From assembly GCF_011745665.1 (NCBI RefSeq), contig NZ_CP050253.1, positions 1,525,418 through 1,589,417 on the forward strand: a stretch of DNA of 64,000 nt, read 5' to 3'. The notes beneath the pieces are model-generated. The model searched no databases, was not told where the DNA came from, and saw only the letters and a program-made list of their open reading frames with translations. The stretch comes from Zophobihabitans entericus (GTDB lineage Bacteria > Pseudomonadota > Gammaproteobacteria > Enterobacterales > Orbaceae). Below, in pieces: positions 1 through 64,000 of this stretch. A program made the translations under genes and the position numbers. How positions within the stretch are numbered: position 1 is the stretch's first letter; each line of letters opens with the position of its first letter.

Positions 1-929
1 AAGTTCAAGCAGACGCAATACAAGGTATCATTGATCCGGGATCAGATGCCGCAGCACGAACGTCACAACGATTAGATGCTGCTGGCGATTTAATTAGTAA
101 TAGGGCAGGCCAATATTGGGATGAAACTAAACAAGCTTACAATACAGGGGATTATCATACTTTAGCTGATAATTTAAAAACCCCAATTGATATAGGTAGT
201 ATGGCAATTCCGGGTGCAGCCTTCACTAAATTGGGGCGTGGGGCACGAGTTGCCGATGGCATAGCTGATGTAGGGCGAGCAGCCAGTCATTTAGATGAAG
301 TCGCTGATGTAGCTAGGGCCGCGAACCGTTTGGATGATGTTGCAGATGCAAGTAGAACTGCTAATCGTTTAGATGATGGTTTAGAGCTTAGTAGACGAAC
401 TGAGAGATTAGAAGGTGCAGCAGATGCAGGAAGAAGGCTAGATAATGTAGATGATCTTGCACATAGTCCCATCTTACGAAATGGTGAACAATTTGATGGT
501 TTGGGTAGACTCAAACCCAATGTTCGCTACCAAACCGGTGAATATGAGTATATTTATCGTACTGATGCGAATGGTCGTTTAACACATGTTCAAGCAGATG
601 ATTTACACTTAACAACCAGAAATGAACGATTGCCACATGACCCGGATACTCCGGGTAAGGTAAGGGGGCAAGATCATGCAGGTCATATTATTGGCGACAG
701 GTTTGGTGGCTCACCTGAATTGGATAATCTAGTTTCACAGTTAAGTCGTGTTAATCTTAGTGACTACAAAGTAATTGAAAACAGAATGGCTGATGCTCTA
801 GCTGAAGGGAAAAGAGTTACATTAGATGTCAAAATCAATTATGATGCAGATAAATTAAGACCAAGTAGTTTTGAGATTGACTATAGTATTGATGGTGTTC
901 CTAGATTTCGCAGAATAATTAATGATTGA
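1..929 (+). CDS. Polymorphic toxin C-terminus, DNA/RNA non-specific endonuclease domain (partial, 5' end outside window)
   Basis: The reading frame is open from position 3 and continues past the first internal ATG at 201, so this is the 3' part of a larger gene. A low-complexity helical stretch (about residues 15-85 counted from the Met at 201) repeats units like DDVADxxRxANRLDD, a linker often seen before toxin domains. The last 140 residues carry DHAGHIIGDRFGG (residues 158-170), the His-containing motif of the Endonuclea_NS_2-type nuclease domain. The gene ends 12 bp before three tandem immunity-like genes. I infer a contact-dependent or secreted nuclease toxin. The N-terminus that would show the delivery route is not visible. 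Confidence 0.8.
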   Translation, partial: VQADAIQGIIDPGSDAAARTSQRLDAAGDLISNRAGQYWDETKQAYNTGDYHTLADNLKTPIDIGSMAIPGAAFTKLGRGARVADGIADVGRAASHLDEVADVARAANRLDDVADASRTANRLDDGLELSRRTERLEGAADAGRRLDNVDDLAHSPILRNGEQFDGLGRLKPNVRYQTGEYEYIYRTDANGRLTHVQADDLHLTTRNERLPHDPDTPGKVRGQDHAGHIIGDRFGGSPELDNLVSQLSRVNLSDYKVIENRMADALAEGKRVTLDVKINYDADKLRPSSFEIDYSIDGVPRFRRIIND

Positions 930-941
930 GAGATATAACAT

Positions 942-1394
942 ATGACAAAATCGTTTGAAGATATTTTTTCTGAGCTTCAATCAGACATGGTTTCTATTGG
1001 TTTAGAATATGTGAATAATAAAGCAGATTATATATATATATATTGTGCATGTGAAAATAAGATGCTTACTTTTGACCTATTTTATAAAATAAATGGAAAA
1101 TTCTTACATAAACATAAAGTAAACGATGCTGGTAATGGCTTTGAATATAATGTTTCTATGGAAAGGATGAGACAAGTCTTGCATATTGGTACTGATGATT
1201 TAGAAAAAATATATGCTCTATGCAAAAACGATAACAGAGAAATGCCAACAGAAATAAAAATAATTTATAACGTTCAAACGAATTCTTTTGAAGCACAGTA
1301 CAGCTACGACCTTCAATATAGCAATAAGGATAATCTAACTTCTGATGATATTTTTGAACAGTGGTTCAATGAGGTTTCAAGTAATAATGGCTAA
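942..1394 (+). CDS. Immunity protein, YezG/DUF600-like, copy 1 of 3
   Basis: This 150-residue acidic protein starts 12 bp after the nuclease toxin gene. It shares its whole length with the two following proteins: an FEDxxSELQxDMV start, an IYC(A/S)CEN strand, the REMPTEIKxIYDV strand and a C-terminal QWF(N/D)EV. The layout resembles the YezG (DUF600) immunity family that pairs with nuclease toxins. I infer that it is the cognate immunity protein. Of the three it is the most divergent in the middle. Its last codons overlap the start of copy 2 by 8 bp, which suggests translational coupling. Confidence 0.7.
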   Translation: MTKSFEDIFSELQSDMVSIGLEYVNNKADYIYIYCACENKMLTFDLFYKINGKFLHKHKVNDAGNGFEYNVSMERMRQVLHIGTDDLEKIYALCKNDNREMPTEIKIIYNVQTNSFEAQYSYDLQYSNKDNLTSDDIFEQWFNEVSSNNG

Positions 1395-1833
1395 GGCATT
1401 TGAAGACAGTTTATCAGAGTTACAAGCAGATATGGTTGATATTACCCTTGAATATGCTTTTGATAAGGCAGATAAAATTTTTATTTATTGCTCATGCGAA
1501 AATGATGTAATGTTTTTTAGTTTTTTTTATGAAATCAATGGTGTAATTATTCATTGCCATAAACTCAAGGAAATTGATGACTCATATGATGTATCTATTA
1601 AAAGGCAGGATGCGGTATTAGACATTGGATTTGAAGACCTTGAAAAAATGAAAAAATTATTTAAGGATAACGAGCGTGAAATGCCAACCGAAATAAAACT
1701 TATCTATGATGTAAAAAAGAATAAATTAAAGGCTGAATACTCATATGATCTTAAATACTCTAATACAGATAATTTAATTGCAATGGATATCTGTGAACAA
1801 TGGTTTGACGAGGTTGCAAAGAATAATGGCTAA
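1387..1833 (+). CDS. Immunity protein, YezG/DUF600-like, copy 2 of 3
   Basis: I chose the ATG at 1387 (MAKAFEDS) because it aligns with the starts of copies 1 and 3 and sits in the same AATAATGGCTAAG overlap that joins copies 2 and 3. The protein has 148 residues and is very close to copy 3, with the shared segment SLSELQADMVDITLEYAF. The copy 2 to copy 3 spacing (439 bp) and the repeated junction point to tandem duplication. Divergence is concentrated in the central CENDVMFFSFFYEINGV region, which could set toxin specificity (inference). Confidence 0.7.
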   Translation: MAKAFEDSLSELQADMVDITLEYAFDKADKIFIYCSCENDVMFFSFFYEINGVIIHCHKLKEIDDSYDVSIKRQDAVLDIGFEDLEKMKKLFKDNEREMPTEIKLIYDVKKNKLKAEYSYDLKYSNTDNLIAMDICEQWFDEVAKNNG

Positions 1834-2269
1834 GGTATTTGAAGACAGTTTATCAGAGTTACAAGCTGATATGGTTGATATTACCCTTGAATATGCTTTT
1901 CATAAAGCAGATAAAATTTTCATTTATTGCTCTTGTGAAAATAATACATACTATTTTAGTTTCTTTTATGAAATTAACGGAATGATTGTTCATAAACATA
2001 AGCTAAAAGATATAGATAGTACATATGATGTATCTATTAGTCGGCAAAAAGGTGCTGTCAAAATAGGGGTAGAAGACTTAGAAAAAATTCATGAATTATG
2101 TAAAGAGCAACAACGTGAAATGCCCACAGAAATGAAACTTATTTATGATGTAAAAAAGAACAATTTATCGGCAAATTATTCTTATGAATCAAAATATTCA
2201 AGTACAGACAATTTAATGGCAATGGATATTTTTGATCAGTGGTTTGATGAGGTTGTTCAAAAATCATAA
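1826..2269 (+). CDS. Immunity protein, YezG/DUF600-like, copy 3 of 3
   Basis: The ATG at 1826 overlaps the stop of copy 2 by 8 bp, exactly as copy 2 overlaps copy 1. The 147-residue product is nearly identical to copy 2 over its first 40 residues and keeps REMPTEMKLIYDV and DQWFDEV. Some copies may protect against toxin variants carried by other strains, as is known for arrays of orphan immunity genes. The operon ends here and is followed by a convergent small gene. Confidence 0.7.
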   Translation: MAKVFEDSLSELQADMVDITLEYAFHKADKIFIYCSCENNTYYFSFFYEINGMIVHKHKLKDIDSTYDVSISRQKGAVKIGVEDLEKIHELCKEQQREMPTEMKLIYDVKKNNLSANYSYESKYSSTDNLMAMDIFDQWFDEVVQKS

Positions 2270-2292
2270 CTATATTATTTTCTGATAGAGGT

Positions 2293-2526
2293 TTATGAGC
2301 ATCTACCAGAAGTCGAGTCAAGCCATTCTTGCTCTAATTTATTCATTTCGACAAGATAACAGGAACGTAAGACTGTTATCTTTTCTTTTAATAAAGTAAA
2401 TAAAATATCTTTTGATTGTTGTTCATCCGATTCGTCAATCGCGCCAGCCAATGCATGGCATTGATCAATTAACTCTTCAGTATCTGGATATTCAATACAA
2501 CCTTGGGGAATTTGAAGTGAAGACAT
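2293..2526 (-). CDS. Small helical hypothetical protein with structured leader RNA
   Basis: This 77-residue ORF has the ribosome-binding sequence AAGGA six bases before its ATG. It is predicted to be mostly helical (the stretch from about residue 20 to 70 has heptad-like hydrophobic spacing). I do not recognise a family. It is supported as real by its good start signal and by a leader RNA (2560-2725) of the same type and geometry as those upstream of the small genes at 23101 and 31766. Function unknown; possibly an ICE accessory factor. Confidence 0.55.
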   Translation of the reverse strand: MSSLQIPQGCIEYPDTEELIDQCHALAGAIDESDEQQSKDILFTLLKEKITVLRSCYLVEMNKLEQEWLDSTSGRCS

Positions 2527-2559
2527 ACTGCATCCTTATATTACCAATTGTCGTTGATG

Positions 2560-2725
2560 TCATCTCCAAAATGGAGATGACCCAGACAGCGTTGGCGTAC
2601 TAGCATGCAATGACTAGCCTCCGGTTAGGAGCACCGCCTGAGCCACCATTGAATATTTTTTGGTAAGCACAAACGATTTTCTAGTGTAAGAAACTAGATA
2701 TTGCATGTTGCAGAACGCCAATTCT
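2560..2725 (-). ncRNA. Structured 5' leader RNA, copy A (CACCATTGA class)
   Basis: This region precedes the 2293-2526 gene. In plus-strand coordinates it has an outer stem GTTGGCG/CGCCAAT continued by GCATGCAAT/ATTGCATGT. Inside are a small hairpin CTCC-GGTTA-GGAG, the conserved CACCATTGA (2644-2652) and a hairpin TCTAGT/ACTAGA. A further hairpin CATCTCC/GGAGATG (2562-2579) lies just before the ribosome-binding site. Copies B (23.5 kb) and C (32.1 kb) share the order of elements and the 102-118 nt distance from the motif to the start codon. A cis-regulatory leader is the likely reading; no Rfam class was recognised. Confidence 0.55.
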
Positions 2726-2790
2726 GACCACAGATTTTGCTGTGGCTTTATTAATATAATGGAAAACGAAAATTCTTCAACAAATAAAGT

Positions 2791-4620
2791 TTATTTGGGT
2801 AATTCTATCTTTTTAACAATGCTCAGATAAGGGTTGTTATAAGCAATATCTGGCATAAGAATAGTGGGGTCATTAAATAAATAGCCATGAACATAATTGC
2901 TTTTTCGTTGCCCTGAGACCTGGCATGTCCATATATTGAAGCCATCTGTGTTTTTTCTATGTACCTTCAGTGCTTCAAATTGCTTTTGCATCCAACGCCA
3001 ATTAACTAATTCTGCTTTTTTTGCCATTTCATTGACCAAAGGATATTCATTGGCGTACCGCATGAAAATACTTGGTGTTACCATAAAGACAGTATCGGCA
3101 ACGGTATGTATGCTTGCTTTAGAATCATTGATAATCAATTTATGGCTTAAAATCGCATCTTTGAGCCAAATTAAAAAATGCTCTCCTCCGGGGGTACCTT
3201 CAATTATATTTTGCGGAGGTTGAACAGGGGGTTTTGGTATAAATTGAACTTGTGATGCTTCAGGAACAGAAACCAGTGTAGGTGGTGGGGCTGTTATTTC
3301 TGTTAATGCTGGTTCAGAGCTACGACTATTATTTGCATTTGGTTCAAATAAATCGAGCAGCGAATCTAACCCTGTTGCCATACTCTCCCCTACCTGTGGG
3401 GCAAATTGATTCAAAACTGGTTCCTTACTTTGATTATTTGGGGCAATATTAGATTGTTCAGTTGATTCATTACTATCAGCCACAACTACTTGGCCAAGAT
3501 ATGATTCAGGTTTATCGGCGGTATTTTGCCAAATTAATCCAGGCACAACTTTTAAGAATGTGAAGTGGTTTGACCAACCAGTATCACTTTTAATTGTCGC
3601 ATTCCAGATTGCTTTATCTGAAGCCGTAGGTTGAATAATGGCGTGTTCTTGCAACACATCAAAGATAGCAGTATTGTTTTCTGGAATACCAGAAACGCCT
3701 TGTGACAAAAGATGTGCTCTTAATTTATCAGATACAGTTTTACTGACAAGCCATAAGGCATCATCAGTGAGCCAGCCATCTGAAGCAGTTGCTTGATTCA
3801 ATTTAAGCTGTTCTTTGATGATATAGCGTAAACCGTCTAATAGTTTTCGTTGGAGTGAATGTTTTGGGGCAGACATTGCTTTAGCAGGGTCTCCTCCAAG
3901 TTCTTGAGCGACCGAGGCTTGGTCGGCTTTTGTGACAATTTCACCTAAAACACCAGAATACTCGTGTTGACCTGAAAGTAGATATAACAATTGTTTCCAT
4001 AATTCAGGGTAATGATTGAGCCAATCTAAAATATGTTCATCTAAAATGGTGTTATAGAGTAATCCAGAAGCTGCGCCATGTAAGCGATATTCGCGATCTT
4101 TTCGGTACATAAAGCGGTAAGGTACGGTTAATTCACCATACCAAGGATGCCAAGTTTTCTGATCTATTGTTTCAACTTCAATGTCCACCGCAATTTTACC
4201 AATATCATGCAGCAAAGCAGAATACGCAATGGCAGCCGTCCATACCTCAGATTGTGCGGCTTGTTCTTCTGTACTGCTTCCAATTGGTAATAGGTAAGAC
4301 TGGCGCAATTTAAGCGCATAGGCAATAACTTCTAAGCCATGATCCAACATTCCACCGAGATATGAATGGTGATGTGACTCAGAGGCTGGAAACTGTTGTA
4401 CTAAAGAGGTATAACGTTCAATTGGTAACAAATAGAGTTTATTGAATATTGCACGAGATACAGCAGTGCGTTGCCAGATGAATTCGAGTAATTTTTTTCT
4501 TCTTGGCGTAGCAAGTAATACCTGTGCCTTTTCTGGTCTTAAGTAACCAGCAGGTATTACAGGCTCTTCTGTAATAACTGTTTCAGGCTCTGTTTTGCTT
4601 CTTTTAAAATATGAAAACAC
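2791..4620 (-). CDS. traI: MobH-family relaxase (TraI_2 / TraI_2_C domains)
   Basis: This 609-residue protein is the conjugative relaxase that nicks the ICE at oriT. The N-terminal HD-type metal-binding region is visible: HHH at residues 83-85, LDHGLEV at 92-98 and LLHDIGK at 136-142. A proline-rich linker (about 400-480) leads to the C-terminal TraI_2_C domain. The start is a GTG with an AGGA sequence nine bases upstream. MobH relaxases are the ones normally found with G-type ICE transfer systems, which agrees with the TIGR037xx genes to the right. The gene is transcribed away from the DUF3742 gene. Confidence 0.9.
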   Translation of the reverse strand: MFSYFKRSKTEPETVITEEPVIPAGYLRPEKAQVLLATPRRKKLLEFIWQRTAVSRAIFNKLYLLPIERYTSLVQQFPASESHHHSYLGGMLDHGLEVIAYALKLRQSYLLPIGSSTEEQAAQSEVWTAAIAYSALLHDIGKIAVDIEVETIDQKTWHPWYGELTVPYRFMYRKDREYRLHGAASGLLYNTILDEHILDWLNHYPELWKQLLYLLSGQHEYSGVLGEIVTKADQASVAQELGGDPAKAMSAPKHSLQRKLLDGLRYIIKEQLKLNQATASDGWLTDDALWLVSKTVSDKLRAHLLSQGVSGIPENNTAIFDVLQEHAIIQPTASDKAIWNATIKSDTGWSNHFTFLKVVPGLIWQNTADKPESYLGQVVVADSNESTEQSNIAPNNQSKEPVLNQFAPQVGESMATGLDSLLDLFEPNANNSRSSEPALTEITAPPPTLVSVPEASQVQFIPKPPVQPPQNIIEGTPGGEHFLIWLKDAILSHKLIINDSKASIHTVADTVFMVTPSIFMRYANEYPLVNEMAKKAELVNWRWMQKQFEALKVHRKNTDGFNIWTCQVSGQRKSNYVHGYLFNDPTILMPDIAYNNPYLSIVKKIELPK

Positions 4621-4746
4621 TCTTCTTTGTCCTTTTGGTTTTTCCTTTTTTGGGTAGACCCATTCCTCTTATAAACCATTCCCCTTATTGTGCCTTTTAA
4701 AACCTTTTTCCCTTTAAATTAATGCGAAATTAGATGAAATGTTTTC

Positions 4747-5175
4747 TTGCATCACAGATCATATGTGTTTATGATGAATAAAACTGATACATTATTAGGA
4801 TTGAATATTGTGAAAAAACTTAGCATTTCAGAGAGACTTGGGAGACTGTGCCGTAAGCTATGGCAGCAGGAACTACGTCTTGCTGCTTCGCTGGGAATGA
4901 GCACAAATTTAAGTAAAGTAATCTTAGTATTGTTGAATAGTGCAATTATTCTGACGGCGCTATATTTTGTTTATCCTTTACTAATTCTTATTGCAATTCT
5001 TCTCTTTGTTGATTGGAAAAATTTCGGTGGCTTAAGAGAGCCTAGTTTTTCAACGAATGGTCAGTTTGATGATGAATCAGACACAATCTTTGATTATGAA
5101 AAAGACCCTCGAAATCAAATCGGTTATGATCCTCTAACTTATACTCATGAATCAGACCCTCGTTTTGATGAATAA
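4747..5175 (+). CDS. DUF3742-family ICE membrane protein
   Basis: This 142-residue protein has an amphipathic N-terminus, a membrane segment (about residues 55-80, rich in L, I and V) and an acidic tail containing DYEKDPRNQIGYDP. This matches what I know of DUF3742 proteins, which sit beside traG in ICEs of this family. The start is uncertain: an alternative MMNKTDTLL start lies at 4771, and neither has a strong ribosome-binding site. It is the only plus-strand gene between the two minus-strand transfer genes. Role in conjugation unknown. Confidence 0.6.
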   Translation: MHHRSYVFMMNKTDTLLGLNIVKKLSISERLGRLCRKLWQQELRLAASLGMSTNLSKVILVLLNSAIILTALYFVYPLLILIAILLFVDWKNFGGLREPSFSTNGQFDDESDTIFDYEKDPRNQIGYDPLTYTHESDPRFDE

Positions 5176-5177
5176 AA

Positions 5178-5205
5178 TAAACCTGTTCATTTCTAAACAG
5201 GTTTA
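5178..5205. terminator. Bidirectional terminator between the DUF3742 and traG genes
   Basis: An AAACCTGTT/AACAGGTTT stem with a short loop lies between convergent gene ends, with A/T tracts on both sides. Confidence 0.6.
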
Positions 5206-5231
5206 AGAGCATATTGATAGTCTTAGTCATT

Positions 5232-6719
5232 TCATTTTGTAATCTTGTTTATTCCTGTATTTGTTGCATTTTTTGCACCATCAGTGCCTTGTGCGACTTG
5301 CTGTGCAATTGCACCAGCACGAACTCCAGCATAAGCTAATGTAGTAATCCAAAATGCCGGCAATACAAGAAACATCATAGATGAAACAAGCATCATAATA
5401 ATATCTGCAAAACCATTATTTAGCCCGATCCAAATGTTTGGATTACTATGTGGGGAGTTCCAGCCATATAAAGCTTCTAGTATTGTACTATCCAGCCAAC
5501 GAGCAAGTTGAAACCAAAAATCAAGAAAAAACAGGGCAAATTGAACACAGCTAATAGTAATTACTGTCTTGAGTTCATAAGTACCAATAACAATAATAAG
5601 TGGAATACAGATTGTTAAGGCCATTTTCAAAAATGACAAAGCAATTGGTAATGCTTGCCTTACTACATCCATCATTGGAAAGAAAAAAACTGAGCCAACG
5701 GCAGAACCGACCATACTTCCGGCTCTACCAGCACTGTTCCAAATGGTCATGTCAATCTGACCACCATAATCAGTGTAGACCTCTCCTCTATTCACAACTT
5801 GTTTAGAAGGTGATATCAACACCCTTAATATTTGGTCGTAAACATCACCTTGAGGAATACTGTTCGCCCAGGCGGTAAACATCTGCATCATGCTTGGATC
5901 AACTTTATCAAGTAACCTTTCTCTCAAACCATTCGGTGTATCAGACCACCATTGACGGCAAGTTGGGTAGCCACCACCATTAACATTGGGTAGACCTGCA
6001 TCTCTTGTTTCATTATAAGACCAAAATTCACGCGGTGTACTAGACCTAAAACCATCATAATAACCGTTCACAAGCAAAGTTGAACCAACCCAACTGACAT
6101 CGTAAATGCCACTTTCATCTAAAGCAGGACGAGTCATAAACAGCTTTGCACGTGCTGGGCCATAGCAATCTCTTGTGAAGTCCATTACTTCTTGTTGCAA
6201 CATGGGGTCATTAATATTCATGGCATCTAAGTCCATACGCATTTGTCTTAAATCAAGTCCACAGGGGATTGATGCGACAGCCGAACCAGTAATGGCTCTT
6301 GAAACAGAATGAACAAAGAACCACCAGACTGGTACTTTTGCGCTTTGGCCGTTGAGCATGGTGAATGACTGTCCCCATCCAGTATTTTCTGGTGTGGGGA
6401 CTTTAACTTGACACTGCTTTGAACGGTTATCATCGTATTTAATGGTATTTAAATCGACATCTATGGAAGGAACACCAGCAAAGAAAATTACAAGAACGGC
6501 CATCCAAACCCGGTTTTCGATACGTGCAGCAGACAATGCGCCTTTATTGCCTTCGTCTGAGCCTTCGCCACGCGCTTTGAGCCACTCTTGAACAATCATA
6601 GCTATGAATGGAATAGCAAATACGCCTGAACTTATTAATACATTCCAGATGCCATTGTTAATAATCCAACCTACAAGGGTTAAATAAAACTCTAAGTAAT
6701 CAGTTGTATATAATGTCAT
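5232..6719 (-). CDS. traG: TraG-like conjugal transfer protein (TraG N-terminal domain)
   Basis: This inner-membrane protein of the mating-pair apparatus has about 495 residues. Hydrophobic segments appear near the N-terminus (FYLTLVGWIINNGIW and the following stretch), around residue 70, and in a cluster near the C-terminus (about 360-470). Between them is a large cysteine-containing periplasmic region. I moved the start to the ATG at 6719 because GGAGG lies seven bases upstream and the preceding gene ends at 6734. It is the last gene of the TIGR03757-03756-03755 operon, as in PFGI-1-type ICEs. Confidence 0.8.
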   Translation of the reverse strand: MTLYTTDYLEFYLTLVGWIINNGIWNVLISSGVFAIPFIAMIVQEWLKARGEGSDEGNKGALSAARIENRVWMAVLVIFFAGVPSIDVDLNTIKYDDNRSKQCQVKVPTPENTGWGQSFTMLNGQSAKVPVWWFFVHSVSRAITGSAVASIPCGLDLRQMRMDLDAMNINDPMLQQEVMDFTRDCYGPARAKLFMTRPALDESGIYDVSWVGSTLLVNGYYDGFRSSTPREFWSYNETRDAGLPNVNGGGYPTCRQWWSDTPNGLRERLLDKVDPSMMQMFTAWANSIPQGDVYDQILRVLISPSKQVVNRGEVYTDYGGQIDMTIWNSAGRAGSMVGSAVGSVFFFPMMDVVRQALPIALSFLKMALTICIPLIIVIGTYELKTVITISCVQFALFFLDFWFQLARWLDSTILEALYGWNSPHSNPNIWIGLNNGFADIIMMLVSSMMFLVLPAFWITTLAYAGVRAGAIAQQVAQGTDGAKNATNTGINKITK

Positions 6720-6733
6720 TATGATACCTCCGA

Positions 6734-7078
6734 TTAGTTGAGCCAATTACTGACTTCTAAAGCCAGCAAAGCACAGATAGTTGAACATTCAATACGAATA
6801 ATGCGTTGTTTTGCTTGAACAGTCGGTTCTCTTAAAATTAAACGTTGACGCATCCAGTACCAACCATAAGCCACTACGATATACAGCAAGATTCGCCAAA
6901 CAAGAAAATAGGACGCATGGTTATTGAGCCAACTTGTCCAATTTTGGACACTGCCAGTAATCCTAATACCAGCAGTGTTAACCACAAATGACACTGTTCC
7001 AAGGATAAATAACCACATGATTGTGACTGCAACTTGGCGACTAAAAACACGTCTTAATAGTCTATTTTTCATCATCAT
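6734..7078 (-). CDS. Small ICE membrane protein between the TIGR03755-type and traG genes
   Basis: This 114-residue protein has two membrane segments (about 15-35 and 55-75) and a basic cytoplasmic part. Its start overlaps the stop of the upstream gene (ATGA-type overlap), so it is translated from the transfer operon. A short membrane protein at this position is usual in this ICE family. I know no specific function; a structural role in the transfer channel is likely. Confidence 0.65.
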   Translation of the reverse strand: MMMKNRLLRRVFSRQVAVTIMWLFILGTVSFVVNTAGIRITGSVQNWTSWLNNHASYFLVWRILLYIVVAYGWYWMRQRLILREPTVQAKQRIIRIECSTICALLALEVSNWLN

Positions 7079-8475
7079 TGTTGTTGTCCACTTTGGTCTT
7101 TATTGATTAAATCAAAGCGGTTTTGATTTGGATCGCCTTGGTAAATACTGCGTGAGTTTTCAGAACGAATACGATAACGTTCTAAGATAGTCACAGCAGA
7201 GTTTTTCGATAACTGTTGTCTGATATCTAATTCGGTTTTTAAGTTATTAATTTCCTGACTCAAGATATTCATTTCTTTATCGACTGCTTGTTGAGCCAAT
7301 TCATTCGCAGAAACATTAGGCTCTTTTGCACCTGTCAACAAAGTTCTTTGTAATAGAAGGGCTTTTTCCATGACACTAGCGAGTGCCACTTCTGATGCAA
7401 GACGAGACACCATAATGTTCAAGTCTGGTTCATTTCTTAGTGCTTCAACGACACCACGCGTAATCGGTAATGAATTACTGCCAGCCGCTTCTAAGTTAGT
7501 TACTGTGGTTAATTTACTTCCGTTTACTAATTCTTGAAGGGCTTTCAGTTTGACTTCAAATTCTTCTTGTATTAATGCGGTTAAGCCTACACCAGGTGTT
7601 GTTTGTGTTTTGGTACAATCATTACATGTTCTTAGCTCTCGCTCACCTAAAACACGATTGGCAAAGGTGGCCGCTTCTGCTGGTGAACGCCAAGTCAAAC
7701 AGGTTAAATTATTGTTGCAACTACTGGATGGAATACTGGCAGTACTGGTAGCACTTTTATTGTTCAGTAAGTTATAACCAGCTTTGGTAATATCGCTCAC
7801 CACTTTGATAGAAGTTTGGCTTTTACCACCGGCATTTGCACCTCCGATCCACGGAACACCATTATTGCCTTTATCTTTTTCAGCTTGCTCAATTGTTGCA
7901 ACCGCATCTGCACTACCACCAGAACTGCCGACTGCATTTTTCAAAGCCATGCCTTCGGAGAGTTGTGACCAGCCAGTTTGTCCCCCGACACCTGAATAAT
8001 CAGCCATTTTGTCAGCGATAGCTCTACAGGTCATTTTAGACCGGTCAAAATCAAGACGGCCTTGCAATACACCATTTGTCAGTAGATTGTATAAAGCTGG
8101 ATTGGCACGTTGAATAATTAAAGCAGGTAGTGAAGCTACGGCACTTGTCGCGTTTGAAATAACATTACTCATAATGTTTTTAAAACCATTAGTCGCACCG
8201 TTTAACTGATTTTTGATGGTCGTGCTGATACTCATATCACCACATATAAGATTAGCGTTCCAGCCCACACCAACGGTGATGCTTTGCATATGGCCGTTGT
8301 TAGTCATAGAAACTGCACGACCACCGCCAATGTTATAAAGTGCATAATCATCTAATACGTCACCTGTGACATTAAATCCATTTTGATTTACTTCTGTTTG
8401 CATCTGCGCGTAAGCAGATGTTTGTAACAAAACGACTAGCAAAATCGCTAGTCTATATTTTTTATAATTCATCAT
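7075..8475 (-). CDS. ICE conjugation protein, TIGR03755 / PFL_4711 family
   Basis: This 466-residue protein has a signal peptide ending near YAQM. Its central region carries cysteines (SSSCNNNLTCLTW, RTCNDCTK) and its C-terminal third is helical and coiled-coil prone. The order TIGR03757-03756-03755-traG is the canonical one, and the N-terminal pattern fits the PFL_4711 family. It is probably a periplasmic or outer-membrane-associated component of the G-type T4SS. AGAGG precedes the ATG by four to five bases. Specific biochemical function is not established for the family. Confidence 0.8.
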   Translation of the reverse strand: MMNYKKYRLAILLVVLLQTSAYAQMQTEVNQNGFNVTGDVLDDYALYNIGGGRAVSMTNNGHMQSITVGVGWNANLICGDMSISTTIKNQLNGATNGFKNIMSNVISNATSAVASLPALIIQRANPALYNLLTNGVLQGRLDFDRSKMTCRAIADKMADYSGVGGQTGWSQLSEGMALKNAVGSSGGSADAVATIEQAEKDKGNNGVPWIGGANAGGKSQTSIKVVSDITKAGYNLLNNKSATSTASIPSSSCNNNLTCLTWRSPAEAATFANRVLGERELRTCNDCTKTQTTPGVGLTALIQEEFEVKLKALQELVNGSKLTTVTNLEAAGSNSLPITRGVVEALRNEPDLNIMVSRLASEVALASVMEKALLLQRTLLTGAKEPNVSANELAQQAVDKEMNILSQEINNLKTELDIRQQLSKNSAVTILERYRIRSENSRSIYQGDPNQNRFDLINKDQSGQQQ

Positions 8476-8483
8476 AAAACCTC

Positions 8484-9428
8484 TTATTGATAATCTATGC
8501 TACCGAGAAAAGTTTGGCCTTTGCGTTGACAGCAGCTATAAGGTCGCCAAAGCGTCCATGCAAAATCACCGTCCATTGCCTCAAGATTTAAATTTGCACT
8601 TGGAAAAACACTACATGTATTCATCATTGTGGGCTTGAGTTCTTGCCACTTTCCTGTAGAAATATCGCCTTCAATCAACGCTCCAGCAGGGATATAACCC
8701 GGTTTGGGTTCTTTAAGCATAGGAGTGTAGATATGTGGTTGACCATATCGTGTGACGATATCGCCAGCTCGTTGAGCAACAACTGCCGCAGCTTTATAGT
8801 CATCTGACTGATGGACGAAACCACCACGCGGATAGACATTACCCCACATATTTCCTAAGAGTTGTTGTCCAACTTCGCGCATTCCGGGCATAAGTGCTTC
8901 GGGGTAAAACATTTCAGGTAAGTTGTACCGCCAGCCGATAAAATCGAATGTACTTAAAAAGAAAGGTTCAAACGCATCACTTGCACCAGAACAAACATAT
9001 CCGAATTGCTCCATGTATTCGTTGTACACCTCTGCTCCGGGGTGACCAATCACGTCTGCATTCTTGAATTTAGCAAGATTGTTTTCATGTTGTTCGTTTG
9101 TTGTGCCGTTATTACCAGCTTGAGATTCTGCCAAGATAGGGCTCATGAAGGAGACTTCTTTCCACGGGTTTTCACCAGTATTCGCGTAACTTGATACAAC
9201 AGCATCGGGTATGTAATGACGTACTTTTACCGATGTTTTGACTGAGCAACCATAGGGTGTGCATAGAAGCCAATAGCACAGCCCAACAATACGATAATCA
9301 ATACAGTCGGGTGAAATCGTAGAGGCTACAATTTCAGGTGTGCTTAAGGCATATGAATTGGTGGTGAAACCAGATGTTAAAGCTAAGCTGATTATTAAGG
9401 GACGCATGAGTCTGTTTAATTTAATCAT
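8484..9428 (-). CDS. ICE conjugation protein, TIGR03756 / PFL_4710 (TraU-like) family
   Basis: The start was set at the ATG at 9428 (MIKLNRLM), which follows AGGAG by five bases; the longer frame has no such signal. The product (about 314 residues) has a signal peptide, then many cysteines (CIDYRIVGLCYWLLCTPYGC, CSGASD, CSVFPS and a near-terminal SCC), as in TraU-like periplasmic proteins whose disulfides need a Dsb oxidase. It overlaps the end of the TIGR03757 gene by 8 bp. I infer a role in mating-pair stabilisation or channel assembly. Confidence 0.8.
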   Translation of the reverse strand: MIKLNRLMRPLIISLALTSGFTTNSYALSTPEIVASTISPDCIDYRIVGLCYWLLCTPYGCSVKTSVKVRHYIPDAVVSSYANTGENPWKEVSFMSPILAESQAGNNGTTNEQHENNLAKFKNADVIGHPGAEVYNEYMEQFGYVCSGASDAFEPFFLSTFDFIGWRYNLPEMFYPEALMPGMREVGQQLLGNMWGNVYPRGGFVHQSDDYKAAAVVAQRAGDIVTRYGQPHIYTPMLKEPKPGYIPAGALIEGDISTGKWQELKPTMMNTCSVFPSANLNLEAMDGDFAWTLWRPYSCCQRKGQTFLGSIDYQ

Positions 9429-9816
9429 GTGTACTCCTATACGTATTAATATCAGCAATAGCTTTTTGCACATCGGTTTCACCGTAGACGATATATTTCT
9501 TGTCAACGACAATGGCAGGGATTTTTGTCACTTGATAAGAGTAAGCATCAACAACGTTTTGTAGTGCTTGTCTTAACGTATTGTGAAAATTGGGTTGGTT
9601 TAATCGTTGTTTAACTATCGCGGCTGCATTGGTTGAGTAACCAGGCAAACCATGATTCAATTTACTTTGAATTTGTTCAGGTTCGTCCAATAAAATAAGA
9701 CGTGCATCAGCAGGAACATTCTTAAACTGATGTTTTGAGTCTGTGACCAGCCATATTTCAGCATGAGCCACATTGAAGCAAAATAATAAAACGAATAAAT
9801 ATAGATAGTTTCTCAC
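9421..9816 (-). CDS. ICE conjugation protein, TIGR03757 family
   Basis: This is an exported protein of about 131 residues with a short signal peptide ending near VAHA. The C-terminal thioredoxin-like segment reads KIPAIVVDKKYIVYGETDVQKA, typical of TIGR03757. I place the start at GTG (9816), seven bases after AGGAG; the TTG one codon earlier is too close. It is the first gene of the second transfer operon and lies 61 bp downstream of the element-wide promoter motif. Function within the transfer machinery is unknown. Confidence 0.78.
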   Translation of the reverse strand: MRNYLYLFVLLFCFNVAHAEIWLVTDSKHQFKNVPADARLILLDEPEQIQSKLNHGLPGYSTNAAAIVKQRLNQPNFHNTLRQALQNVVDAYSYQVTKIPAIVVDKKYIVYGETDVQKAIADINTYRSTHD

Positions 9817-9876
9817 CAACCAACTCCTGTGTGTTCGGAACGATAGGTGAGATTAAATAGGATTTAGGGTTTGTAG

Positions 9877-9911
9877 TCAGAATAAATGCAGATTTACTGT
9901 TGTCTGATTTC
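9877..9911 (-). promoter_or_regulatory. ICE-wide promoter motif, copy 1 (TIGR03757 operon)
   Basis: In minus-strand reading the 35-bp element has GAAATCAGACA, five variable bases, then AAATCTGCATTTATTCTGA. CAGACA and TATTCT, 16 bp apart, can act as -35 and -10. The same element, with identical internal spacing, lies 56 bp before the RAQPRD gene and 62 bp before the integrase. Confidence 0.7.
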
Positions 9912-10013
9912 TTTTACTAACATAAACAACCAGATAATGGATATGAAATGGTTAAAATATAACGAAAAAAAAGTTTAGAGAGAAAGATGATAGGGAATAA
10001 ATAGTGTAAAAAC

Positions 10014-10298
10014 TTATCCCCGATAAGGTAGTTCATTTTTATGTAAAACAGCTACAAATTCAATAGAGTCATTTTGCAGTTGAAAATAGATAACATGACT
10101 ACGAACTGGAAAACGGTAAACAGGCTCATCTGGAAGGTGTTTAATTGCAATATAAGGGTTTTCAGCAAGTAAGAGAAATTTATCTTTTAATAACTGAATA
10201 TAATCTTTGGCCTGTTTTGTACCCCATTCTAAAATAGAGTAGTCGTAAATATCGAGTAATTGGAATTCTACTCGAGTAGATATTATTAATTTAAGCAT
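10014..10298 (-). CDS. RelE/ParE-family toxin
   Basis: This 94-residue protein has the ParE/RelE fold pattern: an N-terminal strand, two helices (ILEWGTKQAKDYIQLLKDKFLLLAENP) and the C-terminal strands YRFPVRSHVIYFQ and IEFVAVLHKNELPYRG. It follows the antitoxin gene by 3 bp. ParE members poison gyrase and RelE members cleave mRNA; the sequence looks closer to ParE, but I cannot decide. It probably stabilises the ICE by post-segregational killing. Confidence 0.85.
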   Translation of the reverse strand: MLKLIISTRVEFQLLDIYDYSILEWGTKQAKDYIQLLKDKFLLLAENPYIAIKHLPDEPVYRFPVRSHVIYFQLQNDSIEFVAVLHKNELPYRG

Positions 10299-10301
10299 GG
10301 A

Positions 10302-10559
10302 TTATTTACTTAATATTTTATCAAATATAGCTGTACCTTCTGAGTATCTACCAGCTTTGATGTCTTCTTGTCCCAATTTAATTTGTTGTGCTTCATAGGC
10401 TGCTTTGAGCTTTTCTATAGAATCATACTGTTCAGCAGAGATCATCACCATCACTGGTTTACCATTCTTTGTGACTTGAATTGGGGTTGATTGTGCTTTG
10501 ATAATTGCTTCGCCAAAATGAGTTTTGGCATTGAAAGCTGTCATCGTTTCAATGGTCAT
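10302..10559 (-). CDS. Phd/YefM-type antitoxin
   Basis: This 85-residue protein carries the Phd/YefM DNA-binding half (TAFNAKTHFGEAIIKAQSTPIQVTKNGKPVMVMI). Its acidic, flexible C-terminus would wrap the toxin encoded next to it. AAGGAG precedes the ATG. The AT-rich palindrome-like stretch upstream (10575-10605, repeated TTAATTAA units) is a plausible autoregulatory operator. Confidence 0.85.
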   Translation of the reverse strand: MTIETMTAFNAKTHFGEAIIKAQSTPIQVTKNGKPVMVMISAEQYDSIEKLKAAYEAQQIKLGQEDIKAGRYSEGTAIFDKILSK

Positions 10560-10637
10560 AATATACTCCTTTTTTGATCAGATTAATTAAATTAATTAAT
10601 TTAACCAAATTGTATCTTTTTAGACACGTAATGACAA

Positions 10638-10690
10638 CAACTAAGTTGCTTCAGTTAGTTGTTTATTGACGAAAGTCCGAAATCGGACTT
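10638..10690. promoter_or_regulatory. Two inverted repeats upstream of the 10750-11604 operon
   Basis: CAACTAA (10638-10644) pairs with TTAGTTG (10655-10661). Just downstream, AAGTCCGA-AA-TCGGACTT (10673-10690) is a perfect 8-bp palindrome. Both lie 60-110 bp before the first gene of an operon whose second gene encodes an HTH protein, the usual layout for autorepression. Confidence 0.6.
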
Positions 10691-10749
10691 ATTATTCATT
10701 AAAAGTTTGGGAATTGTTCCAGACAACTTCATTAAGGGAGCAAAATTAA

Positions 10750-11172
10750 ATGGATATTTTGGCACATAATAAAGAGTTTCTTTGGGGTGGTGTACGTAAA
10801 GCCTGGATTGTTGTCAAAGACAAAAAGGTACTGGACATTATTCTCATGGATAATGATATTTATTTGGATAAAATTCCTAGTTGGGTTAAAGCTATTTATG
10901 ATCAATATCCTGCTATATTTTGTGTAGGAAAAGAAAATTGTACCTTTAATTTAAGTGAAATTAAAAAAATAGCAATTGAGGCTGGTCATCCTGAATTTGG
11001 CCCACGAGGCGGTAAAATTTCTCCTACTTCCATTTTATCCGAAGCAATGGATATTTACGAAGCTGAAAAAAAAGTGCAGTTTCTTAAACATCGAGAAAAA
11101 TCAAAATCATATTTAGCAAAATTGGGTAAGGTCATATCATGTAACTGTGACGCACAAAATGTATATTATTGA
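10750..11172 (+). CDS. Hypothetical protein in operon with Aca2-like regulator; candidate anti-CRISPR
   Basis: This 140-residue protein is preceded by GGGAG nine bases before the ATG. I recognise no family. It has a strand-rich N-terminal half (RKAWIVVKDKKVLDIILMDNDIY), a segment with two cysteines (AIFCVGKENC) and a charged helical C-terminus. It is followed at 12 bp by an HTH gene of the size and architecture of Aca2-type regulators and preceded by palindromic operators. Small unknown gene plus aca in a mobile element is the classic anti-CRISPR layout, but antitoxin- or ICE-specific roles are equally open. Confidence 0.5.
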   Translation: MDILAHNKEFLWGGVRKAWIVVKDKKVLDIILMDNDIYLDKIPSWVKAIYDQYPAIFCVGKENCTFNLSEIKKIAIEAGHPEFGPRGGKISPTSILSEAMDIYEAEKKVQFLKHREKSKSYLAKLGKVISCNCDAQNVYY

Positions 11173-11184
11173 TTGGATTTAAAA

Positions 11185-11604
11185 ATGATATTGAGTAAAG
11201 CAGAATTTAAAACGTTAAGAGAAGCGTTAGGCTTATCTATACAAGATTTGGCTAGGTGGGCAAAAGTAGATGAAAGGAGTGTTCGCCGTTGGGAAAGCTT
11301 TTCTGAGCAAAATATGCCTCCTAAGCAAGTTGCTCTAAATTTATTAAAGTTAGAGGCAGATATCAATTTTGTCGCAGAACAGGGCTTAATTATGGCACGA
11401 GAAAAGTACACGGAGCATACTGAACTGGAGAAAATCGTTTTAATTCGCTATAAAACCAATGAAGAACTTTGGCATGCTAAACCTGATATGAATGGATTAC
11501 CGACAACAACACATGCAGTCTTACTATTTAAAACAATGAATTTATTAAAAAATGCTGGTTTTGATGTAGTCATTGAGTACTTCGATAGCACACACTATTT
11601 TTAG
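11185..11604 (+). CDS. HTH regulator, Aca2/YdiL (DUF1870)-like
   Basis: This is a protein of about 139 residues. The N-terminal helix-turn-helix reads LREALGLSIQDLARWAKVDERSVRRWE, close in layout to DUF1870/Aca2 proteins. A helix (LLKLEADINFVAEQGL) and a C-terminal dimerisation-type part with IRYKTNEELWHAKP and HAVLLFKTMNLLKNAGFDVVIEYFD follow. I chose the ATG at 11185; an in-frame TTG at 11173 is possible. By analogy it represses its own operon through the palindromes at 10638-10690. Assignment to Aca2 is by architecture only. Confidence 0.6.
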   Translation: MILSKAEFKTLREALGLSIQDLARWAKVDERSVRRWESFSEQNMPPKQVALNLLKLEADINFVAEQGLIMAREKYTEHTELEKIVLIRYKTNEELWHAKPDMNGLPTTTHAVLLFKTMNLLKNAGFDVVIEYFDSTHYF

Positions 11605-11819
11605 CGAATAAGAGAGAAGATGTGCTTGAACAGGTCGGTCTGACACTCAAATATGAATATAGCTCTTAAGTTATCCTGTTTCTCGAATAACCAAAGTTCT
11701 TGCTCAATGAGCAATACTACATAGCTATTCTCTGAACAGTGTTCAATAGAATCATTTTCCTCATCAAGCAATAGATGAATAGTTTTACCATAGGCATTAA
11801 TCGTTATCATGACAAACAT
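11601..11819 (-). CDS. Small hypothetical protein
   Basis: A 72-residue ORF convergent with the HTH gene and overlapping its stop by 4 bp. Composition looks protein-like (YVVLLIEQELWLFEKQDNLRAIFIFE), but there is no clear ribosome-binding site before either ATG (11819 or 11810). Family unknown. It may be a genuine small ICE gene; I keep it at low confidence. Confidence 0.35.
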   Translation of the reverse strand: MFVMITINAYGKTIHLLLDEENDSIEHCSENSYVVLLIEQELWLFEKQDNLRAIFIFECQTDLFKHIFSLIR

Positions 11820-11929
11820 ATTAAATACATTTTATTAACGCTATGTAATTTAATGTGCAATCTGCGATAAACATCGTAATAATACTTAATTGGTTACATT
11901 GTGTTTTTCTTTTAGTTTGTAGTGGATAA

Positions 11930-12034
11930 ATGAATATAAATTATTTTATTAATCAGGTTATTAAACTGACAGGTCTGTTTGCAGATAACGAATACGATAA
12001 TTCGTTGAGAAAAGCCTTACCTAATTTTGAATAA
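11930..12034 (+). CDS. Possible 34-residue small protein before the hairpin array
   Basis: ATG at 11930 follows TGGA by a few bases, and the ORF (starts MNINYFINQVIKLTG, ends PNFE) stops two bases before a strong terminator hairpin. The terminator directly after the stop codon makes translation plausible. The N-terminal half is hydrophobic and the tail is charged. No family recognised. It could be a small toxin-like or accessory peptide, or a fortuitous ORF. Confidence 0.3.
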   Translation: MNINYFINQVIKLTGLFADNEYDNSLRKALPNFE

Positions 12035-12035
12035 G

Positions 12036-12063
12036 AAAAAAGATACTCTTACAAGTATCTTTT
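12036..12063. terminator. Terminator hairpin flanking the repeat array, left
   Basis: AAAAGATACT-CTTAC-AAGTATCTTTT forms a 10-bp stem with T-tracts on both strands. It can end the small ORF transcript (+) and also any minus-strand transcript of the array. Confidence 0.65.
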
Positions 12064-12108
12064 CCCCCCCTTAATTACTCAAGAAGTAATTAATAATTTT
12101 AAAACAAT

Positions 12109-12324
12109 AGAAGCTGCCACTTATTCAGTGGTAAAAGATCAAGCATCCTACATGTTTTCTAAGCCGCCTATTCGGCGGTTAATTTACAACAAACATCATA
12201 CTTTCTAAGCTATCTATGAAAGATAACGTATATAGAAAAAGACTCATGTTTTCTAAGCCACTTATTCAGTGGTTAAGTATAGAATAAGACTTATATTTTC
12301 TAAGCTACTTGTTCAGTAGTTAAT
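12109..12324 (-). repeat. Five type I-F CRISPR-repeat-like hairpins, 47-bp period
   Basis: Units of 28 bp begin at 12109, 12156, 12202, 12250 and 12297 (plus strand), spaced 47, 46, 48 and 47 bp. Read on the minus strand, units 2, 4 and 5 match the I-F repeat plan: TTAAC start, 5-bp stem, 5-nt loop GAA(T/C)A, closing G, then the 3' handle CTTAGAAA. Stems differ but stay paired: CCGCC/GGCGG, CCACT/AGTGG, CTACT/AGTAG. Unit 3 keeps the handle with a shifted stem; unit 1 keeps the stem but lost the handle. Gaps are only 18-20 nt, and two of them resemble each other. No cas gene is in the window. Confidence 0.75.
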
Positions 12325-12428
12325 TTAAAAAGTATGGATATATAATAATCTATTTTAGTATGTTTTTTAAACAATTAAAGGGTGATTGAGATAAATTTAG
12401 TTATTCAAATATTATCAATTTATTTATG

Positions 12429-12457
12429 TAAAAAGATACTTTTTCAAGTATCTTTTC
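12429..12457. terminator. Terminator hairpin flanking the repeat array, right
   Basis: AAAAGATACT-TTTTC-AAGTATCTTTT has almost the same stem as the hairpin at 12036. On the minus strand it ends in TTTTT and can terminate the dsbA-like operon. Confidence 0.6.
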
Positions 12458-12489
12458 TCTCTTTTAAAATAGCACATCTTAATCAATAA

Positions 12490-13140
12490 TTACTCTTTCA
12501 ACACCACATAATCAATCGCTGACAATAATTCTTCATCAGAAGCCAAACCACTTAACACAATAGATTTTTGAGTCTGGTTATCAATAATCTTTAAACTAGG
12601 TGTAGCCGTGATCCCCTCTTGATTGCCTTTAGCAAGCTGCTCTTGAATATAAGCATTGGCTTGTTCAGATTGAATACAAGCTTCTATCTTCTCTTTTTCA
12701 TCTGCGAGAAACTCAGGAATGGCATTTGCTGGACGTTCATAAAGTTGTTCCACCGTTTGCCAAAAGACATTATTACCTGCGACCTCTCCAGCACACTGAG
12801 CAATTAACGCTTTTTGAATCGCTACTGGTTCATGTATGGCAAGTGGAAAGTGATGCCATTGAAGGTTTACATCAGCATTCTGATTGATCCAATTTTTAAG
12901 CGGTTGAAAATATGCCTGACAACCAGGACACTCTAAATCTGCATATTCTACGACTGTAAATCGAGCATTCTTGTCGCCATAAATCCAAGGTGGAGTATGC
13001 GACTGCTTTTCTTTATTGGTTGCCACCAAAAATAAGGTTAACATAAAGACGAACACAATAAAAAGCATGGCAGGGATAAAGTACGTTACTCTTCTTTTGG
13101 AGACTTTAAATTGTCCCAAACTTTGATTAAATTTTTTCAT
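12490..13140 (-). CDS. DsbA-like membrane-anchored thiol:disulfide oxidoreductase
   Basis: This protein (about 216 residues) has one N-terminal membrane segment (about 20-40) and a periplasmic thioredoxin fold with active site CPGC (C71-C74) in YADLECPGCQAY. The cis-proline loop is TATPSLKI. It probably introduces disulfides into the cysteine-rich transfer proteins of this ICE. It is the last gene of the first transfer operon and overlaps the TraC-like gene. I prefer the second ATG (13140), nine bases after AGGAG. A Dsb protein at this position is standard in the family. Confidence 0.85.
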   Translation of the reverse strand: MKKFNQSLGQFKVSKRRVTYFIPAMLFIVFVFMLTLFLVATNKEKQSHTPPWIYGDKNARFTVVEYADLECPGCQAYFQPLKNWINQNADVNLQWHHFPLAIHEPVAIQKALIAQCAGEVAGNNVFWQTVEQLYERPANAIPEFLADEKEKIEACIQSEQANAYIQEQLAKGNQEGITATPSLKIIDNQTQKSIVLSGLASDEELLSAIDYVVLKE

Positions 13141-15994
13141 GTTCATAAACTCCTATTGGTTCAATGCCTCTTTTTGCATCAATCTTTTCTGCTACTTTTA
13201 TGGCAGCATCAAGCTCGGATATATTAAATTCTTGCATCAGTTGGAAACGCTCGTTCTTTTCTTCAGGTTCTGTCATGGCTAATGCTAAGTACAAACTAGG
13301 GGGAACAGCACGAAACAGTAACTCCATAGACTTGGACAAAACCACGCCTTCCGTGTATTTTCCAGCTTCTTTACGAGCTGAGAGCATCAAGGCTTTTTGG
13401 GCGTTATTGAGTTTCCTGAATCGTGAGATTTTCTCAATCTCATCAGGAGGCATGGACAGGCAAATCCACCATTCGATCATGTTCAACATGACTTCAGCAG
13501 TTTCGGGAAAATCGTCCATATTCTGTGTAGCCAGCCAAAACCAAGCCCCGAGTTTTCGCCACATCTTAGTGATTTTCACAACATAGGGAGCAAGAAGGGG
13601 GTTTTTGGTGATGATATGCCCCTCGTCAGTCACATTAATAATCGGTCTACCTAAAAACTGATCTCGTTCTGCAATATTATTGACTGTATTGATCAAGGAA
13701 ATATAAGCAATCGACAGTTGTGCGTTATAGCCTTCACGCGCAAATGTTGCTAAATCGACAATCGTAACGTCCGCTTCGGGCCATGGCGTACCGGCACGGT
13801 TAAACATGTCACCGTCCACACCTTGACAGAACATGTCCATTGCATCTGCCATTTCAAGCAATCTGTTACGTCTGATTTCGGGGAGATTGTCATCTAAACC
13901 TCTATTCCTTAGAGCATTGCGAATATCTTCTGTTAAAACTGGTTTATTGTTTTTATGACATAGTGTTGCTGCATCGATGATGCAAGAACGGATTAGACTA
14001 CGATCTGCACGAGTCATACGTGCTTCTTCTTTTTCTTCACCACCTGTAATCATCATTCTGGCCGTGATTTCAAGTTCGCCAAGCACATCACGCTGCTCAT
14101 CTTGTGTGTCGTTTTGGCTCTCTTCTAAGGCATCTGCATCAATGGTTTGTACATTACTCGGATTTTCAACTAAGCGTAGTGCATCAGCAAAGGGCGCAAG
14201 GCTGACATTGGAACCAGGAGAGAGTCTGATACGATTAACGGTTAACCCTAGCTTTTTAGCAAATTCACCAAACAAGCCAAAGCTATTGCCAGCTTCAACA
14301 ATAAAGAGCCTTGGTCTGTATATAGCAGTGACTTGGTTAAGAATATTATTCAAAGTTGCGGATTTACCCGAACCTGTTGGCCCGAACAAGAATAAGTGGG
14401 CGTTCATCTGCCTATCTAATCTGTTTAATGGATCAAAAGTTATCGTACCGCCCCCACGGTTAAAGAACGTAATACCGGGGTGTCCTGTACCTTGGTTACG
14501 CCCCCACACAGGTGCAAGATTGGCTGCGTGTTGGGCGAACATAAGCTGTGTATACCACTGCTTTTTATCTCGATTAGGGTTATAAACACAAGGTAGCCAT
14601 CTTAAATAACTATTAAGCGGAGCAACCTCATCTTCTTCTCGAACAGGTTGCAAACCAGCACCCAACATCACATTACATAAATGCAAATCTCGTGCATTCA
14701 GCTCTTCCTGATTTTGACCGCGAAGGTAGAAGGCGATAGAACCGCGATAAAGTTTATGCGAACTACCAATAAGGGATCGGGCTTCTTGCACATCTTGCCG
14801 TGTTTGTTGGGAAGCCAAAGTATCGCCAACGGCTTTTTTTGCGAGATAATTAAGATGGGTTTCTAAGATATCTTGAGGCGTTACAACAATGGTAATACAT
14901 AGAGTTGTATCTTCAGGCATTTGATCAAAGAGTGAGTTAATTGCATCTCCCCCTTTGCTGGTCTCCCCTGTTAAATGTCCGATTGCTGGAGGGGTACGCA
15001 ACCGGTCAAGCACAATCACCCGATGCGGTGCATCATTAAAGTACCACTGTTTGTCCTTTGTCTTTGGCTGACTGAAGAACAATCGTTGTGAAAAATCAAT
15101 CCCACTGGCTAACTCAATTTCACCTTCTTCAGTTTCTTCAGGATATTTAGTCAACTCAAAAAACTTACGTTTGTCTTCTGGTTTATCACCTAATAAAGTC
15201 GGGTATGGATTAAACCAGCGAACAAGCCAATCGTGTATGTCAGCAGCTTGCATACGCTTGGCTTTAATGCCAGCATTGGCTAGTCCGCCACTTAGACGGT
15301 CACACACTATGGTTAATGCCTGTTCCGCAGTCATATTACGTGGTGCGGTTTTTTGATGACGATAAACCACCAGACGCACTCGTCTGGTTTGTCCGCGCCA
15401 CGGTAAGCGAGTAACTGTGGTGTCTTCAAAAAGCCCACCAGCCTTGGCAACTGAATGTAAATGATGTTGAAAAAATCGTTGGTAAAACTCAGTAAAAGCG
15501 GAACCTTTGGCACGAGGATGAATATAGTTGTTTAGCGTCTCAATATAATGATCAAAATTACTCTCATCTTGTGCATATAGTTGAATCACCCACGGCTGAT
15601 CCTCATCTTCATCAAAGCTGTCTTGTAAAGTGTTTTCCAGTGCATCACGTACTGTTTCTAGCCAGCTTGCTTCACGTCCTTCAGTGCCAATCGGTACTAA
15701 CTCAAAAAAAGCTGCGACTGATTGCCCATCATCAAGCAGCATCATTTTTGATTCAGGTAAATACTCTACCCAAGGTAGTAAATCTACGAATGATGGCGAA
15801 ACTTCGTAGAGTGCAGTCTCATCAGATAAAGTTGCACGCTTTTTTGTTGTTCTTCCTTGGCTCGTCTGCGGAGTGATACCGTGCTCTTGTAATCGTGTGA
15901 CATGCTTCTGCCAAGCATCTGTCTGTGTTTGCGATAAATCGTTTTTCTTTGCATCTTTATTTCCTCTAAATTTGGCTAAGATATTTTTAATCAT
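13127..15994 (-). CDS. traC: TraC/VirB4-like conjugation ATPase (PFL_4706 family)
   Basis: This 955-residue cytoplasmic ATPase energises the transfer apparatus. It has a Walker A FGPTGSGKSATL near residue 535 and a Walker-B-like TIVDLATF further on. Conserved C-terminal motifs include TDEGH and ATQNMDDFP. The ATG at 15994 overlaps the TGA of the preceding lipoprotein gene. Length and neighbours match the TIGR03744/PFL_4706 ATPase of G-type systems. Confidence 0.9.
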   Translation of the reverse strand: MIKNILAKFRGNKDAKKNDLSQTQTDAWQKHVTRLQEHGITPQTSQGRTTKKRATLSDETALYEVSPSFVDLLPWVEYLPESKMMLLDDGQSVAAFFELVPIGTEGREASWLETVRDALENTLQDSFDEDEDQPWVIQLYAQDESNFDHYIETLNNYIHPRAKGSAFTEFYQRFFQHHLHSVAKAGGLFEDTTVTRLPWRGQTRRVRLVVYRHQKTAPRNMTAEQALTIVCDRLSGGLANAGIKAKRMQAADIHDWLVRWFNPYPTLLGDKPEDKRKFFELTKYPEETEEGEIELASGIDFSQRLFFSQPKTKDKQWYFNDAPHRVIVLDRLRTPPAIGHLTGETSKGGDAINSLFDQMPEDTTLCITIVVTPQDILETHLNYLAKKAVGDTLASQQTRQDVQEARSLIGSSHKLYRGSIAFYLRGQNQEELNARDLHLCNVMLGAGLQPVREEDEVAPLNSYLRWLPCVYNPNRDKKQWYTQLMFAQHAANLAPVWGRNQGTGHPGITFFNRGGGTITFDPLNRLDRQMNAHLFLFGPTGSGKSATLNNILNQVTAIYRPRLFIVEAGNSFGLFGEFAKKLGLTVNRIRLSPGSNVSLAPFADALRLVENPSNVQTIDADALEESQNDTQDEQRDVLGELEITARMMITGGEEKEEARMTRADRSLIRSCIIDAATLCHKNNKPVLTEDIRNALRNRGLDDNLPEIRRNRLLEMADAMDMFCQGVDGDMFNRAGTPWPEADVTIVDLATFAREGYNAQLSIAYISLINTVNNIAERDQFLGRPIINVTDEGHIITKNPLLAPYVVKITKMWRKLGAWFWLATQNMDDFPETAEVMLNMIEWWICLSMPPDEIEKISRFRKLNNAQKALMLSARKEAGKYTEGVVLSKSMELLFRAVPPSLYLALAMTEPEEKNERFQLMQEFNISELDAAIKVAEKIDAKRGIEPIGVYEHEKI

Positions 15995-16419
15995 CAATAT
16001 GTCTCCACACGCTCGCCTGGCATGGCATACTGAACACGCTGATACAATGGGAAAACCGTGCTGTAACCCGGAACAGGTACAGGATCAGTGCCAGCCAGAT
16101 GAGGAAATACATACATCACTAAATCGGGGTTAGGCAGTCGTTTAAATTGACTGTAAATTTCGTTCTGAGCGTTACGTGTATACTGCGAAGCATCTGCGTT
16201 GCTTTCAGATAGTGGTCTACGCAGATGTTGACGTGCATCTAAAAGCTGTTGACCATGTTGACCGCTCACCGTAGAACCACCAGTACCGGCATTCCAGACC
16301 GTGAGCATAGTGTTATCATCATGGGGTAAAAGTTTGTCTTTGCTGGTTGTACAGCCTGTTAGAGTCAACACACTGACTAAAACAGTTAATAAAAGAGGTT
16401 TAATCCAGTTCATTTGCAT
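15994..16419 (-). CDS. ICE conjugation lipoprotein, TIGR03751 family
   Basis: A lipoprotein of about 141 residues with lipobox LTGC (C23). The mature part contains NAGTGGSTVSGQHGQQLLDAR and RLPNPDLVMYVFPHL, matching the TIGR03751 family. The start is at 16419, six bases after AAGGAG. It overlaps the end of the TIGR03752 gene by 20 bp and couples into the ATPase gene. It probably forms the VirB7-like outer-membrane part of the channel. Confidence 0.85.
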   Translation of the reverse strand: MQMNWIKPLLLTVLVSVLTLTGCTTSKDKLLPHDDNTMLTVWNAGTGGSTVSGQHGQQLLDARQHLRRPLSESNADASQYTRNAQNEIYSQFKRLPNPDLVMYVFPHLAGTDPVPVPGYSTVFPLYQRVQYAMPGERVETY

Positions 16420-17782
16420 GTTGTACTCCTTGGTTATGATTGACTTTGCGTCCAATCGTGTCGTAGTCGATTGCGATTTCTTGGTCGATATGAACGGCTA
16501 CTGAAGCTCCGGGTTTCACGTAAATGGCAGCAAAGGCTTCGCCATAAAGTTTATTGACCCAAGAGGCGACATCTTTTACGCCACCCATCAGGATTTGACC
16601 CATTGCGTCTGAGCCAGAGATGCCTGTTTTGCTGATTGTGCCGTCAGAGCTGATACTGGATACTGTGCCGTCATCTGTTTTAATGAGTGAAGCTGCTGCT
16701 GCACCTGCTGCTGTAATGAGTGAGCGAGAAGTGAGGTATTGTTCTGCGTTGCTGCGTCTGTCTCCACTTACACACGGAATGCCATAAGGGTCACTAATCC
16801 AACCCAAGTTTTCGCTTTGCTTACTGCCTTTACTTGGTTCAGGGATCGTGCGAATCGTGCCATCGTTAAAGACAAACGTCATTGATTGGATTTGTCCGCG
16901 TACACATGACAATGTCCAGTCCCCTGAAGCAGTACCAGTTAAAACAGCTCCAGAGACATCAGGTAAATCAATGCCGTTTGCAGCCAGATTGTCAGAGCCA
17001 ATTAATACTTTGAATGGGTAAGGATCATTGACTGTGCCGTCTATTGGTACTCGACCAATTAAGGCGGTCATGGCGACTGAACCCATAAGCGTGGAATTAG
17101 CAGCTACGGTATAAACTGGTTTGGGAACTGGCTTATTTGGATCGTTATAGTCTTCATGACGAATTTTTTCGCCTGAGTTTGAAAGGCTATCCTCTACGTT
17201 GCCAAAACTTGTCGGGTAACGAGTCTGGAAATTGCTGTTACGATTCTTTTCTTCTTGGATTGCATCTGATGGTTCAACCCACTGCATTGTGCCTATGTTT
17301 TTACCGTCATCAGGTTCTAAACCTAAACCGATTGGTAAATCATTATTACGGTTATTTAAGCTATTTAAACGTTGCTGCAAATCATTCAATAAGCTATTGG
17401 TATTTTGCTGCTCAATCTCAAGCTGCTCACGCTCTGCGCGTTGCTTGTCTTGTTCAGCTTTTAATGCTTGTTGAATACGTTTATCTACTTCGTTTTCACG
17501 TTGTCTTAATCGTTGATTTTCAGCTTGCTGATTTTTGTTTTCAGTCATGGTTTTTTGTAGCTCAGAACGCATCAACTTAACCTGACCAACAAGCGTTGCA
17601 ACCGTGTCACGCGGTGAATCACCCTCAATACCGAGAGCTTTCATTTCTTCAGCAGTTAAGCGAGTGCCATCGTTAAAACCACCATCCGAACCACCACGGC
17701 CAGACACCATTTTGATCACAATAAAGATCACCAGCACAGCAGCAGGGATCATCAACCATTTAAGTAGTCCATTACTTTTCAT
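16400..17782 (-). CDS. ICE conjugation protein, TIGR03752 family (TraB/VirB10-like)
   Basis: The protein has about 460 residues: an N-terminal membrane anchor (KWLMIPAAVLVIFIVIKMV), a long coiled coil (about residues 70-140, Q/E/R-rich) and a C-terminal periplasmic beta-rich domain. This is the plan of TraB/VirB10 scaffold proteins. The ATG at 17782 follows AAGGAG. It overlaps the TIGR03749 gene by 11 bp. It would bridge the inner and outer membranes in the transfer channel. Confidence 0.85.
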   Translation of the reverse strand: MKSNGLLKWLMIPAAVLVIFIVIKMVSGRGGSDGGFNDGTRLTAEEMKALGIEGDSPRDTVATLVGQVKLMRSELQKTMTENKNQQAENQRLRQRENEVDKRIQQALKAEQDKQRAEREQLEIEQQNTNSLLNDLQQRLNSLNNRNNDLPIGLGLEPDDGKNIGTMQWVEPSDAIQEEKNRNSNFQTRYPTSFGNVEDSLSNSGEKIRHEDYNDPNKPVPKPVYTVAANSTLMGSVAMTALIGRVPIDGTVNDPYPFKVLIGSDNLAANGIDLPDVSGAVLTGTASGDWTLSCVRGQIQSMTFVFNDGTIRTIPEPSKGSKQSENLGWISDPYGIPCVSGDRRSNAEQYLTSRSLITAAGAAAASLIKTDDGTVSSISSDGTISKTGISGSDAMGQILMGGVKDVASWVNKLYGEAFAAIYVKPGASVAVHIDQEIAIDYDTIGRKVNHNQGVQHANELD

Positions 17783-18641
17783 TGCTGACTCCTTGAGTGA
17801 TATTGCTTTGGGCATTAATAGGGCTAATCGTAGGGAGAATAGATTTATTTAAGCCAACTTTGCTTGTGACGAGATACACAACGGTTGTATCAGTTGAATC
17901 CCCTACAGGGCCTAAGTATTCATGCTGAAAAGTGGCCGCAATAAAATTGCCGTTGAGCAAACGTGGATCAAGGCTAATCGGTTGAGTACTGGTATTACGC
18001 AATAACACAGCCGTGACATATTGTTGTTCCAATTGCCAAGCTGCCATCACGGATGCTTTTATATTGAGTGTGGGTAAAAGTGTTTTTAAATCTAACTTTT
18101 TATCAACGCTCACTCTGCTAATACCTTGCACTGGTTCTATTGTGCGTAAAGGCGCATATAAACTTTGTGAAGCAAAACGAGTAAGTACTACAGGTACAGG
18201 TGTTTCACGTACTGGTTTATTAGCTTGGGTTTCAGATTGAACAGGGGGTTTTTGTCCGTACAGCTTTGTTGGGTTTTCTCCTTCAATGATGCGGATAGCT
18301 TCCAATGGGCTATCGCCAGCTTTAGGTGGCAAAGCCGCTATATCAAGCAGTATTAATGCACCTGTCTCTACGTCTTGTAGTTGGAGACGTGTTGGGGCAA
18401 TAGCTTCTTGAGCAAGCAGATAGACACTGCCACCTGTGCTCTGCACTCTTAACTTGCCATTAAGATAATCAGGTACACCGACTCGTACATTGCGGTCAAT
18501 AAATATGACACGCTCGTGTCCAACTAAAAGAGGGACAGCAAGCGGTAAACGCTCCCACTTTATTAGCTCAATAGCTGAAGCTGAAAAGGAACTGAATATC
18601 AGTAAAACAGGTATTAATAATTTAAGATATTTATGGTTCAT
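17772..18641 (-). CDS. ICE conjugation protein, TIGR03749 family (TraK-like)
   Basis: This 289-residue exported protein has a clear signal peptide (LLIPVLLIFSSFSASA). It contains the TIGR03749-type start after the signal (ELIKWERLPLAVPLLVGHERVIFIDRNVRVG). GGAGG lies seven bases before the ATG. By position between the TIGR03746 and TIGR03752 genes it corresponds to the TraK/VirB9-like periplasmic component. Confidence 0.85.
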   Translation of the reverse strand: MNHKYLKLLIPVLLIFSSFSASAIELIKWERLPLAVPLLVGHERVIFIDRNVRVGVPDYLNGKLRVQSTGGSVYLLAQEAIAPTRLQLQDVETGALILLDIAALPPKAGDSPLEAIRIIEGENPTKLYGQKPPVQSETQANKPVRETPVPVVLTRFASQSLYAPLRTIEPVQGISRVSVDKKLDLKTLLPTLNIKASVMAAWQLEQQYVTAVLLRNTSTQPISLDPRLLNGNFIAATFQHEYLGPVGDSTDTTVVYLVTSKVGLNKSILPTISPINAQSNITQGVSNEK

Positions 18642-18644
18642 AAA

Positions 18645-19322
18645 TTATCCTCCAAAGGGGCTGCTTGCAGAACTTGGTGTTGCTGAAGCAGAATCAGGTA
18701 AAGAAATACGTTCAGGTGGTGTGTCATAGCAGTCCAAGGCAAGACCGAATGGATTACGCTCTGGATCAATATCAAACCGTGTGACTTTGAGTGGATAGCG
18801 GACAATGGCTCGTTTGACTTGCTCAGAGGCATAGTATTCATCTGCAACTAAATCCAATGTCACGATCCAGTTATCACTGTTAATCACTTTGACTCGTTCA
18901 GTTGGGTTGTCTCCGTATGTACGACCGGGAATTTCATACACGCCACGTATGCGTTTACGCAGCTCACCGCTATCACGTTTAAATGCGTAGTCTTTTTCTA
19001 AGAATGACTGACATTGAGGGGTCATATAGGGGGAAAGCGCATGGATATTGCGTTGGTAATCGGTCTCGCCATCTGTCGGCCATCGGTTTAATTGCTGAAA
19101 GATATAGAAGCTAAACGCATACACAGATTCGGGTGGCACTTCCCACCATTTACGCATACTGCCTGACCTTAAATCTGGTGGAACATGTATCGTCATTTGC
19201 TCGGGGGCTTTATACCAGCCAATGCCCATCGATATTGCTAAAACAAATATGACGAAACAAGCAATCCGCAAGCTTTTAACATGCGATTTTAGGTGCTCAA
19301 TTTCGTTCTTAAATCTGCTCAT
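18645..19322 (-). CDS. ICE conjugation protein, TIGR03746 family (TraE/VirB8-like)
   Basis: This 225-residue protein has one N-terminal membrane segment (about 17-35) and a periplasmic domain containing PPESVYAFSFYIFQQLNRWPTDG and RTYGDNPTERV, characteristic of the TIGR03746 family. AAGGAG is six bases upstream. The start overlaps the previous stop by 4 bp. By position it is the TraE/VirB8-like inner-membrane factor. Confidence 0.85.
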   Translation of the reverse strand: MSRFKNEIEHLKSHVKSLRIACFVIFVLAISMGIGWYKAPEQMTIHVPPDLRSGSMRKWWEVPPESVYAFSFYIFQQLNRWPTDGETDYQRNIHALSPYMTPQCQSFLEKDYAFKRDSGELRKRIRGVYEIPGRTYGDNPTERVKVINSDNWIVTLDLVADEYYASEQVKRAIVRYPLKVTRFDIDPERNPFGLALDCYDTPPERISLPDSASATPSSASSPFGG

Positions 19323-19714
19323 CGAACGCTCCTTAATCGCTTAGTCGTCCAATAGCCTTGGGTTTGGATTAGTTCCGAACCGCCTATAAACTGCCCAAGA
19401 AAAGGATAGTTTTGTTGGGTCGTCCATTGGATTTGCCTGTAAAGCCAAGTATCTGGCTTACCACGTTTTTTGCGTCTTAAAATGCTGCCACCAATGAAAA
19501 TACCGAAGCCAATAAAAGCGACTATAGAGCTTGGTACAAGGGCAAATTGTTCGAATAAAATGGCGATTGGAATACCAGCAATAAGACCAGCGACACCAGC
19601 AATAAAAGCAGTAAAAAACAGTTCATTGTTGGTTAAACCACGAACGACTACAGGTTGACGATTTAAGCGGTGCGGTAGAAAGTTGACGGTTCCGTCAGAT
19701 AAAAACATATCCAT
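19319..19714 (-). CDS. ICE conjugation protein, TIGR03750 family (TraL-like)
   Basis: This 131-residue protein has two adjacent membrane segments (LFFTAFIAGVAGLIAGIPIAIL and SSIVAFIGFGIFIGGSIL) followed by a basic segment and an aromatic tail (GYWTTKRLRS). The family sits beside the pilin-like genes. Two ATGs, two codons apart, are possible starts. Confidence 0.85.
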   Translation of the reverse strand: MDMFLSDGTVNFLPHRLNRQPVVVRGLTNNELFFTAFIAGVAGLIAGIPIAILFEQFALVPSSIVAFIGFGIFIGGSILRRKKRGKPDTWLYRQIQWTTQQNYPFLGQFIGGSELIQTQGYWTTKRLRSVR

Positions 19715-19724
19715 ATCAGTCGCC

Positions 19725-20075
19725 CTATAGAATGCCGGTAGCTTCAGTTAACAACCAGATACCAATCACAAGCAGCATTGCGCCAACGGCAACAGTTAAG
19801 CCAAATTGTCCCCACGTTTTTTTGCCTGTATGGATTTCACTGAAGGTAATGTAAGCGTGGTAACACACCCCGATAAACATGGCTGAAATCACAAATAAAG
19901 CGACCAGCATGACCATGTCGAAGCCATAATTTTGAAGGGTTTGTTTGATGCCGGTGCCTTTACCGCGTGATGGGTCTTCCAAGGTTGGCAAACCTGCTGC
20001 CTGAACGGTAAAAGCAGAAACAGACAATAAAAAAGCAGGGATAAATTTTTGAATAAATGTGTAGATGTATTTCAT
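19725..20075 (-). CDS. ICE conjugation protein, TIGR03745 family (pilin-like)
   Basis: The start is the ATG at 20075, because GAGG precedes it and a signal peptide (FLLSVSAFTVQA) follows. The product has 116 residues, with two membrane segments (DMVMLVALFVISAMFIGVCY and FGLTVAVGAMLLVIGIWLL) separated by a short loop, the topology of T4SS major pilins. It is the likely pilus or channel subunit. Confidence 0.8.
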   Translation of the reverse strand: MKYIYTFIQKFIPAFLLSVSAFTVQAAGLPTLEDPSRGKGTGIKQTLQNYGFDMVMLVALFVISAMFIGVCYHAYITFSEIHTGKKTWGQFGLTVAVGAMLLVIGIWLLTEATGIL

Positions 20076-20083
20076 ATTTGGCC

Positions 20084-20317
20084 TCATGAAAGGAGTAAAA
20101 AACTGATTAAGATGTAAAGTGCAAAAAAACGAATCACGACTAAGGCAAATTCTTTGTCGCTCATCTTCTGGCTTGCCCAACAGACGTATGCGCTTTTTAT
20201 TGCCCATGCACCCCATAGCAGGAGGATGGCAAAGACAAATCCAAGAAGTAGAAAATTGAGTTCTTCAGGGGTAAAGCCTGCATTAATCGCAAATGCGGTT
20301 AGCTGATCATTGGTCAT
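20084..20317 (-). CDS. ICE conjugation protein, TIGR03758 family
   Basis: This 77-residue protein has two membrane helices and the family-typical start MTNDQLTAFAINAGFTP. It overlaps the RAQPRD gene by 4 bp (ATGA). It is a small inner-membrane part of the G-type transfer system. Confidence 0.85.
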   Translation of the reverse strand: MTNDQLTAFAINAGFTPEELNFLLLGFVFAILLLWGAWAIKSAYVCWASQKMSDKEFALVVIRFFALYILISFLLLS

Positions 20318-20658
20318 TGCGCCCCCTGATTTAACAGACGGTATTGACCGCTAAACTCAACCGGGTCACGCGGTTGTGCGCGTTTGGGTTCAATGTAGTC
20401 ATTTAAGCCTTGGCGTATTCGGGTTAAGTCTTTTTGTAGACGTTGATAATCAAGGTGATAACGGCTTGTAGATGTTGATTGATTGACTTGGTCGGCGCTT
20501 TGAGCGACTAAGTAATCAATCATGTCTAACTGACGCATCACTTGAGCTAAATGCTGATGTTCTGATGAGGCAAGGTTTTGTGCATAAACGACAGTTGACG
20601 TGCAACTTCCCACCAAAAGCACCAACATCCAATACAATTTAGAAAGGTGTTGTGACAT
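20314..20658 (-). CDS. RAQPRD-family ICE protein (TIGR01690)
   Basis: This 114-residue exported protein carries the name-giving motif RAQPRD followed by PVEFSGQYRLL near its C-terminus. It has a signal peptide (LVLLVGSCTSTVVYA) and a helical middle. It is the first gene of the large transfer operon, with AAGGA before the ATG and the element-wide promoter motif 56 bp upstream. Confidence 0.9.
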   Translation of the reverse strand: MSQHLSKLYWMLVLLVGSCTSTVVYAQNLASSEHQHLAQVMRQLDMIDYLVAQSADQVNQSTSTSRYHLDYQRLQKDLTRIRQGLNDYIEPKRAQPRDPVEFSGQYRLLNQGAQ

Positions 20659-20713
20659 GTTTTTATCCTTGTTCTGGTTAAAAACTTGATGATGAAACTT
20701 GAGGACAAATAAA

Positions 20714-20748
20714 TCTGAATAAATGCGGATTTGGTCTTGTCTGATTTC
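20714..20748 (-). promoter_or_regulatory. ICE-wide promoter motif, copy 2 (RAQPRD operon)
   Basis: In minus reading: GAAATCAGACA, five variable bases, AAATCCGCATTTATTCAGA. Putative -35 CAGACA and -10 TATTCA are 16 bp apart. It matches the copies at 9877 and 35427 at nearly every position. Confidence 0.7.
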
Positions 20749-20777
20749 AAAAAGCGTTCATTTAGAACGCTTTTTGT
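20748..20777 (-). terminator. Terminator of the autotransporter gene
   Basis: CAAAAAGCGTTC/GAACGCTTTTTG stem with a terminal T-run on the minus strand, 16 bp after the autotransporter stop. Confidence 0.75.
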
Positions 20778-20792
20778 GTGTGTGAGTTGAAG

Positions 20793-22970
20793 TTAAAAAG
20801 AATGGTGTAAGCTCAGTTGTAATCGCATGACTTCACTGCGATACGATTGTTCAGACCAGGATGAGTTTAAGAGTAAAGCCGTATTCGGGTTTGATTGGTA
20901 ACGCAGTCCTAATGCTGCATAGGGACGATAGGGGTTTTTGTCCTGTTGCTGAACATAAACAGAAGGGAGGTTAAAGTTTTGTGTTTGGGTAAGATGGGCT
21001 AAATAAGACTGGCGATTATTATGAATGTCTTTATCCATACCTATATCGGTATTCAGTTGTAATTTTGAAGTAAGGGGATAGTGTACTTTTAAACCCAGAC
21101 CAACGGTTGTTCTCCTCTCGCCCATTTGAGAAAAACGGACAGGAAAAGATATACTGTCATCTTCTTTATAAGCACTACGAGAAATATTACTGTATTGCAA
21201 AGACAAATAGGGCTTAACCCCTATTTTGGTAAATTTAAACTGATACCCCATGTCCAGATGGTGTAATAAACCTTTCACCACAGCATCACCTTGTCCAGCT
21301 TCCGTATAAGATAAAGTAGGACGTTTAATTGTAACTGAATCTTTGACATAAGCGGTTGCCATACGTGCATGAATACCTTGTTCTGGTTTTTGTGCATAAT
21401 CAAGATAAAGTGCTATGCCTGGATTATTATTGCCAGTTCTGTGGTAGTAATGGGGTAAATCAGTATTTGTCGCAAAATCAGCTACCGTACCTAATTGCCA
21501 TTGTTCACTTAGTTTAATTGCAAGTAGTATACCTATATCGGTTTGTTTGATTTGTTTACCGTAACTTTGACCTGCAAATGCGCCCACACAAATCCTGCCA
21601 ACTGTGACTACACAGTTTTGTTGAACCAGATTACTCAATCTTGCATGTCGAAAATCAAGCATAGATTGCGCTTGGTTCGCGATGTTATCAAGTTCAGTAT
21701 AAGTATTATCTAAATCTACAGGTGGTGATATTATATTTGGTTCATTTGGTTCATTTGGTTCATCTTTTTTATGATTGACTTGCCAGAGAACAACATGATT
21801 TGAGCGTTCATTTCCCGTTTTTTTAACTACTTGACCAAGCACTATTGAACCATCTTTTGAGACGGCATAAGCTTCTGAGTCATACTCTTCAATTGTGCCC
21901 AGATCAATCATTCCACTTGCATCAGAATACCAAAAAGCACGAGTCTGACCTACTTTAAAACCAGCAGAACCCACAATCACTGAACCATCGTAATTCGTGT
22001 CAGTGGCTTTTGAATAAAGGGTATTGGTGTCTAAAGCAATAATACCTGTCTTGTCCGTGTGTTTGAATGCTCGTGTTGTGTTGAAATCTGATGCTGAACC
22101 GACAATTGTAGAGCCATCAGCAGACAAGCTACTGATTTCCGTGCTGTTCCCTCCCAATGTGCCAATATTAATCATACCTCCTTCATCAGTGTATTTAAAA
22201 GTATTGAAATAAGTACTATTTGGTTGAGTCAGCGAAGTCCCTGCGATCACTTTTCCGTCTTCAGAAACGTGCGTTGCATTTGAGCTTAAACCACCAAGAG
22301 TACCTAAATCGGTTATGCCGCCTTCATCTGTGTATTTGAACGCGTGATATTGCCCATTGGCAAAATTAATATAGGAAAACCCAACAATAACAGAACCGTC
22401 AGCAGAAAGTGCATTACCTACAGTGTTACCATCGCCCAAAGTGCCTAGATTAACCAGTCCATTTTGATTCGTGTGTTTAAACGCAGCAGTCTTATAAGGT
22501 TCGTCAAAACTTCTTGAAAAACCGATTATAGTTGAGCCATCAGCAGAAACAGCTTCACCGTATGATTCATCATGTCCGGGTAATGTCCCTAAATTAATTA
22601 ATCCTGTTTGTTCTGTATATTTTATGGCTCTTTGATAATCATTGGTTAATTTAGAACTACCAGTAATCACTTGCCCATCTTCAGAAACAGAACGTACATA
22701 GGTTCTTGAGCCGCCCAAACGCCCCAAGTTTGTGATGTTGCCATCTTGGTCAATTTTATAAGCATCACCAGCACTCCACTGCGGATTTGCCCACGTTGAC
22801 ATAATGACGGTACGACCATCTTTTGATAAGGTCGAAAAATATGTTCCTGATGAGTTTAAGGTTGAATTCCATTCAAGATTGGTTTGCCAGCTATCTGCAT
22901 AGCAATTTATTGATAAGAGTATTAGAGAAATCAAGACAAGAGGGTATTTATAAAAATGATATAAATTCAT
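20793..22970 (-). CDS. Autotransporter with HAF-repeat passenger domain
   Basis: This protein has about 725 residues. A signal peptide (LISLILLSINCYA) is followed by roughly nine HAF-type repeats (about 50-390) of the form NLGTLGG...VSxDGxVIxGxS, probably a beta-propeller-like passenger. A linker with three NEP repeats follows. The C-terminal part is a 12-strand autotransporter barrel ending in the required aromatic residue (LSLHHSF). The ATG at 22970 has AAGGA just upstream. It is cargo on the ICE: a surface protein that could mediate adhesion to a host or other cells (inference). Confidence 0.88.
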   Translation of the reverse strand: MNLYHFYKYPLVLISLILLSINCYADSWQTNLEWNSTLNSSGTYFSTLSKDGRTVIMSTWANPQWSAGDAYKIDQDGNITNLGRLGGSRTYVRSVSEDGQVITGSSKLTNDYQRAIKYTEQTGLINLGTLPGHDESYGEAVSADGSTIIGFSRSFDEPYKTAAFKHTNQNGLVNLGTLGDGNTVGNALSADGSVIVGFSYINFANGQYHAFKYTDEGGITDLGTLGGLSSNATHVSEDGKVIAGTSLTQPNSTYFNTFKYTDEGGMINIGTLGGNSTEISSLSADGSTIVGSASDFNTTRAFKHTDKTGIIALDTNTLYSKATDTNYDGSVIVGSAGFKVGQTRAFWYSDASGMIDLGTIEEYDSEAYAVSKDGSIVLGQVVKKTGNERSNHVVLWQVNHKKDEPNEPNEPNIISPPVDLDNTYTELDNIANQAQSMLDFRHARLSNLVQQNCVVTVGRICVGAFAGQSYGKQIKQTDIGILLAIKLSEQWQLGTVADFATNTDLPHYYHRTGNNNPGIALYLDYAQKPEQGIHARMATAYVKDSVTIKRPTLSYTEAGQGDAVVKGLLHHLDMGYQFKFTKIGVKPYLSLQYSNISRSAYKEDDSISFPVRFSQMGERRTTVGLGLKVHYPLTSKLQLNTDIGMDKDIHNNRQSYLAHLTQTQNFNLPSVYVQQQDKNPYRPYAALGLRYQSNPNTALLLNSSWSEQSYRSEVMRLQLSLHHSF

Positions 22971-23014
22971 GACATCCTTTCTACAATGAAACAACCAGAA
23001 AGTCCGTCTTTAGG

Positions 23015-23055
23015 TCAGTTTCATCATTGTTTAAAAAGACGAATAATGAAACTGA
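23015..23055. repeat. Long inverted repeat in the autotransporter leader
   Basis: TCAGTTTCATCATT pairs with AATAATGAAACTGA around a 13-base loop, 45-85 bp upstream of the autotransporter start. A core AATCTGCATTTAT of the ICE promoter motif follows at 23070. It may be a leader hairpin or an operator. Confidence 0.5.
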
Positions 23056-23100
23056 TTCATTTATAATGTCATGATAAATGCAGATTAGTACGTGTTAATT

Positions 23101-23457
23101 TTAGATGTCTATGTGTGGTAAGGCTTGTAGGTGATATTGCATGGCTTCATCTTCTACAGTTTTTATTGTGATATCTAAGCCTTTAATCAGCTCATATAAA
23201 GTTACCTGCATTTTATAAAGATGGTTCATATCAGTAATTGAGCTGTTCTTGAAATAGTCTTTATTGGTTTCAATAAAGTTGGCAATCACATTCATGCCTT
23301 GTTCTAAATCATTTTTTGTATTGCTGGCCGTAAGTTTGACTTTATAAGCGACAATACCTCTTGCTCCATAAAATTGAGAAATCAAACATGAACGATGTGC
23401 CAGTTCTTGGATGCTGATTTTTGATATTACTTCAAAAGAATGATTGTTGTATTCCAT
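23101..23457 (-). CDS. Small helical hypothetical protein, paralogue 1
   Basis: This 118-residue, mostly helical protein has AGGAGG before its ATG. It shares LISxFYGxxGxxAxKxxL, NTKxxLExGMNVI and LIKGxD with the 23764-24111 protein and more weakly with the 31766 protein. No known domain recognised. It carries leader RNA copy B upstream. All three paralogues are ICE cargo; a helical bundle with a regulatory or immunity role is possible, but nothing in the sequence decides it. Confidence 0.65.
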   Translation of the reverse strand: MEYNNHSFEVISKISIQELAHRSCLISQFYGARGIVAYKVKLTASNTKNDLEQGMNVIANFIETNKDYFKNSSITDMNHLYKMQVTLYELIKGLDITIKTVEDEAMQYHLQALPHIDI

Positions 23458-23478
23458 TACTGTTTCCTCCTATTTATT

Positions 23479-23645
23479 CCCTCATATATTTTGAGGGTGG
23501 CAACACAAGACAGGGGTGGAATTTAGTCTACACAACTAACAGCCCGAAGGCTGCCCTGTCTGTGTCACCATTGAGCAAGGCGAACAGAAACAGACATGAC
23601 AATAATTTAGCCATGTTTGTGTAGACAAGGGATTCCACTCCCTTA
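23479..23645 (-). ncRNA. Structured 5' leader RNA, copy B (CACCATTGA class)
   Basis: The outer stem is long: the plus strand around 23513-23535 (GGGGTGGAATTTAGTCTACA) pairs with 23616-23643 (TGTGTAGAC...ATTCCACTCCC). Inside are the hairpin CAGCCCGAAGGCTG and the conserved CACCATTGA (23566-23574). Another hairpin, CCCTCA/TGAGGG (23479-23497), lies just before the AGGAGG of the downstream gene. The motif is 109 nt from the start codon. Confidence 0.6.
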
Positions 23646-23718
23646 GTGACTATTGAATCACATAGATCGAATGATACCTAATTTAGAAGTCGCTGTGTGA
23701 TTTTTATACGATATAAAT

Positions 23719-23750
23719 AAAAAAAGACAATACATGATTGTCTTTTTTTA
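23719..23750. terminator. Bidirectional terminator
   Basis: AAAAAGACAAT/ATTGTCTTTTT stem with T-runs on both strands, after the 23764-24111 gene (minus). Confidence 0.75.
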
Positions 23751-23763
23751 TGGAGATAGGGCT

Positions 23764-24111
23764 TTATTCAATATGCTTGACCGTTTCAAGCCTGTATTTT
23801 AACGATTCATCTGCAACTGTTTGTGCTGCTTTATCAAATCCCTTTATTAAATCCGACAGAACATTAAACATTTGTTCTATCTCAGAGGAATCGACTATCA
23901 GACCGTGTTTTTGTGTATGTTTAATGATTTCTTTAATTACATTCATACCAGCTTCTAATTTCACTTTAGTATTGTAACAACACAGTTCTAATTTTAAAGC
24001 AGCCAAACCTTGCACGCCGTAAAACTTGGAAATCAAACATGCTGCACTGGTTAATTCACTGTACGATAATTCATTTGTAAAGTGAATTAGGTGAGTATTA
24101 TCATTGTCCAT
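23764..24111 (-). CDS. Small helical hypothetical protein, paralogue 2
   Basis: A 115-residue helical protein homologous to the 23101-23457 product (CLISKFYGVQGLAALKLEL, NTKVKLEAGMNVI, DLIKGFDKAAQTVADE). AGGGA lies upstream of the ATG. Unlike its two paralogues it has no CACCATTGA leader. Function unknown. Confidence 0.6.
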   Translation of the reverse strand: MDNDNTHLIHFTNELSYSELTSAACLISKFYGVQGLAALKLELCCYNTKVKLEAGMNVIKEIIKHTQKHGLIVDSSEIEQMFNVLSDLIKGFDKAAQTVADESLKYRLETVKHIE

Positions 24112-24226
24112 CCGCGTTTCCCTATGTGACTGTGAATTGGTGACAACATATAATTTTAGAAAAACTAATCACTTTAATGATACATGTTTTAAAAAAAAAG
24201 TGTAATTTTTCATATAACTATATAAA

Positions 24227-24252
24227 TAAAAGCAACTTATTCGTTGCTTTTT
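24227..24252 (-). terminator. Terminator of the 24261 secreted-protein gene
   Basis: GCAAC/GTTGC stem with a T-rich tail on the minus strand, immediately after the stop codon. Confidence 0.65.
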
Positions 24253-24260
24253 GACGTTCA

Positions 24261-25601
24261 CTAATTATTCACACATAGAACAGAAACAGACGGTTTATCT
24301 GGTTGGATAACGACCATATTTCCGATTGCAAAACCTGTTCTTCTTACAGCAATATAACTCATATTATCTGCGGCAATTGTGTCGGTTAAATAGTAAATAC
24401 TGGCAGGCCAGATATTAGTGTTACTGGCATTCAAAATACCCCTGATTTCTCCCCATTCATTAATAAGCTGCTGTTGGATCAATCTCTGCAAAGGCTGGCT
24501 AATGGTTGCGTAATCCGTGGTTGAAGGTAATTTGTATCCTCCACTTAAAGAAGGACAAAATAATCGTGCATCAGGAATCGTGGCGGTATCTTTTCGGGCA
24601 ATAAACCATTTTTTGATTTCAAATTCATATTCAATGGTATTCGCTGCATTGCTTATTTTTATTCGGGTTGGTTGAAATTGCCCACCTCCAGAACTTTGAC
24701 TTGGGCCGTTAAGGGTTATTTTGACCTGAGATATGTCAGTTGCTACTGCTTTTGCCGTAACAGTGGTTGCACCATTTGGATAGCTTACAATCCATGTTTC
24801 ATTTAACGCATTTACACCAGCTAAAACTAAATTAAAAGTGGCAAAATCAAACCCGACACTCGGAAAGTTATTTGTGTAACTTGCTTGAGGATAAAATGCG
24901 CGAACATGTTTATTACCGTTCCAAACAGTCGTTTTTGGTTCGTTGTTTTCAGTATTAAACCCGGAGCCATTGGCAATAATTTTTGCGTAACAAACGGCTT
25001 GTTGTACAGGAAGTGAATAGTGCTTAGTCGGTAAATTAGGCACACTGTATCGGGTTAGATTAGGTGCGCCGTATTGTGTTTGAAGCATGACCGCACCGGT
25101 TATTTTTAGTGACAGTGGTAAATAGTATGGATAGCCATCATAAGCATGTTCTTCCTTTGATGCCGTAATTTTGTCGCATAGTGTCGGCAGTTGAGTATGA
25201 TAGACACTGCCTGTAGTCGGCAACGTGTTATTGTCTCCGTAAAGGATAGCGTTTAATGAGAATGGTACATCTCTATTATCGGTTGAAAGAAATGTAATAA
25301 AATGATTGTCACCATCCTGGTCTATAGCTTCATTATTGACAGGCTGTCGCAAAATCGGTTGAAAATCTTCTAATGTACTCAATGGATCAATAATTAGGTT
25401 ACTGATATTTGTCTCATCATAAGTATGATTGTTATATTTGAATTGAAACAATTTGAAGTTTTCATTTTGTATACCTTCTTCAATTTCATCGTTAAATTTA
25501 GGTGCATGACCAATAATATGATGTACCGTTGACGCGGACACAGCAGCATAAATTTGATAAGAAAATAGGCAACAAATAAAAGTACTAAGTAAACGAAACA
25601 T
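24261..25601 (-). CDS. Secreted SinI/DUF823-like adhesin-type protein, ICE copy 1
   Basis: This 446-residue exported protein has a signal peptide (LLSTFICCLFSYQIYA). It shares a plan with the proteins at 25840, 56362 and 58012: IxGxAPxF start, an acidic DxDGD loop, a central cysteine pair, AxFxNxxPxxGFDxAxF, a (F/Y)xIKKWF strand and a C-terminal domain with YYLTD or YWTSE and a terminal cysteine. This resembles the DUF823/SinI proteins of enteric inverse-autotransporter loci. AAGGA precedes the ATG. An adhesive or surface role is inferred; no enzyme motif is visible. Confidence 0.6.
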   Translation of the reverse strand: MFRLLSTFICCLFSYQIYAAVSASTVHHIIGHAPKFNDEIEEGIQNENFKLFQFKYNNHTYDETNISNLIIDPLSTLEDFQPILRQPVNNEAIDQDGDNHFITFLSTDNRDVPFSLNAILYGDNNTLPTTGSVYHTQLPTLCDKITASKEEHAYDGYPYYLPLSLKITGAVMLQTQYGAPNLTRYSVPNLPTKHYSLPVQQAVCYAKIIANGSGFNTENNEPKTTVWNGNKHVRAFYPQASYTNNFPSVGFDFATFNLVLAGVNALNETWIVSYPNGATTVTAKAVATDISQVKITLNGPSQSSGGGQFQPTRIKISNAANTIEYEFEIKKWFIARKDTATIPDARLFCPSLSGGYKLPSTTDYATISQPLQRLIQQQLINEWGEIRGILNASNTNIWPASIYYLTDTIAADNMSYIAVRRTGFAIGNMVVIQPDKPSVSVLCVNN

Positions 25602-25662
25602 ATATTTTCCTTGTAGAATGAGAATAATTTAAGTCATGCTAGAAGAAGAAAATTATTTATAT

Positions 25663-25698
25663 GCAATAAATGCGATCTTACGTAATCCGCATTTATTT
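25663..25698. promoter_or_regulatory. Palindromic pair of ICE promoter-motif cores
   Basis: AATAAATGCGAT and ATCCGCATTTATT face each other across eight bases, 60-95 bp upstream of the 24261-25601 gene. Each half matches the GCATTTATT core of the element-wide motif. Confidence 0.45.
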
Positions 25699-25716
25699 AG
25701 ATTGCATTACATTCAC

Positions 25717-25747
25717 TAAAAAAAGCCCTTATTATTGAATAAGGGCA
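25717..25747 (-). terminator. Terminator after the 25840 secreted-protein gene
   Basis: GCCCTTATT/AATAAGGGC stem with TTTTTTT following on the minus strand. Confidence 0.75.
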
Positions 25748-25839
25748 AAGTGGGAATGGAATTAAATAAAAACAAAACAAATAAGTTTATTAATAACGTT
25801 AAAACACCTCCTTACTTTGTTAAAAATTAAATACTCACA

Positions 25840-27153
25840 TCATGGATAAATACATGCGGTTCTTCTTGGAAAAGAAGACGTGCTGTTTGACACTGAGCCA
25901 AGTGCTGAATTAACTGTGTATTGTGCGGTTATGGTGTATTCTTCGTTTGTCCAATAGAAGTTATTCACCCAGTCACTGCCTACATAACCAGTTCCCATTG
26001 CTTCTGCTTGACCCGAATCTACATTCGGATCAAATAACGCTCCCCATTCAGCAAGCAAACTTTCATCAATTTTTCGTGTATAGCTATTACCAGTTGAAGA
26101 GCCTCCAGCCTGAACACTGTTTGTTAGCTCTATTAAGCTCGGAATACGATAATCAGTATTTAAACTACGGCAAAAGGATTGCGCTTGCGTGTAATCATCA
26201 ACACTATTGCCATTATTGATGAACCATTTCTCAATAGTGAATTGATAAGTTATAGAGGGGGCATTTTCTAAAGTACCAATAATCGTAACTGGATAACCAC
26301 TACCAAGTTGATTGTAAGGGGGAATGGTGGGTTGCGTCTTATTCGCGCCTTTAAATATGACAGAGACCTTACCTTGTGATACTGGTAGATACCCACTAGA
26401 ATCAGTTTGAATAATGCTTTGCCCTTGTGTGACCTGCCATATATAGTCAGTATGAGTTGTGACTAAATCAAAACGCGCTTGATCAAATGCTGTGGTTGGA
26501 AAGTTCTTTCCTGATGTTTGAGGAAAAAAACCTTTATCAGCCGTCCACTGTGTATTGCTATGGCTGCTGTAATGTGTATTCCCTAAATTCGGTTGAACGT
26601 AACAAATAGAGACAGAAGGGCTGATGATATATGTTTTAGTGACATGCTCATAGGTAGTTGAACGTGGTAAACCAAACTGACTATTGAGTGATAACGCGCC
26701 ATCATTTGAAAGTGTGACAATATAAGGGGCTGGTTTACCATTTTCAGCCAGTGAGCAGAATGTATCATTTAATGTTGGCGTGAAGGCTATAGTTTCACCA
26801 TTGCTTATGTAGTACCACTGACTTGTAACTAGACCTGAGATTGAATCAAATAAATCTTCATCATCATCTAAATAAATGCTTTCATTGTCAGTTTTCAAAA
26901 TGGGACTAAATGAAATAAGTTTTGTATCGCCTGAAACATCTATTTGAATCGGATTCGCTATAAAGTAATCCTCATTATCAGTGTCATTGGTGAATCTGAT
27001 CCCAAATGAGTCAAAATTGGATAAGTTAACTTCTGATGTGAAACGCGGAGCATTGCCAACTATGGTATTTGCTGTGTATGCAGATAAAGCCAAAGCTGAT
27101 GTGCTTTGCAATAGAATACAATTGGCAATGCAAACATATATTTTGCGTTTCAT
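25840..27153 (-). CDS. Secreted SinI/DUF823-like adhesin-type protein, ICE copy 2
   Basis: This 437-residue paralogue of the preceding gene has a signal peptide (ILLQSTSALALS), then ANTIVGNAPRFTSEV. It carries the acidic DDDEDLFD loop, NFPTTAFDQARFDL, YQFTIEKWF and a C-terminal YVGSDWVNNFYWTNEEY domain. Cysteines at the centre and near the C-terminus probably pair. Tandem placement suggests duplication. Two further copies lie in the chromosome 30 kb away, so this ICE carries a family its host already has. Confidence 0.6.
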   Translation of the reverse strand: MKRKIYVCIANCILLQSTSALALSAYTANTIVGNAPRFTSEVNLSNFDSFGIRFTNDTDNEDYFIANPIQIDVSGDTKLISFSPILKTDNESIYLDDDEDLFDSISGLVTSQWYYISNGETIAFTPTLNDTFCSLAENGKPAPYIVTLSNDGALSLNSQFGLPRSTTYEHVTKTYIISPSVSICYVQPNLGNTHYSSHSNTQWTADKGFFPQTSGKNFPTTAFDQARFDLVTTHTDYIWQVTQGQSIIQTDSSGYLPVSQGKVSVIFKGANKTQPTIPPYNQLGSGYPVTIIGTLENAPSITYQFTIEKWFINNGNSVDDYTQAQSFCRSLNTDYRIPSLIELTNSVQAGGSSTGNSYTRKIDESLLAEWGALFDPNVDSGQAEAMGTGYVGSDWVNNFYWTNEEYTITAQYTVNSALGSVSNSTSSFPRRTACIYP

Positions 27154-27213
27154 ATCGATAAAATTGTCCTGTTATTATGTAGTAATGTTCGAGCAACTTT
27201 GAGGTTATAAATA

Positions 27214-27291
27214 AAGTAAGGACATTATCAATGAAGAAGAAAGCGAATAAAAATCGTTTAAAACGATCGATTTTATTGTGATTGATCGTTT
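27214..27291 (+). repeat. 78-bp direct repeat left of umuDC
   Basis: About three quarters identical to 29376-29453 in the same orientation and length. It begins AAGTAAGGACATTATCA and ends in the hairpin AACGATC/GATCGTT. The two copies bracket umuDC exactly. Confidence 0.6.
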
Positions 27292-27524
27292 GTATTGATT
27301 GTTTGAATAGGTAAAATAACTCTTATCTACTACATAATTCCTATTGGAAAAACGTCTACAAACTCAGCTATTTATAGACATTAAAGTAAAATCATCTACT
27401 TTGATGTGATAATCAGAACAATATACTATGACGAACAGAATTTATTAGTTTTTCATCATAATCATAATAAATTATTTTATTTTTATTTATATTTTGTTAA
27501 AGACTTCGTTTTTTAAAATGTATA

Positions 27525-27544
27525 TACTGTTTTTATATACAGTT
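27525..27544 (+). promoter_or_regulatory. LexA (SOS) box
   Basis: TACTGTTTTTATATACAGTT fits the CTGT-N8-ACAG consensus of the gammaproteobacterial LexA site. It ends 17 bp before the umuD start. Confidence 0.9.
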
Positions 27545-27560
27545 ATTCGCATTTTTAGAT

Positions 27561-27986
27561 ATGAAATTTTTTATCCCCTCTGATAATCCACTTATTCAGC
27601 CATTACCTCTTTTTAATGATAAGGTTAGGGCTGGATTTCCTTCGCCTGCTCAGGATTATATTGAACAGACACTCGATTTAAACGAGCTGTGTATCACACA
27701 TCCAGCATCAACTTATTTTGTTCGTGCTGATGGCTATTCAATGATTAATGCAGGGATACATCCTGGTGATATTCTTGTAGTAGATCGAAGCCTTGAAGCT
27801 GTTCATCAGGATATCGTGATTGCTGCCATTGATGGGGAATTCACAGTTAAATTGTTGAGTTTGCATCCAACTATTCAACTGCAACCTATGAATGAAGAGT
27901 TTTTGCCAATAGACATTACTGCTGAAGATGACTTGATCTTATTTGGCGTGGTGACTTTTGTGATTCATAAAACACGGACACGCTAA
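27561..27986 (+). CDS. umuD: UmuD-like SOS mutagenesis protein
   Basis: This 141-residue protein is the self-cleaving subunit of DNA polymerase V. Key residues fall at the E. coli positions: the cleavage site A24-G25 in AGFPSPA, catalytic S60 in DGYSM and K97 in FTVK. RecA-stimulated autocleavage would give UmuD'. It is SOS-controlled through the box at 27525 and lies one base before umuC. Carriage on an ICE, like ImpAB/RumAB, may help the element during the stress of transfer. Confidence 0.93.
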   Translation: MKFFIPSDNPLIQPLPLFNDKVRAGFPSPAQDYIEQTLDLNELCITHPASTYFVRADGYSMINAGIHPGDILVVDRSLEAVHQDIVIAAIDGEFTVKLLSLHPTIQLQPMNEEFLPIDITAEDDLILFGVVTFVIHKTRTR

Positions 27987-27987
27987 T

Positions 27988-29244
27988 ATGTTTGCCCTTG
28001 TTGATGTGAACTCATTTTTTGCTTCGTGCGAAACAGTTTTTAGACCGGATATCCTTGGTTTACCTGTTGTTGTTCTCAGCAACAATGATGGCTGTGTGAT
28101 CGCACGTAGTAAGGAAGCAAAAGAGATCGGCATTAAAATGGCCGTTCCATATTATCAAATTAAGCACTTAATTAAACCGCACAAAATACAAGTGTTTTCA
28201 AGTAATTACCCCTTGTACGGAGACCTATCTCATAGGGTTATGTCAATATTAGAAGAACTTGCCCCAAAACTTGAAATTTATTCGATTGACGAGGCTTTTC
28301 TTGATGTGTCCGGGATCGATGATTTATTTGAATTCGGAAAGAAAACCAGAAGTACAATTTTAAAATGCACCGGTTTAACTGTGGGGGTTGGTATTGGGCC
28401 AACTAAAACTCTGGCCAAACTAGCCAATTATGCTGCTAAAAAATGGACAAAAACCCAAGGTGTCGTTGATTTATCTACGATTGAACGTCAAAAAAAGTTA
28501 ATGGGTATTGTGCCAGTTGGAGAAGTATGGGGGATAGGTCGTCAGTTAAGTTCCAGACTAGAAGCCATGGGGGTTAAAACAGCTTTAGATTTAGCTAATA
28601 GCAATCCGAAACAGATGCGGAAGCTGTTTAGTGTTGTACTGGAGCGGACTATAGCAGAACTCAATGGTGAGTCCTGCTTATCGTTAGAAGAGTTTACTCC
28701 AGTAAAGCAACAAATTGTGTGTTCACGTTCCTTCAGTCAACGCATCACGAAACTAGCAGATATGAGACAAGCGATTTCATCATACGCGGAAAGGGCTGCA
28801 AAAAAACTTCGTGACGAAAAACAAAGATGCAAACACATTTCAGTATTTATCAAAACCTCCCCTTTTAATGGAAATAAACATTATTTGAATGAAATAGCAC
28901 ATGGCAGTATGCAAGCGCATTCATCGGATAGTCGCGACATTATTCATCTATCTGTAAGGCTTCTGGATAAAATTTGGCAAGATGGTCAGGCTTATCAAAA
29001 AGCAGGAGTGATATTGGGTGATTTTTCAAATGAAAACATGGTTCAGGTGGGGTTATTTGATGAATTTGAGCAACGTAAAAACAGTGATGAGTTAATGAAA
29101 GTTATTGACGAAATTAATCTAAAAAAGGGGCGTGTTTGGTTTGCTGGACAGGGCACAAAACAAGATTGGAAGATGAAACAAGATTTGCTTTCACCATCGT
29201 ATACAACAAAGTGGAAAGATATACCGATCGTTAAAGTAAAATAG
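27988..29244 (+). CDS. umuC: UmuC-like Y-family DNA polymerase V
   Basis: A 418-residue translesion polymerase (E. coli UmuC has 422). Motifs: FALVDVNSFFASCE with the first catalytic Asp, SNNDGCVIARS, YSIDEAFLDVSG with the DE pair, and the helix-hairpin-helix region WGIGRQLSSRLEAMG. The C-terminal little-finger and UmuC tail are present. It is transcribed with umuD and flanked by 78-bp direct repeats. Confidence 0.93.
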   Translation: MFALVDVNSFFASCETVFRPDILGLPVVVLSNNDGCVIARSKEAKEIGIKMAVPYYQIKHLIKPHKIQVFSSNYPLYGDLSHRVMSILEELAPKLEIYSIDEAFLDVSGIDDLFEFGKKTRSTILKCTGLTVGVGIGPTKTLAKLANYAAKKWTKTQGVVDLSTIERQKKLMGIVPVGEVWGIGRQLSSRLEAMGVKTALDLANSNPKQMRKLFSVVLERTIAELNGESCLSLEEFTPVKQQIVCSRSFSQRITKLADMRQAISSYAERAAKKLRDEKQRCKHISVFIKTSPFNGNKHYLNEIAHGSMQAHSSDSRDIIHLSVRLLDKIWQDGQAYQKAGVILGDFSNENMVQVGLFDEFEQRKNSDELMKVIDEINLKKGRVWFAGQGTKQDWKMKQDLLSPSYTTKWKDIPIVKVK

Positions 29245-29375
29245 GCAATAACAATTATTAGATAAATACAGACTGTTGCTTGAGAAAAAACAAAGCTACG
29301 AATAGTGAATGTAGCTTTGAATTTATTTAGATATTATGCATTTAGAATAATTATTTCTAAAATAATGCTTTAGAA

Positions 29376-29453
29376 AAGCAAGGATATTATCAGCTATAGA
29401 TAAAGCGATTAAAAATCGTTTGTGACGATCAATATCAATATTATTGATCGTTA
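29376..29453 (+). repeat. 78-bp direct repeat right of umuDC
   Basis: Partner of 27214-27291. Its 3' half forms the hairpin ACGATCAATA/TATTGATCGT and may also terminate umuC. Confidence 0.6.
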
Positions 29454-29496
29454 ATTCTGATCGTTTTTTTGCTGCTTTTGTATTTCAATTACTTAC

Positions 29497-29748
29497 TCAT
29501 TGTTGCGTTTTATTCTTTTTGTCTTCTAAAACAATCATGATGGATTTAATGCCTAAATAACCAATATGACTGACAATGATGATCACCGTACCAAGCCATG
29601 GATAGAGCCAGTTTAGACCCCAACCAACCAAATATGCAGCAGGTACATATATTAAAAGAAATGGTAATAATCCATTCCGCTTTAGAAACAGCCAGACAAA
29701 AATCCAGAAGCCAGATATAAATAAAGATAGGATTGTTTCAGAACTCAT
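29497..29748 (-). CDS. Small membrane protein, likely immunity protein of the 29745 toxin
   Basis: This 83-residue protein has two to three membrane segments (LFISGFWIFVWLFL, LLIYVPAAYLVGWGLNWLY, VIIIVSHIGYLGI). It overlaps the preceding large gene by 4 bp. The position directly behind a polymorphic-toxin-like gene, and the membrane nature, suggest an immunity protein against a membrane-acting or imported toxin. Family not recognised. Confidence 0.55.
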   Translation of the reverse strand: MSSETILSLFISGFWIFVWLFLKRNGLLPFLLIYVPAAYLVGWGLNWLYPWLGTVIIIVSHIGYLGIKSIMIVLEDKKNKTQQ

Positions 29749-31670
29749 TGTTTTTCTTTCTCATCATTTTTCTTCAAATCTTTGTAAAGAGAATAACCGC
29801 TATAACCTAAGCCAGCAGGAACACCTACATATCGTGCAAATGTATCAAGACGATTAGTATGAAGAGTACCATATACTGCATTACGATGGGTTAAATCAAC
29901 TTGTTCGGGAATAACCTTTTGGTATTTAGATACCCAAACTTTTAAATTGCGAGGAGATTTCAATTCAGATGATAACACATCGAACTCGACATAATTGGTG
30001 CGATTTCCTACTCCTGTCCACATACGATTCCAAGCATTCATTTTGTCAGCAGGGAAAGGTGCTATCCAAGTTGTAGTGGTCGTTATACCATCAATTAATT
30101 GTTCCCCTTTTGTTGGTTGTGCGGATAAAGCAAACTTGCCATCAATCGGAAAATCACCTTTCTTTGGATCGTAAAATTGAGTGACTCTTAGGGTTTTACT
30201 TTCTATATTCGTAGTTACAGAAAGCGGCTTAACCATTTTCCCCACACCAAAAACACCAACAACAGTTAACGCACCCTCAACAGCGCGTTCAGTTGTATCA
30301 ATCTTTTCACCTGTCCATAAGCGTCTTCCACCAATGGCTTCAGTTGCACCTAATGTTAAGTTGGGAAACACATTAAAAGGGCTACTCATACCGGCATTCA
30401 TTAATGCAAGCGCATTAGCTTTTTGTTCTAATTTATATTGTTCTGATTCACTTTCTGTGGCTTCTTTAACGATCCATTCATCATTATTATTAGACTCACT
30501 TGTCACAACACAAATTTTATTTCTCAACATTTGTGCATTGGATGCAAAAGCACAGGATAGCTTTTCTCCGGGAAAGTGTTCATACGTTTTATATTCATTG
30601 CCGCCCCAGCTTTCACCCGAAGTTTGGTATTCTAAAATCTTTTTAACCGTCATAGGTGATTGAGAATACGCAACAGGTACTTCTGGTAAAGATTTATAGC
30701 GAACATTGCCTTTACTTAAAGACACCATGTTATTTAATGAAAACTGTTCTTGCGCTTTTAGAGTTTGTTCTGTTAGCTGCTGGTTAATCTGATTTTGTTG
30801 TGTCTCTTTAGTGAATAGACTTTGTAGATAATTTGCATCGTGTGTTTCTGTTTTAGCCTGTTCCACACGTTTCTGTGCTGCCAGTTGTTGCTCAATTTGC
30901 TGATTGATTTGAGTTTGTTGACTCATAATTTTATTGGCAAGTTTTTCATTCAGTTGCTTTTCTTGCTCAGAATAAATAGTGGGGTCGTAAGTGTATTCTT
31001 TGTTGGGCTTAACATCAGGAATAACATGTTGATGTTCATCTTTAAGCTTAATGTCTTTAATTTGGCCTGATTGGTATAAATGACCTAATGCTTGTTTCGG
31101 ATTATCAGGATCAAGTTTTTGAGCTATTTTTATTGCAGAGTCACCTTGTTGAGCTACAACAGAAAGTTGTGTTTTTTCTTGCTCAATTTCTGGTATGGTC
31201 TCTGGTACTGTTGGCTTAATATCAGGTTTAATGTGACTATCTGATTGAGCTAATGTTGACTCTGCCTGCTGATTATTAACTAACGCTGGTTGTTCAAGTT
31301 GGTGTTCTCTTAGTGTTTTTTGGATATTAATGTGAGCAGGGGGGCGGTTTTTGTCAAAATATGCAATCAAATGACTATCTTTGTCTTTATCTTTATCTTT
31401 ATCTTTATAAGGGGCAATATAAATCACTTCATAACCGTGACCTTTAGCTGCTACCTTTTTTGATAATGCTTTTGTTAAAGCTTGTTGCTCTTCTTCAGTG
31501 TAATCTTTGATGGGATTTTTCTGTTTTTTGAGTTGTTCTTGAATGTTTTCTTCAGCTTCAGGTAGCTTTTGTTGGACAAGGCGTTCGAGTTCTAACTGAC
31601 GTTCATTTTCTTGTAATAAACGCTGTAGCTGTTGGTGTTCTAGGTCTATTTCTAATTGAGGTCTTTCCAT
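29745..31670 (-). CDS. Large polymorphic-toxin-like protein with novel C-terminal domain
   Basis: This 641-residue protein has no signal peptide. The first 300 residues are charged and coiled-coil prone, with a KDKDKDKDKD tract (about 95) and a LysM-like segment VVAQQGDSAIKIAQKLDPDNPK. Around 430-490 a glycine-rich region (GATEAIGGRRLWTGEKIDTTERAVEGALTVVGVFGVGK, shown here in pieces only: GATEAIGG and AVEGALTVVG) resembles pre-toxin linkers. The last 130 residues (from DGKFALSAQPTKG, with GVGNRTNYVEFDV) look like a toxin domain that I cannot assign. The layout, and a small membrane gene overlapping its end, suggest an effector/immunity pair. Confidence 0.55.
   Translation of the reverse strand: MERPQLEIDLEHQQLQRLLQENERQLELERLVQQKLPEAEENIQEQLKKQKNPIKDYTEEEQQALTKALSKKVAAKGHGYEVIYIAPYKDKDKDKDKDSHLIAYFDKNRPPAHINIQKTLREHQLEQPALVNNQQAESTLAQSDSHIKPDIKPTVPETIPEIEQEKTQLSVVAQQGDSAIKIAQKLDPDNPKQALGHLYQSGQIKDIKLKDEHQHVIPDVKPNKEYTYDPTIYSEQEKQLNEKLANKIMSQQTQINQQIEQQLAAQKRVEQAKTETHDANYLQSLFTKETQQNQINQQLTEQTLKAQEQFSLNNMVSLSKGNVRYKSLPEVPVAYSQSPMTVKKILEYQTSGESWGGNEYKTYEHFPGEKLSCAFASNAQMLRNKICVVTSESNNNDEWIVKEATESESEQYKLEQKANALALMNAGMSSPFNVFPNLTLGATEAIGGRRLWTGEKIDTTERAVEGALTVVGVFGVGKMVKPLSVTTNIESKTLRVTQFYDPKKGDFPIDGKFALSAQPTKGEQLIDGITTTTTWIAPFPADKMNAWNRMWTGVGNRTNYVEFDVLSSELKSPRNLKVWVSKYQKVIPEQVDLTHRNAVYGTLHTNRLDTFARYVGVPAGLGYSGYSLYKDLKKNDEKEKQ
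31384..31411. repeat. Hexanucleotide repeat CTTTAT inside the toxin-like gene
   Basis: About four copies of a 6-bp unit encode alternating Lys-Asp. Changes in copy number would stay in frame, so length variation of the linker is possible without phase variation. Confidence 0.7.
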
Positions 31671-31765
31671 GATCTTGGCAATTCTATAGTAAAAATATTG
31701 ATCGAGTATAAAAATTTATGCAAAAGGCAGAAAATAATGCGCCTATAATGTTTTATGCAACATGA

Positions 31766-32086
31766 CTAGGAACTTCTTTTGATATAAATTTGTGTATTTT
31801 TAACTTTTTTGGCAACAGTTGATGTGGATAAGATATTGTTATTGATGCCTTGAATTAAAGACTTTATATCTTGCATCATAAACATGATATGTTCAGCGAC
31901 CACTTCTTCATCTGAAGGTGTGATTTTGAGTATTGTGGATAGAGCTTCTAAGCCAGTTTCTAAGTTTTCTTTTGTACGTTTTGCGGTTAGATTAAGTTGA
32001 AAAGCATCATCACTATTTGTGATATTTGAAAAGTTTATGATTAGACAGCTTGGATTATCTAATCTTGAAGTCATTCCGTTGTCCAA
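31766..32086 (-). CDS. Small helical hypothetical protein, paralogue 3
   Basis: I place the start at TTG (32086). AAGGAG lies six bases upstream, and the resulting MDNGMTSRLDN start resembles MDNDNTH of the 23764 protein. The leader-motif-to-start distance (102 nt) then also matches the other leader copies. The protein has about 107 residues, with a middle (NLTAKRTKENLETGLEALSTIL) that parallels the NTKxxLExGMNVI region of the other two. Function unknown. Confidence 0.55.
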   Translation of the reverse strand: MDNGMTSRLDNPSCLIINFSNITNSDDAFQLNLTAKRTKENLETGLEALSTILKITPSDEEVVAEHIMFMMQDIKSLIQGINNNILSTSTVAKKVKNTQIYIKRSS

Positions 32087-32102
32087 TTGTAGCTCCTTGA
32101 GA

Positions 32103-32275
32103 ACCACCATAGGGTGGTGACACAAAAGTAGGTGTGAGAAAACAGAAACAGAACTGCCCAGCGCTTGCGCTGCACCTAAATCCGTGCCACCATTGACTAT
32201 TATATAGACAACAGACCACGCAGAGGTAAATAATTACCTCTGGTCGCCTTCTGTTTCGGGTTTCTCAGGCCCTAC
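32103..32275 (-). ncRNA. Structured 5' leader RNA, copy C (CACCATTGA class)
   Basis: The outer stem joins GTAGGTGTGAGAAAACAGAA with TTCTGTTT...TTTCTCAGGCCCTAC. Inside are the hairpin CAGCGC/GCGCTG, the motif CACCATTGA (32188-32196) and the hairpin CAGAGGTAA/TTACCTCTG. ACCACC/GGTGGT (32103-32118) precedes the ribosome-binding site of the downstream gene. Confidence 0.6.
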
Positions 32276-32435
32276 ACGCATAAATACGTGCCATATGATT
32301 ATAACAGACTAATAATCTGAATAGTGAATTAGCAATATTACTTTGATTCAATTCGATTAAAACTGTTGTAATTTTCTAATGCTCTTTCAATATCAACATA
32401 AATAAATATGATTTCTACCAGAAATACTCAACACC

Positions 32436-32580
32436 TACTTTTTAAAGCTTTCAACAGCGATATTCATCATAAGACTGAGTAATGTTGCAGATGGGAGCAA
32501 AATCCAAAGTGGTGAAACACTTATTAGCAATACTAAGTAAATTACCCAAGGCAGCGTTAAGATAGGTATTAAGAGCGATT
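32436..32580 (-). pseudogene. Degraded copy of the small membrane gene at 33894
   Basis: Minus-strand translation gives SPLWILLPSATLLSLMMNIAVESFKK in pieces, closely matching SPLWILLPSATLLSIVMNIAVGSFKK of the 33894-34133 product. An upstream piece (ALNTYLNAALGNLL) matches AINAYFNIAMGHLF in another frame, so a frameshift has broken the gene. Beyond it the homology fades. Confidence 0.7.
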
Positions 32581-32688
32581 TAGCTCGATGATAGATAAAC
32601 CAGATTCACGGCCAGCACAAAATTTTCTAATATCACGTCTCACAAGACCATCTATTAAACCCACAAATAAGGCAAAAATGAATAGGGC

Positions 32689-33126
32689 TTATCCTCTACT
32701 TCGCTTAATATTAAAGTATCGAGATAATGCAAAAGGGCGTTTTACAGATTGAAATGGTAATACTGTGGATAGATGTGAGATTGCTGTTTTAGGGGTTTTG
32801 TATAAAGTTAAAGTCCAGACACCTTCTATCATAAATTCAAAAGATACAGTGTTGTCAGAGATAATGTTTAAATTTTCAAAATATCCAGGACTATACATTC
32901 GATAAATATCAGCTTCATCTACAATTTTATTTTGTTGTGTATCCAATAAATAAATGAATAATGTTTCTTCAAATTGGCAATTATCAGTGATAAACAACAA
33001 AATATAACGCTCATCAAATGCAAGTGCAGCATGTAAGAGTTCGCCAGCAACACGAATCATACTATCACGACCATCTATTTCAATTCTTGTGTGATTCAGC
33101 GTTATATTTGAGAGTTTTTTAATCAT
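32689..33126 (-). CDS. Hypothetical 145-residue protein, paralogue 1
   Basis: AGGTGG lies a few bases before the ATG. The protein shares RYILLF(I/V), FEExLFIYL(L/F)DT, NKIVDEA and KRPF(A/S)xxRYF with the protein at 33352. It is beta-rich, without signal peptide or membrane segment. It sits with a broken membrane gene in a unit that mirrors the intact pair at 33352-34133. A role as an immunity protein or small regulator is only a guess. Confidence 0.6.
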   Translation of the reverse strand: MIKKLSNITLNHTRIEIDGRDSMIRVAGELLHAALAFDERYILLFITDNCQFEETLFIYLLDTQQNKIVDEADIYRMYSPGYFENLNIISDNTVSFEFMIEGVWTLTLYKTPKTAISHLSTVLPFQSVKRPFALSRYFNIKRSRG

Positions 33127-33351
33127 AAACCACCTGCATTTTTTATCTATTATACATACAAATAGCTACATGGTATAGAATAAACGGATATCTAATATCA
33201 GGATAAATCCATAGCAATCGTTTTATTGGTTATGATTAAATAAAAAAGTATTCGCATACTTTTGTTTATATTCATCATAATCAACATTTTCATACATACC
33301 GTTATAGATGAAAAAACCACAACGAAAAAATTTGGAAGTCGCCTTATTACA

Positions 33352-33789
33352 TTATCTTTCGTTATTTGGCACAACAGAGAAATATCGAATAGATGAAAAA
33401 GGGCGTTTGATTGAAAAAAAATGTTTAAATGAAAAAGGAAATGTTCTGACAGGTTGATCAAATAGTTTTAATATCCACCCATATTTGGTGATAAATTTAA
33501 AGAAAATGGTATCCTCGGATATCACTTGTAGATCAGAGACAAAATCATAAGCATACAAATTACCAATTCTAGCTTCATCTACTATTTTATTAATTTTTGT
33601 GTCAAACAAATAAATAAACAATAACTCTTCAAAGCCTAAATTATTAATCACAAATAATAAGATGTATCTGTCTTGCCAACAAAAAGCCTCTTCTAAAATA
33701 GTACCATCCACAAGCACTAAAGAATTAACACCATTCACTTCAATTTGTGAGTAAACAATTCCATTTTTATCAGGTGGTAGTGGTTTCAA
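33352..33789 (-). CDS. Hypothetical 145-residue protein, paralogue 2, start frameshifted
   Basis: This is a paralogue of the 32689 product. Homology continues upstream of the only in-frame start (TTG at 33789): the frame reads KKISNVILKPLP, matching KKLSNITLNHTR. The ATG that should start it (33815-33813) is one base out of frame, because the following tract has seven A residues; eight would restore M-I-K-K-I-S-N. The gene may be inactive, slippage-dependent, or affected by a homopolymer sequencing error. Confidence 0.55.
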   Translation of the reverse strand: MKPLPPDKNGIVYSQIEVNGVNSLVLVDGTILEEAFCWQDRYILLFVINNLGFEELLFIYLFDTKINKIVDEARIGNLYAYDFVSDLQVISEDTIFFKFITKYGWILKLFDQPVRTFPFSFKHFFSIKRPFSSIRYFSVVPNNER

Positions 33790-33893
33790 AATGACATTTG
33801 AAATTTTTTTATCATATACTCACTAATTAGATATAAATTTTTCAAAAGAAGTATACATAAAAAAATATGATATGCACGTTTATATTAAACCGA

Positions 33894-34133
33894 TTACAAA
33901 TATTTTTTGAAACTTCCTACAGCTATATTCATCACAATGCTCAGTAATGTTGCTGAAGGCAGTAATATCCAAAGAGGTGAAATACACTCACAGGAAACGC
34001 CAAATAAATGACCCATGGCAATGTTAAAATAGGCATTAATAGCTTGATTAACAAAAAATCCACATAATAAAGAACCAATCGCTAATGATTGGCTCTTTAA
34101 TTTGATGTTACTTATTTCCTCTGTCTCTCCCAT
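33894..34133 (-). CDS. Small membrane protein next to the integrase
   Basis: This 79-residue protein has two membrane segments (LAIGSLLCGFFVNQAINAYF and PLWILLPSATLLSIVMNIAV). The start lies inside the integrase 3' end (22-bp overlap), so it may be read from the integrase transcript. The degraded copy at 32436 shows that the pair with the 145-residue gene was duplicated. Function unknown. Confidence 0.5.
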   Translation of the reverse strand: MGETEEISNIKLKSQSLAIGSLLCGFFVNQAINAYFNIAMGHLFGVSCECISPLWILLPSATLLSIVMNIAVGSFKKYL

Positions 34134-35365
34134 TCATCTAATTTATTCGCCCAGTCCTGCATCATACCTCTACGCTGTTCTACATACTCAGCGTGGTTAT
34201 AAGAAGCTCTGATTTGGTCTTTATCTGAATGGGACAGTTGGGCTTCTATCCATTCTTTTCGGTAACCCAGTTCATTTAAAGCAGTGGACAGGGTGGCTCT
34301 GATGCCATGTCCTGTTAATCTGCCATGATAACCAATCCTCTTTAAACCACTATTTAGGGTGTTTTCACTAATGATTTCAGTCGGTTTGGTTCGGTGACAT
34401 AGTAAGTAGGTTTGCCAAGGCGCACGTAAGTCTAGTAATTCTTGTACGACTTCTATTGCCTGACGCGACAACGGTACAATAAAAGGGGGAATTTCATCAT
34501 GAGTGCTTCTGACTTTACGTTTCAGTTGTTTAACTGTTTCGGGTGGCACGTTCCATAATGCATTTTCTAAATCAAAATGCTCTGGTTTGGCTTCTCTTAG
34601 TTCACCTGTACGAACACCTGTAAGGAGTAATAATCTAATGCCTAATTGGGTTTGTCTGAGTCCGTCATATTGGCGTAGTGCTTGTAAAAACTCGGGTAAC
34701 TCTGACATTTTCAGGAAGGGATTATGTAAGGTAGGCTTTTGTGGCAAAGCTAAAACATCTAGGTCTGATACTGGATTGTCTTTTATTAATCCTTCTGCAA
34801 TTGCGTGACGAAAGAGTTCATTCATCCAACTTCGGCATTTTTCGGCAATAGATAATGCGCCTCTGTCCTCTATTTCTCTTAAGACTTTTAGGACATGGGG
34901 TTTGTCGATATAGTTAAGAGGTAGCTCTCCTAATGTAGGCAACATGTCTTTACGTAGATAGCGTTGAATTTGTATTCGGGTACTTTGTCTACGTGTACTG
35001 TCTGCAACACCTAGTTTTTTGAGTTTAAATTCTTTCCAGTGTTCTGAGAACTGGGCAAAGGTGGGGCAGTTTGATTCATTTTCTACACCATATTTGCTTA
35101 GTTGCTTTTTCTTGATGCGAGGATCTTTGTTTTGAGCAACCAGTGCTCTTGCCTCCTCTCTTTTTTGTCGGGCTGTTTTTAAATCCACTTCGGGATAGGT
35201 ACCAAAGGAGATGAGTTTTTGTTTACCCACCCAATAAAAACGAAAGTGCCAAATTTTTGACCCATTGGGTTCAATACGTAAAAAGAGTCCATCACCATCT
35301 TTAATGGTATAGGCTTTTTGGGCTGGTTTTGCTCTGCGAATGGTAAAATCGGATAATAATGTCAT
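34112..35365 (-). CDS. int: Tyrosine-recombinase integrase of the ICE
   Basis: This 417-residue CP4/P4-type integrase has an N-terminal DUF4102 arm-binding domain (FTIRRAKPAQKAYTIKDGDGLFLRI), a SAM-like core-binding domain (about 100-200) and a catalytic domain with the Arg in TGVRTGELR, HGIRATLS, and the H and Tyr of SHSDKDQIRASYNHAEY. It lies next to a tRNA-Gly gene and points away from it, the usual arrangement. The ICE-wide promoter motif is 62 bp upstream, tying its expression to that of the transfer genes. Confidence 0.93.
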   Translation of the reverse strand: MTLLSDFTIRRAKPAQKAYTIKDGDGLFLRIEPNGSKIWHFRFYWVGKQKLISFGTYPEVDLKTARQKREEARALVAQNKDPRIKKKQLSKYGVENESNCPTFAQFSEHWKEFKLKKLGVADSTRRQSTRIQIQRYLRKDMLPTLGELPLNYIDKPHVLKVLREIEDRGALSIAEKCRSWMNELFRHAIAEGLIKDNPVSDLDVLALPQKPTLHNPFLKMSELPEFLQALRQYDGLRQTQLGIRLLLLTGVRTGELREAKPEHFDLENALWNVPPETVKQLKRKVRSTHDEIPPFIVPLSRQAIEVVQELLDLRAPWQTYLLCHRTKPTEIISENTLNSGLKRIGYHGRLTGHGIRATLSTALNELGYRKEWIEAQLSHSDKDQIRASYNHAEYVEQRRGMMQDWANKLDEWERQRK

Positions 35366-35426
35366 GTCTGGTACCTCAATAAGTTAACAAATACGAAAAT
35401 AAATGTAGTTGTTTTGAGGCAGAAGG

Positions 35427-35461
35427 TCAGAATAAATGCGGATTTGCTTATGTCTGATTTC
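35427..35461 (-). promoter_or_regulatory. ICE-wide promoter motif, copy 3 (integrase)
   Basis: In minus reading: GAAATCAGACA, five variable bases, AAATCCGCATTTATTCTGA. Length and spacing are identical to the copies upstream of both transfer operons. Confidence 0.7.
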
Positions 35462-35543
35462 TTTTTTAAGTCATTAATAAGTAATCGAACTCAAATTTAA
35501 GTAATCTATACTTAATTCTATACTTATTTGTTGTGGCTCTTAG

Positions 35544-35655
35544 TGGAAGACTACGCACGCCAGTGGAAAAGAAACTGGAGCTAAGTGATTAATTTTGATA
35601 AACTAAAATACAATCATTGGAAGACTAAGAACCTTAATGGAAGAAGAACTGGAGC
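35544..35655 (-). repeat. 38-bp imperfect direct repeat at the tRNA 3' end (attachment region)
   Basis: 35544-35581 and 35618-35655 both read TGGAAGACTA, ten variable bases, then TGGAARARRAACTGGAGC-like sequence, 74 bp apart. The right copy ends in the tRNA-Gly 3' terminus. The left copy repeats the terminal CTGGAGC without the tRNA. Consistent with an att region or a remnant of an earlier event. Confidence 0.55.
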
Positions 35656-35725
35656 GGGAAACGAGGTTCGAACTCGCGACCTCAACCTTGGCAAGGTTGC
35701 GCTCTACCAACTGAGCTATTCCCGC
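35650..35725 (-). tRNA. glyV: tRNA-Gly (GCC)
   Basis: 76 nt with encoded CCA. Acceptor stem GCGGGAA/TTCCCGC, D-arm AGCTCAGTTGGTAGAGC, anticodon loop CTTGCCAAG with GCC, and T-arm GTTCGAACC-type sequence are all present. Its 3' end faces the integrase, so it is the likely integration site. Symbol by analogy with enteric tRNA-Gly(GCC) genes. Confidence 0.95.
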
Positions 35726-35795
35726 ATAACGAAGTGCGGAGAGAATTATACAAAATTTAATTCTTCCTGCAAGCAATTTCTGCAATTTGTCACAC

Positions 35796-36062
35796 TTATT
35801 GCTTATTTTTTGTCTTTTTCCAGCTTAATGCTTCAAATACCCCAAAAAAGAATATGCGCCAGACAATAAAACGATCTTTCTCTTTTTCCTGCTGAGTGAG
35901 CGATGCATTCAGTAGCCATGCCTGCAGTCCATGAGTAACCACCAGAGCTGCGAGCGCCACATTAGCGACAAGTCTTGCCGGAGAAGGGTAAGGAAAGACC
36001 AGATTAAATAGCAAAAAGCCCCAAATGATGGCATATACGATACGACCTAATAGTATAAACAT
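35796..36062 (-). CDS. yhhL: DUF1145 (YhhL-like) inner-membrane protein
   Basis: This 88-residue protein has about three membrane segments (GRIVYAIIWGFLLFNLVF, LVANVALAALVVTHGLQAWLL and a C-terminal one) and the family-typical FPYPSPARL. It follows rsmD by 12 bp, the same neighbour as in E. coli (rsmD-yhhL). Function unknown. Confidence 0.8.
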   Translation of the reverse strand: MFILLGRIVYAIIWGFLLFNLVFPYPSPARLVANVALAALVVTHGLQAWLLNASLTQQEKEKDRFIVWRIFFFGVFEALSWKKTKNKQ

Positions 36063-36074
36063 AATCTTTTATGC

Positions 36075-36683
36075 TCACTCTTGTCTGATAAATAAACGAT
36101 AATCAACCTGACCAGCCTGCTTTTCACGGTGGAGCTGCCAGTTAACGGGTAAATTGGTCAGTGGGTACTGACTTTCAGTTTCAAGATAAATCCAGGCTTC
36201 TTTTGAGAGCCAGCCGTTTTCTTCTAAAAGCTGAGCTGTTTTTATAACTAGATTTTGATGAAAAGGGGGATCAATAAATACTACATCAAACTGATACGTA
36301 GCCGGTTGGTTTAACCAGTTTAGGGTATCAGCTGCAATGACAGAAAGATTATCAGCCTGCAATTTTTGCTGGTTACTGATGAGCTGCTTTGCAATAGCCG
36401 GGCTTTTTTCCAGTAATACGGCTGTTTTAGCTCCTCTGGACACAGCTTCAAAACCAAGGGCACCGCTACCAGAATAACAATCTAAACAGGTTGCCTCTGA
36501 AATCACAGGCATAAGCCAGTTGAACAGGGTTTCTTTCACGCGATCAGTAGTTGGTCTGAGTCCAGTACTATCCATAACGGGTAATTTGCGCCCACGCCAT
36601 TTGCCACCAATAATGCGAATCTCACCCGGTACTTTTGTTGCCGGGTGGTTATTCGATGTTGATAGAGAACGTATAGCTTTCAT
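36075..36683 (-). CDS. rsmD: 16S rRNA (guanine-966-N2)-methyltransferase RsmD
   Basis: This 202-residue enzyme methylates G966 of 16S rRNA. Visible motifs: GGKWRGRKLPV at the start, GLRPTTDRVKETLFNWL, the SAM-binding LDCYSGSGALGFEAVSRGA and the catalytic DPPF. It lies between yhhL and the PBP1a gene, all on the minus strand. Confidence 0.95.
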   Translation of the reverse strand: MKAIRSLSTSNNHPATKVPGEIRIIGGKWRGRKLPVMDSTGLRPTTDRVKETLFNWLMPVISEATCLDCYSGSGALGFEAVSRGAKTAVLLEKSPAIAKQLISNQQKLQADNLSVIAADTLNWLNQPATYQFDVVFIDPPFHQNLVIKTAQLLEENGWLSKEAWIYLETESQYPLTNLPVNWQLHREKQAGQVDYRLFIRQE

Positions 36684-36688
36684 GTTAA

Positions 36689-39316
36689 TTAGAATAACTC
36701 TGAAGTGTTACCTTGTTCATCTGTCACCTGTGTTCCTGTTTCTTTATAGGAATACTGTGTCGGTTCAGTACCTTCAATGAAGTATTCTTCAATACTATTG
36801 GAATCAGGTGTAGCAAGCATTCCTGTTTTACGATCGATCAGTACAGAAATCACTTTATTTGGCTGAATCTCAGTTTTTTGAGGCACACCTTTTAACACAA
36901 CTTGCATATAATCATTCCAGAGTGGATTTACTGTACGGGCACCACCTTCAGCTGAAATATATGAACGTTCGTCAAAGGCATTTTGTCTTGCTCGTCCAAG
37001 TTCACGGCGATGGTCATCAAAGCCCATCCAGACAGTTGTGACGATATCCGGACCAAAACCGGAGAACCAGACATCTTTAGATAAGTTAGTTGTCCCTGTT
37101 TTACCACCAATATCATGACGATTTAAGTTACGGCTACGCCATGCTGTCCCTAGCCAGTTACTGCCTTTTTCACCCCATACCGCCGTTTTTAACGCGTCTT
37201 TAATGATAAATGCCAGCTCACTACTAATAACATGTGGAGCGTAAACAGGTTGTTGTGACTCTGGCTGTGTTTCTGGTTTTGGTTGATTCTCATCAACTGG
37301 TAAGCGTTCAAACGGAATATTTTCTGGTAATACAAAGCCACTATCAGCGGTTAATGCATTTTGATCTGGTGTATCGCCATCCGTTGTTGTCACTACGTTT
37401 TCAACGTGGTCTAAAGAGATATTTTGTTTATCTTCTTCGGCATAAGCGAGCTCTTGTAAACAATCACTACAAGCGACTTCCGGCACGTGTTCATAAATTA
37501 CACCACCTTCAGAATATTCAATTCGCTCAATCACATAAGGTGTAACCAGATAACCACCATTGGCGATAACTGAGTAACCTCTGGCCACCTGTAATGGGGT
37601 AAATGAGGCAGAGCCTAAAGCCAGTGACTCATTACGTGAAATATTACTACGCGGGAAACCAAATCGCTCTAAGTAATCAGCAGCATAATTAATGCCAATA
37701 GCACGTGCGGCACGTACCATCATTACGTTTTTAGACGTTGCTAAACCAACACGTAAACGCAGTGGTCCGGCATAAGTTGCTGGTGAGTTTTTAGGTCGCC
37801 AGGCTTCACTACCGGCACTGGTTCTAAGAATTGGCGCATCGTTTAAGATGGTAGCCATGGTTAAGCCTTTATCCAGCGCTGCGGTATAAATAAATGGTTT
37901 AATATTAGAACCAATTTGACGAATCGCCTGAGTGGCACGGTTAAATTTACTGAGATTAAAATCAAAACCACCAACCAGTGCAGTGATTGCACCAGTATTG
38001 GAATCAACTGACACAAGCGCTGAGTTGACTGCTGGAATCTGAGAGAGTTGCCAGTTTTTATCAACCTGACGCACCCAAATTTGTTGTCCCTCTTTAATCA
38101 CAGCCGAGACTGTTTTAGGTGTTGGTCCTTGAGCATTATCACTGATAAATGAGCGCGCCCATTTCATGCCATCATAATTGATAGTAATGGCTTCACCATT
38201 AGAAAGGACAGCTGTAGCAGCTTGCTCTGTTGATTTGGTCACGACTGCTGGCAGGAGCATTCCTCCACCATAAGTCATATATTTACTAAGTGCTTGCTGA
38301 ATTTGTTCTGGTGTAAAGGCGGTATCACCTTCTTGCCATAAGACTTTTTCTGGTCCTCGGTAGCCATGACGCATATCGTAATCAAGTACATGATGACGAA
38401 CGCTGGTTGTTGCTGCCACCTGATTTTTTTGAGTAATTGTGGTATAGACCTTGTATCCATCACTGTAAGCAAACTCACCAAATTTTTCATACATGAATTG
38501 GCGCGCCATTTCTGCAACATAAGGTGCAGAAAATGCGACTTTAGGAACGTGATAACTCACATTTAGTGGTTCTGCAATAGCTTCATCATATTGTTCCTGC
38601 GTGATGTACTCTTGATCAAGCATACGATGCAGTACCCAGTTACGACGCGAGATCGCTCGTTCCGGGTAAGAAATTGGGTTATAAGCTGATGGCGCATTTG
38701 GCAGACCAGCAAGCAGAGCCGATTCGCTCAATGTTAGTTGATCGGCTGTTTTACCAAAGAATGTAGCTGCCGCTGAACCAATGCCATAAGAGCGGGAACC
38801 AAAGTAAATTTTGTTGAGATAGAGTGCCATAATCTCTTCTTTGGTGAGCTCTTTCTCCATACGAATTGCCAGAATCATCTCACGAATTTTACGTCCGATA
38901 CTCTTTTCTGGTGTTAAGAAGAAGTTTTTAGCTACCTGCTGGGTAATCGTACTACCACCTTGTGACAAACTACCTGATTTTAGTGCGATAAAGACGGCAC
39001 GCATAATCCCGATAGGATCGACGCCATAGTGACTATAAAAGCGGGAATCTTCAGTAGCAATAACCGCATTAATTACCGATTGCGGCATATCTTCATATTT
39101 AAGCGGGATACGACGATGTTCACCAAAAGAGGCAATCAGTTCACCATCAGCACTAAGTACTTGCATAGGTGTTTGCAGGCGAACCACTTTTAGTTCAGCA
39201 ACATCAGGCAGATCTTTGGAATAATACATATAGGCAGCAAAAACGGTAATTGTACCAATAAAGGCACAACCTACAAAAAACTTTAATAAAAACAACAAGA
39301 TTTTTAATGCTTTCAC
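36689..39316 (-). CDS. mrcA: Penicillin-binding protein 1A
   Basis: This bifunctional peptidoglycan synthase has 875 residues. It has an N-terminal membrane anchor (about 8-30). The glycosyltransferase domain carries EDSRFYSHYGVD and GGSTITQQVAKN. The transpeptidase domain carries the active-site Ser in SNIKPF, SRN as the second motif and KTGTT as the third. An OB-type insert lies between them, as in PBP1A. The start is GTG. It is the first core gene that reads towards the ICE side, upstream of rsmD. Confidence 0.94.
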   Translation of the reverse strand: MKALKILLFLLKFFVGCAFIGTITVFAAYMYYSKDLPDVAELKVVRLQTPMQVLSADGELIASFGEHRRIPLKYEDMPQSVINAVIATEDSRFYSHYGVDPIGIMRAVFIALKSGSLSQGGSTITQQVAKNFFLTPEKSIGRKIREMILAIRMEKELTKEEIMALYLNKIYFGSRSYGIGSAAATFFGKTADQLTLSESALLAGLPNAPSAYNPISYPERAISRRNWVLHRMLDQEYITQEQYDEAIAEPLNVSYHVPKVAFSAPYVAEMARQFMYEKFGEFAYSDGYKVYTTITQKNQVAATTSVRHHVLDYDMRHGYRGPEKVLWQEGDTAFTPEQIQQALSKYMTYGGGMLLPAVVTKSTEQAATAVLSNGEAITINYDGMKWARSFISDNAQGPTPKTVSAVIKEGQQIWVRQVDKNWQLSQIPAVNSALVSVDSNTGAITALVGGFDFNLSKFNRATQAIRQIGSNIKPFIYTAALDKGLTMATILNDAPILRTSAGSEAWRPKNSPATYAGPLRLRVGLATSKNVMMVRAARAIGINYAADYLERFGFPRSNISRNESLALGSASFTPLQVARGYSVIANGGYLVTPYVIERIEYSEGGVIYEHVPEVACSDCLQELAYAEEDKQNISLDHVENVVTTTDGDTPDQNALTADSGFVLPENIPFERLPVDENQPKPETQPESQQPVYAPHVISSELAFIIKDALKTAVWGEKGSNWLGTAWRSRNLNRHDIGGKTGTTNLSKDVWFSGFGPDIVTTVWMGFDDHRRELGRARQNAFDERSYISAEGGARTVNPLWNDYMQVVLKGVPQKTEIQPNKVISVLIDRKTGMLATPDSNSIEEYFIEGTEPTQYSYKETGTQVTDEQGNTSELF

Positions 39317-39448
39317 TACAATATCCCAAAGAATCGATCAATCTATTTTTACTGGATGACTATTATACAGAAACTGTCCTGTGTGATAAGCCATTTTTAC
39401 TGATTCAGTATATTGAGCATTACAAATAGCACAAATCTCTTTACTATA

Positions 39449-39481
39449 TAGTTACAAATGTTATTATTTCAAATGTAATTA
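39449..39481. promoter_or_regulatory. Inverted repeat before the MarR-type gene, possible operator
   Basis: TAGTTACA and TGTAATTA (one mismatch) are 17 bp apart, just upstream of the marR-like start. MarR regulators commonly bind such dyads to repress their own operon. Confidence 0.4.
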
Positions 39482-39497
39482 TACTGAGAGAAAAATT

Positions 39498-40019
39498 ATG
39501 TCATATTCATTTCAATTAGTTGAAACATTATTAAACAGACATAAGGCACAAGGATTTGAGATGCCTTTTGATGAGATTTATCTGACGCGTTTATTGCAAT
39601 TTACGCAAGATAAAATGCTAATACGACTTAACAATATGTTTCAAAAGTATAAAATAACCAATAATCACTTTTTATTGTTTACAGCAATAAGAAGTACCGG
39701 AAAAGAAGGAATTCAGGCTTCTACACTGAGTGAAATGCTAAATATTTCACGGGTACAAGTTTCACGCTTTGTAGAGGACTTAGTCAAACGGCAATGGATT
39801 GACCGCATACAACATCCTACAGATAGACGGTCTCAGTATTTAGTGGTCACTCAGCAAGGACATGATTTTTTAAATCAAGTATCTCCTGCGTTATATGATT
39901 ATGTCTCTAAAGCCTGGTCTACTATCTCTGCTGACGAAAAGACACAATTGAAAAATATTCTGGGAAGAGTGCTAACGCAAATTGAAATCATTGAAGAGGG
40001 AGCTGGCAATGAGTCTTAG
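39498..40019 (+). CDS. MarR-family transcriptional regulator of the exporter operon
   Basis: This 173-residue winged-helix regulator has the recognition region [33 protein letters not shown] and the wing [10 protein letters not shown]. It is the first gene of the operon with HlyD, ABC and permease genes and overlaps hlyD by 11 bp. It probably represses the operon and responds to an exported compound. Confidence 0.88.
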
Positions 40020-40989
40020 TATAAAAAAAATCATTATGATTGTTGTGGTAATCGTCATTGCTGCTGCAGTGTATTTGTTATGGCCAAAATCAGAATCTGG
40101 TATTAATAAATTATATGGCAATGTTGATATTCGTTCTGTAAATACAAGCTTCAGAGTGGGTGGACGTTTAATTGAGTCATTAGTTGATGAAGGTGATACC
40201 GTTAAAGAGGGTGACATACTTGCTAGAATTGATTTAACACCTTATCAAATAGCTCGTTCAAAAGCTGTTGCTAACTTAGCTGCCAGCAAAGCTCAACTAG
40301 ACTTAATGCTCTCAGGCTATCGAACAGAAGAAATCGATCAGGCTAAGGCACAAGTCGAACAATATAAAGCTGCTTATCAATATGCAGATAGTACCTATCA
40401 GCGTCAGGTTGCTCTGGCAAAAACAGAGGCTATCTCAAAAGATCAATTAGACAATACCAGAGCTGCCCGAGATCAGGCTAAAGCGGCGTTACAGACAGCG
40501 GAAGATAAGCTCACCCAATACCTGAATGGTAATCGTGAAGAAGATATTGAAGCCGCTAAAGCCAATGTGGATTTAGCCGCAGCTGAACTTGCTCAGGCTG
40601 AACTTAACCTAAGCGATACCACGCTCTATTCACCAGCAAACGGAACTATTTTAACCCGTATTGTTGAACCGGGAACTTTGCTTTCTGCCGGCAGTTACGT
40701 CTATAGTATTTCGTTGACCAGCCCGGTCTGGATTCGCGCTTATGTCGATGAAGTTAATCTGGCTTATGCAAAGCCGGGGCAAGAAGTTCTGGTTTATACC
40801 GATGCTAAGCCAGATAAACCTTATAAAGGGCAGATTGGTTTTGTTTCCCCAACGGCAGAGTTTACGCCAAAATCGGTTGAGACAGAAGTATTACGAACCA
40901 GTTTAGTTTATCGTTTACGTATTATTGTGACTGATAGTGATGATATGTTACGTCAGGGAATGCCTGTTACGATCAAGTTTGCTGAGTAA
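40009..40989 (+). CDS. HlyD/YbhG-like membrane fusion protein
   Basis: About 326 residues. The ATG at 40009 follows GGAG by six bases. It has an N-terminal membrane anchor ([20 protein letters not shown]), a split lipoyl domain ([24 protein letters not shown] and [20 protein letters not shown]) and a coiled-coil hairpin of about 120 residues between them. It would link the ABC permeases to an outer-membrane factor such as TolC (inference). Closest in plan to YbhG. Confidence 0.88.
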
Positions 40990-40995
40990 TTAATA

Positions 40996-42747
40996 ATGGA
41001 AACAGTACAAGCTTCACCAGCTAGTATCATATTACAAGATGTTAATAAACATTTTGATAATGTAGAAGCCCTTAAACCGTTAACGATAACGATTAAAGCG
41101 GGAGGTGTAACTGGTGTTGTTGGGCCTGACGGAGCAGGGAAAACCACACTGCTCAGAATGATGGCAGGATTGCTTGAAGCCTCAGCGGGTTCTTTGAATG
41201 TTGCAGGTCTTGACCCGATTAAAAATCGTAGTGAACTGCGTGATATTTTGGGCTATATGCCACAAAAATTTGGTTTGTATGAAGATCTCACCGTCATTGA
41301 AAACTTAAATTTATTTGCTGATTTAAGAAATATTCAGGGTGAAGAAAGAACAAAAACTTTTAATCAGTTACTGGATTTTACTGATTTACACCGTTTTACT
41401 GACCGCTTAGCCGGCAAATTGTCAGGCGGTATGAAACAAAAATTAGGGGTAGCTTGTACGTTGCTTGGACAGCCTAAAGTTCTGCTACTGGATGAACCGG
41501 GAGTAGGTGTTGATCCTATCTCTCGTCGTGAGCTCTGGAAGATGGTGCATACGCTTGCCCATGAGGGTATGTTAATCATCTGGAGTACTGCTTATTTAGA
41601 TGAAGCAGAGCAGTGTGAAAATATCCTGTTGCTGAATGAAGGGAAATTACTCTTTAATGGAGAACCGATGCAGCTGACACATCAGGTGAGTGAGCGTGTA
41701 GTGTTGGTCTCTTCTAATTATCCTCATCGCACATTATTACAGCAAGCATTAAAGTTACCGGAAATCAGTGATGGCGTGATTCAGGGTAATGATATTCGCC
41801 TGATCTTAAAATCTGATGTCACACTTGACACAATTAAAGATAAACTGGTTGCCATTGATAACATTCAGGATATTAAAGTTGTTCCTACTGCTGGTCGTTT
41901 TGAAGATGCTTTTATTGATCTGCTTGGTGGTGTTGAGATCAAAGAATCGGTGCTGACTAAAATTATGCAACCTATTGAAGGCAGCAAAGATGAGGTTGTG
42001 ATTGAGGCACAAGATCTAACTAAACAATTTGGTGACTTTGTTGCGACTAATCACGTTAACTTTCAGGTAAAACGTGGTGAAATTTTTGGTTTACTCGGAC
42101 CAAATGGTGCAGGTAAGTCAACTACCTTTAAAATGATGTGCGGGTTGCTTAAAATCTCTGCCGGACAGGCGCTGGTACTTGGTATGAGTCTGGCTAAAAG
42201 CCCGACTAAAGTCAGACAACGTCTTGGTTATATGGCACAAAAATTCTCGCTCTATGACAAATTAACTATCCTGCAAAATCTACAGTTTTTCTCTGGTATT
42301 TATGGCTTAGTTGGTAAAGAGCAGAATGAACGTATCGAAGAGATGCTTACTGCGTTTAATTTTCATTCTATTCAAAATAAAGATATTAATTACCTGTCAC
42401 TGGGGTTTAAGCAGCGTTTAGCTTTAGCTTGTGCCCTGATGCATAAACCGGATGTGTTGTTTTTAGATGAGCCAACTTCGGGTGTTGATCCGGTGACTCG
42501 TCGTGAATTCTGGATGCATATCAATAGTTTAGTGGATAAAGGTGTGACTGTGATGGTAACGACTCACTTTATGGATGAAGCAGAGTATTGTGATCGTATT
42601 GGTCTGGTTTATCAGGGTAAACTTATTGCTCTTGGTTCTCCGGATGATTTAAAGCAACAAGTCGCGACACAGCAACAACCCAATCCAACTATGGAAGATG
42701 CCTTTATTGAACTTGTTCTGGCACACGATAAGGAGCAGGTAAAATGA
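40996..42747 (+). CDS. ybhF: Tandem ABC ATPase, YbhF-like
   Basis: 583 residues with two nucleotide-binding domains. The first has Walker [10 protein letters not shown], signature [10 protein letters not shown] and Walker B VLLLDEPG, but its H-loop has lost the His ([15 protein letters not shown]). The second has [10 protein letters not shown], the degenerate signature [20 protein letters not shown] and the H-loop TTHFMDEAE. Each site thus has one weak element, which suits an asymmetric ATPase. It overlaps the permease gene by 4 bp. Confidence 0.9.
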
Positions 42748-43865
42748 GTCTGTCTATTCGTCGCTTGCAAGCATTATGTGTGAAAGAGACTAAACAAATC
42801 ATTCGTGACCCGAGTAGTATGTTGATCGCTATTGTGATTCCTGTTCTGTTACTGCTTATCTTTAGTTATGGTATTAATCTGGACTCCAGTCGATTGAACG
42901 TGGGTGTTGTTGTTCAGGATGAAAGTCTGCCGGCGCAGCGTTTTGTACAGGTTTTACAAGGCTCAGATTATTTAAATCCGGTGGTTGCTTCTCATCGTGA
43001 AGTTCTTGATGATCAGCTTAAGATGGGGAATATCCGCAGTATCATTATTATCCCTAATGATTTTGGTAAACAATTTACCGATAATCAGGCCAGTATTCAG
43101 GTGATTACTGATGGCAGTGAGCCCAATATTGCTAACTTTGTACAAGCGTATATGCAAGGCGTATGGAGGATCTGGCAGCAACAAAATCTTCAGGATGCCG
43201 GGCAGGAGCTGACTAGTAGCATTGAGGTTGAAATGCGTTATTGGTTTAATGCTGCTGCAACCAGTCGGCACTTTATTATTCCGGGGGCAATCACTATCAT
43301 CATGACCGTTATCTGCTCGATCTTAACTTCACTGGTGATTGCCCGTGAGTGGGAAAGGGGCACAATGGAAGGGCTTCTCTCCACACCAATGACCAAATGG
43401 GAATTATTACTTTCTAAACTGTTACCTTATTACGGCCTGGGGCTGTTTGCGATGTTGATCTGCCTGTTATTTTCCATTTTTATTATCCATGTGCCATACC
43501 GGGGCTCATTTATTGCATTATTTATTCTCAGTAGTCTGTTTTTATTTACGGTACTTGGCATGGGACTGCTCATTTCAACACTGACCCGTAATCAGTTTAA
43601 TGCTGCCATGATTGCGATTAATGCGGCATTCCTGCCAGCTGTCATGTTATCCGGGTTTGTGTTTGAAATTAGTAGTATGCCGGTCATTATTCGCCTGACA
43701 ACTTATATTATTCCGGCGCGTTATTTTGTGAATTCTCTACAGACCCTGTTCCTATCAGGTGATGTCGTGTCTGTATTAATTACGAATGGCATTTTTTTAG
43801 CGGTGTTTACTTTGATTTTGTTAACGCTTGTGATGAGAACAACTAAATTGCATTTGGATCGATAA
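42744..43865 (+). CDS. ybhS: ABC-2 permease, YbhS-like
   Basis: This 373-residue ABC-2 permease has one N-terminal membrane helix ([18 protein letters not shown]), a large periplasmic domain and five to six C-terminal helices. The coupling-helix motif [16 protein letters not shown] is clear. Together with the next gene it forms a heterodimeric channel of the YbhFSR type. Confidence 0.88.
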
Positions 43866-43866
43866 T

Positions 43867-45003
43867 ATGTTGCCTATTTTTTCCCGATTTATGTGGATTT
43901 ATCGAATTGTAACATTGGTTAAAAAAGAGCTGTTGCTGCTGTTTAAAGAGAAGCAAACTCGAATGATTTTAATTATGCCGGTATTTTTACAGGTTATCAT
44001 CTTCCCGTTTGCAGCCACACTAAATGTGACCAATGCTACTATTGGTGTCTACCGGGAAGACACTGGGCAGGCTTCTTACGAGATTATTCAGCGTCTAATT
44101 AAAACGGAGGCATTTTCAACCATCCTTTTTTTAGATTCAGCTGAGCAGGTTGAAAATGCCATTAATCGTGGAGACATTCTGTTATCAGTGAACTTTCCGG
44201 GCGATTTTACTGCCCGTTTAGTCAGGCAGGATAACCCGCAGGTACAAGTAATTTTAGATGGGCGCCATTCTAACAGTGCACAGATCGCAGCTAATTATGT
44301 GCAGCAAGTGATTATGCAGTATCAACAAGAATCAGTCTGTCAGTTGCAAGGGAATTGTGACAGTAATCAGCTGATTATCCGCCACTGGTTTAATCCAAAT
44401 CTGGATTATAAATGGTTTGTTTTGCCTTCTCTAGTCGCTTTAATTACGACAATTGGTGTGTTGATTGTTACAGCACTTTCTATTGCCAGAGAGCGGGAAC
44501 AAGGCACATTTGAACAATTACTGGTTTCGCCATTAACCACCTTACAGATTTTTATTGGTAAAGCGATTCCTGCATTAATTGTGGCTACAGCACAAGGTAC
44601 AGTGATTTTAGTGGTAGGTATTTTTGCTTATCAGATTGCATTTCAGGGCTCATTATTACTCTATTATTTCTGTATTCTGGCTTATGGTCTGTCTTTGATA
44701 GGATTTGGATTATTAATTTCAGCACTCTGTTCTACCCAGCAGCAGGCTTTTATCGGGATTATCGTATTTTTAGTACCTGCTATTTTACTCTCTGGTTATA
44801 TTGCACCGGTAGAAAATATGCCCGAGTTTTTACAGCATATTACTGTGATAAATCCGGTGCGTCACTTTACTGAACTGACTAAAGAGATTTATTTAAAAAA
44901 TGTTTCCTTTGCTATTATCTGGAAAAGTTTATATCCTCTGTTTCTAATTGCGATGGCAACAAGCAGCTTTGCTTATTTTATTTTCAAAAAACGTATAGGG
45001 TAG
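43867..45003 (+). CDS. ybhR: ABC-2 permease, YbhR-like
   Basis: This 378-residue paralogue of the preceding permease has the coupling motif [16 protein letters not shown], a periplasmic insert with two cysteines ([12 protein letters not shown]) and a C-terminal membrane bundle. It starts one base after the ybhS-like stop. Confidence 0.88.
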
Positions 45004-45007
45004 AAAT

Positions 45008-45199
45008 ATGTATTGTGAATTAATCAGACAGCGATATGCTGAAATTGGTAGTAATGATATTGGTTATGTAGAAGATGCCTTATCTTGCGTTATGGAAGCG
45101 TTAAACGCTATTGCCAGTGATGACAGAACACCGGAAGATTTACGTGAAAAAGCAGCCTTTGCAGCAGCTAATTTACTGATGAGTGATTTTGAGGTTTAG
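45008..45199 (+). CDS. Small hypothetical protein at the end of the exporter operon
   Basis: A 63-residue acidic helical protein ([38 protein letters not shown]) begins four bases after the ybhR-like stop. It overlaps the convergent sensor-kinase gene by 32 bp. Composition looks coding. Family not recognised; its place suggests it is co-expressed with the exporter. Confidence 0.6.
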
Positions 45200-46640
45200 T
45201 ATTTTTCTTGGTTGGTCGTTTATTTAGCATATTGATTGGCAAATGAATAATAAAGCGGGTTGAGTCATCATCGGATTCGACCCAAATACTTCCCTGATGG
45301 ATATCAATAATCGATTTTACAATCGCTAGTCCAATACCTGCGCCCGAACCAGAACCGCCATCATTACGATTTCTTGACTCATCCGGACGATAGAAACGAT
45401 CAAACAGTTTTGGCAGATGTTCTGATGAGATTTTCTTACCCGGGTTTTGAACGACTATCTGAATATCGTACTTATCAACCTGAGACAAGGATACGGTAAT
45501 ACTCTCGCCTGATGGCGTATAACGAATGGCATTTGATAATAAATTACCAATAGCTCGGGAGAGCATTGCTCTATCACCCTGTATCACTGGCGCATTACCT
45601 TGCAGTACAAAAGAAACATTTTGTTCTTCAGCTACCGGCTCAAAATATTCAAAGATCGATTTTATCTCTTCTGTCAGGTCAATACTGATGGCTTCTGGTA
45701 TGGTCTTTTTATTATCAGTCTGAGCCAGAAATAACATATCTGTAATCATCTTAGACAGACGCTCATATTCTTCCAGATTGGAGTAAAGAATCTCCTGATA
45801 CTCTTCAACGGTTCTTTCTGTACGTAGAGCAATTTGAGTTTGAGTGACCAGATTAGTGATGGGTGTTCTCATTTCATGTGCGATATCAGCCGTAAAATTA
45901 CTTTGTCTTTGAAACACATCATCAATACGTGCCAGCATATCGTTAAACGCCTGCACAATACCGATAAACTTAGCCGGTACAATGGAAGTCGGGATTCGAT
46001 AACTTAAATGACGGGAAGTAATACTTTGAATCTTTTTACTTAAACGATTGAGTGGTTTTTGCGTTAAATAAACAGTTGAAATCGTCCAGATAAATGTAGT
46101 GATACAAGAGATTAACACTAAAATACGTAAACCATCACGCAATTGCTGAATAAACTTTTGTTGTAAGGTACGACCAACACCAGTGATAACAGTATATTCG
46201 TCACCAGCGTAGTTAGAGATTCTGGCGGCAGCTATGCGATAAGAGCGATCGTTATAGTTCCAGATCGCCGTATTACCGTTTTCAATAATGTAATTAAATT
46301 CGTTATGCTGCTGAACTAACGCTAAATCAGGTCCTCGGGTACGGTAGATCGTATTACCATCTTTATCGATGATATAAGCATATAAACCATTATGAGCAGC
46401 AAGAATTAATGAAGTATTTTGTTCAAACTCTTCATATTCAGTACGGGGATTGTGCAGAAATAACTCAGTATTGATTGAGTTAATTACTGCATTAACATCG
46501 GTGACGTTCTGCTGTACAGAATAATTATCAAAAGAACGCTCGATAATATAACTTAAAATAAATAGCAATGCGCTGGTAACGCAGCACAGTAAAATAGATA
46601 AACGAATTGAGAAAAATAAAGAGTAATACTTAGTCTTCAT
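45168..46640 (-). CDS. cusS: CusS-like sensor histidine kinase
   Basis: 490 residues: two membrane helices (about 10-32 and 172-195) flanking a periplasmic sensor, HAMP ([16 protein letters not shown]), H-box [15 protein letters not shown]-box [13 protein letters not shown] and G-box [12 protein letters not shown]. The length and the partner regulator fit the heavy-metal sensor family (Cu/Ag). No metal efflux genes are next to it in this window; instead two sRNA genes carry the response-regulator box. Confidence 0.85.
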
Positions 46641-47313
46641 CCAGAATATCCAGTTTATATCCCATACCGCGAACAGTATGAATCAACTTGGGTTCAAAAG
46701 GTTGATCCACTTTATTACGCAGGCGACGAATAGCAACATCAATAACGTTAGTATCGCTATCAAAATTCATATCCCAAACTTGTGAAGCAATAAGAGAGCG
46801 AGGCAATACTTCACCAGGATGGCGTAAAAAGTATTCCAGTAACAAAAATTCTTTATTGGTTAAATCGATACGTTTGCCTGAACGGGTAACAGTACGCTTT
46901 GGAAGATCCATCACCAGGTCAGTAATTGTTAGCTGATTTAGATTAACCTGCGGACTATTACGACGTAATAATGATTTAATTCTGGCCAGTAACTCAGCAA
47001 AAGAAAATGGCTTAACCAGATAATCATCAGCACCTAAGTTCAAACCTTTTACTTTATCTTCAATTCTTCCCATTGCAGACAAAAGTAAAATTTGTGTATC
47101 TTTACCCGCTTCTCTGAGTGACTCAATAATTTTCCAGCCACTGATATCCGGTAGCATAACATCTAAAATAATCAGATCGTACTCTTCAGTCATAGCTTTG
47201 TGATAGCCGTCAAGCCCGTTATGTGTTAAGTCGACAACAAAACCAGATTCAACTAATCCCTGACGTAAATATTCACCTGTTTTGTGCTCATCTTCAACCA
47301 CTAACAATTTCAT
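46630..47313 (-). CDS. cusR: CusR-like response regulator
   Basis: 227 residues, with receiver phosphoacceptor D51 ([13 protein letters not shown]), K in [10 protein letters not shown] and an OmpR-type winged helix ([26 protein letters not shown]). The sequence is strikingly close to E. coli CusR as I remember it. It overlaps cusS by 11 bp. A CusR-type box (47399) lies 86 bp upstream and can serve both autoregulation and the divergent sRNA gene. Confidence 0.9.
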
Positions 47314-47398
47314 AAGCGTCCCTAATTAATAACAGTAAAACCATGACTTTATGTTATATAGCATAAAGTAAAGTTGATAAATAGCAAATAAGAAAAGT

Positions 47399-47417
47399 AT
47401 GACAAAATTGTCATTTT
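47399..47417. promoter_or_regulatory. CusR-type box 1
   Basis: ATGACAAAATTGTCATTTT equals the published E. coli CusR box pattern (ATGACAANNTTGTCATTTT). An extra ATGTCATT half-site follows. The -10 TATAGT (47448) is 49 bp from the box start; no good -35 is present, as expected for activator-dependent promoters. Confidence 0.8.
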
Positions 47418-47459
47418 CATGTCATTTAATCGTAGGTGTGAGAGGGTTATAGTGTATCC

Positions 47460-47570
47460 ATATTGTGTAGCACGGAGTTTTTAGTAGTTCTTTTTTTTCG
47501 TTGTTTTTATTTCCTTTCATCCATTCCTTGCAATTTGATGCGCCCTAACTTTTAGTTAGGGTTTTTTTTT
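47460..47570 (+). ncRNA. Candidate sRNA 1 under CusR control
   Basis: Predicted to start about seven bases after TATAGT and to end at the terminator CCCTAACT/AGTTAGGG plus nine T (47543-47570). The 3' half (from TTTCCTTTCATCCATTCC through GCAATTTGATGC) is almost identical to that of sRNA 2, while the 5' parts differ. There is no ORF of note. The C/U-rich CCUUUC and UUCCUU segments could pair with ribosome-binding sites. Confidence 0.7.
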
Positions 47571-47671
47571 GGTAATAATTTATTACCGATGGATAAAATG
47601 CCCGAAATAGTAAAATGACAAATTCTGTTGGTAGGGTAAAGCAAAATATCTGAAAAAGCGATTAAAACGAA

Positions 47672-47690
47672 ATGACAAAAGTGTCATTTT
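47672..47690. promoter_or_regulatory. CusR-type box 2
   Basis: ATGACAAAAGTGTCATTTT differs from box 1 at one position and is followed by the same ATGTCATT half-site. The distance to its -10 (TATATT, 47721) is again exactly 49 bp. Confidence 0.78.
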
Positions 47691-47732
47691 GATGTCATTC
47701 CAGAGTATGGAAATAAGGTTTATATTGTACTT

Positions 47733-47837
47733 AATGAAAGACACAAGGTAACCACTTTCTGTTTTTTATTGTTTTATTTCCTTTCATCCATTCCTTGCAA
47801 TTTGATGCACCCTAACTCTTAGTTAGGGTTTTTTTTA
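47733..47837 (+). ncRNA. Candidate sRNA 2 under CusR control
   Basis: Tandem copy of sRNA 1, 273 bp downstream. The conserved part starts at TTTCCTTTCATCCATTCC and ends at the terminator CCCTAACT/AGTTAGGG with a T-run (47810-47837). Loop and preceding base differ between copies while the stem is kept. The T-run also faces the convergent trmA gene end. Confidence 0.7.
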
Positions 47838-47840
47838 TGT

Positions 47841-48944
47841 TTAATTTTTCTTTTTTGCTAACACAACACCTGATTCCATATGCTCTGTATAAGGAAACTG
47901 ATCAAACATTGCCAGTTTCACGATGTCATGAGTTTCAGTTAATACAGCAAGATTATCTTTTAGTGTTAATGGATTACAGGAAATATAAATGATCGTTGGA
48001 TATTTCTGGATCATAGTCAGAGTTTTGTCATCAAGACCCGCACGTGGTGGATCAACCAGTACGGTATTACACTCATAAGAGGTTAAATCTATTCCTTTTA
48101 AACGATTAAATTCCCGTTCACCTTTTAGTGCTTCAGTAAAATCTTCTGCTGACATACGCAGGATCTTAACATTATCAATATCATTGACCTGAATATTATA
48201 CTGAGCAGCGCTGACAGACGGTTTTGCGATCTCTGTTGCCAGAACCTGACGGAAGTTTTTAGCCAGTGCTAAAGAGAAATTACCATTACCACAATACAGT
48301 TCCAATAGATCGCCTGTTGCATTTTTAGTTGCCTCAATTGCCCATTCCAACATCTGAATATTCACGCGCGCATTAGGCTGAGTAAAGCTATTTTCTACCT
48401 GACGATAAATAATATTGTGACCGTCAACAGACAGAACTTCATCAATGTAATCATTATCAAGATTGATTTGATGTTTTTTAGCCCGACCAATAATTTGTAC
48501 ATTAAAGCCTTGTGCGGTCAACTGATCTTTTAAATTTCTTGCTTCCAGCTCCCAGGCTTCATCCAGCTGTTTATGGTAGAGCAGAGTGATAATTAATTGC
48601 TGGCTCAAGGTGGAAAGATAATCGACCTGAAACAGTTTATAGCGTAGTGGATGATTATGTTTAATGGCTGCAAGCAAAGCGATCATCGCCTGATTAATCA
48701 GTTGTGAAGCAATCGGAAACTGCGTCACTTCAATACGTCTGCGTGTTAGCTGATCAAACATAATATGACAAATATGATCGCCATCATGCCAGATGCGAAA
48801 TTCAGCTCGCATTCTGTAGTGCTTAATTGGTGACGTAAACGCCTGTACTGCTGGTGGATTAAACTCAGCCATTAGCTTTGTAAGCGTTTTAATCTTGTGT
48901 TGAAACTGCTGCTGATAATTTTCGTCAGTTAATGAATTTGTCAT
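47841..48944 (-). CDS. trmA: tRNA (uracil-54-C5)-methyltransferase TrmA
   Basis: 367 residues (E. coli 366). SAM-binding motif [23 protein letters not shown], and the catalytic Cys in SCNPLTL followed by the EHMES end. It makes m5U54 in the T-loop of tRNAs and acts without an iron-sulphur cluster, as the absence of an N-terminal Cys cluster shows. Monocistronic. Confidence 0.95.
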
Positions 48945-49293
48945 TCTGTTTAGTACTGCAAATTGAGTAAGGGACTTAAATTTAGCGTCAAATTATAGTG
49001 AATAAGTTGATTAAAGTAAAACTTCAATAAAATCAATAATTTGTAAAATTAACTTATTGATTTTATTTAACTATTTAAATAAGTATTAGGTAAATACATA
49101 AAATTGCTTATAGTTAAGGTCTATGATCAGAGATAAAACTTGTAAATATTACCCGACATCAGATCAAATGACAGAAGATAGCTATATCTGGAATAGGAAA
49201 CACACAAAATAAATCTGGCGATAACGGGTATAAAACCGGATGAGTTATTGGTATGATTATCGCCGTTACTATCATGAATTAAGGATGAATCAA
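48945..49293. other. Intergenic region, trmA to the shikimate-dehydrogenase-like gene
   Basis: AT-rich and divergent, so it holds promoters for both neighbours. I see no conserved repeat, strong hairpin or additional gene. Confidence 0.5.
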
Positions 49294-50115
49294 ATGATTA
49301 ATAAAGATACTCAACTTTGTATGTCTTTATCCGGCAGACCGGGTAATTTTGGTACACGTTTTCACAACTATCTCTACCAAAAACTCAATTTAAACTTTAT
49401 CTATAAAGCATTTACGACCAAAGACTTAAAAGCAGCAATTGGTGGTGTACGTGCGCTTGGTATTCGGGGCTGTGCTGTGTCTATGCCATTTAAAGAAGAC
49501 TGCATTCCTTATCTTGATGAACTGGATATTTCAGCCAGTGCCATTCAATCAGTGAATACTATCGTTAATACAGATGGTTATCTGAAAGCCTATAATACGG
49601 ACTATATCGCGATTGCTAATTTAATTAAAAGCAATCAAATCAACCCAGATACTCATTTTGTATTGAAAGGTAGTGGGGGAATGGCAAAAGCAGTTGCCGG
49701 TGCGCTATTTGATGCAGGTTTTAAACACGGTACAATTTTAGCGCGTAATAAAGATAAGGGGACTGAACTGGCAAAACTTTATAACTACCAGTGGATCGCC
49801 AGTGAAGAAGAGTATGATTTATCTAAAGTACAAATGATTATTAATGTCACCCCGGTTGGCATGGCTGGCGGGGCGGAGGAACATGATTTGGCTTTTCCTG
49901 AACTATGGATTAAACAGGCTAAAATTGTTTTTGATGTGGTTGCTTTGCCGGTTGAAACACCAATGATTAAACTGGCAAAATCTCTGAATAAGAAAGTAAT
50001 TACCGGAGCAGAAGTCATTGCCATTCAGGCACTGGAACAATTTGTGTTATATACCGGTATCCGACCTGATGCAAAACTTATTGATGAAGCGGCAGCATTT
50101 GCCCGTAGTAATTAA
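49294..50115 (+). CDS. Shikimate dehydrogenase-like protein (HI0607 type)
   Basis: About 273 residues. The start MINKDTQLCMSLSGRPGNFG matches the Haemophilus HI0607 start I remember, and AAGGA lies eight bases upstream, so I reject the longer frame. Substrate-binding SMPFK (catalytic Lys) and NTDY (Asp) motifs, the NAD(P)-binding GSGGMAKA loop and ARNKDKG are present. The SDH-like subfamily has low shikimate activity and an unsettled physiological substrate. The gene is monocistronic. Confidence 0.9.
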   Translation: MINKDTQLCMSLSGRPGNFGTRFHNYLYQKLNLNFIYKAFTTKDLKAAIGGVRALGIRGCAVSMPFKEDCIPYLDELDISASAIQSVNTIVNTDGYLKAYNTDYIAIANLIKSNQINPDTHFVLKGSGGMAKAVAGALFDAGFKHGTILARNKDKGTELAKLYNYQWIASEEEYDLSKVQMIINVTPVGMAGGAEEHDLAFPELWIKQAKIVFDVVALPVETPMIKLAKSLNKKVITGAEVIAIQALEQFVLYTGIRPDAKLIDEAAAFARSN

Positions 50116-50147
50116 CTCTGGCAGTAACTAAAACAGTGATAACGAAC

Positions 50148-51212
50148 TTACTTTCTCAGTAAGTTCGTTACTTTAATTAAATAATTACGTGATTCCTGAG
50201 AAGCATGTTTTGAGGTCAGAGTTTTAAACACTTGTTCTGGTGTCATTGAGTTAATCACATCAACCGCTTTTTTACGATCTGCAGAGAACGTTGTCAGTAC
50301 ACTTCCAGCACCACCATTATAAGCAGTAATCATTGCGTATTTCATTGATAGTGGATTCTTAATGCCGACTAAATAACGATCCCGGATTAAAGCCAGATAA
50401 GCACCACCCATATTGACGTTATTTTTTGGGTCAAGCAGGTAAGAGCGGGTTGGTTCACCTTTCATCCCCCAGTTTTGATATAAATCACGGCCTGCAGTAT
50501 GTTGTTGTACCTGCATCAAACCAATGGCATCAGAACGGCTGACAGCAAATGGGTTGTAGTTAGATTCAACCTGCATAATGGCTAGAATGAGTGACTCATC
50601 CAGGTCGTAACGATTAGCCGTATTTTTCACCAGCGGTAAGAATTTATGCGCACGTTGATCGACGTGGTTGGCGACTAAATTAATCGTCACAAATGAGATT
50701 TGTTTGTCATCAGCTAAACGGGACTTTAGCTGATTATTAACTAAGTAGCTGGCAAAGTGGTTAGCTCGCCATTCCCAGCGAATTGGTTGCCCGGTTTCAT
50801 CAACCACCTGATTATACAAGAACGGCTCTTTGCTTGGGTCGATAGTCTTTGAATCATCTTTAAGCATATCGTCCGGTTCAGACATAAGGAGTGTTGAAAC
50901 GATAGCGCTGGTCAGTTCAGTTAATGGGTCGTGAGAAAGTGTTTCAATCGTGATACGACCAGAAACAAAGTTGATATGCACACGAGTTTGTAAGTTGTCA
51001 CTATAATGAACATAGTCTTTAGGGCCCGGAATAAGGACTTCCTGACGTCCCCAGATGTCCTGGATGTTGTCAGCGAATTGACTAATTAAAATGTTAAAAG
51101 CATTGGTGTCTTTAGTGTAATCTACCGGTCCTTGTCTGTTTGAAGACGTAGAACAAGCCGCTAAAATAAAGGTAATTAGCGAAAGGACAATGATTTTCGT
51201 TTTATTCATCAT
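50148..51212 (-). CDS. mltC: Membrane-bound lytic murein transglycosylase C
   Basis: Lipoprotein of about 354 residues with lipobox LAAC. The SLT catalytic domain contains the Glu in MQVESNYNPFAVSRSDAIGLMQVQ and the AYNGGAG motif. It cleaves peptidoglycan strands from the outer membrane. The start is at the MM pair (51212 or 51209). mutY-yggX-mltC is the conserved enteric order. Confidence 0.94.
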   Translation of the reverse strand: MMNKTKIIVLSLITFILAACSTSSNRQGPVDYTKDTNAFNILISQFADNIQDIWGRQEVLIPGPKDYVHYSDNLQTRVHINFVSGRITIETLSHDPLTELTSAIVSTLLMSEPDDMLKDDSKTIDPSKEPFLYNQVVDETGQPIRWEWRANHFASYLVNNQLKSRLADDKQISFVTINLVANHVDQRAHKFLPLVKNTANRYDLDESLILAIMQVESNYNPFAVSRSDAIGLMQVQQHTAGRDLYQNWGMKGEPTRSYLLDPKNNVNMGGAYLALIRDRYLVGIKNPLSMKYAMITAYNGGAGSVLTTFSADRKKAVDVINSMTPEQVFKTLTSKHASQESRNYLIKVTNLLRK

Positions 51213-51240
51213 AGGTTTAAAAAAGTTTAAGAAGTGCGCA

Positions 51241-51516
51241 TTATAGCTGTTTTGGTGGCGTATAGCCATGGATATCGACAGCTTCACCTTCAAACAGGAA
51301 CTTAATCATCGCTTCTTCTATCTGCTTCCGGTGCTCCGGGTTCATCATATTTAGTTTGTTTTCATTGATGAACATGGTCTGTTTTTTCATCCACTCCGAC
51401 CAGGCCTGCTTTGAGATCTCATTGTAAATTCGCTTGCCAATTTCTCCCGGATAAAGTTGAAAATCTAAGCCTTCAGCATCCTTCTTTAGATAGTGACAAA
51501 AAATTATTCTGCTCAT
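51241..51516 (-). CDS. yggX: YggX, Fe(II) trafficking / oxidative protection protein
   Basis: 91 residues, starting [19 protein letters not shown] with the conserved Cys and ending HGYTPP. Implicated in protecting iron-sulphur clusters, which fits its place after mutY, an Fe-S enzyme. Confidence 0.95.
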
Positions 51517-51531
51517 AATGTATTCCTTACT

Positions 51532-52590
51532 TTATATCTCTTTCGACTTAGATAATTGTTTCAATAAGTTATCAACCGGCGTTGCCAGACCTACTGTCTG
51601 GGGCTCATTCAGGTTATACCAACAGCCGGCTTGTTCTTCCCGGAAGCTGGTGCGATGAGTTATCTTACAATAAATTGGTACAATATCCAGATGAAAGTGG
51701 CTAAAGGTATGGCGAAAAGAGATCAGCTGCTCTGGTTTTTCTGTTTTAATCCCTTGTTTGTGCAGCCATTCCTGTAAATCACTTTCTGTCTTAAATTGTG
51801 GGAAGCAGTAAAGTCCACCCCAGATTCCTGTCGGTGGTCTTTGTTCCAGCCAGATAGTTTGCTTATCCTGCAGAATTAGAAAATAAGCGGTTTTTTCCGG
51901 GATCTCTTTCTTTGGTTTTTTCGTCGGATATTTTTGCCAGCTATTGGTCGCATAAGCCTCACAGTCACGGTTAACCGGGCAAAGTGTACATTTAGGTTTA
52001 GAACGAGTACAGATCAGTGCACCAATATCCATCATTGCTTGATTAAACTGTGCCACACCTTTAGCCGGAGTAACTGATTCACTAAGAGTCCATAATTTAT
52101 TTTCGACTGCCTTTTGTCCCGGCCATCCTTCAACTGCATAGTGTCTGGCTAGTACACGCTTTACGTTACCATCCAAAATAGCAAAATGTTGGTTTTGTGA
52201 GAGAGACAAAATTGCACCAGCGGTTGAACGCCCGACACCAGATAAACCAGCGACATCATCAAAAGTAGTTGGAAATGTTCCGTGAAAATGCCCAGCTACA
52301 TGTTGAGCAGCTTTATGCAGATTGCGAGCACGAGCATAATAACCAAGTCCGGTCCAGAGATGTAGCACATCATCAATAGGTGCTGCGGCTAAATCTGAAA
52401 TGGTTGGAAAGCGCTCAATAAATTTTTGAAAATAGGGGATCACTGTTGCAACCTGAGTTTGTTGTAACATCACCTCAGACAACCAAACGTGATAAGGGCT
52501 TTTTTCCTGCTGCCAGGGTAGGGTTTTACGTCCGTACAGCTCATACCAGTTCAGGACTGACTCGGAAAAGTGACTAAATCTTTCTGACAC
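51532..52590 (-). CDS. mutY: A/G-specific adenine glycosylase MutY
   Basis: 352 residues. Catalytic Glu in [10 protein letters not shown], helix-hairpin-helix [13 protein letters not shown] with catalytic Asp in [10 protein letters not shown], the 4Fe-4S cysteines of [17 protein letters not shown], and a C-terminal NUDIX-like 8-oxoG recognition domain. It removes A opposite 8-oxoG. Confidence 0.95.
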
Positions 52591-52710
52591 AATAATAACT
52601 CTATGTTTTCTGTTACTTATTAATACTATTTAGCTTCGGCAAAACATTAAGCGCTTAAATACAAGGGATCTTTATTCTGTCCGAAGCCAAACCAAATAAT
52701 CTATTTAATA

Positions 52711-53862
52711 TCAGGCCACCGGTAATAAGTTATCGCTCGGATAACAGCCCAGTACTTTCATAAATAAGGTGATGGATGATAACTCTTTTAGTGCCTGTTG
52801 CATATCCATTGTACCAAGATTACCCTGTAAATCGATGTAGAACATCTCTTCCCAAGGATTTCCGTGAATTGGTCTGGATTCTAACTTGGTCATGGCAATA
52901 TTATGTTTACGCAGAACCAGTAAAGCATCAACCAGCGCACCGGATTGCTGACCGGTTTTCATCAAAATGGTGGTTTTAGCCGGGATTTGGCCTGAAACCT
53001 CAATCGGCTTACGGGACAGGACAATAAAGCGTGTGATATTTTCTTTCTGATTAGCAAAATTGTGTGCTAAGACCTGAAGTCCATACAGCTCACCACCATC
53101 TTTATTACCCATGGCGGCAACAGTTGGATTATCAAGTTTTGCCACTGTCTCCATCGCTGATGAAGTACTATCGCAATAAACGATCTTCCAGTGAGGGTAC
53201 TGAGCTAAAAAATTACTACATTGCTGGAATGGTTGCGGGTGACTATAGACGGTTTCAATCTTATCTAAATCCGTCTGACCTTTAGCTAAAATGCAGTGAT
53301 CAATCGGTAATGCTAGTTCGGCAACAATATGTAAATTAGTTTTTTGTAGCAAGTCATAAACTTCATTGATTGAACCTGAGCTGCTATTTTCCAACGGTAA
53401 AATACCGTAATCAACAAAACCCTCTTCCACCTGATGAAAGATATCAGTAAAGTTTTGGCAACCACATTCGACCATTTGATTAAAGTGGATGCTGGCATAA
53501 CGGCGAGCTGCTAAATGTGAATAAGAACCTTTAGGGCCTAAAAAGGCAATTTTAGCCGTCGTTTCTGAATTATGATTTAACTGCTTTTGCAGAATTTTTT
53601 GCTGCATTAGGACAGAATCTTCAATAATTAGCTGATACAGACGAGTAATATAGATTTCATCCAGATCATAAGCCTTACCTTGTTCTGTCAGCAGTTTTAA
53701 CAGTGCATGTTCACGCGCAATATCCCGTACCGGTAAATTAGCTGCTATCTTGGTATAAATGACCTCTTTAGACAGATTACGACGATCTGCCAACAGATTT
53801 AATAATTGCTTATCCAGCGCGGTAATTTTTTCACGTAGTGGTAATAACGGATTGTTAGACAT
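52711..53862 (-). CDS. pheA: Bifunctional chorismate mutase/prephenate dehydratase (P-protein)
   Basis: About 383 residues. Chorismate mutase domain (1-90, [20 protein letters not shown]), prephenate dehydratase domain with [14 protein letters not shown] and the TRF motif, and a C-terminal ACT regulatory domain with ESRP. It catalyses two steps of phenylalanine synthesis. I use the ATG at 53862; the longer frame starts with TTG. No leader peptide rich in Phe was seen upstream. Confidence 0.95.
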
Positions 53863-53913
53863 AAATGACAAGACTCAAGGCAGTAAGATTAGTGTATAAG
53901 TATCACATAAAAT

Positions 53914-53935
53914 AAAGGCACTATACAGTGCCTTT
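53914..53935. terminator. Terminator after hpf/raiA
   Basis: AAGGCAC/GTGCCTT stem with T/A tracts on both sides, between the ribosome-hibernation gene and pheA. Confidence 0.7.
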
Positions 53936-53953
53936 TATCAGAATTATTTCGTA

Positions 53954-54280
53954 TTACTCTTCAGGCGTATAGCCTTTAATACTTTCATTGGCTCGGCGTG
54001 CCTCACCTTTATGTTGAATTTTATTTAATTGACGTTCTAGTTTTCCTACCAGTTCGTTAATAGCCGTGTACATATCATCGTGTTTCGCAGAGGCGACCAG
54101 TGGTGAACCTTTTGTTGTTATCGTTGCATCAATCATAAATCCGTTGGGTTCTTTGGACAAAATAAAGTGAGGATTAATGAGTTGAGCTCTCCACTTATCC
54201 AATTTCGCGAATTTCTCTTCGATGTAGCTTCTAATTGCAGGAGTAATATCCATTTGTTTACTGGTAATGCTTAAAGTCAT
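53954..54280 (-). CDS. raiA: Ribosome-associated inhibitor / hibernation factor (RaiA/YfiA-like)
   Basis: 108 residues of the Sigma-54 modulation/S30EA fold: [28 protein letters not shown], then [22 protein letters not shown]. The short acidic tail after the helix suggests RaiA (YfiA) rather than the shorter Hpf. It binds the 30S decoding centre in stationary phase or cold. Its place next to pheA is as in E. coli. Confidence 0.92.
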
Positions 54281-54436
54281 AATTGACCCCCTATAATCTA
54301 GCTAATGTGTGTACTACTGATACTACATTGTCAAATTATTAGAGGGTCGTCAACCAGTTCTTATAAATATTTCAACGACCGCACAAATTGGTTGCTATTG
54401 TTTTGATTCATAAAGATTTATGGAGTAAACTGAATA

Positions 54437-55078
54437 TTAGTCTTCGCTACAATAGCCCTGTGCAGGTAAACGCTCATTATCTAAATAAGCCTGCCCATCT
54501 TTCATCATTAAACGACCTGCAATAAACCATTTCACAACTAAAGGGTAGATTTGGTGTTCCTGAACAAGTACCCGACTGGCAACATCTTCTTCATTATCAT
54601 CAGCAAAAACCGGAACTTTAGCTTGTAAAATGATAGGACCACCATCAAGTTCTTCTGTGACAAAATGTACTGATGTGCCATGTTCACTATCTCCGGCTTC
54701 AATTGCTCTGCGATGAGTATGTAATCCTGGATATTTAGGAAGTAGAGATGGGTGAATATTCAACATTTTACCAGTGTAATGTTGTACAAACTTAGGTGTT
54801 AAAATACGCATATAACCTGCTAACACGACTAAGTCTGGCTGATATTGATCAATTTGTTTTGCGACAACTTCATCAAACTCTTCACGCGACGTGAAATCTT
54901 TATGATTAATTACATGAGCAGGAATCTCAGCCTGTTTCGCGCGTTCAAGAGCAAAAACATCGGGTTTATTTGAGATAACAGCAGCAACCTGTGCATCGAT
55001 TAATTTTGACTGACAGCTATCTATAATAGCTTGTAGATTAGAGCCGCTACCGGAAACTAAAACAACAATTTTCTTCAT
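54437..55078 (-). CDS. purN: Phosphoribosylglycinamide formyltransferase
   Basis: 213 residues. GSGSNLQAIID at the N-terminus, formyl-folate and catalytic residues in NIHPSLLPKYPGLHTHRRA and GTSVHFVTEELDGGPII. Third step of de novo purine synthesis. Downstream of purM in the same orientation, 79 bp apart. Confidence 0.96.
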   Translation of the reverse strand: MKKIVVLVSGSGSNLQAIIDSCQSKLIDAQVAAVISNKPDVFALERAKQAEIPAHVINHKDFTSREEFDEVVAKQIDQYQPDLVVLAGYMRILTPKFVQHYTGKMLNIHPSLLPKYPGLHTHRRAIEAGDSEHGTSVHFVTEELDGGPIILQAKVPVFADDNEEDVASRVLVQEHQIYPLVVKWFIAGRLMMKDGQAYLDNERLPAQGYCSED

Positions 55079-55157
55079 TATAATATGACTCGTAAATTGA
55101 TAAACGATAGAAAATAATTAATAAAAAATAGCGACCAGAGTCGCTATTCTAAAAAGA

Positions 55158-56195
55158 TTATTTGATGATTACGCGCTCAGCAGAATCAGAGGCTTTGATT
55201 TCACCCAGTTTCCATGCTTTTTCACCGTGAGCAGTAAGCAGCGCAATCGCTTTATCAACACTATCTTTTGGTAGTGCGATAATCATACCCACACCACAGT
55301 TAAAGGTACGGTACATTTCATGACGACTGACATTACCAGCCTGTTGTAACCAGCTGAATACTGCCGGCCATTGCCAGCTTGACTCATCGATCACAGCCTG
55401 AGTATTGTCTGGTAGTACACGTGGAATATTTTCCCAGAAGCCACCACCAGTAATATGAGCAATGGCGTGTACTTCAACATTTTCAATCAGGTTTAAAATT
55501 GATTTAACATAGATTTTAGTCGGAGCAAGTAAGTGTTCAGCCAGCGGTTTGCCTGCCAGCATCTCTTTTGCCGGGTCAGTTTTGCTGACTTCTAAAATTT
55601 TACGGACTAAAGAGTAACCATTAGAGTGTGGACCGCTTGCCGCCAAAGCAATTAAAGTGTCACCATCTTTGACTTTACTGCCGTCAATGATTTTTGATTT
55701 CTCTACGACTCCAACACAAAAGCCAGCAATGTCATAATCATTGCCGTGATACATACCCGGCATTTCAGCAGTCTCACCGCCTACTAAGGCACAACCAGAT
55801 TGTTTACAACCTTCAGCAATACCCGTTACCACTGTTGCGGCAACGTCAACATTGAGTTTACCTGTTGCGTAATAATCTAAGAAGAAGAGTGGTTCGGCGC
55901 CTTGTACAATTAAGTCATTAACACACATAGCAACAAGATCGATACCAATAGAGTCGTGATGATTAAGATCCATGGCCAGACGTAGTTTCGTACCGACACC
56001 ATCAGTACCGGAGACTAAAATAGGTTCTTTATATTTTTGTGGGATAGCGCAGAGTGCACCAAATCCACCAAGACCACCAATAACTTCCGGGCGACGAGTT
56101 TCTTTTACAACAGTTTTGATTCTATCAACTAACGCGTTACCAGCATCAATATCAACACCAGCGTCTTTGTAACTTAATGATGTTTTGTCAGACAC
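55158..56195 (-). CDS. purM: Phosphoribosylformylglycinamidine cyclo-ligase
   Basis: 345 residues. [39 protein letters not shown] and [16 protein letters not shown] motifs are intact. It forms an operon with purN. I saw no convincing PurR operator upstream. Confidence 0.96.
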
Positions 56196-56361
56196 AGCAG
56201 GGATCCTCTGAGCGATTATTAAGAAAGGCGATAAGGCTGCTTATTTTAACAGTGTTATGTGGTATTGGCGATAGCCGCTGGAATATTTTTATTTATTACA
56301 GAGAAAATAATAAATAAAATTTACACGGTTTTATGTCTTGAAATAATAAGTTCTATAAACA

Positions 56362-57717
56362 TTATTGTTCAATACAAACAACAGCCGGATTATTTGGCTG
56401 TACTGGCGGTTCAACCAATTTGAAGTGGGAGATTGAACCATAGTTTACACCTACAACAAAAGGACTATCTGTTTGATAGAGCTCTGATGTCCAGTAGTAA
56501 CTATGCATCCAGTTTGAACCACTATAATTTTGTAAGGAACCCCATTCACCACCAAGTGTACCGATAGCTCTGGTATACACGTTATTTGAACCAAGACTAC
56601 TACCGCCAGCAACATTGTTTTTTGGTGAACTGGTTAAATCCTGACGTGTAGCCATTTGAGTCCCACAGACAGCAGTGGCAATATCGTACGTTGTATAATT
56701 GGTTCCACCCATCCCTGCATCGGACGCGGTTTTAGGCATAGCCCATTTTTTGATGGTAAATGAGTAGTTTAACGTTGGCAAACCAACGGGGGTAATACTT
56801 ATTGTCACAGTAGTTGGTAAACTGGCTGGTCTTGTCAGCGTCACCAATCCTGTACTGGAATTAATACTGGCTACAGCCGGATTGCTTGAGGAGAATCCGG
56901 AAAAACCAGCCGGCCAGGATGAGGTTGCTACAGTAAATTTAGCATTTTCAAAGCCTGTTGTTGGGAAAGTATCACCAGACACTTTGGTTTTAAAACCATT
57001 TGCCGGATCAAAATCTTCACTGTAATAAGCGCCAAAGTTATTGGAAGATGGTGGATTATAAGTTCCGTTTCCGGTGACAAATGTAGGAGGGCCACCACCT
57101 GTTGCTGACCAATTGATCCAAGCCATATGAGTTGGTTTTAAGAAACAAATTTCGGGTTCTACATTAATCGAGAACGTTTTTGTTAAATCACCAATGAGCG
57201 TGGAAATTGGGTCACCATATTCTGAAACAACACTAAAATCCTGGGCTTCAATCGTTAATGTATAAGGTGCGACACAGCTATCTAAATAGCCGGTCGTATT
57301 TGATACTACATTACCGTATTTGTCTTTCCACTGGGCGACTAATGAAGTGTAAGAAACCAAACTCGTTGATGACGGAGCATCACCATCCTCATCAGTATAA
57401 TCGTTATCCCATATATCAATATTAAAATCACTCAGCTTCAAGGTGCGAGGAAAGTAGATATTAGAAATATCAGTATCCCCTACATAGGTCTTATATCCGG
57501 CAGGCTCTGATGTATCAGGCACTGAAAAGTGCAGAAAATCATTTATATCCGCAGGAATAGCGCCATCAACAGTAAGAAGTTGTGGGCCACGGCCCTGAAT
57601 GGTCTGTGCAGAAGAGGCTGTTAGGGACGCAGTTAGTACCCCCGGAGATATCAGAAAACATAGAAAAATGACTGTTCCAATAGATGGGAATACTTTTTTC
57701 ATTATATTTTTACCCAT
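56362..57717 (-). CDS. Secreted SinI/DUF823-like adhesin-type protein, chromosomal copy 1
   Basis: 451 residues with a signal peptide (TVIFLCFLISPGVLTAS), then AQTIQGRGPQLLTVDG. It has the acidic DEDGDAPSS loop, Ig-like SSNPAVASINSSTGLVTLT, the FTIKKWAMP strand and a C-terminal domain with SYYWTSELYQ and a terminal Cys. GAGGA precedes the ATG. Same architecture as the ICE proteins at 24261 and 25840. I infer a surface-exposed or secreted adhesin-type role; no partner inverse autotransporter gene is in the window. Confidence 0.65.
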   Translation of the reverse strand: MGKNIMKKVFPSIGTVIFLCFLISPGVLTASLTASSAQTIQGRGPQLLTVDGAIPADINDFLHFSVPDTSEPAGYKTYVGDTDISNIYFPRTLKLSDFNIDIWDNDYTDEDGDAPSSTSLVSYTSLVAQWKDKYGNVVSNTTGYLDSCVAPYTLTIEAQDFSVVSEYGDPISTLIGDLTKTFSINVEPEICFLKPTHMAWINWSATGGGPPTFVTGNGTYNPPSSNNFGAYYSEDFDPANGFKTKVSGDTFPTTGFENAKFTVATSSWPAGFSGFSSSNPAVASINSSTGLVTLTRPASLPTTVTISITPVGLPTLNYSFTIKKWAMPKTASDAGMGGTNYTTYDIATAVCGTQMATRQDLTSSPKNNVAGGSSLGSNNVYTRAIGTLGGEWGSLQNYSGSNWMHSYYWTSELYQTDSPFVVGVNYGSISHFKLVEPPVQPNNPAVVCIEQ

Positions 57718-57951
57718 ATTGTTTCCTCTAACTATTTACTTATCTGTCTGAATCAAGCAACTGGATATTTTAATTTTACCTTTCAAAAGAGTTCATATCG
57801 CATTTTTTTGAATATTAATGTCTATAAATGTGAATTGAGTCAATTTTTTATAAATAATAAAGTATATGAATATATTTTATGATACTAATTAGGTTAATAA
57901 GAACAGAGAAATTATATAATCATAAGGCTTACAACAACTAAATTTTCTCAT

Positions 57952-57982
57952 TAAAAAAATGAGCTACAAAGATGTAGCTCAT
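57952..57982 (-). terminator. Terminator of the 58012 secreted-protein gene
   Basis: ATGAGCTAC/GTAGCTCAT stem followed by TTTTTTT on the minus strand. Confidence 0.75.
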
Positions 57983-58011
57983 AAGAGTAAAAAACGAGTT
58001 ATTAACCGAAC

Positions 58012-59562
58012 TTAACCACGGCATATTGCTGCGTAGCTTTTGAATGGATGAGAGTAATCACTTTTGCCATCTGTACTGACAACGTTTTGGTTAACTGTAG
58101 ACCATGCTTCACTGGCCCAGTACCCAATTGTACCGCTCCATGGTGAACCAGCATAGTTTGCTACTCTTCCCCATTCTCCCATAAACGTGCCATCAGCATC
58201 TCGGGAGTAATAATCTTGACCAAGAGGAGGTGCGCTTCCTTCTGCCGCTACTGTACGTGGGCTATTGGTTAACTCATCACGTCGGTAGAGGTATTGCTGA
58301 CGAAATTCCTTATTTGCCTCTGTCATTCCCATATCGCTTGGTGTCGTCGTGCCATTGTCTGCATTTGGCCCTACAGTACGACAAGCATCTAGAACAGGAA
58401 AGGCAGTTGATGTAGACACGCTGCCAGTATTGCCGTATTGCAGTAAGCCTTTACCTATCGCCCACTTCATCGGTACCGGTATAGTGTAACTGTTCATTGG
58501 TATCCAGGTTAGCCCTCCATCAACAGTGTAATCCATATTGATTGTTGCTGCTGTTGTCGGTTTTGCTGTACTGTTATAGGTGATTTGACAGTTTTCTCCT
58601 AATGCTGTACTCGCAGAACCTGATAAATCTACCCAACTAGCGCCTGCTCCCTTTGTACACCTGTAATTATTCTGATCTGTACCTGAACCCATCAACTTTA
58701 ATACAGCTTTATCAAACCCAGTTGTAGGGTAAGCTACAGCCGCTTGATTTAGTGCTTTGACAGAAAAACCTCGATGAACATTACCGGTTTTCTCCCATAA
58801 GGCAGGATTGTAGCCAATTGTATATTTAAGATTATCACTTGTACCAGTGTAAAATTGGCTCATTTCCCCCGTTCCGATGTAACAAATCTCAGGACCACCA
58901 GCGGGTGTAAATGTATATGTTATTGTCGGATTTGTGCCATAATTATTTGTCCTTGGATAACCATACATTGTATTGGCCGATACTTCGCCATCTATCGTAA
59001 TTTCTAATGTATAAGGACCCTCACATTTCGGCATGATTTGATTTTGAGCAGAGAGTGGAACTGTCACACCATTGTTTTTCCATTCTACCTTTGCTGTTCC
59101 TAATATAGTGTCCAGTATCCCTGCATCGCCATCGTCGTCATCTACACTTAGCTGAGTAGTGCTTGATAACAGCTCTGAAGCACCTGTTGTACTGACTATC
59201 GCCGTTATATCGCTAAATTTCATCCCCACCGGGGCTATCAGTACTGTTCCTGCCATACTTACATCAATTTGCTCTGTACCGGGTGTGCCATCCCGGTTTG
59301 GCATGCTAAAACCTGATAACTGATTTAAACTTGTTAACTCTGTACCATCTGATAACTTTAAATATGGCTTGTTACCTTGAATGACTTCTGAGGTTAATGT
59401 TAATGATTCAGCATTAGTGCGGTTAATTGATAATAAGGAAATGAAACTTAGTACGATGATACTAAATAAACGCGAGAATAATGAAGTTTTTAGTAATTGT
59501 TTTTTATTTATAAAAGCATCATAAAGCGTTTGCCCGCTTACTTTAAAAGTACTGTTTTTCAT
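58012..59562 (-). CDS. Secreted SinI/DUF823-like adhesin-type protein, chromosomal copy 2
   Basis: 516 residues. Long N-terminal extension before the hydrophobic signal (LFSIIVLSFISLLSI), then SEVIQGNKPYLKLSDG, the DDDDGDAG loop, AYPTTGFDKAVLKL, PMKWAIGKGLL and a C-terminal GYWASEAWS domain with the terminal Cys. The extension resembles the extended signal peptides of some large secreted proteins. It has its own terminator and is probably a separate transcription unit from copy 1. Confidence 0.65.
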   Translation of the reverse strand: MKNSTFKVSGQTLYDAFINKKQLLKTSLFSRLFSIIVLSFISLLSINRTNAESLTLTSEVIQGNKPYLKLSDGTELTSLNQLSGFSMPNRDGTPGTEQIDVSMAGTVLIAPVGMKFSDITAIVSTTGASELLSSTTQLSVDDDDGDAGILDTILGTAKVEWKNNGVTVPLSAQNQIMPKCEGPYTLEITIDGEVSANTMYGYPRTNNYGTNPTITYTFTPAGGPEICYIGTGEMSQFYTGTSDNLKYTIGYNPALWEKTGNVHRGFSVKALNQAAVAYPTTGFDKAVLKLMGSGTDQNNYRCTKGAGASWVDLSGSASTALGENCQITYNSTAKPTTAATINMDYTVDGGLTWIPMNSYTIPVPMKWAIGKGLLQYGNTGSVSTSTAFPVLDACRTVGPNADNGTTTPSDMGMTEANKEFRQQYLYRRDELTNSPRTVAAEGSAPPLGQDYYSRDADGTFMGEWGRVANYAGSPWSGTIGYWASEAWSTVNQNVVSTDGKSDYSHPFKSYAAICRG

Positions 59563-59796
59563 ATCTTCTTTACACCGATCCCTATTTATTTTATTTATAA
59601 TTTATTCTTACTTAATGTAAATTGAATACTACGATATTTTAGCATAACTTTTTCGTTTTTAAATGACAAAATAGTGCCGATATTGTTTGGCGTCACTCTA
59701 GTGTCTCTAAATGAATATGTTAACTATTTGAATGTTTTTGTTCTTTAACCACAATATTTTTTATCTAAAAAACTCAATAATAACGGGTTTTATTGA

Positions 59797-59824
59797 TTGC
59801 AATTTATAAATAGCGGCGTATAAT
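59797..59824 (+). promoter_or_regulatory. rpsO promoter
   Basis: -35 TTGCAA and -10 TATAAT, 16 bp apart, about 90 bp before rpsO. The rest of the 350-bp gap to the secreted-protein gene is AT-rich, with no other feature seen. Confidence 0.6.
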
Positions 59825-59914
59825 TGTCGCCCAATTCGTGGGAACTACTGAATTAGAGATCGGGGTTCTCGTTTATTTACTTACATATCTTTATAGATAG
59901 TTTAGGAGTTTATT

Positions 59915-60184
59915 ATGTCTCTAAGCGCAGAAGTTGTAGCAAAAATTGTTGCCGAGTATGGCCGTGATGCAAAAGATACAGGTTCAACTGAAGTTCAGGT
60001 TGCTTTATTAACTGCACAAATTACTCATTTACAAGATCACTTTGCTGAACACAAAAAAGATCACCATAGCCGTCGTGGTTTATTACGTATGGTTTCTAGC
60101 CGTCGTAAATTACTTGATTACCTAAAACGTTCTGATGTAGCTCGTTACACTCAGTTAATTCAACGTTTAGGTTTACGTCGCTAA
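59915..60184 (+). CDS. rpsO: 30S ribosomal protein S15
   Basis: 89 residues, the standard length. Typical [43 protein letters not shown] and [17 protein letters not shown] precedes the ATG. Its leader (59830-59914) may fold into the autoregulatory pseudoknot known in E. coli; I did not resolve it. Confidence 0.98.
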
Positions 60185-60202
60185 TTTTAAGTGATATTAA
60201 GA

Positions 60203-60230
60203 AAAAGAGGCTCTTAAGCCTCTTTTTTTA
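60203..60230 (+). terminator. rpsO terminator
   Basis: AAAGAGGCT/AGCCTCTTT stem with T-run between rpsO and pnp, matching the attenuating terminator t1 of the enteric operon. Confidence 0.8.
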
Positions 60231-60316
60231 TGCTGCGAATAATTATGACAATTTACTGTTTTGATGTATAATTAGACGCGTTTTTTATTGAAGATCTTCA
60301 ATATCATATCCCGCGC

Positions 60317-60396
60317 GGCTAACGAGAGCTCTATTTCTGGTAATTTTATCTTAATAAACAATGAGATAAAAATCTGAGAGAGATTTGTCGTTAGTC
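60317..60396 (+). promoter_or_regulatory. pnp leader with RNase III-type long stem
   Basis: GGCTAACGA (60317) pairs with TCGTTAGTC (60388), extended by a GAGAGCTCT/AGAGAGATTT region and an inner TTTTATCT/AGATAAAA hairpin. In E. coli such a stem is cut by RNase III and lets PNPase autoregulate its mRNA. Confidence 0.7.
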
Positions 60397-60448
60397 GTGA
60401 GTATGAGAAGGTCTTTTCCATTCAAATCTTATTTAAGAGGAATTCACT

Positions 60449-62581
60449 TTGTTTAATCCAACAATTCAAAAATTTCAATATGGTCGACATACTGTAACTC
60501 TCGAAACCGGTATTATGGCTCGTCAGGCAACTGCTGCTGTTATGGCTAGCATGGATGATACAGCAGTATTTGTTACTGTTGTGGCTAATAAAAAAGTTAA
60601 AGAAGGGCAAGATTTTTTCCCGTTAACTGTTAACTATCAGGAACGTACTTATGCGGCTGGCCGTATCCCGGGTGGCTTCTTTAAACGTGAAGGTCGTCCA
60701 AGTGAAGGCGAAACACTTATCGCTCGTTTAATTGACCGTCCACTTCGTCCATTGTTTCCTGAAGGTTTCTTCAACGAAATTCAAATCGTAGCAACAGTTG
60801 TTTCTGTGAACCCTGAAATTAATCCTGATATCGTGTCAATGATTGGTGCTTCAGCAGCATTAAGTTTAGCGGGTGTTCCTTTCAATGGTCCAATTGGTGG
60901 TGCGCGTGTTGGTTTCATTAATGATCAGTTCGTACTAAATCCAATGACCAGCGAACTACCAAACAGTCGTTTAGACCTTGTGGTAGCAGGTACTAAAAGC
61001 GCAGTGTTAATGGTTGAGTCAGAAGCTGACCTGTTAACAGAAGATCAAATGTTAAGCGCAGTTGTGTTTGGTCATGAACAACAACAAGTTGTTATTGATA
61101 ACATCAACGAAATGGTTGCTAAAGCAGGTAAACCTAAATGGGACTGGGCTGCTCCGGCAAAAAATGAAACTTTATATAATGCAGTTGCACAACTTGCTGA
61201 AGCACGTCTTGGTGAAGCATATCGTATTACAGTAAAACAAGATCGTTACGCGCAAATTGATGCGATTAAAGAAGATGTTCTTACTACATTAAAAGCACAA
61301 GATGAAACGTTAGATGATAATGAAGTATTAAACATCATCACTGATTTAGAAAGTAAAACAGTACGTCAGCGCGTTATCGCTGGTGAACCACGTATCGATG
61401 GTCGTGAAAAAGACATGATCCGTGCACTTGATGTTCGTACTGGTGTATTACCAAGAACACATGGTTCTTCACTATTTACTCGTGGTGAAACTCAGGCGCT
61501 GGTAACAGCAACACTTGGTACTGAGCGTGATGCACAGACAATTGACGAGTTAACCGGTGAATATACTGACCGTTTCTTATTACATTATAACTTCCCTCCG
61601 TACTCTGTTGGTGAAACAGGTATGGTTGGCTCACCAAAACGCCGTGAAATCGGTCATGGTCGTTTAGCTAAACGTGGTGTTAAAGCGGTTATGCCTTCAA
61701 CTGAAGACTTCCCGTATACTGTACGTGTGGTATCTGAAATCACTGAATCAAATGGTTCTTCTTCAATGGCTTCTGTGTGTGGTGCTTCTTTAGCACTAAT
61801 GGACGCAGGAGTGCCAATTAAAGCATCTGTTGCTGGTATTGCAATGGGTCTGGTTAAAGAAGGTGATAACTTTGTCGTTCTGTCAGATATTCTTGGTGAT
61901 GAAGACCATTTAGGTGATATGGACTTTAAAGTAGCGGGTACAAGTACTGGTATTAGTGCGCTGCAAATGGATATCAAAATTGAAGGTATTACAAAAGAGA
62001 TCATGCAGGTTGCATTAAATCAGGCTAAAGGTGCGCGTCTGCACATTTTAAGTGTGATGGAACAAGCGATTAATACCCACCGTTCAGAAATTTCTGAATT
62101 TGCACCGCGTATCTACACTATGAATATCAATCCGGAGAAAATCCGTGACGTGATTGGTAAAGGTGGTGCAACAATCCGTGCACTTACTGAAGAAACGGGT
62201 ACTACAATTGAAATCGAAGATGACGGTACAGTGAAAATCGCTGCATCAAACGGTGAGAAAGCACAACTAGCTATTGCCCGTATTACTGACATTACTGCTG
62301 AAGTTGAAGTTGGTAAGATCTATGCAGGTAAAGTTGTTCGTATCGTTGACTTTGGTGCCTTTGTGGCAATTTCTGGTGGTAAAGAAGGTTTAGTACACGT
62401 ATCTCAAATTGCTGAACATCGTGTTGAGAAAGTGGCTGATTACTTAACTGTTGGTCAGGAAGTACCAGTAAAAGTACTTGAAATTGATCGTCAGGGTCGT
62501 ATTCGTTTAAGCATGAAAGATGCGGTAACGACATCAGCACCTGCAGCTGAGTCAGAAGTTACTACTGATTCTGCTGAATAA
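60449..62581 (+). CDS. pnp: Polynucleotide phosphorylase
   Basis: 710 residues. The start is TTG, with AAGAGG eight bases upstream (the enteric gene also starts with TTG as I recall). Two RNase PH domains, KH domain ([25 protein letters not shown]) and S1 domain ([33 protein letters not shown]). It is a 3'-5' exoribonuclease of the degradosome. Confidence 0.98.
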
Positions 62582-62639
62582 GTAATAGTAGTCGTCATAT
62601 TAAGGTGCCACATTGGCACCTTAAGCAGTTGGAGTCACC

Positions 62640-63518
62640 ATGAAATTTGTCGGCATAAAATGTGGAATTATTGCGCTTATAGCAATCTTTCTCTCCGGAT
62701 GTAATACGCTAGGATGGTATAAAGATCCCGTATTAGCTATACCAGAGCGTCCGACTTATGAAGATGAAGTGAAAATTGCACGACTAGGGCAACAACTTAA
62801 TAGTCCAGATATTGATGATGATACCAGATTACACACGCTGTTTTTACGTGGTGTTCTCTACGATTCAATTGGTTTAAGAGCCTATGCACAAAGTGATATG
62901 ACTTTGGTGATGGCGATGAGACCAGATCTGCCAGAGGTATATAATTACTTAGGCACATTTGCCATTGATCAAGATGATTCAGATGCTGCTTATATGGCAT
63001 TTAATACTGCACTTGAACTTGATCCGGAAAGCGTTTCTGCGCATTTCAATCGTGGTCTTGTTTCATATCGTGGTGAGCGTTATTCGTTAGCACTGGATGA
63101 CGTTTTATTCTTCTACAATGATAAACCTGAAGATGCGATTCGCCTGCTTTGGGTTTATCTGGTGGATAAAGAAATTGATAGTAAAGCTGCATTAAAATCT
63201 TTGCAGGAGCGTTATGATCAGATGGAAGATCAAAGTGCCTGGGGTGGTGATATTGTGGCGTTTTATCTGGGTAAAATCAGTGAATCAACGCTGATGGAAA
63301 ATACCCAAAAAGAGGTGACCAGCAATCGTCAATTAGCTGAGCGCCTTACTGAAGTCTATTTTTATTTAGGTAAATATTACCTGAGTAAAGGTAATGAAAA
63401 ACGTGCTGAGACATTATTCAAATATTCGTTAGCAAATAATATTTATAACTATATTGAATATAAGCAGGCACTAATAGAGTTAAATTTGCTCGAGAAAGAG
63501 CGAAATCAAAGTAATTAA
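62640..63518 (+). CDS. nlpI: Lipoprotein NlpI
   Basis: 292 residues (E. coli 294) with lipobox LSGC (C21) and TPR repeats (DSDAAYMAFNTALELDPESVSAHFNRGLV). It recruits the Prc protease to control the hydrolase MepS. Located between pnp and deaD as in enteric bacteria. Confidence 0.95.
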   Translation: MKFVGIKCGIIALIAIFLSGCNTLGWYKDPVLAIPERPTYEDEVKIARLGQQLNSPDIDDDTRLHTLFLRGVLYDSIGLRAYAQSDMTLVMAMRPDLPEVYNYLGTFAIDQDDSDAAYMAFNTALELDPESVSAHFNRGLVSYRGERYSLALDDVLFFYNDKPEDAIRLLWVYLVDKEIDSKAALKSLQERYDQMEDQSAWGGDIVAFYLGKISESTLMENTQKEVTSNRQLAERLTEVYFYLGKYYLSKGNEKRAETLFKYSLANNIYNYIEYKQALIELNLLEKERNQSN

Positions 63519-63794
63519 TCGATTTAAAAGATTAATTCTGGGGTCATGCCAGTTTTAAAAAAGTGAAAATAGGTTTTATAGCAGTTCTTTTTATAACTAG
63601 TGTTGTGTCCTGTCATTGCAGGATAATTTAATATCTTCTGTTAAGATATTAACGTGCAGATAATTTCTGCTTATAAATCAACAGGTTACGAAAGTAGCAA
63701 TTCACTGGTTATCGTGGGGATAGTTGTCAAATTTTCAGTTTAGTAAGCTGGCGTCTATATGTTTTAACAAAACAGTACTTATAAGCGAGTTTAC
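63519..63794 (+). promoter_or_regulatory. Long leader of deaD
   Basis: 276 bp without ORF. Hairpins TTAATATCTT/AAGATATTAA and GCAGA/TCTGC are visible. A long structured 5' UTR is typical of cold-induced deaD (csdA). Confidence 0.45.
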
Positions 63795-64000
63795 ATGACA
63801 AACGAAGTTTCTTTTGTTGATTTAGGTTTACCTGAATCTATTCTTAATGCCTTGAACGATCTGGGCTTTACAAAACCATCACCTATTCAGGCGCAGTGTA
63901 TTCCACTATTGCTATCAGGTGAAGATGTGCTTGGGATGGCACAAACCGGTAGTGGTAAAACAGCTGCATTTAGCTTACCTTTTTTAAGCAAAATAGATGC
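63795..64000 (+). CDS. deaD: DEAD-box RNA helicase DeaD/CsdA (partial, runs off window)
   Basis: The first 68 residues are visible: the Q-motif region [29 protein letters not shown] and the Walker [12 protein letters not shown]. The nlpI-deaD order supports DeaD over other DEAD-box helicases. The rest lies outside the window. Confidence 0.93.

Follow-up and report, generated by a model that had tools for sequence, protein, structure and literature searches.

What does a small two-gene operon set behind palindromes, with a run of CRISPR-like repeats a few hundred base pairs away, contribute to the mobile element that carries it? We analyzed a window of 64,000 nucleotides from Zophobihabitans entericus. 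It encodes a MOBH-type TraI_2 relaxase, TraC, TraU, and a DUF1525 (trbC-like) protein, and its tyrosine integrase adjoins tRNA-Gly; from this relaxase, these transfer genes, and an integrase beside a tRNA gene we conclude that the element is an ICE. In the elements of four relatives the transfer operon runs uninterrupted from traC through one ~125-aa ORF and the trbC-like gene to traU, while in the Z. entericus ICE a cargo of ~2.7 kb sits in the traC-traU interval, with a GC content of 31.3% vs 40-44% in its flanks and no similar DNA among plasmids. The cargo holds a Phd/ParE-type pair on the minus strand (10014-10559; ParE-type toxin 10014-10298, Phd/YefM antitoxin 10302-10559, both by profile match), the two-gene operon encoding P1 and P2, a cluster of repeats mimicking those of type I-F CRISPR, and, on the strand of the repeats and downstream of them, an acidic orphan ORF of 72 aa (11601-11819, minus), for which Pfam, NCBIfam, PADLOC, and PHROGs gave nothing useful. 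We consider it a plausible counter-defense island: a counter-defense role for the cargo is rather likely, and the fuller reading that we prefer, with chances slightly below even, is that 9.8-12.5 kb constitutes counter-defense and stability cargo of the ICE, in which an RNA decoy array accompanies a candidate acr-aca operon.

The operon comprises ORF1 (P1; 10750-11172, plus strand, ATG start, 140 aa, AGGGAG ribosome site) and ORF2 (P2; 11185-11604, plus strand, ATG start, 139 aa); the gap of 12 nt between the stop of one and the start of the other, on the same strand, makes an operon plausible. A first-pass annotation of this DNA had described a two-gene operon behind two inverted repeats, and this description is correct. 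IR1, AAGTCCGAAATCGGACTT (10673-10690), reads AAGTCCGA-AA-TCGGACTT, with perfect 8-bp arms about a 2-nt loop; IR2, AACAACTAA-N10-TTAGTTGTT (10636-10663), has 9-bp arms that are perfect as well. IR1 fills the 18-nt spacer between the -35 and -10 elements of TTGACG-18-TATTAT (10666-10695, plus strand), the predicted operon promoter by consensus match only; this site scores 10/12, joint best as one of three such sites in a region where promoter-like sites are barely above chance (20 vs 14.3 expected). IR1 is unique in the 64 kb at ≤3 mismatches (shuffled sequences gave a mean of 0.14 sites), and is the predicted operator of P2; the annotation's palindromic operator finds its place inside the core promoter.

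In silico, this is the layout of acr-aca loci: an HTH gene 3' of a small gene, in one operon, with an inverted repeat in the core promoter. Aca promoters always have one inverted repeat within the core promoter, and where they have a second it resembles the first (PMC9410906); the P1-P2 promoter shares the in-core repeat, whereas IR2 is unlike IR1 in sequence and lies directly upstream of the ORF1 promoter and of the divergent toxin-antitoxin promoter, between the two. A further, AT-rich palindrome at 10582-10604, downstream of the -10 element of the divergent Phd/ParE-type operon, is probably that operon's own operator.

The product of the second gene is predicted to fold as an N-terminal Xre-HTH followed by a C-terminal alpha-beta dimerization domain (139 aa; AlphaFold2 model from P2 plus three viral relatives, pLDDT 89.3, pTM 0.81). 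The closest structural match to this model is SO3848 of Shewanella oneidensis (2ox6; Z 17.1, 1.5 Å over 135 residues), followed by Aca2 (7vjo; Z 13.5 over 117 residues) and YdiL (1s4k; Z 12.5); after YdiL come Aca10 and Aca1, covered over the HTH alone, and Foldseek agrees with this ranking. In tblastn searches, full-length relatives at ~30% identity were found on plasmids of Prescottella, where they are annotated DUF1870, and of Ahniella (one protein), and among the HTH proteins of mycobacteriophages; a four-sequence profile of P2 and its relatives retrieves solved Aca2 chains (E 4e-5), and profile comparison of P2 with YdiL gives a probability of 91. The Aca2-like two-domain layout that the first-pass annotation had recognized is therefore upheld by structure and profile, but the HMM search against Aca2/DUF1870 that it proposed as a check fails: P2 has no match to Pfam Aca2_YdiL (PF08965) at E≤1, Pfam detects only an Xre-type HTH slightly below cut-off, and across the genome the Aca2_YdiL model finds solely the chromosomal YdiL at C1:778759, missing P2, as it finds YdiL in many relatives. 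Since the predicted fold matches SO3848 and Aca2 over both domains where the Pfam model fails, we consider P2 a putative Aca2-superfamily autorepressor outside PF08965, carrying what the model indicates is an Aca2-type dimerization domain nearest to that of SO3848. It is likely that P2 autorepresses the predicted P1-P2 promoter. If our reading of the locus is right, the Aca2 fold group would widen to include regulators missed by the Pfam model. A conserved neighbor of P2-like genes was sought and none was found, those examined having differing neighbors, and most class-level profile matches to P2 share the HTH alone.

P1 is a basic protein (pI 8.6) that had been called unrecognized, and so it stays throughout the collections searched: P1 matches nothing in Pfam, NCBIfam, or PADLOC and nothing meaningful in PHROGs or the PDB; even with an E cutoff of 10, plasmids and phages yield no homologue, nor do 198 relatives or the genome and viral contigs, and in 369 genomes of the class P1 finds only itself. 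Its single-sequence fold model (pLDDT 32) is too poor for a structure search. With no homologue of any kind in these collections, P1 shows no detected homology to CRISPR-Cas inhibitors, and no repeated association of it with Acrs or with P2-like genes is seen; it is by context only that P1 is a candidate anti-defense effector. Guilt by association with an aca gene, to which the first-pass annotation appealed, is weak evidence alone when the neighbor is Aca2-like, because of 1223 Aca2-like proteins only 35 (~3%) are encoded behind an acr; the Acrs that accompany Aca2 include AcrIF8 and AcrIF9 (PMC9410906). That P1 is itself an anti-CRISPR is possible and, in our estimate, rather doubtful.

Two known systems frame this operon. 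Like P2, SO3848 is encoded by the second gene of its pair, and an inverted repeat precedes the genes close to the promoter; unlike P2, to which it is 17% identical, it is not in a mobile element and has no repeat mimics nearby, and its partner is an SMI1/KNR4-family gene with no known acr (PMC8434428), a family to which P1 has no detected Pfam match. Loci of the acr-aca2 kind, such as acrIF8-aca2 in Pectobacterium phage ZF40, likewise join a small gene to a regulator of the Aca2 fold under a core promoter that contains an inverted repeat, but P2 is ~18% identical to Aca2, P1 is unrelated by sequence to any solved Acr, the second repeat does not resemble the first, and the carrier is an ICE where theirs is a phage.

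The SO3848 locus also suggests the most durable alternative, in which P1-P2 is an ordinary ICE cargo operon, P2 autoregulating an unrelated accessory gene and the closeness to the repeat mimics being due to chance. The nearest structure to P2 belonging to a locus of that kind, and the scarcity of acr genes among Aca2-like neighbors, are as this alternative would have them; however, anti-defense genes cluster, viruses showing an enrichment of candidate RNA anti-CRISPR (racr) genes at up to 1 kb from acr genes (PMC10651486), and the cargo is small, holding only such items and a toxin-antitoxin pair. We regard ordinary cargo as a credible minority explanation. A toxin-first toxin-antitoxin module in the HigBA or MqsRA order, with P1 as basic toxin and P2 as HTH antitoxin and autorepressor, would also account for the order of the two genes and the lone palindrome in their promoter: toxin-antitoxin and acr-aca loci share their organization (PMC9410906), the HTH domains of HigA2 and MqsA are among the fold matches of P2, the pI of P1 suits a toxin, and a ParE/Phd pair adjoins the operon. 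Yet P1 matches no toxin family in Pfam, NCBIfam, or PADLOC, and the C-terminal domain of P2 matches the Aca2/SO3848 dimerization domain and not a toxin-binding domain, HigA and MqsA matching over the HTH only; such a module is unlikely.

The better clue to counter-defense is the cluster of repeat mimics rather than the Aca2-like partner. The cluster (12109-12324, minus strand) begins 505 bp past ORF2, so that the I-F-repeat-like array reported ~500 bp away is indeed there, and three of its units score 37.9, 33.6, and 30.0 bits against Rfam CRISPR-DR4 (gathering score 35); it is, however, not an ordinary I-F array but a short-period mimic cluster. Where a canonical array has near-identical 28-nt repeats, ~32-nt spacers, and a 60-nt period, this one has five mimics, all different, at a period of 46-48 nt (~47), and its spacers are therefore ~19 nt long, spacers 1 and 2 being near-duplicates. 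On the minus strand, mimics 1 and 2 are ATTAACTACTGAACAAGTAGCTTAGAAA (12297-12324) and CTTAACCACTGAATAAGTGGCTTAGAAA (12250-12277); mimic 3 (12202-12230) is diverged, with a TATCT-TTCAT-AGATA hairpin present in the MFE structure; mimic 4, ATTAACCGCCGAATAGGCGGCTTAGAAA (12156-12183), exceeds the Rfam gathering score; and mimic 5, the leader-distal unit (12109-12136), keeps its hairpin with a degenerate tail. The handle CTTAGAAA is kept in the other four of the five units, mimic 3 included. Stems vary among units yet pair (CUACU/AGUAG, CCACU/AGUGG, UAUCU/AGAUA, CCGCC/GGCGG), and the 301-nt array RNA, which a terminator-like hairpin closes (12035-12064, minus strand), folds with a z of -4.4; a related copy of this hairpin lies upstream near 12425-12467. 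Directly upstream of the array is a promoter-like site (12342-12371, minus strand) with a 9/12 match, a score near chance frequency. There is no IR1-like site near this promoter, which makes control of the array by P2 through an IR1-type operator improbable, and array and operon are probably not co-regulated by that route.

No cas genes lie near the array, and neither the window nor the array region of the host nor the I-F loci of ten relatives contain a seed-plus-PAM match to its spacers longer than 7 nt; the matches are chance-level 7-nt seeds and AT-rich exact matches of 12-14 nt. Like RacrIF1 (PMC10651486), the array, a putative decoy, mimics I-F repeats and is carried by a mobile element that lacks cas genes, and it is Racr-like in every feature tested save solitude. 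RacrIF1 is solitary, and its RNA, lacking a 5' handle, recruits only Cas6f and Cas7f, whereas the units of the ICE array are five in number and clustered, with 5' handles and with spacers of ~19 nt. We think it probable that the array acts as an RNA anti-CRISPR. Mini-CRISPR arrays borne by viruses (PMC6858448; review PMC11656645) similarly have few repeats, a mobile-element carrier, and no cas genes, but their repeats are identical to those of the host and their spacers are directed against related viruses, in contrast to the differing repeats and short spacers without a target found here.

This form of cluster recurs. We scanned viral and genome contigs with a pattern fixing only the handles and loop: two perfect hairpins were present in 16 of 34 viral loci (four of the 16 being two duplicate pairs), none with neighbors at 60 nt, and periods peaked at 46-50 nt (12/16), while a complement-pattern control gave double perfect hairpins in none of 17 loci. 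Across 27 mimic units all stem cells (100%) pair, a fraction biased upward because the viral units were preselected for hairpins; the double changes by which three of the five pairs vary are still informative, and covariation over these units is 0.456 vs 0.228 in shuffled and ≤0.156 in slid controls. Other mimic pairs or clusters of short period (44-50 nt) without cas genes are found in viral contigs (L032, L033, L038, L041, L042, L045, L051/L060, L053, L055, L063, L064, L065, and L208), among them six near-identical units at 44 nt in L064, four at 48 nt in L038, and three further units at 46 and 48 nt in L208; two genome contigs, L066 and L108, also carry short-period mimics without cas genes. 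The Racr survey threw out full matches <100 bp from each other (PMC10651486), and short-period clusters would have escaped it for that reason. If our reading is true, a recurrent form is absent from the RNA anti-CRISPR catalogue, clustered repeats having been discarded in the published search. A gene family with 36-50% identity among its members and no Pfam match lies directly upstream of the mimic clusters in three of the viral contigs (array-oriented coordinates: L033 1-756, L038 6549-7400, L065 65-685), and is a candidate linked anti-defense or phage gene.

One cluster stands beside an established inhibitor. In Aggregatibacter kilianii (NZ_NRCJ01000012.1, 4279-4754; L077), an AcrIF9 homologue (4521-4754, minus; E 1.8e-39 to 7bb5), which only the PDB sequence search found, is followed 74 nt downstream by 4-5 mimic units on its own strand. 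Homologues of AcrIF9 in two other viral contigs, both phages, have no mimic array, and in the subset of viral mimic arrays whose neighbors were scanned for Acr families there was no match in Pfam, PHROGs, or NCBIfam. Upstream in the Aggregatibacter locus are two small genes and an RHH-like gene, which may be further anti-defense genes; searches with two further genes beside the AcrIF9 homologue gave nothing.

Type I-F effector genes are common among relatives, Csy3 being present in 26 of the 60 genomes searched, and the host genome has neither Csy3 nor Csy4. The host retains two orphan type I-F arrays (C1:1274268-1274355 and C1:1283485-1283692 of genome G000; 769-856 and 9985-10193 in L011), with similar leaders, a 60-nt period, one and three spacers, a repeat that differs from the mimics, and no cas genes between or near them; it seems to have lost its I-F effector. 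We rejected a decayed native array as the origin of the mimics, the host's own repeats being GTTCACTGCTGCATAAGCAGTTTAGAAA at a 60-nt period.

The weakest alternative, which we consider quite improbable, makes the cluster a guide-bearing element: an ordinary I-F array in decay, a mini-array aimed at rival elements, or a guide RNA that works as in CreTA or represses cas genes. In its favor, handles and hairpins are crRNA-like, CreA genes likewise contain two diverged I-F repeats outside an array (PMC10097628), and diverged I-F repeat pairs with 53- and 55-nt periods in Photorhabdus caribbeanensis (L087) and Acinetobacter puyangensis (L113) adjoin long ORFs resembling I-F cas2-3 by reading, as CreTA would, and are possibly CreTA-type modules and not mobile-element decoys; but the period here is 46-48 and not 60 nt, the repeats all differ, spacers 1 and 2 nearly coincide, CreTA is located within cas loci and directs Cascade to the RNA of its own toxin while the ICE array has no cas genes nearby and no seed-plus-PAM match longer than 7 nt to a toxin promoter or cas target in the sequences searched, a CreT would poison a cas-less host, and decay would not preserve stem pairing through double changes.

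On our preferred reading of counter-defense cargo, P1-P2 and the mimic array would be two adjacent, separately controlled units. On entry of the ICE into a new cell P1 would be produced as a burst, until P2, once made, binds IR1 as a dimer between the -35 and -10 elements and shuts the promoter; P1 would be a small inhibitor of host defense, most plausibly of type I-F CRISPR-Cas. The array, transcribed on the minus strand into an RNA of ~290 nt, would act as a constitutive decoy, cut by the recipient's Cas6f into crRNA-like pieces with a normal 5' handle and a ~19-nt spacer that trap Csy proteins in undersized, target-less complexes. Type I-F complexes have one Cas7f per 6 nt of spacer, and spacers ~12 nt short would leave them two Cas7f subunits short. 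Counting against this reading are a present host without Csy3 or Csy4, the lack of a P1 homologue, the varied neighbors of P2-like genes, the dissimilarity of the two inverted repeats, the small share (3%) of Aca2-like genes behind an acr, the two AcrIF9-bearing phages without an array, and an array promoter without an IR1-like site.

We suggest, more speculatively, that mobile elements carry a distinct class of RNA anti-CRISPR, with 2-6 clustered I-F mimics, intact 5' handles, and ~18-22-nt spacers, which would form complete but undersized Csy complexes unlike the handle-less RacrIF1 subcomplex. Just as the cluster in Aggregatibacter stands next to acrIF9, the one in the Z. entericus ICE would have a protein anti-CRISPR for its partner, P1, a new family governed by a regulator of the Aca2 fold. 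If this is so, an ICE, and not phages alone, pairs RNA and protein CRISPR inhibitors, and a simple pattern suffices to find clustered mimics and to flag loci for novel protein anti-CRISPRs such as P1.

Elsewhere inside the ICE are two matches to C4 antisense RNA, the immunity RNA of phage P1/P7 type (2570-2653 and 23493-23575, minus strand), both above the Rfam gathering score. Upstream of the ICE transfer genes, positions 1-2269 of the window (and contig L012) hold a long run of Rhs/polymorphic-toxin-like repeats with small immunity-like genes.

Follow-up and report, generated by a model that had tools for sequence, protein, structure and literature searches.

A short-gap array of type I-F CRISPR-repeat mimics in an ICE of Zophobihabitans entericus as a candidate RNA anti-CRISPR

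The array considered here occupies 216 bp on the minus strand (12324-12109) of the window, i.e. of the whole 64,000-nt stretch of the Zophobihabitans entericus genome that was analysed, and consists of five hairpin units of type I-F design. It is surrounded by ICE conjugation genes, recognised in family searches as TIGR03756, TIGR03757 and TraU, and its other neighbours are a Phd/ParE pair and a two-gene operon with an HTH domain in the second protein. In four ICEs of the same family TIGR03757 and the ATPase are situated about 0.5 kb apart, with neither a dsb-like gene nor an array between them, and the dsb-like gene, the array, the toxin-antitoxin pair and the operon therefore represent an extra cassette at this locus. 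An earlier note, made from the sequence alone, considered the operon (10750-11604, plus strand) to be acr/aca-like, which was not confirmed: no Acr or Aca family matched in Pfam, NCBIfam and PADLOC, whose libraries hold few Acr families, and the second protein showed weak matches of the HTH/MqsA-antitoxin type. For the first protein (140 aa, gene at 10750) no relatives were found in plasmids or viral contigs and no match in PDB; the operon could be either a toxin-antitoxin or an acr-aca-like pair. It should be added that two matches to C4 antisense RNA (RF01695), a family known from antirepressor control in phages P1/P7, are located on the minus strand of the window at 23493-23575 and 2570-2653.

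Table 1. Coordinates of the array parts, the flanking elements and the host's own I-F arrays (window positions unless marked otherwise)
Feature	Position	Strand	Basis
Candidate promoter, TTTAAA or TTAAAA, 17-18 nt, TATTAT, directly 5' of the first hairpin	12342..12371	-	weak consensus scan
Unit 1, ATTAACTACTGAACAAGTAGCTTAGAAA, hairpin and handle	12297..12324	-	sequence; 33.6 bits to RF01317
Gap 1, 19 nt, ATATAAGTCTTATTCTATA	12278..12296	-	sequence
Unit 2, CTTAACCACTGAATAAGTGGCTTAGAAA, hairpin and handle	12250..12277	-	sequence; 30 bits to RF01317
Gap 2, 20 nt, ACATGAGTCTTTTTCTATAT	12230..12249	-	sequence
Unit 3, divergent, handle present, stem off by one base (TATCT-TTCAT-AGATA), no C6-G20 pair	12202..12229	-	sequence
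Gap 3, 18 nt, GTATGATGTTTGTTGTAA	12184..12201	-	sequence
Unit 4, ATTAACCGCCGAATAGGCGGCTTAGAAA, closest to genuine same-family I-F repeats (CTTAACCGCCGCATAGGCGGCTTAGAAA)	12156..12183	-	Rfam and BLAST
Gap 4, 19 nt, ACATGTAGGATGCTTGATC	12137..12155	-	sequence
Unit 5, last, CCACT-GAATA-AGTGG then CAGCTTCT, handle absent	12109..12136	-	sequence, repeat search
Terminator-like hairpin, AAAAGATAC..GTATCTTTT then T run, 13-bp stem in fold	12035..12063 (repeat 12032-12074)	-	sequence, repeat D4
Second copy of the terminator-like hairpin, between dsb-like gene and array	12431..12467 (repeat 12425-12467)		repeat D4/I1
Orphan I-F arrays of the host genome	G000:C1:1274268-1274348 and 1283485-1283693 (L009:6269-6356 and 15487-15700)		

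The five minus-strand units start 47, 48, 46 and 47 nt apart (Table 1), which agrees with the intervals of 46-48 nt read in the earlier note. Its further claim, that the I-F plan is followed throughout, stands for units 1, 2 and 4, which show exactly a 5-bp stem closed by C6-G20, a 5-nt loop starting with GAA and the handle CTTAGAAA, but not for the other two, the stem of unit 3 being shifted and unit 5 ending in CAGCTTCT, so that four units of the five possess the handle. Stems CTACT/AGTAG, CCACT/AGTGG, CCGCC/GGCGG and, once more, CCACT/AGTGG, with loops GAACA or GAATA, are indeed different in sequence yet fully paired, and unit 3 was still hairpin-forming in the predicted RNA fold. Promoter-like sites in the array region were not above chance in the consensus scan (8 vs 5.3 expected). 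Two copies of one terminator-like hairpin flank the array, as if insulating the cassette from the conjugation operon; the copy at 12431-12467 would part the array from the transcript of the dsb-like gene, and that at 12035-12063 is missed by the terminator scan, its G+C content being too low.

Unit 4 was matched by the Rfam model RF01317 (CRISPR-DR4) above the gathering score, with 37.9 bits, and a whole-genome scan with this model scored units 1 and 2 as listed in Table 1. Furthermore, the minus-strand segment 12036-12344 (309 nt) folded with z = -5.1 against shuffles and had all five hairpins in its minimum-energy structure. Given the match above gathering score and the fold, the resemblance of the array to I-F repeats is not due to chance. 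The comparison with I-F repeats of the family, proposed in the earlier note, gave 96-97% identity over 28-29 nt between unit 4 and 60-bp-period arrays of the same-family genome G006, and no match to the array was obtained by BLAST in plasmid or phage sequences. As already supposed, the gaps of 18-20 nt are too short for I-F spacers (31-33 nt in canonical loci, with few exceptions).

Cas6f, the sole cas family searched, was absent from the entire host genome as assembled (92% complete), in concordance with the earlier remark that no cas gene is near. A host range devoid of I-F systems, which would have spoken against that note's reading, was not what we found: of 35 genomes from the family, 24 contain Cas6f. 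Taken with the near-identity of unit 4 to the repeats of G006, this points to a target I-F system that exists in the likely host range, though not in this host as assembled. In the host itself two small I-F arrays occur as orphans, with a period of 60 bp, spacers of 32 nt and the repeat GTTCACTGCTGCATAAGCAGTTTAGAAA, and since both follow similar leader-like sequences, its cas genes have probably been lost. Repeats of these orphan arrays carry TTTAGAAA handles and CTGCT stems, unlike the units in the window.

Similar layouts were sought by scanning for patterns in which two handles are accompanied by 3' stem arms of I-F type, and the results were then passed through a hairpin filter. Broad handle patterns returned mostly coding repeats from viral and genome contigs, e.g. 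those of lysine/alanine-rich proteins, and hairpin filtering was therefore needed; class-wide genome matches other than the window all looked like coding repeats, and obvious ones were left out of the recurrence set. About 36 further elements with the order hairpin, handle, short gap and hairpin were recovered, nearly all from phage contigs or prophages, making 37 with the window after removal of near-duplicates, although some of the phages are related and not all elements are independent. The earlier note had supposed that such an array would be an unusual form of RNA anti-CRISPR; it is not unique in kind, as short-gap arrays recur and are commonest with just two or three hairpins. It had also named loss of stem or handle in related arrays as evidence to the contrary; in the other elements the stem, the handles of internal units and the spacing are all retained. 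Most commonly, one hairpin with a handle is separated by about 20 nt from a second one that lacks it, and in many cases a terminator comes next.

Distances between hairpins in the recurring elements are mostly 43-52 nt with a mode of 48, canonical arrays standing apart at 60/61. In viral scans over periods 23-90 the contigs left after hairpin filtering formed mainly two groups, one at 44-50 (22 counts of contig and period, with one contig at 44, four each at 46, 47 and 49, six at 48 and three at 50) and the other at the canonical 57-61; periods 51-56 had zero contigs, and outside the two groups only single contigs occurred. When a single handle was fixed and no demand was made on the 3' side of the hairpin that follows, 34 contigs emerged with distances of 43-52 nt (43-53 were permitted by the pattern), again with a mode of 48, equal to a 20-nt gap. 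The window array was joined only in part by the chaining script, because unit 3 broke the chain, and its row was not used. One short-gap array (L312) comes from an Aggregatibacter kilianii genome, where it adjoins sequence similar to SuMu, a Mu-like phage of Haemophilus. L546/G473, G277 and G031 were set aside as I-F arrays of the ordinary kind in which one or a few spacers are odd; in G277, a genome of the Aggregatibacter family, two loci (C1:1085531-1085596 and 1433777-1433831; L538, L540) resemble ordinary I-F arrays in which a spacer is occasionally shortened, giving periods of 42-53 bp.

Within one short-gap array the repeats were 0.68-0.93 identical (1.00 in L430), vs 0.91-1.00 in canonical arrays. 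Gaps were also alike within several arrays (identity 0.50-0.93), and their GC content was about 0.29 vs 0.44 for the contigs, in a set that still included the ordinary array L546. Among 41 units the five stem pairs were all standard, and 27 cells had two-sided changes vs 8.0 ± 2.3 in shuffles; as the units had been pre-filtered for pairing, this count supports constraint and is not an independent proof of it. Of 31 hairpins that were neither first nor last, 30 had the handle conserved to at least 7/8, a figure biased upward by search patterns that partly required handles. Its loss from last hairpins is free of this bias: 35 of 37 elements end handle-less and just two retain at least 7/8, although decay of the last repeat is also seen in ordinary CRISPR arrays, e.g. 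the host's own two. A terminator follows within 75 nt of the last hairpin in 19 of 37 elements (6.5% at random positions), and Cas6f was found in none of the 27 viral records tested. No known Acr or Aca appeared among 89 array neighbours in the matches listed, which cover the 25 commonest families from libraries with few Acrs. Several arrays are situated near phage proteins that have a C-terminal domain in common (phrog_8351; 8 of the 89 neighbours; L041, L191, L432, L581, L583 and others).

LESphi3 and IME307, both phages of Pseudomonas aeruginosa, carry an element of two hairpins directly 3' of acrIF24, the AcrIF24 protein having been identified by PDB sequence match and its IME307 homologue being 82% identical. 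The same arrangement was seen in viral contigs L579, L584 and L589 with a 228-aa gene upstream of the element, and the protein of L589, the one compared, is 97% identical to AcrIF24 of LESphi3; five P. aeruginosa-type elements are thus located just downstream of AcrIF24 or of the 228-aa gene in its place. Their handle is CTAAGAAA, which is that of the P. aeruginosa I-F repeats (PMC9854967), and in the other elements CTTAGAAA or a close variant takes its place. Among the matches listed, a known acr gene adjoined the arrays in the Pseudomonas group alone. Across alleles of the acrIF24-linked elements (L534:1780-1850, L535, L584) the 18-nt gap TAATGCTTCTTGTGATGC is identical and the 5' side of the first hairpin varies, so that this gap may itself be under selection.

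We give roughly two chances in three to the reading that the window locus is an RNA anti-CRISPR directed against type I-F systems, its short-gap array giving rise to mini-crRNA decoys. A minus-strand transcript of about 300 nt would start near 12335 and end near 12036, and in a host with an I-F system Cas6f would, judging from the conserved C6-G20 stem, cleave after G20 of every well-formed hairpin. The predicted products of 46-48 nt would be mini-crRNAs in which the 8-nt CTTAGAAA handle is followed by a 'spacer' of 18-20 nt and then by a 3' hairpin, that of the last mini-crRNA being provided by unit 5; as unit 3 is off-register, one overlong crRNA may be among them. According to the rule L = 6N-4 established for Aggregatibacter I-F1, 20 nt correspond to four Cas7f, the lower limit for a stable Cascade being a spacer of about 14 nt (PMC7296934). 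Four Cas7f would therefore be loaded on a 20-nt spacer, while the handle would be bound by Cas5f-Cas8f and the hairpin by Cas6f. I-F1 Cascades with spacers shortened by 6, 12 or 18 nt do not activate Cas2/3, and truncated Cascades are stable and still bind target DNA (PMC7296934). Because such complexes do not trigger Cas2/3 and the gaps have no match in their own elements beyond chance, we propose that the short Cascades would tie up all Cascade subunits and so shield the element; it should also be added that non-targeting crRNA weakens interference as well (the Racr paper, PMC10651486).

This reading is supported by the anatomy of the array, its recurrence, the separate spacing class, the handle pattern, the Cas6f-free elements and the acrIF24 adjacency in one phage group, and the link to RNA anti-CRISPRs drawn in the earlier note for I-F repeat mimicry on an ICE is likewise upheld by the RF01317 match and the ICE genes. 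Absence of Cas6f, and hence of the target, from the window's own genome counts against it. Its mini-crRNA version is moreover weakened by the published solitary RacrIF1, the handle of which is largely dispensable. The latter finding agrees with an unlikely competitor, namely a tandem of ordinary Racrs in which each hairpin alone would capture Cas6f (and Cas7f on the upstream RNA), with no special role of handles or gaps. RacrIF1 works so, tolerating handle changes, and every well-formed hairpin offers a Cas6f site. Handles and spacing of independent Racrs would however be free to drift, and instead both are kept: the tandem leaves unexplained the narrow spacing of 46-49 nt, the retention of internal handles and the handle loss on the last unit. 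For a crRNA-producing array the loss of the handle is expected at precisely this place, after the last hairpin, and the handle pattern suits mini-crRNA decoys better than five independent Racrs.

Use of the short spacers as guides, steering Cascade to a promoter or a rival element as in CreA or viral mini-CRISPRs, is improbable, despite the array-like layout, the DNA binding retained by truncated I-F Cascades (PMC7296934) and the 10-nt seed that suffices for CreA (PMC8501985). When the gaps of 30 elements were compared with the sequence of their own element, CC-flanked matches to a 10-nt seed numbered zero (0.25 expected), and matches to a 7-nt seed numbered 6 vs 8.3 ± 3.0 in shuffles; self-targeting within own elements is thus not above chance, which speaks against guide or autoregulation models, and the likeness of gaps within several arrays is not that of independent acquisitions. 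Still less probable is a decayed, functionless CRISPR array on the ICE. The host does retain orphan I-F arrays, unit 3 and the last unit are degenerate, and a single short spacer is possible in ordinary arrays (L546), but here all four gaps are short, the repeats differ from those of the host in handle and stem, the stems have diverged yet remain paired, and the same layout is encountered in unrelated phages. Finally, the hairpins might serve some other purpose, such as RNA stability or protein binding, and have come to resemble I-F repeats by convergence, which would be in keeping with a host without Cas6f; this is scarcely credible in view of the match over 28-nt repeats, handle included, and of Pseudomonas phages with a host-specific handle and acrIF24 adjacency.

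Recurrence in dozens of phages suggests that blocking the CRISPR machinery with dummy guides of insufficient length is a widespread strategy, apparently undescribed so far. We incline, by a narrow balance, to the general view that mini-crRNAs with gaps of about 20 nt are common among the phages and conjugative elements of I-F hosts and would sequester all subunits in complete, cleavage-dead Cascades by a mechanism other than that of solitary Racrs, overlooked because repeat finders discard arrays. SRUFinder, with which Racrs were sought in the published work, is designed to reject arrays and flanking partial repeats (PMC10651486), and this recurring RNA anti-CRISPR design was consequently excluded by construction from the published search. 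If true, mobile elements exploit the R-loop-length checkpoint with guides that occupy Cascade without ever licensing Cas2/3, and many new candidates would become available together with natural I-F inhibitors independent of gap sequence. Short-gap arrays can be tested in the established I-F systems of P. aeruginosa PA14 type and of Pectobacterium. We found no description of such arrays in the open-access literature, subscription papers and preprints aside, and priority is uncertain.

In common with RacrIF1, the short-gap class mimics the I-F repeat, resides on mobile elements without cas genes, offers the C6-G20 hairpin to Cas6f and has an acr nearby in some cases; at the window locus a known repeat is matched both in sequence (RF01317 above cut-off, near-identical G006 repeats) and in hairpin, amid TIGR03756/TIGR03757 and TraU in a genome without Cas6f. 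A Racr is however solitary, with no repeat or partial repeat within 100 bp, whereas here five units share 216 bp and the class has at least two hairpins, a gap of about 20 nt and an internal 5' handle. RacrIF1 captures Cas6f and Cas7f; Cas5f and Cas8f escape it, as the RNA in the complex lacks a 5' handle, and changes to the handle of RacrIF1 leave most of the inhibition intact (PMC10651486). The internal 5' handle of the short-gap class should recruit Cas5f and Cas8f too, which would be a clear mechanistic contrast to RacrIF1, and the length rule of the class fits Cascade biochemistry.

Viral mini-CRISPR arrays (Medvedeva et al. 2019, as summarised in PMC11656645) similarly have at least two repeats in viruses without cas genes, but are described with host-identical repeats and spacers mostly matching related viruses, whereas the repeats of the short-gap class vary and its gaps measure about 16-22 nt. 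CreA of CreTA (PMC8501985) resembles the class in two degenerate repeats around one spacer-like sequence, cut by Cas6 in CreA; its PAM-flanked seed match to its own toxin promoter has no counterpart in the short-gap arrays, for which no 10-nt PAM-flanked seed match was found in the 64-kb window or the other elements. A regular I-F CRISPR array would have near-identical repeats and mutually unrelated spacers of about 32 nt at a period of 60, vs 0.86 identity between the first two units here. Engineered truncated I-F1 Cascades, in which a 20-nt spacer holds four Cas7f and DNA is bound without triggering of Cas2/3 (PMC7296934), are lab-made, and the short-gap arrays look like a natural use of this property. 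The class would thus seem to act like a Racr, while being neither a solitary Racr, nor a CRISPR array by spacer length and repeat identity, nor a CreTA by its seed.
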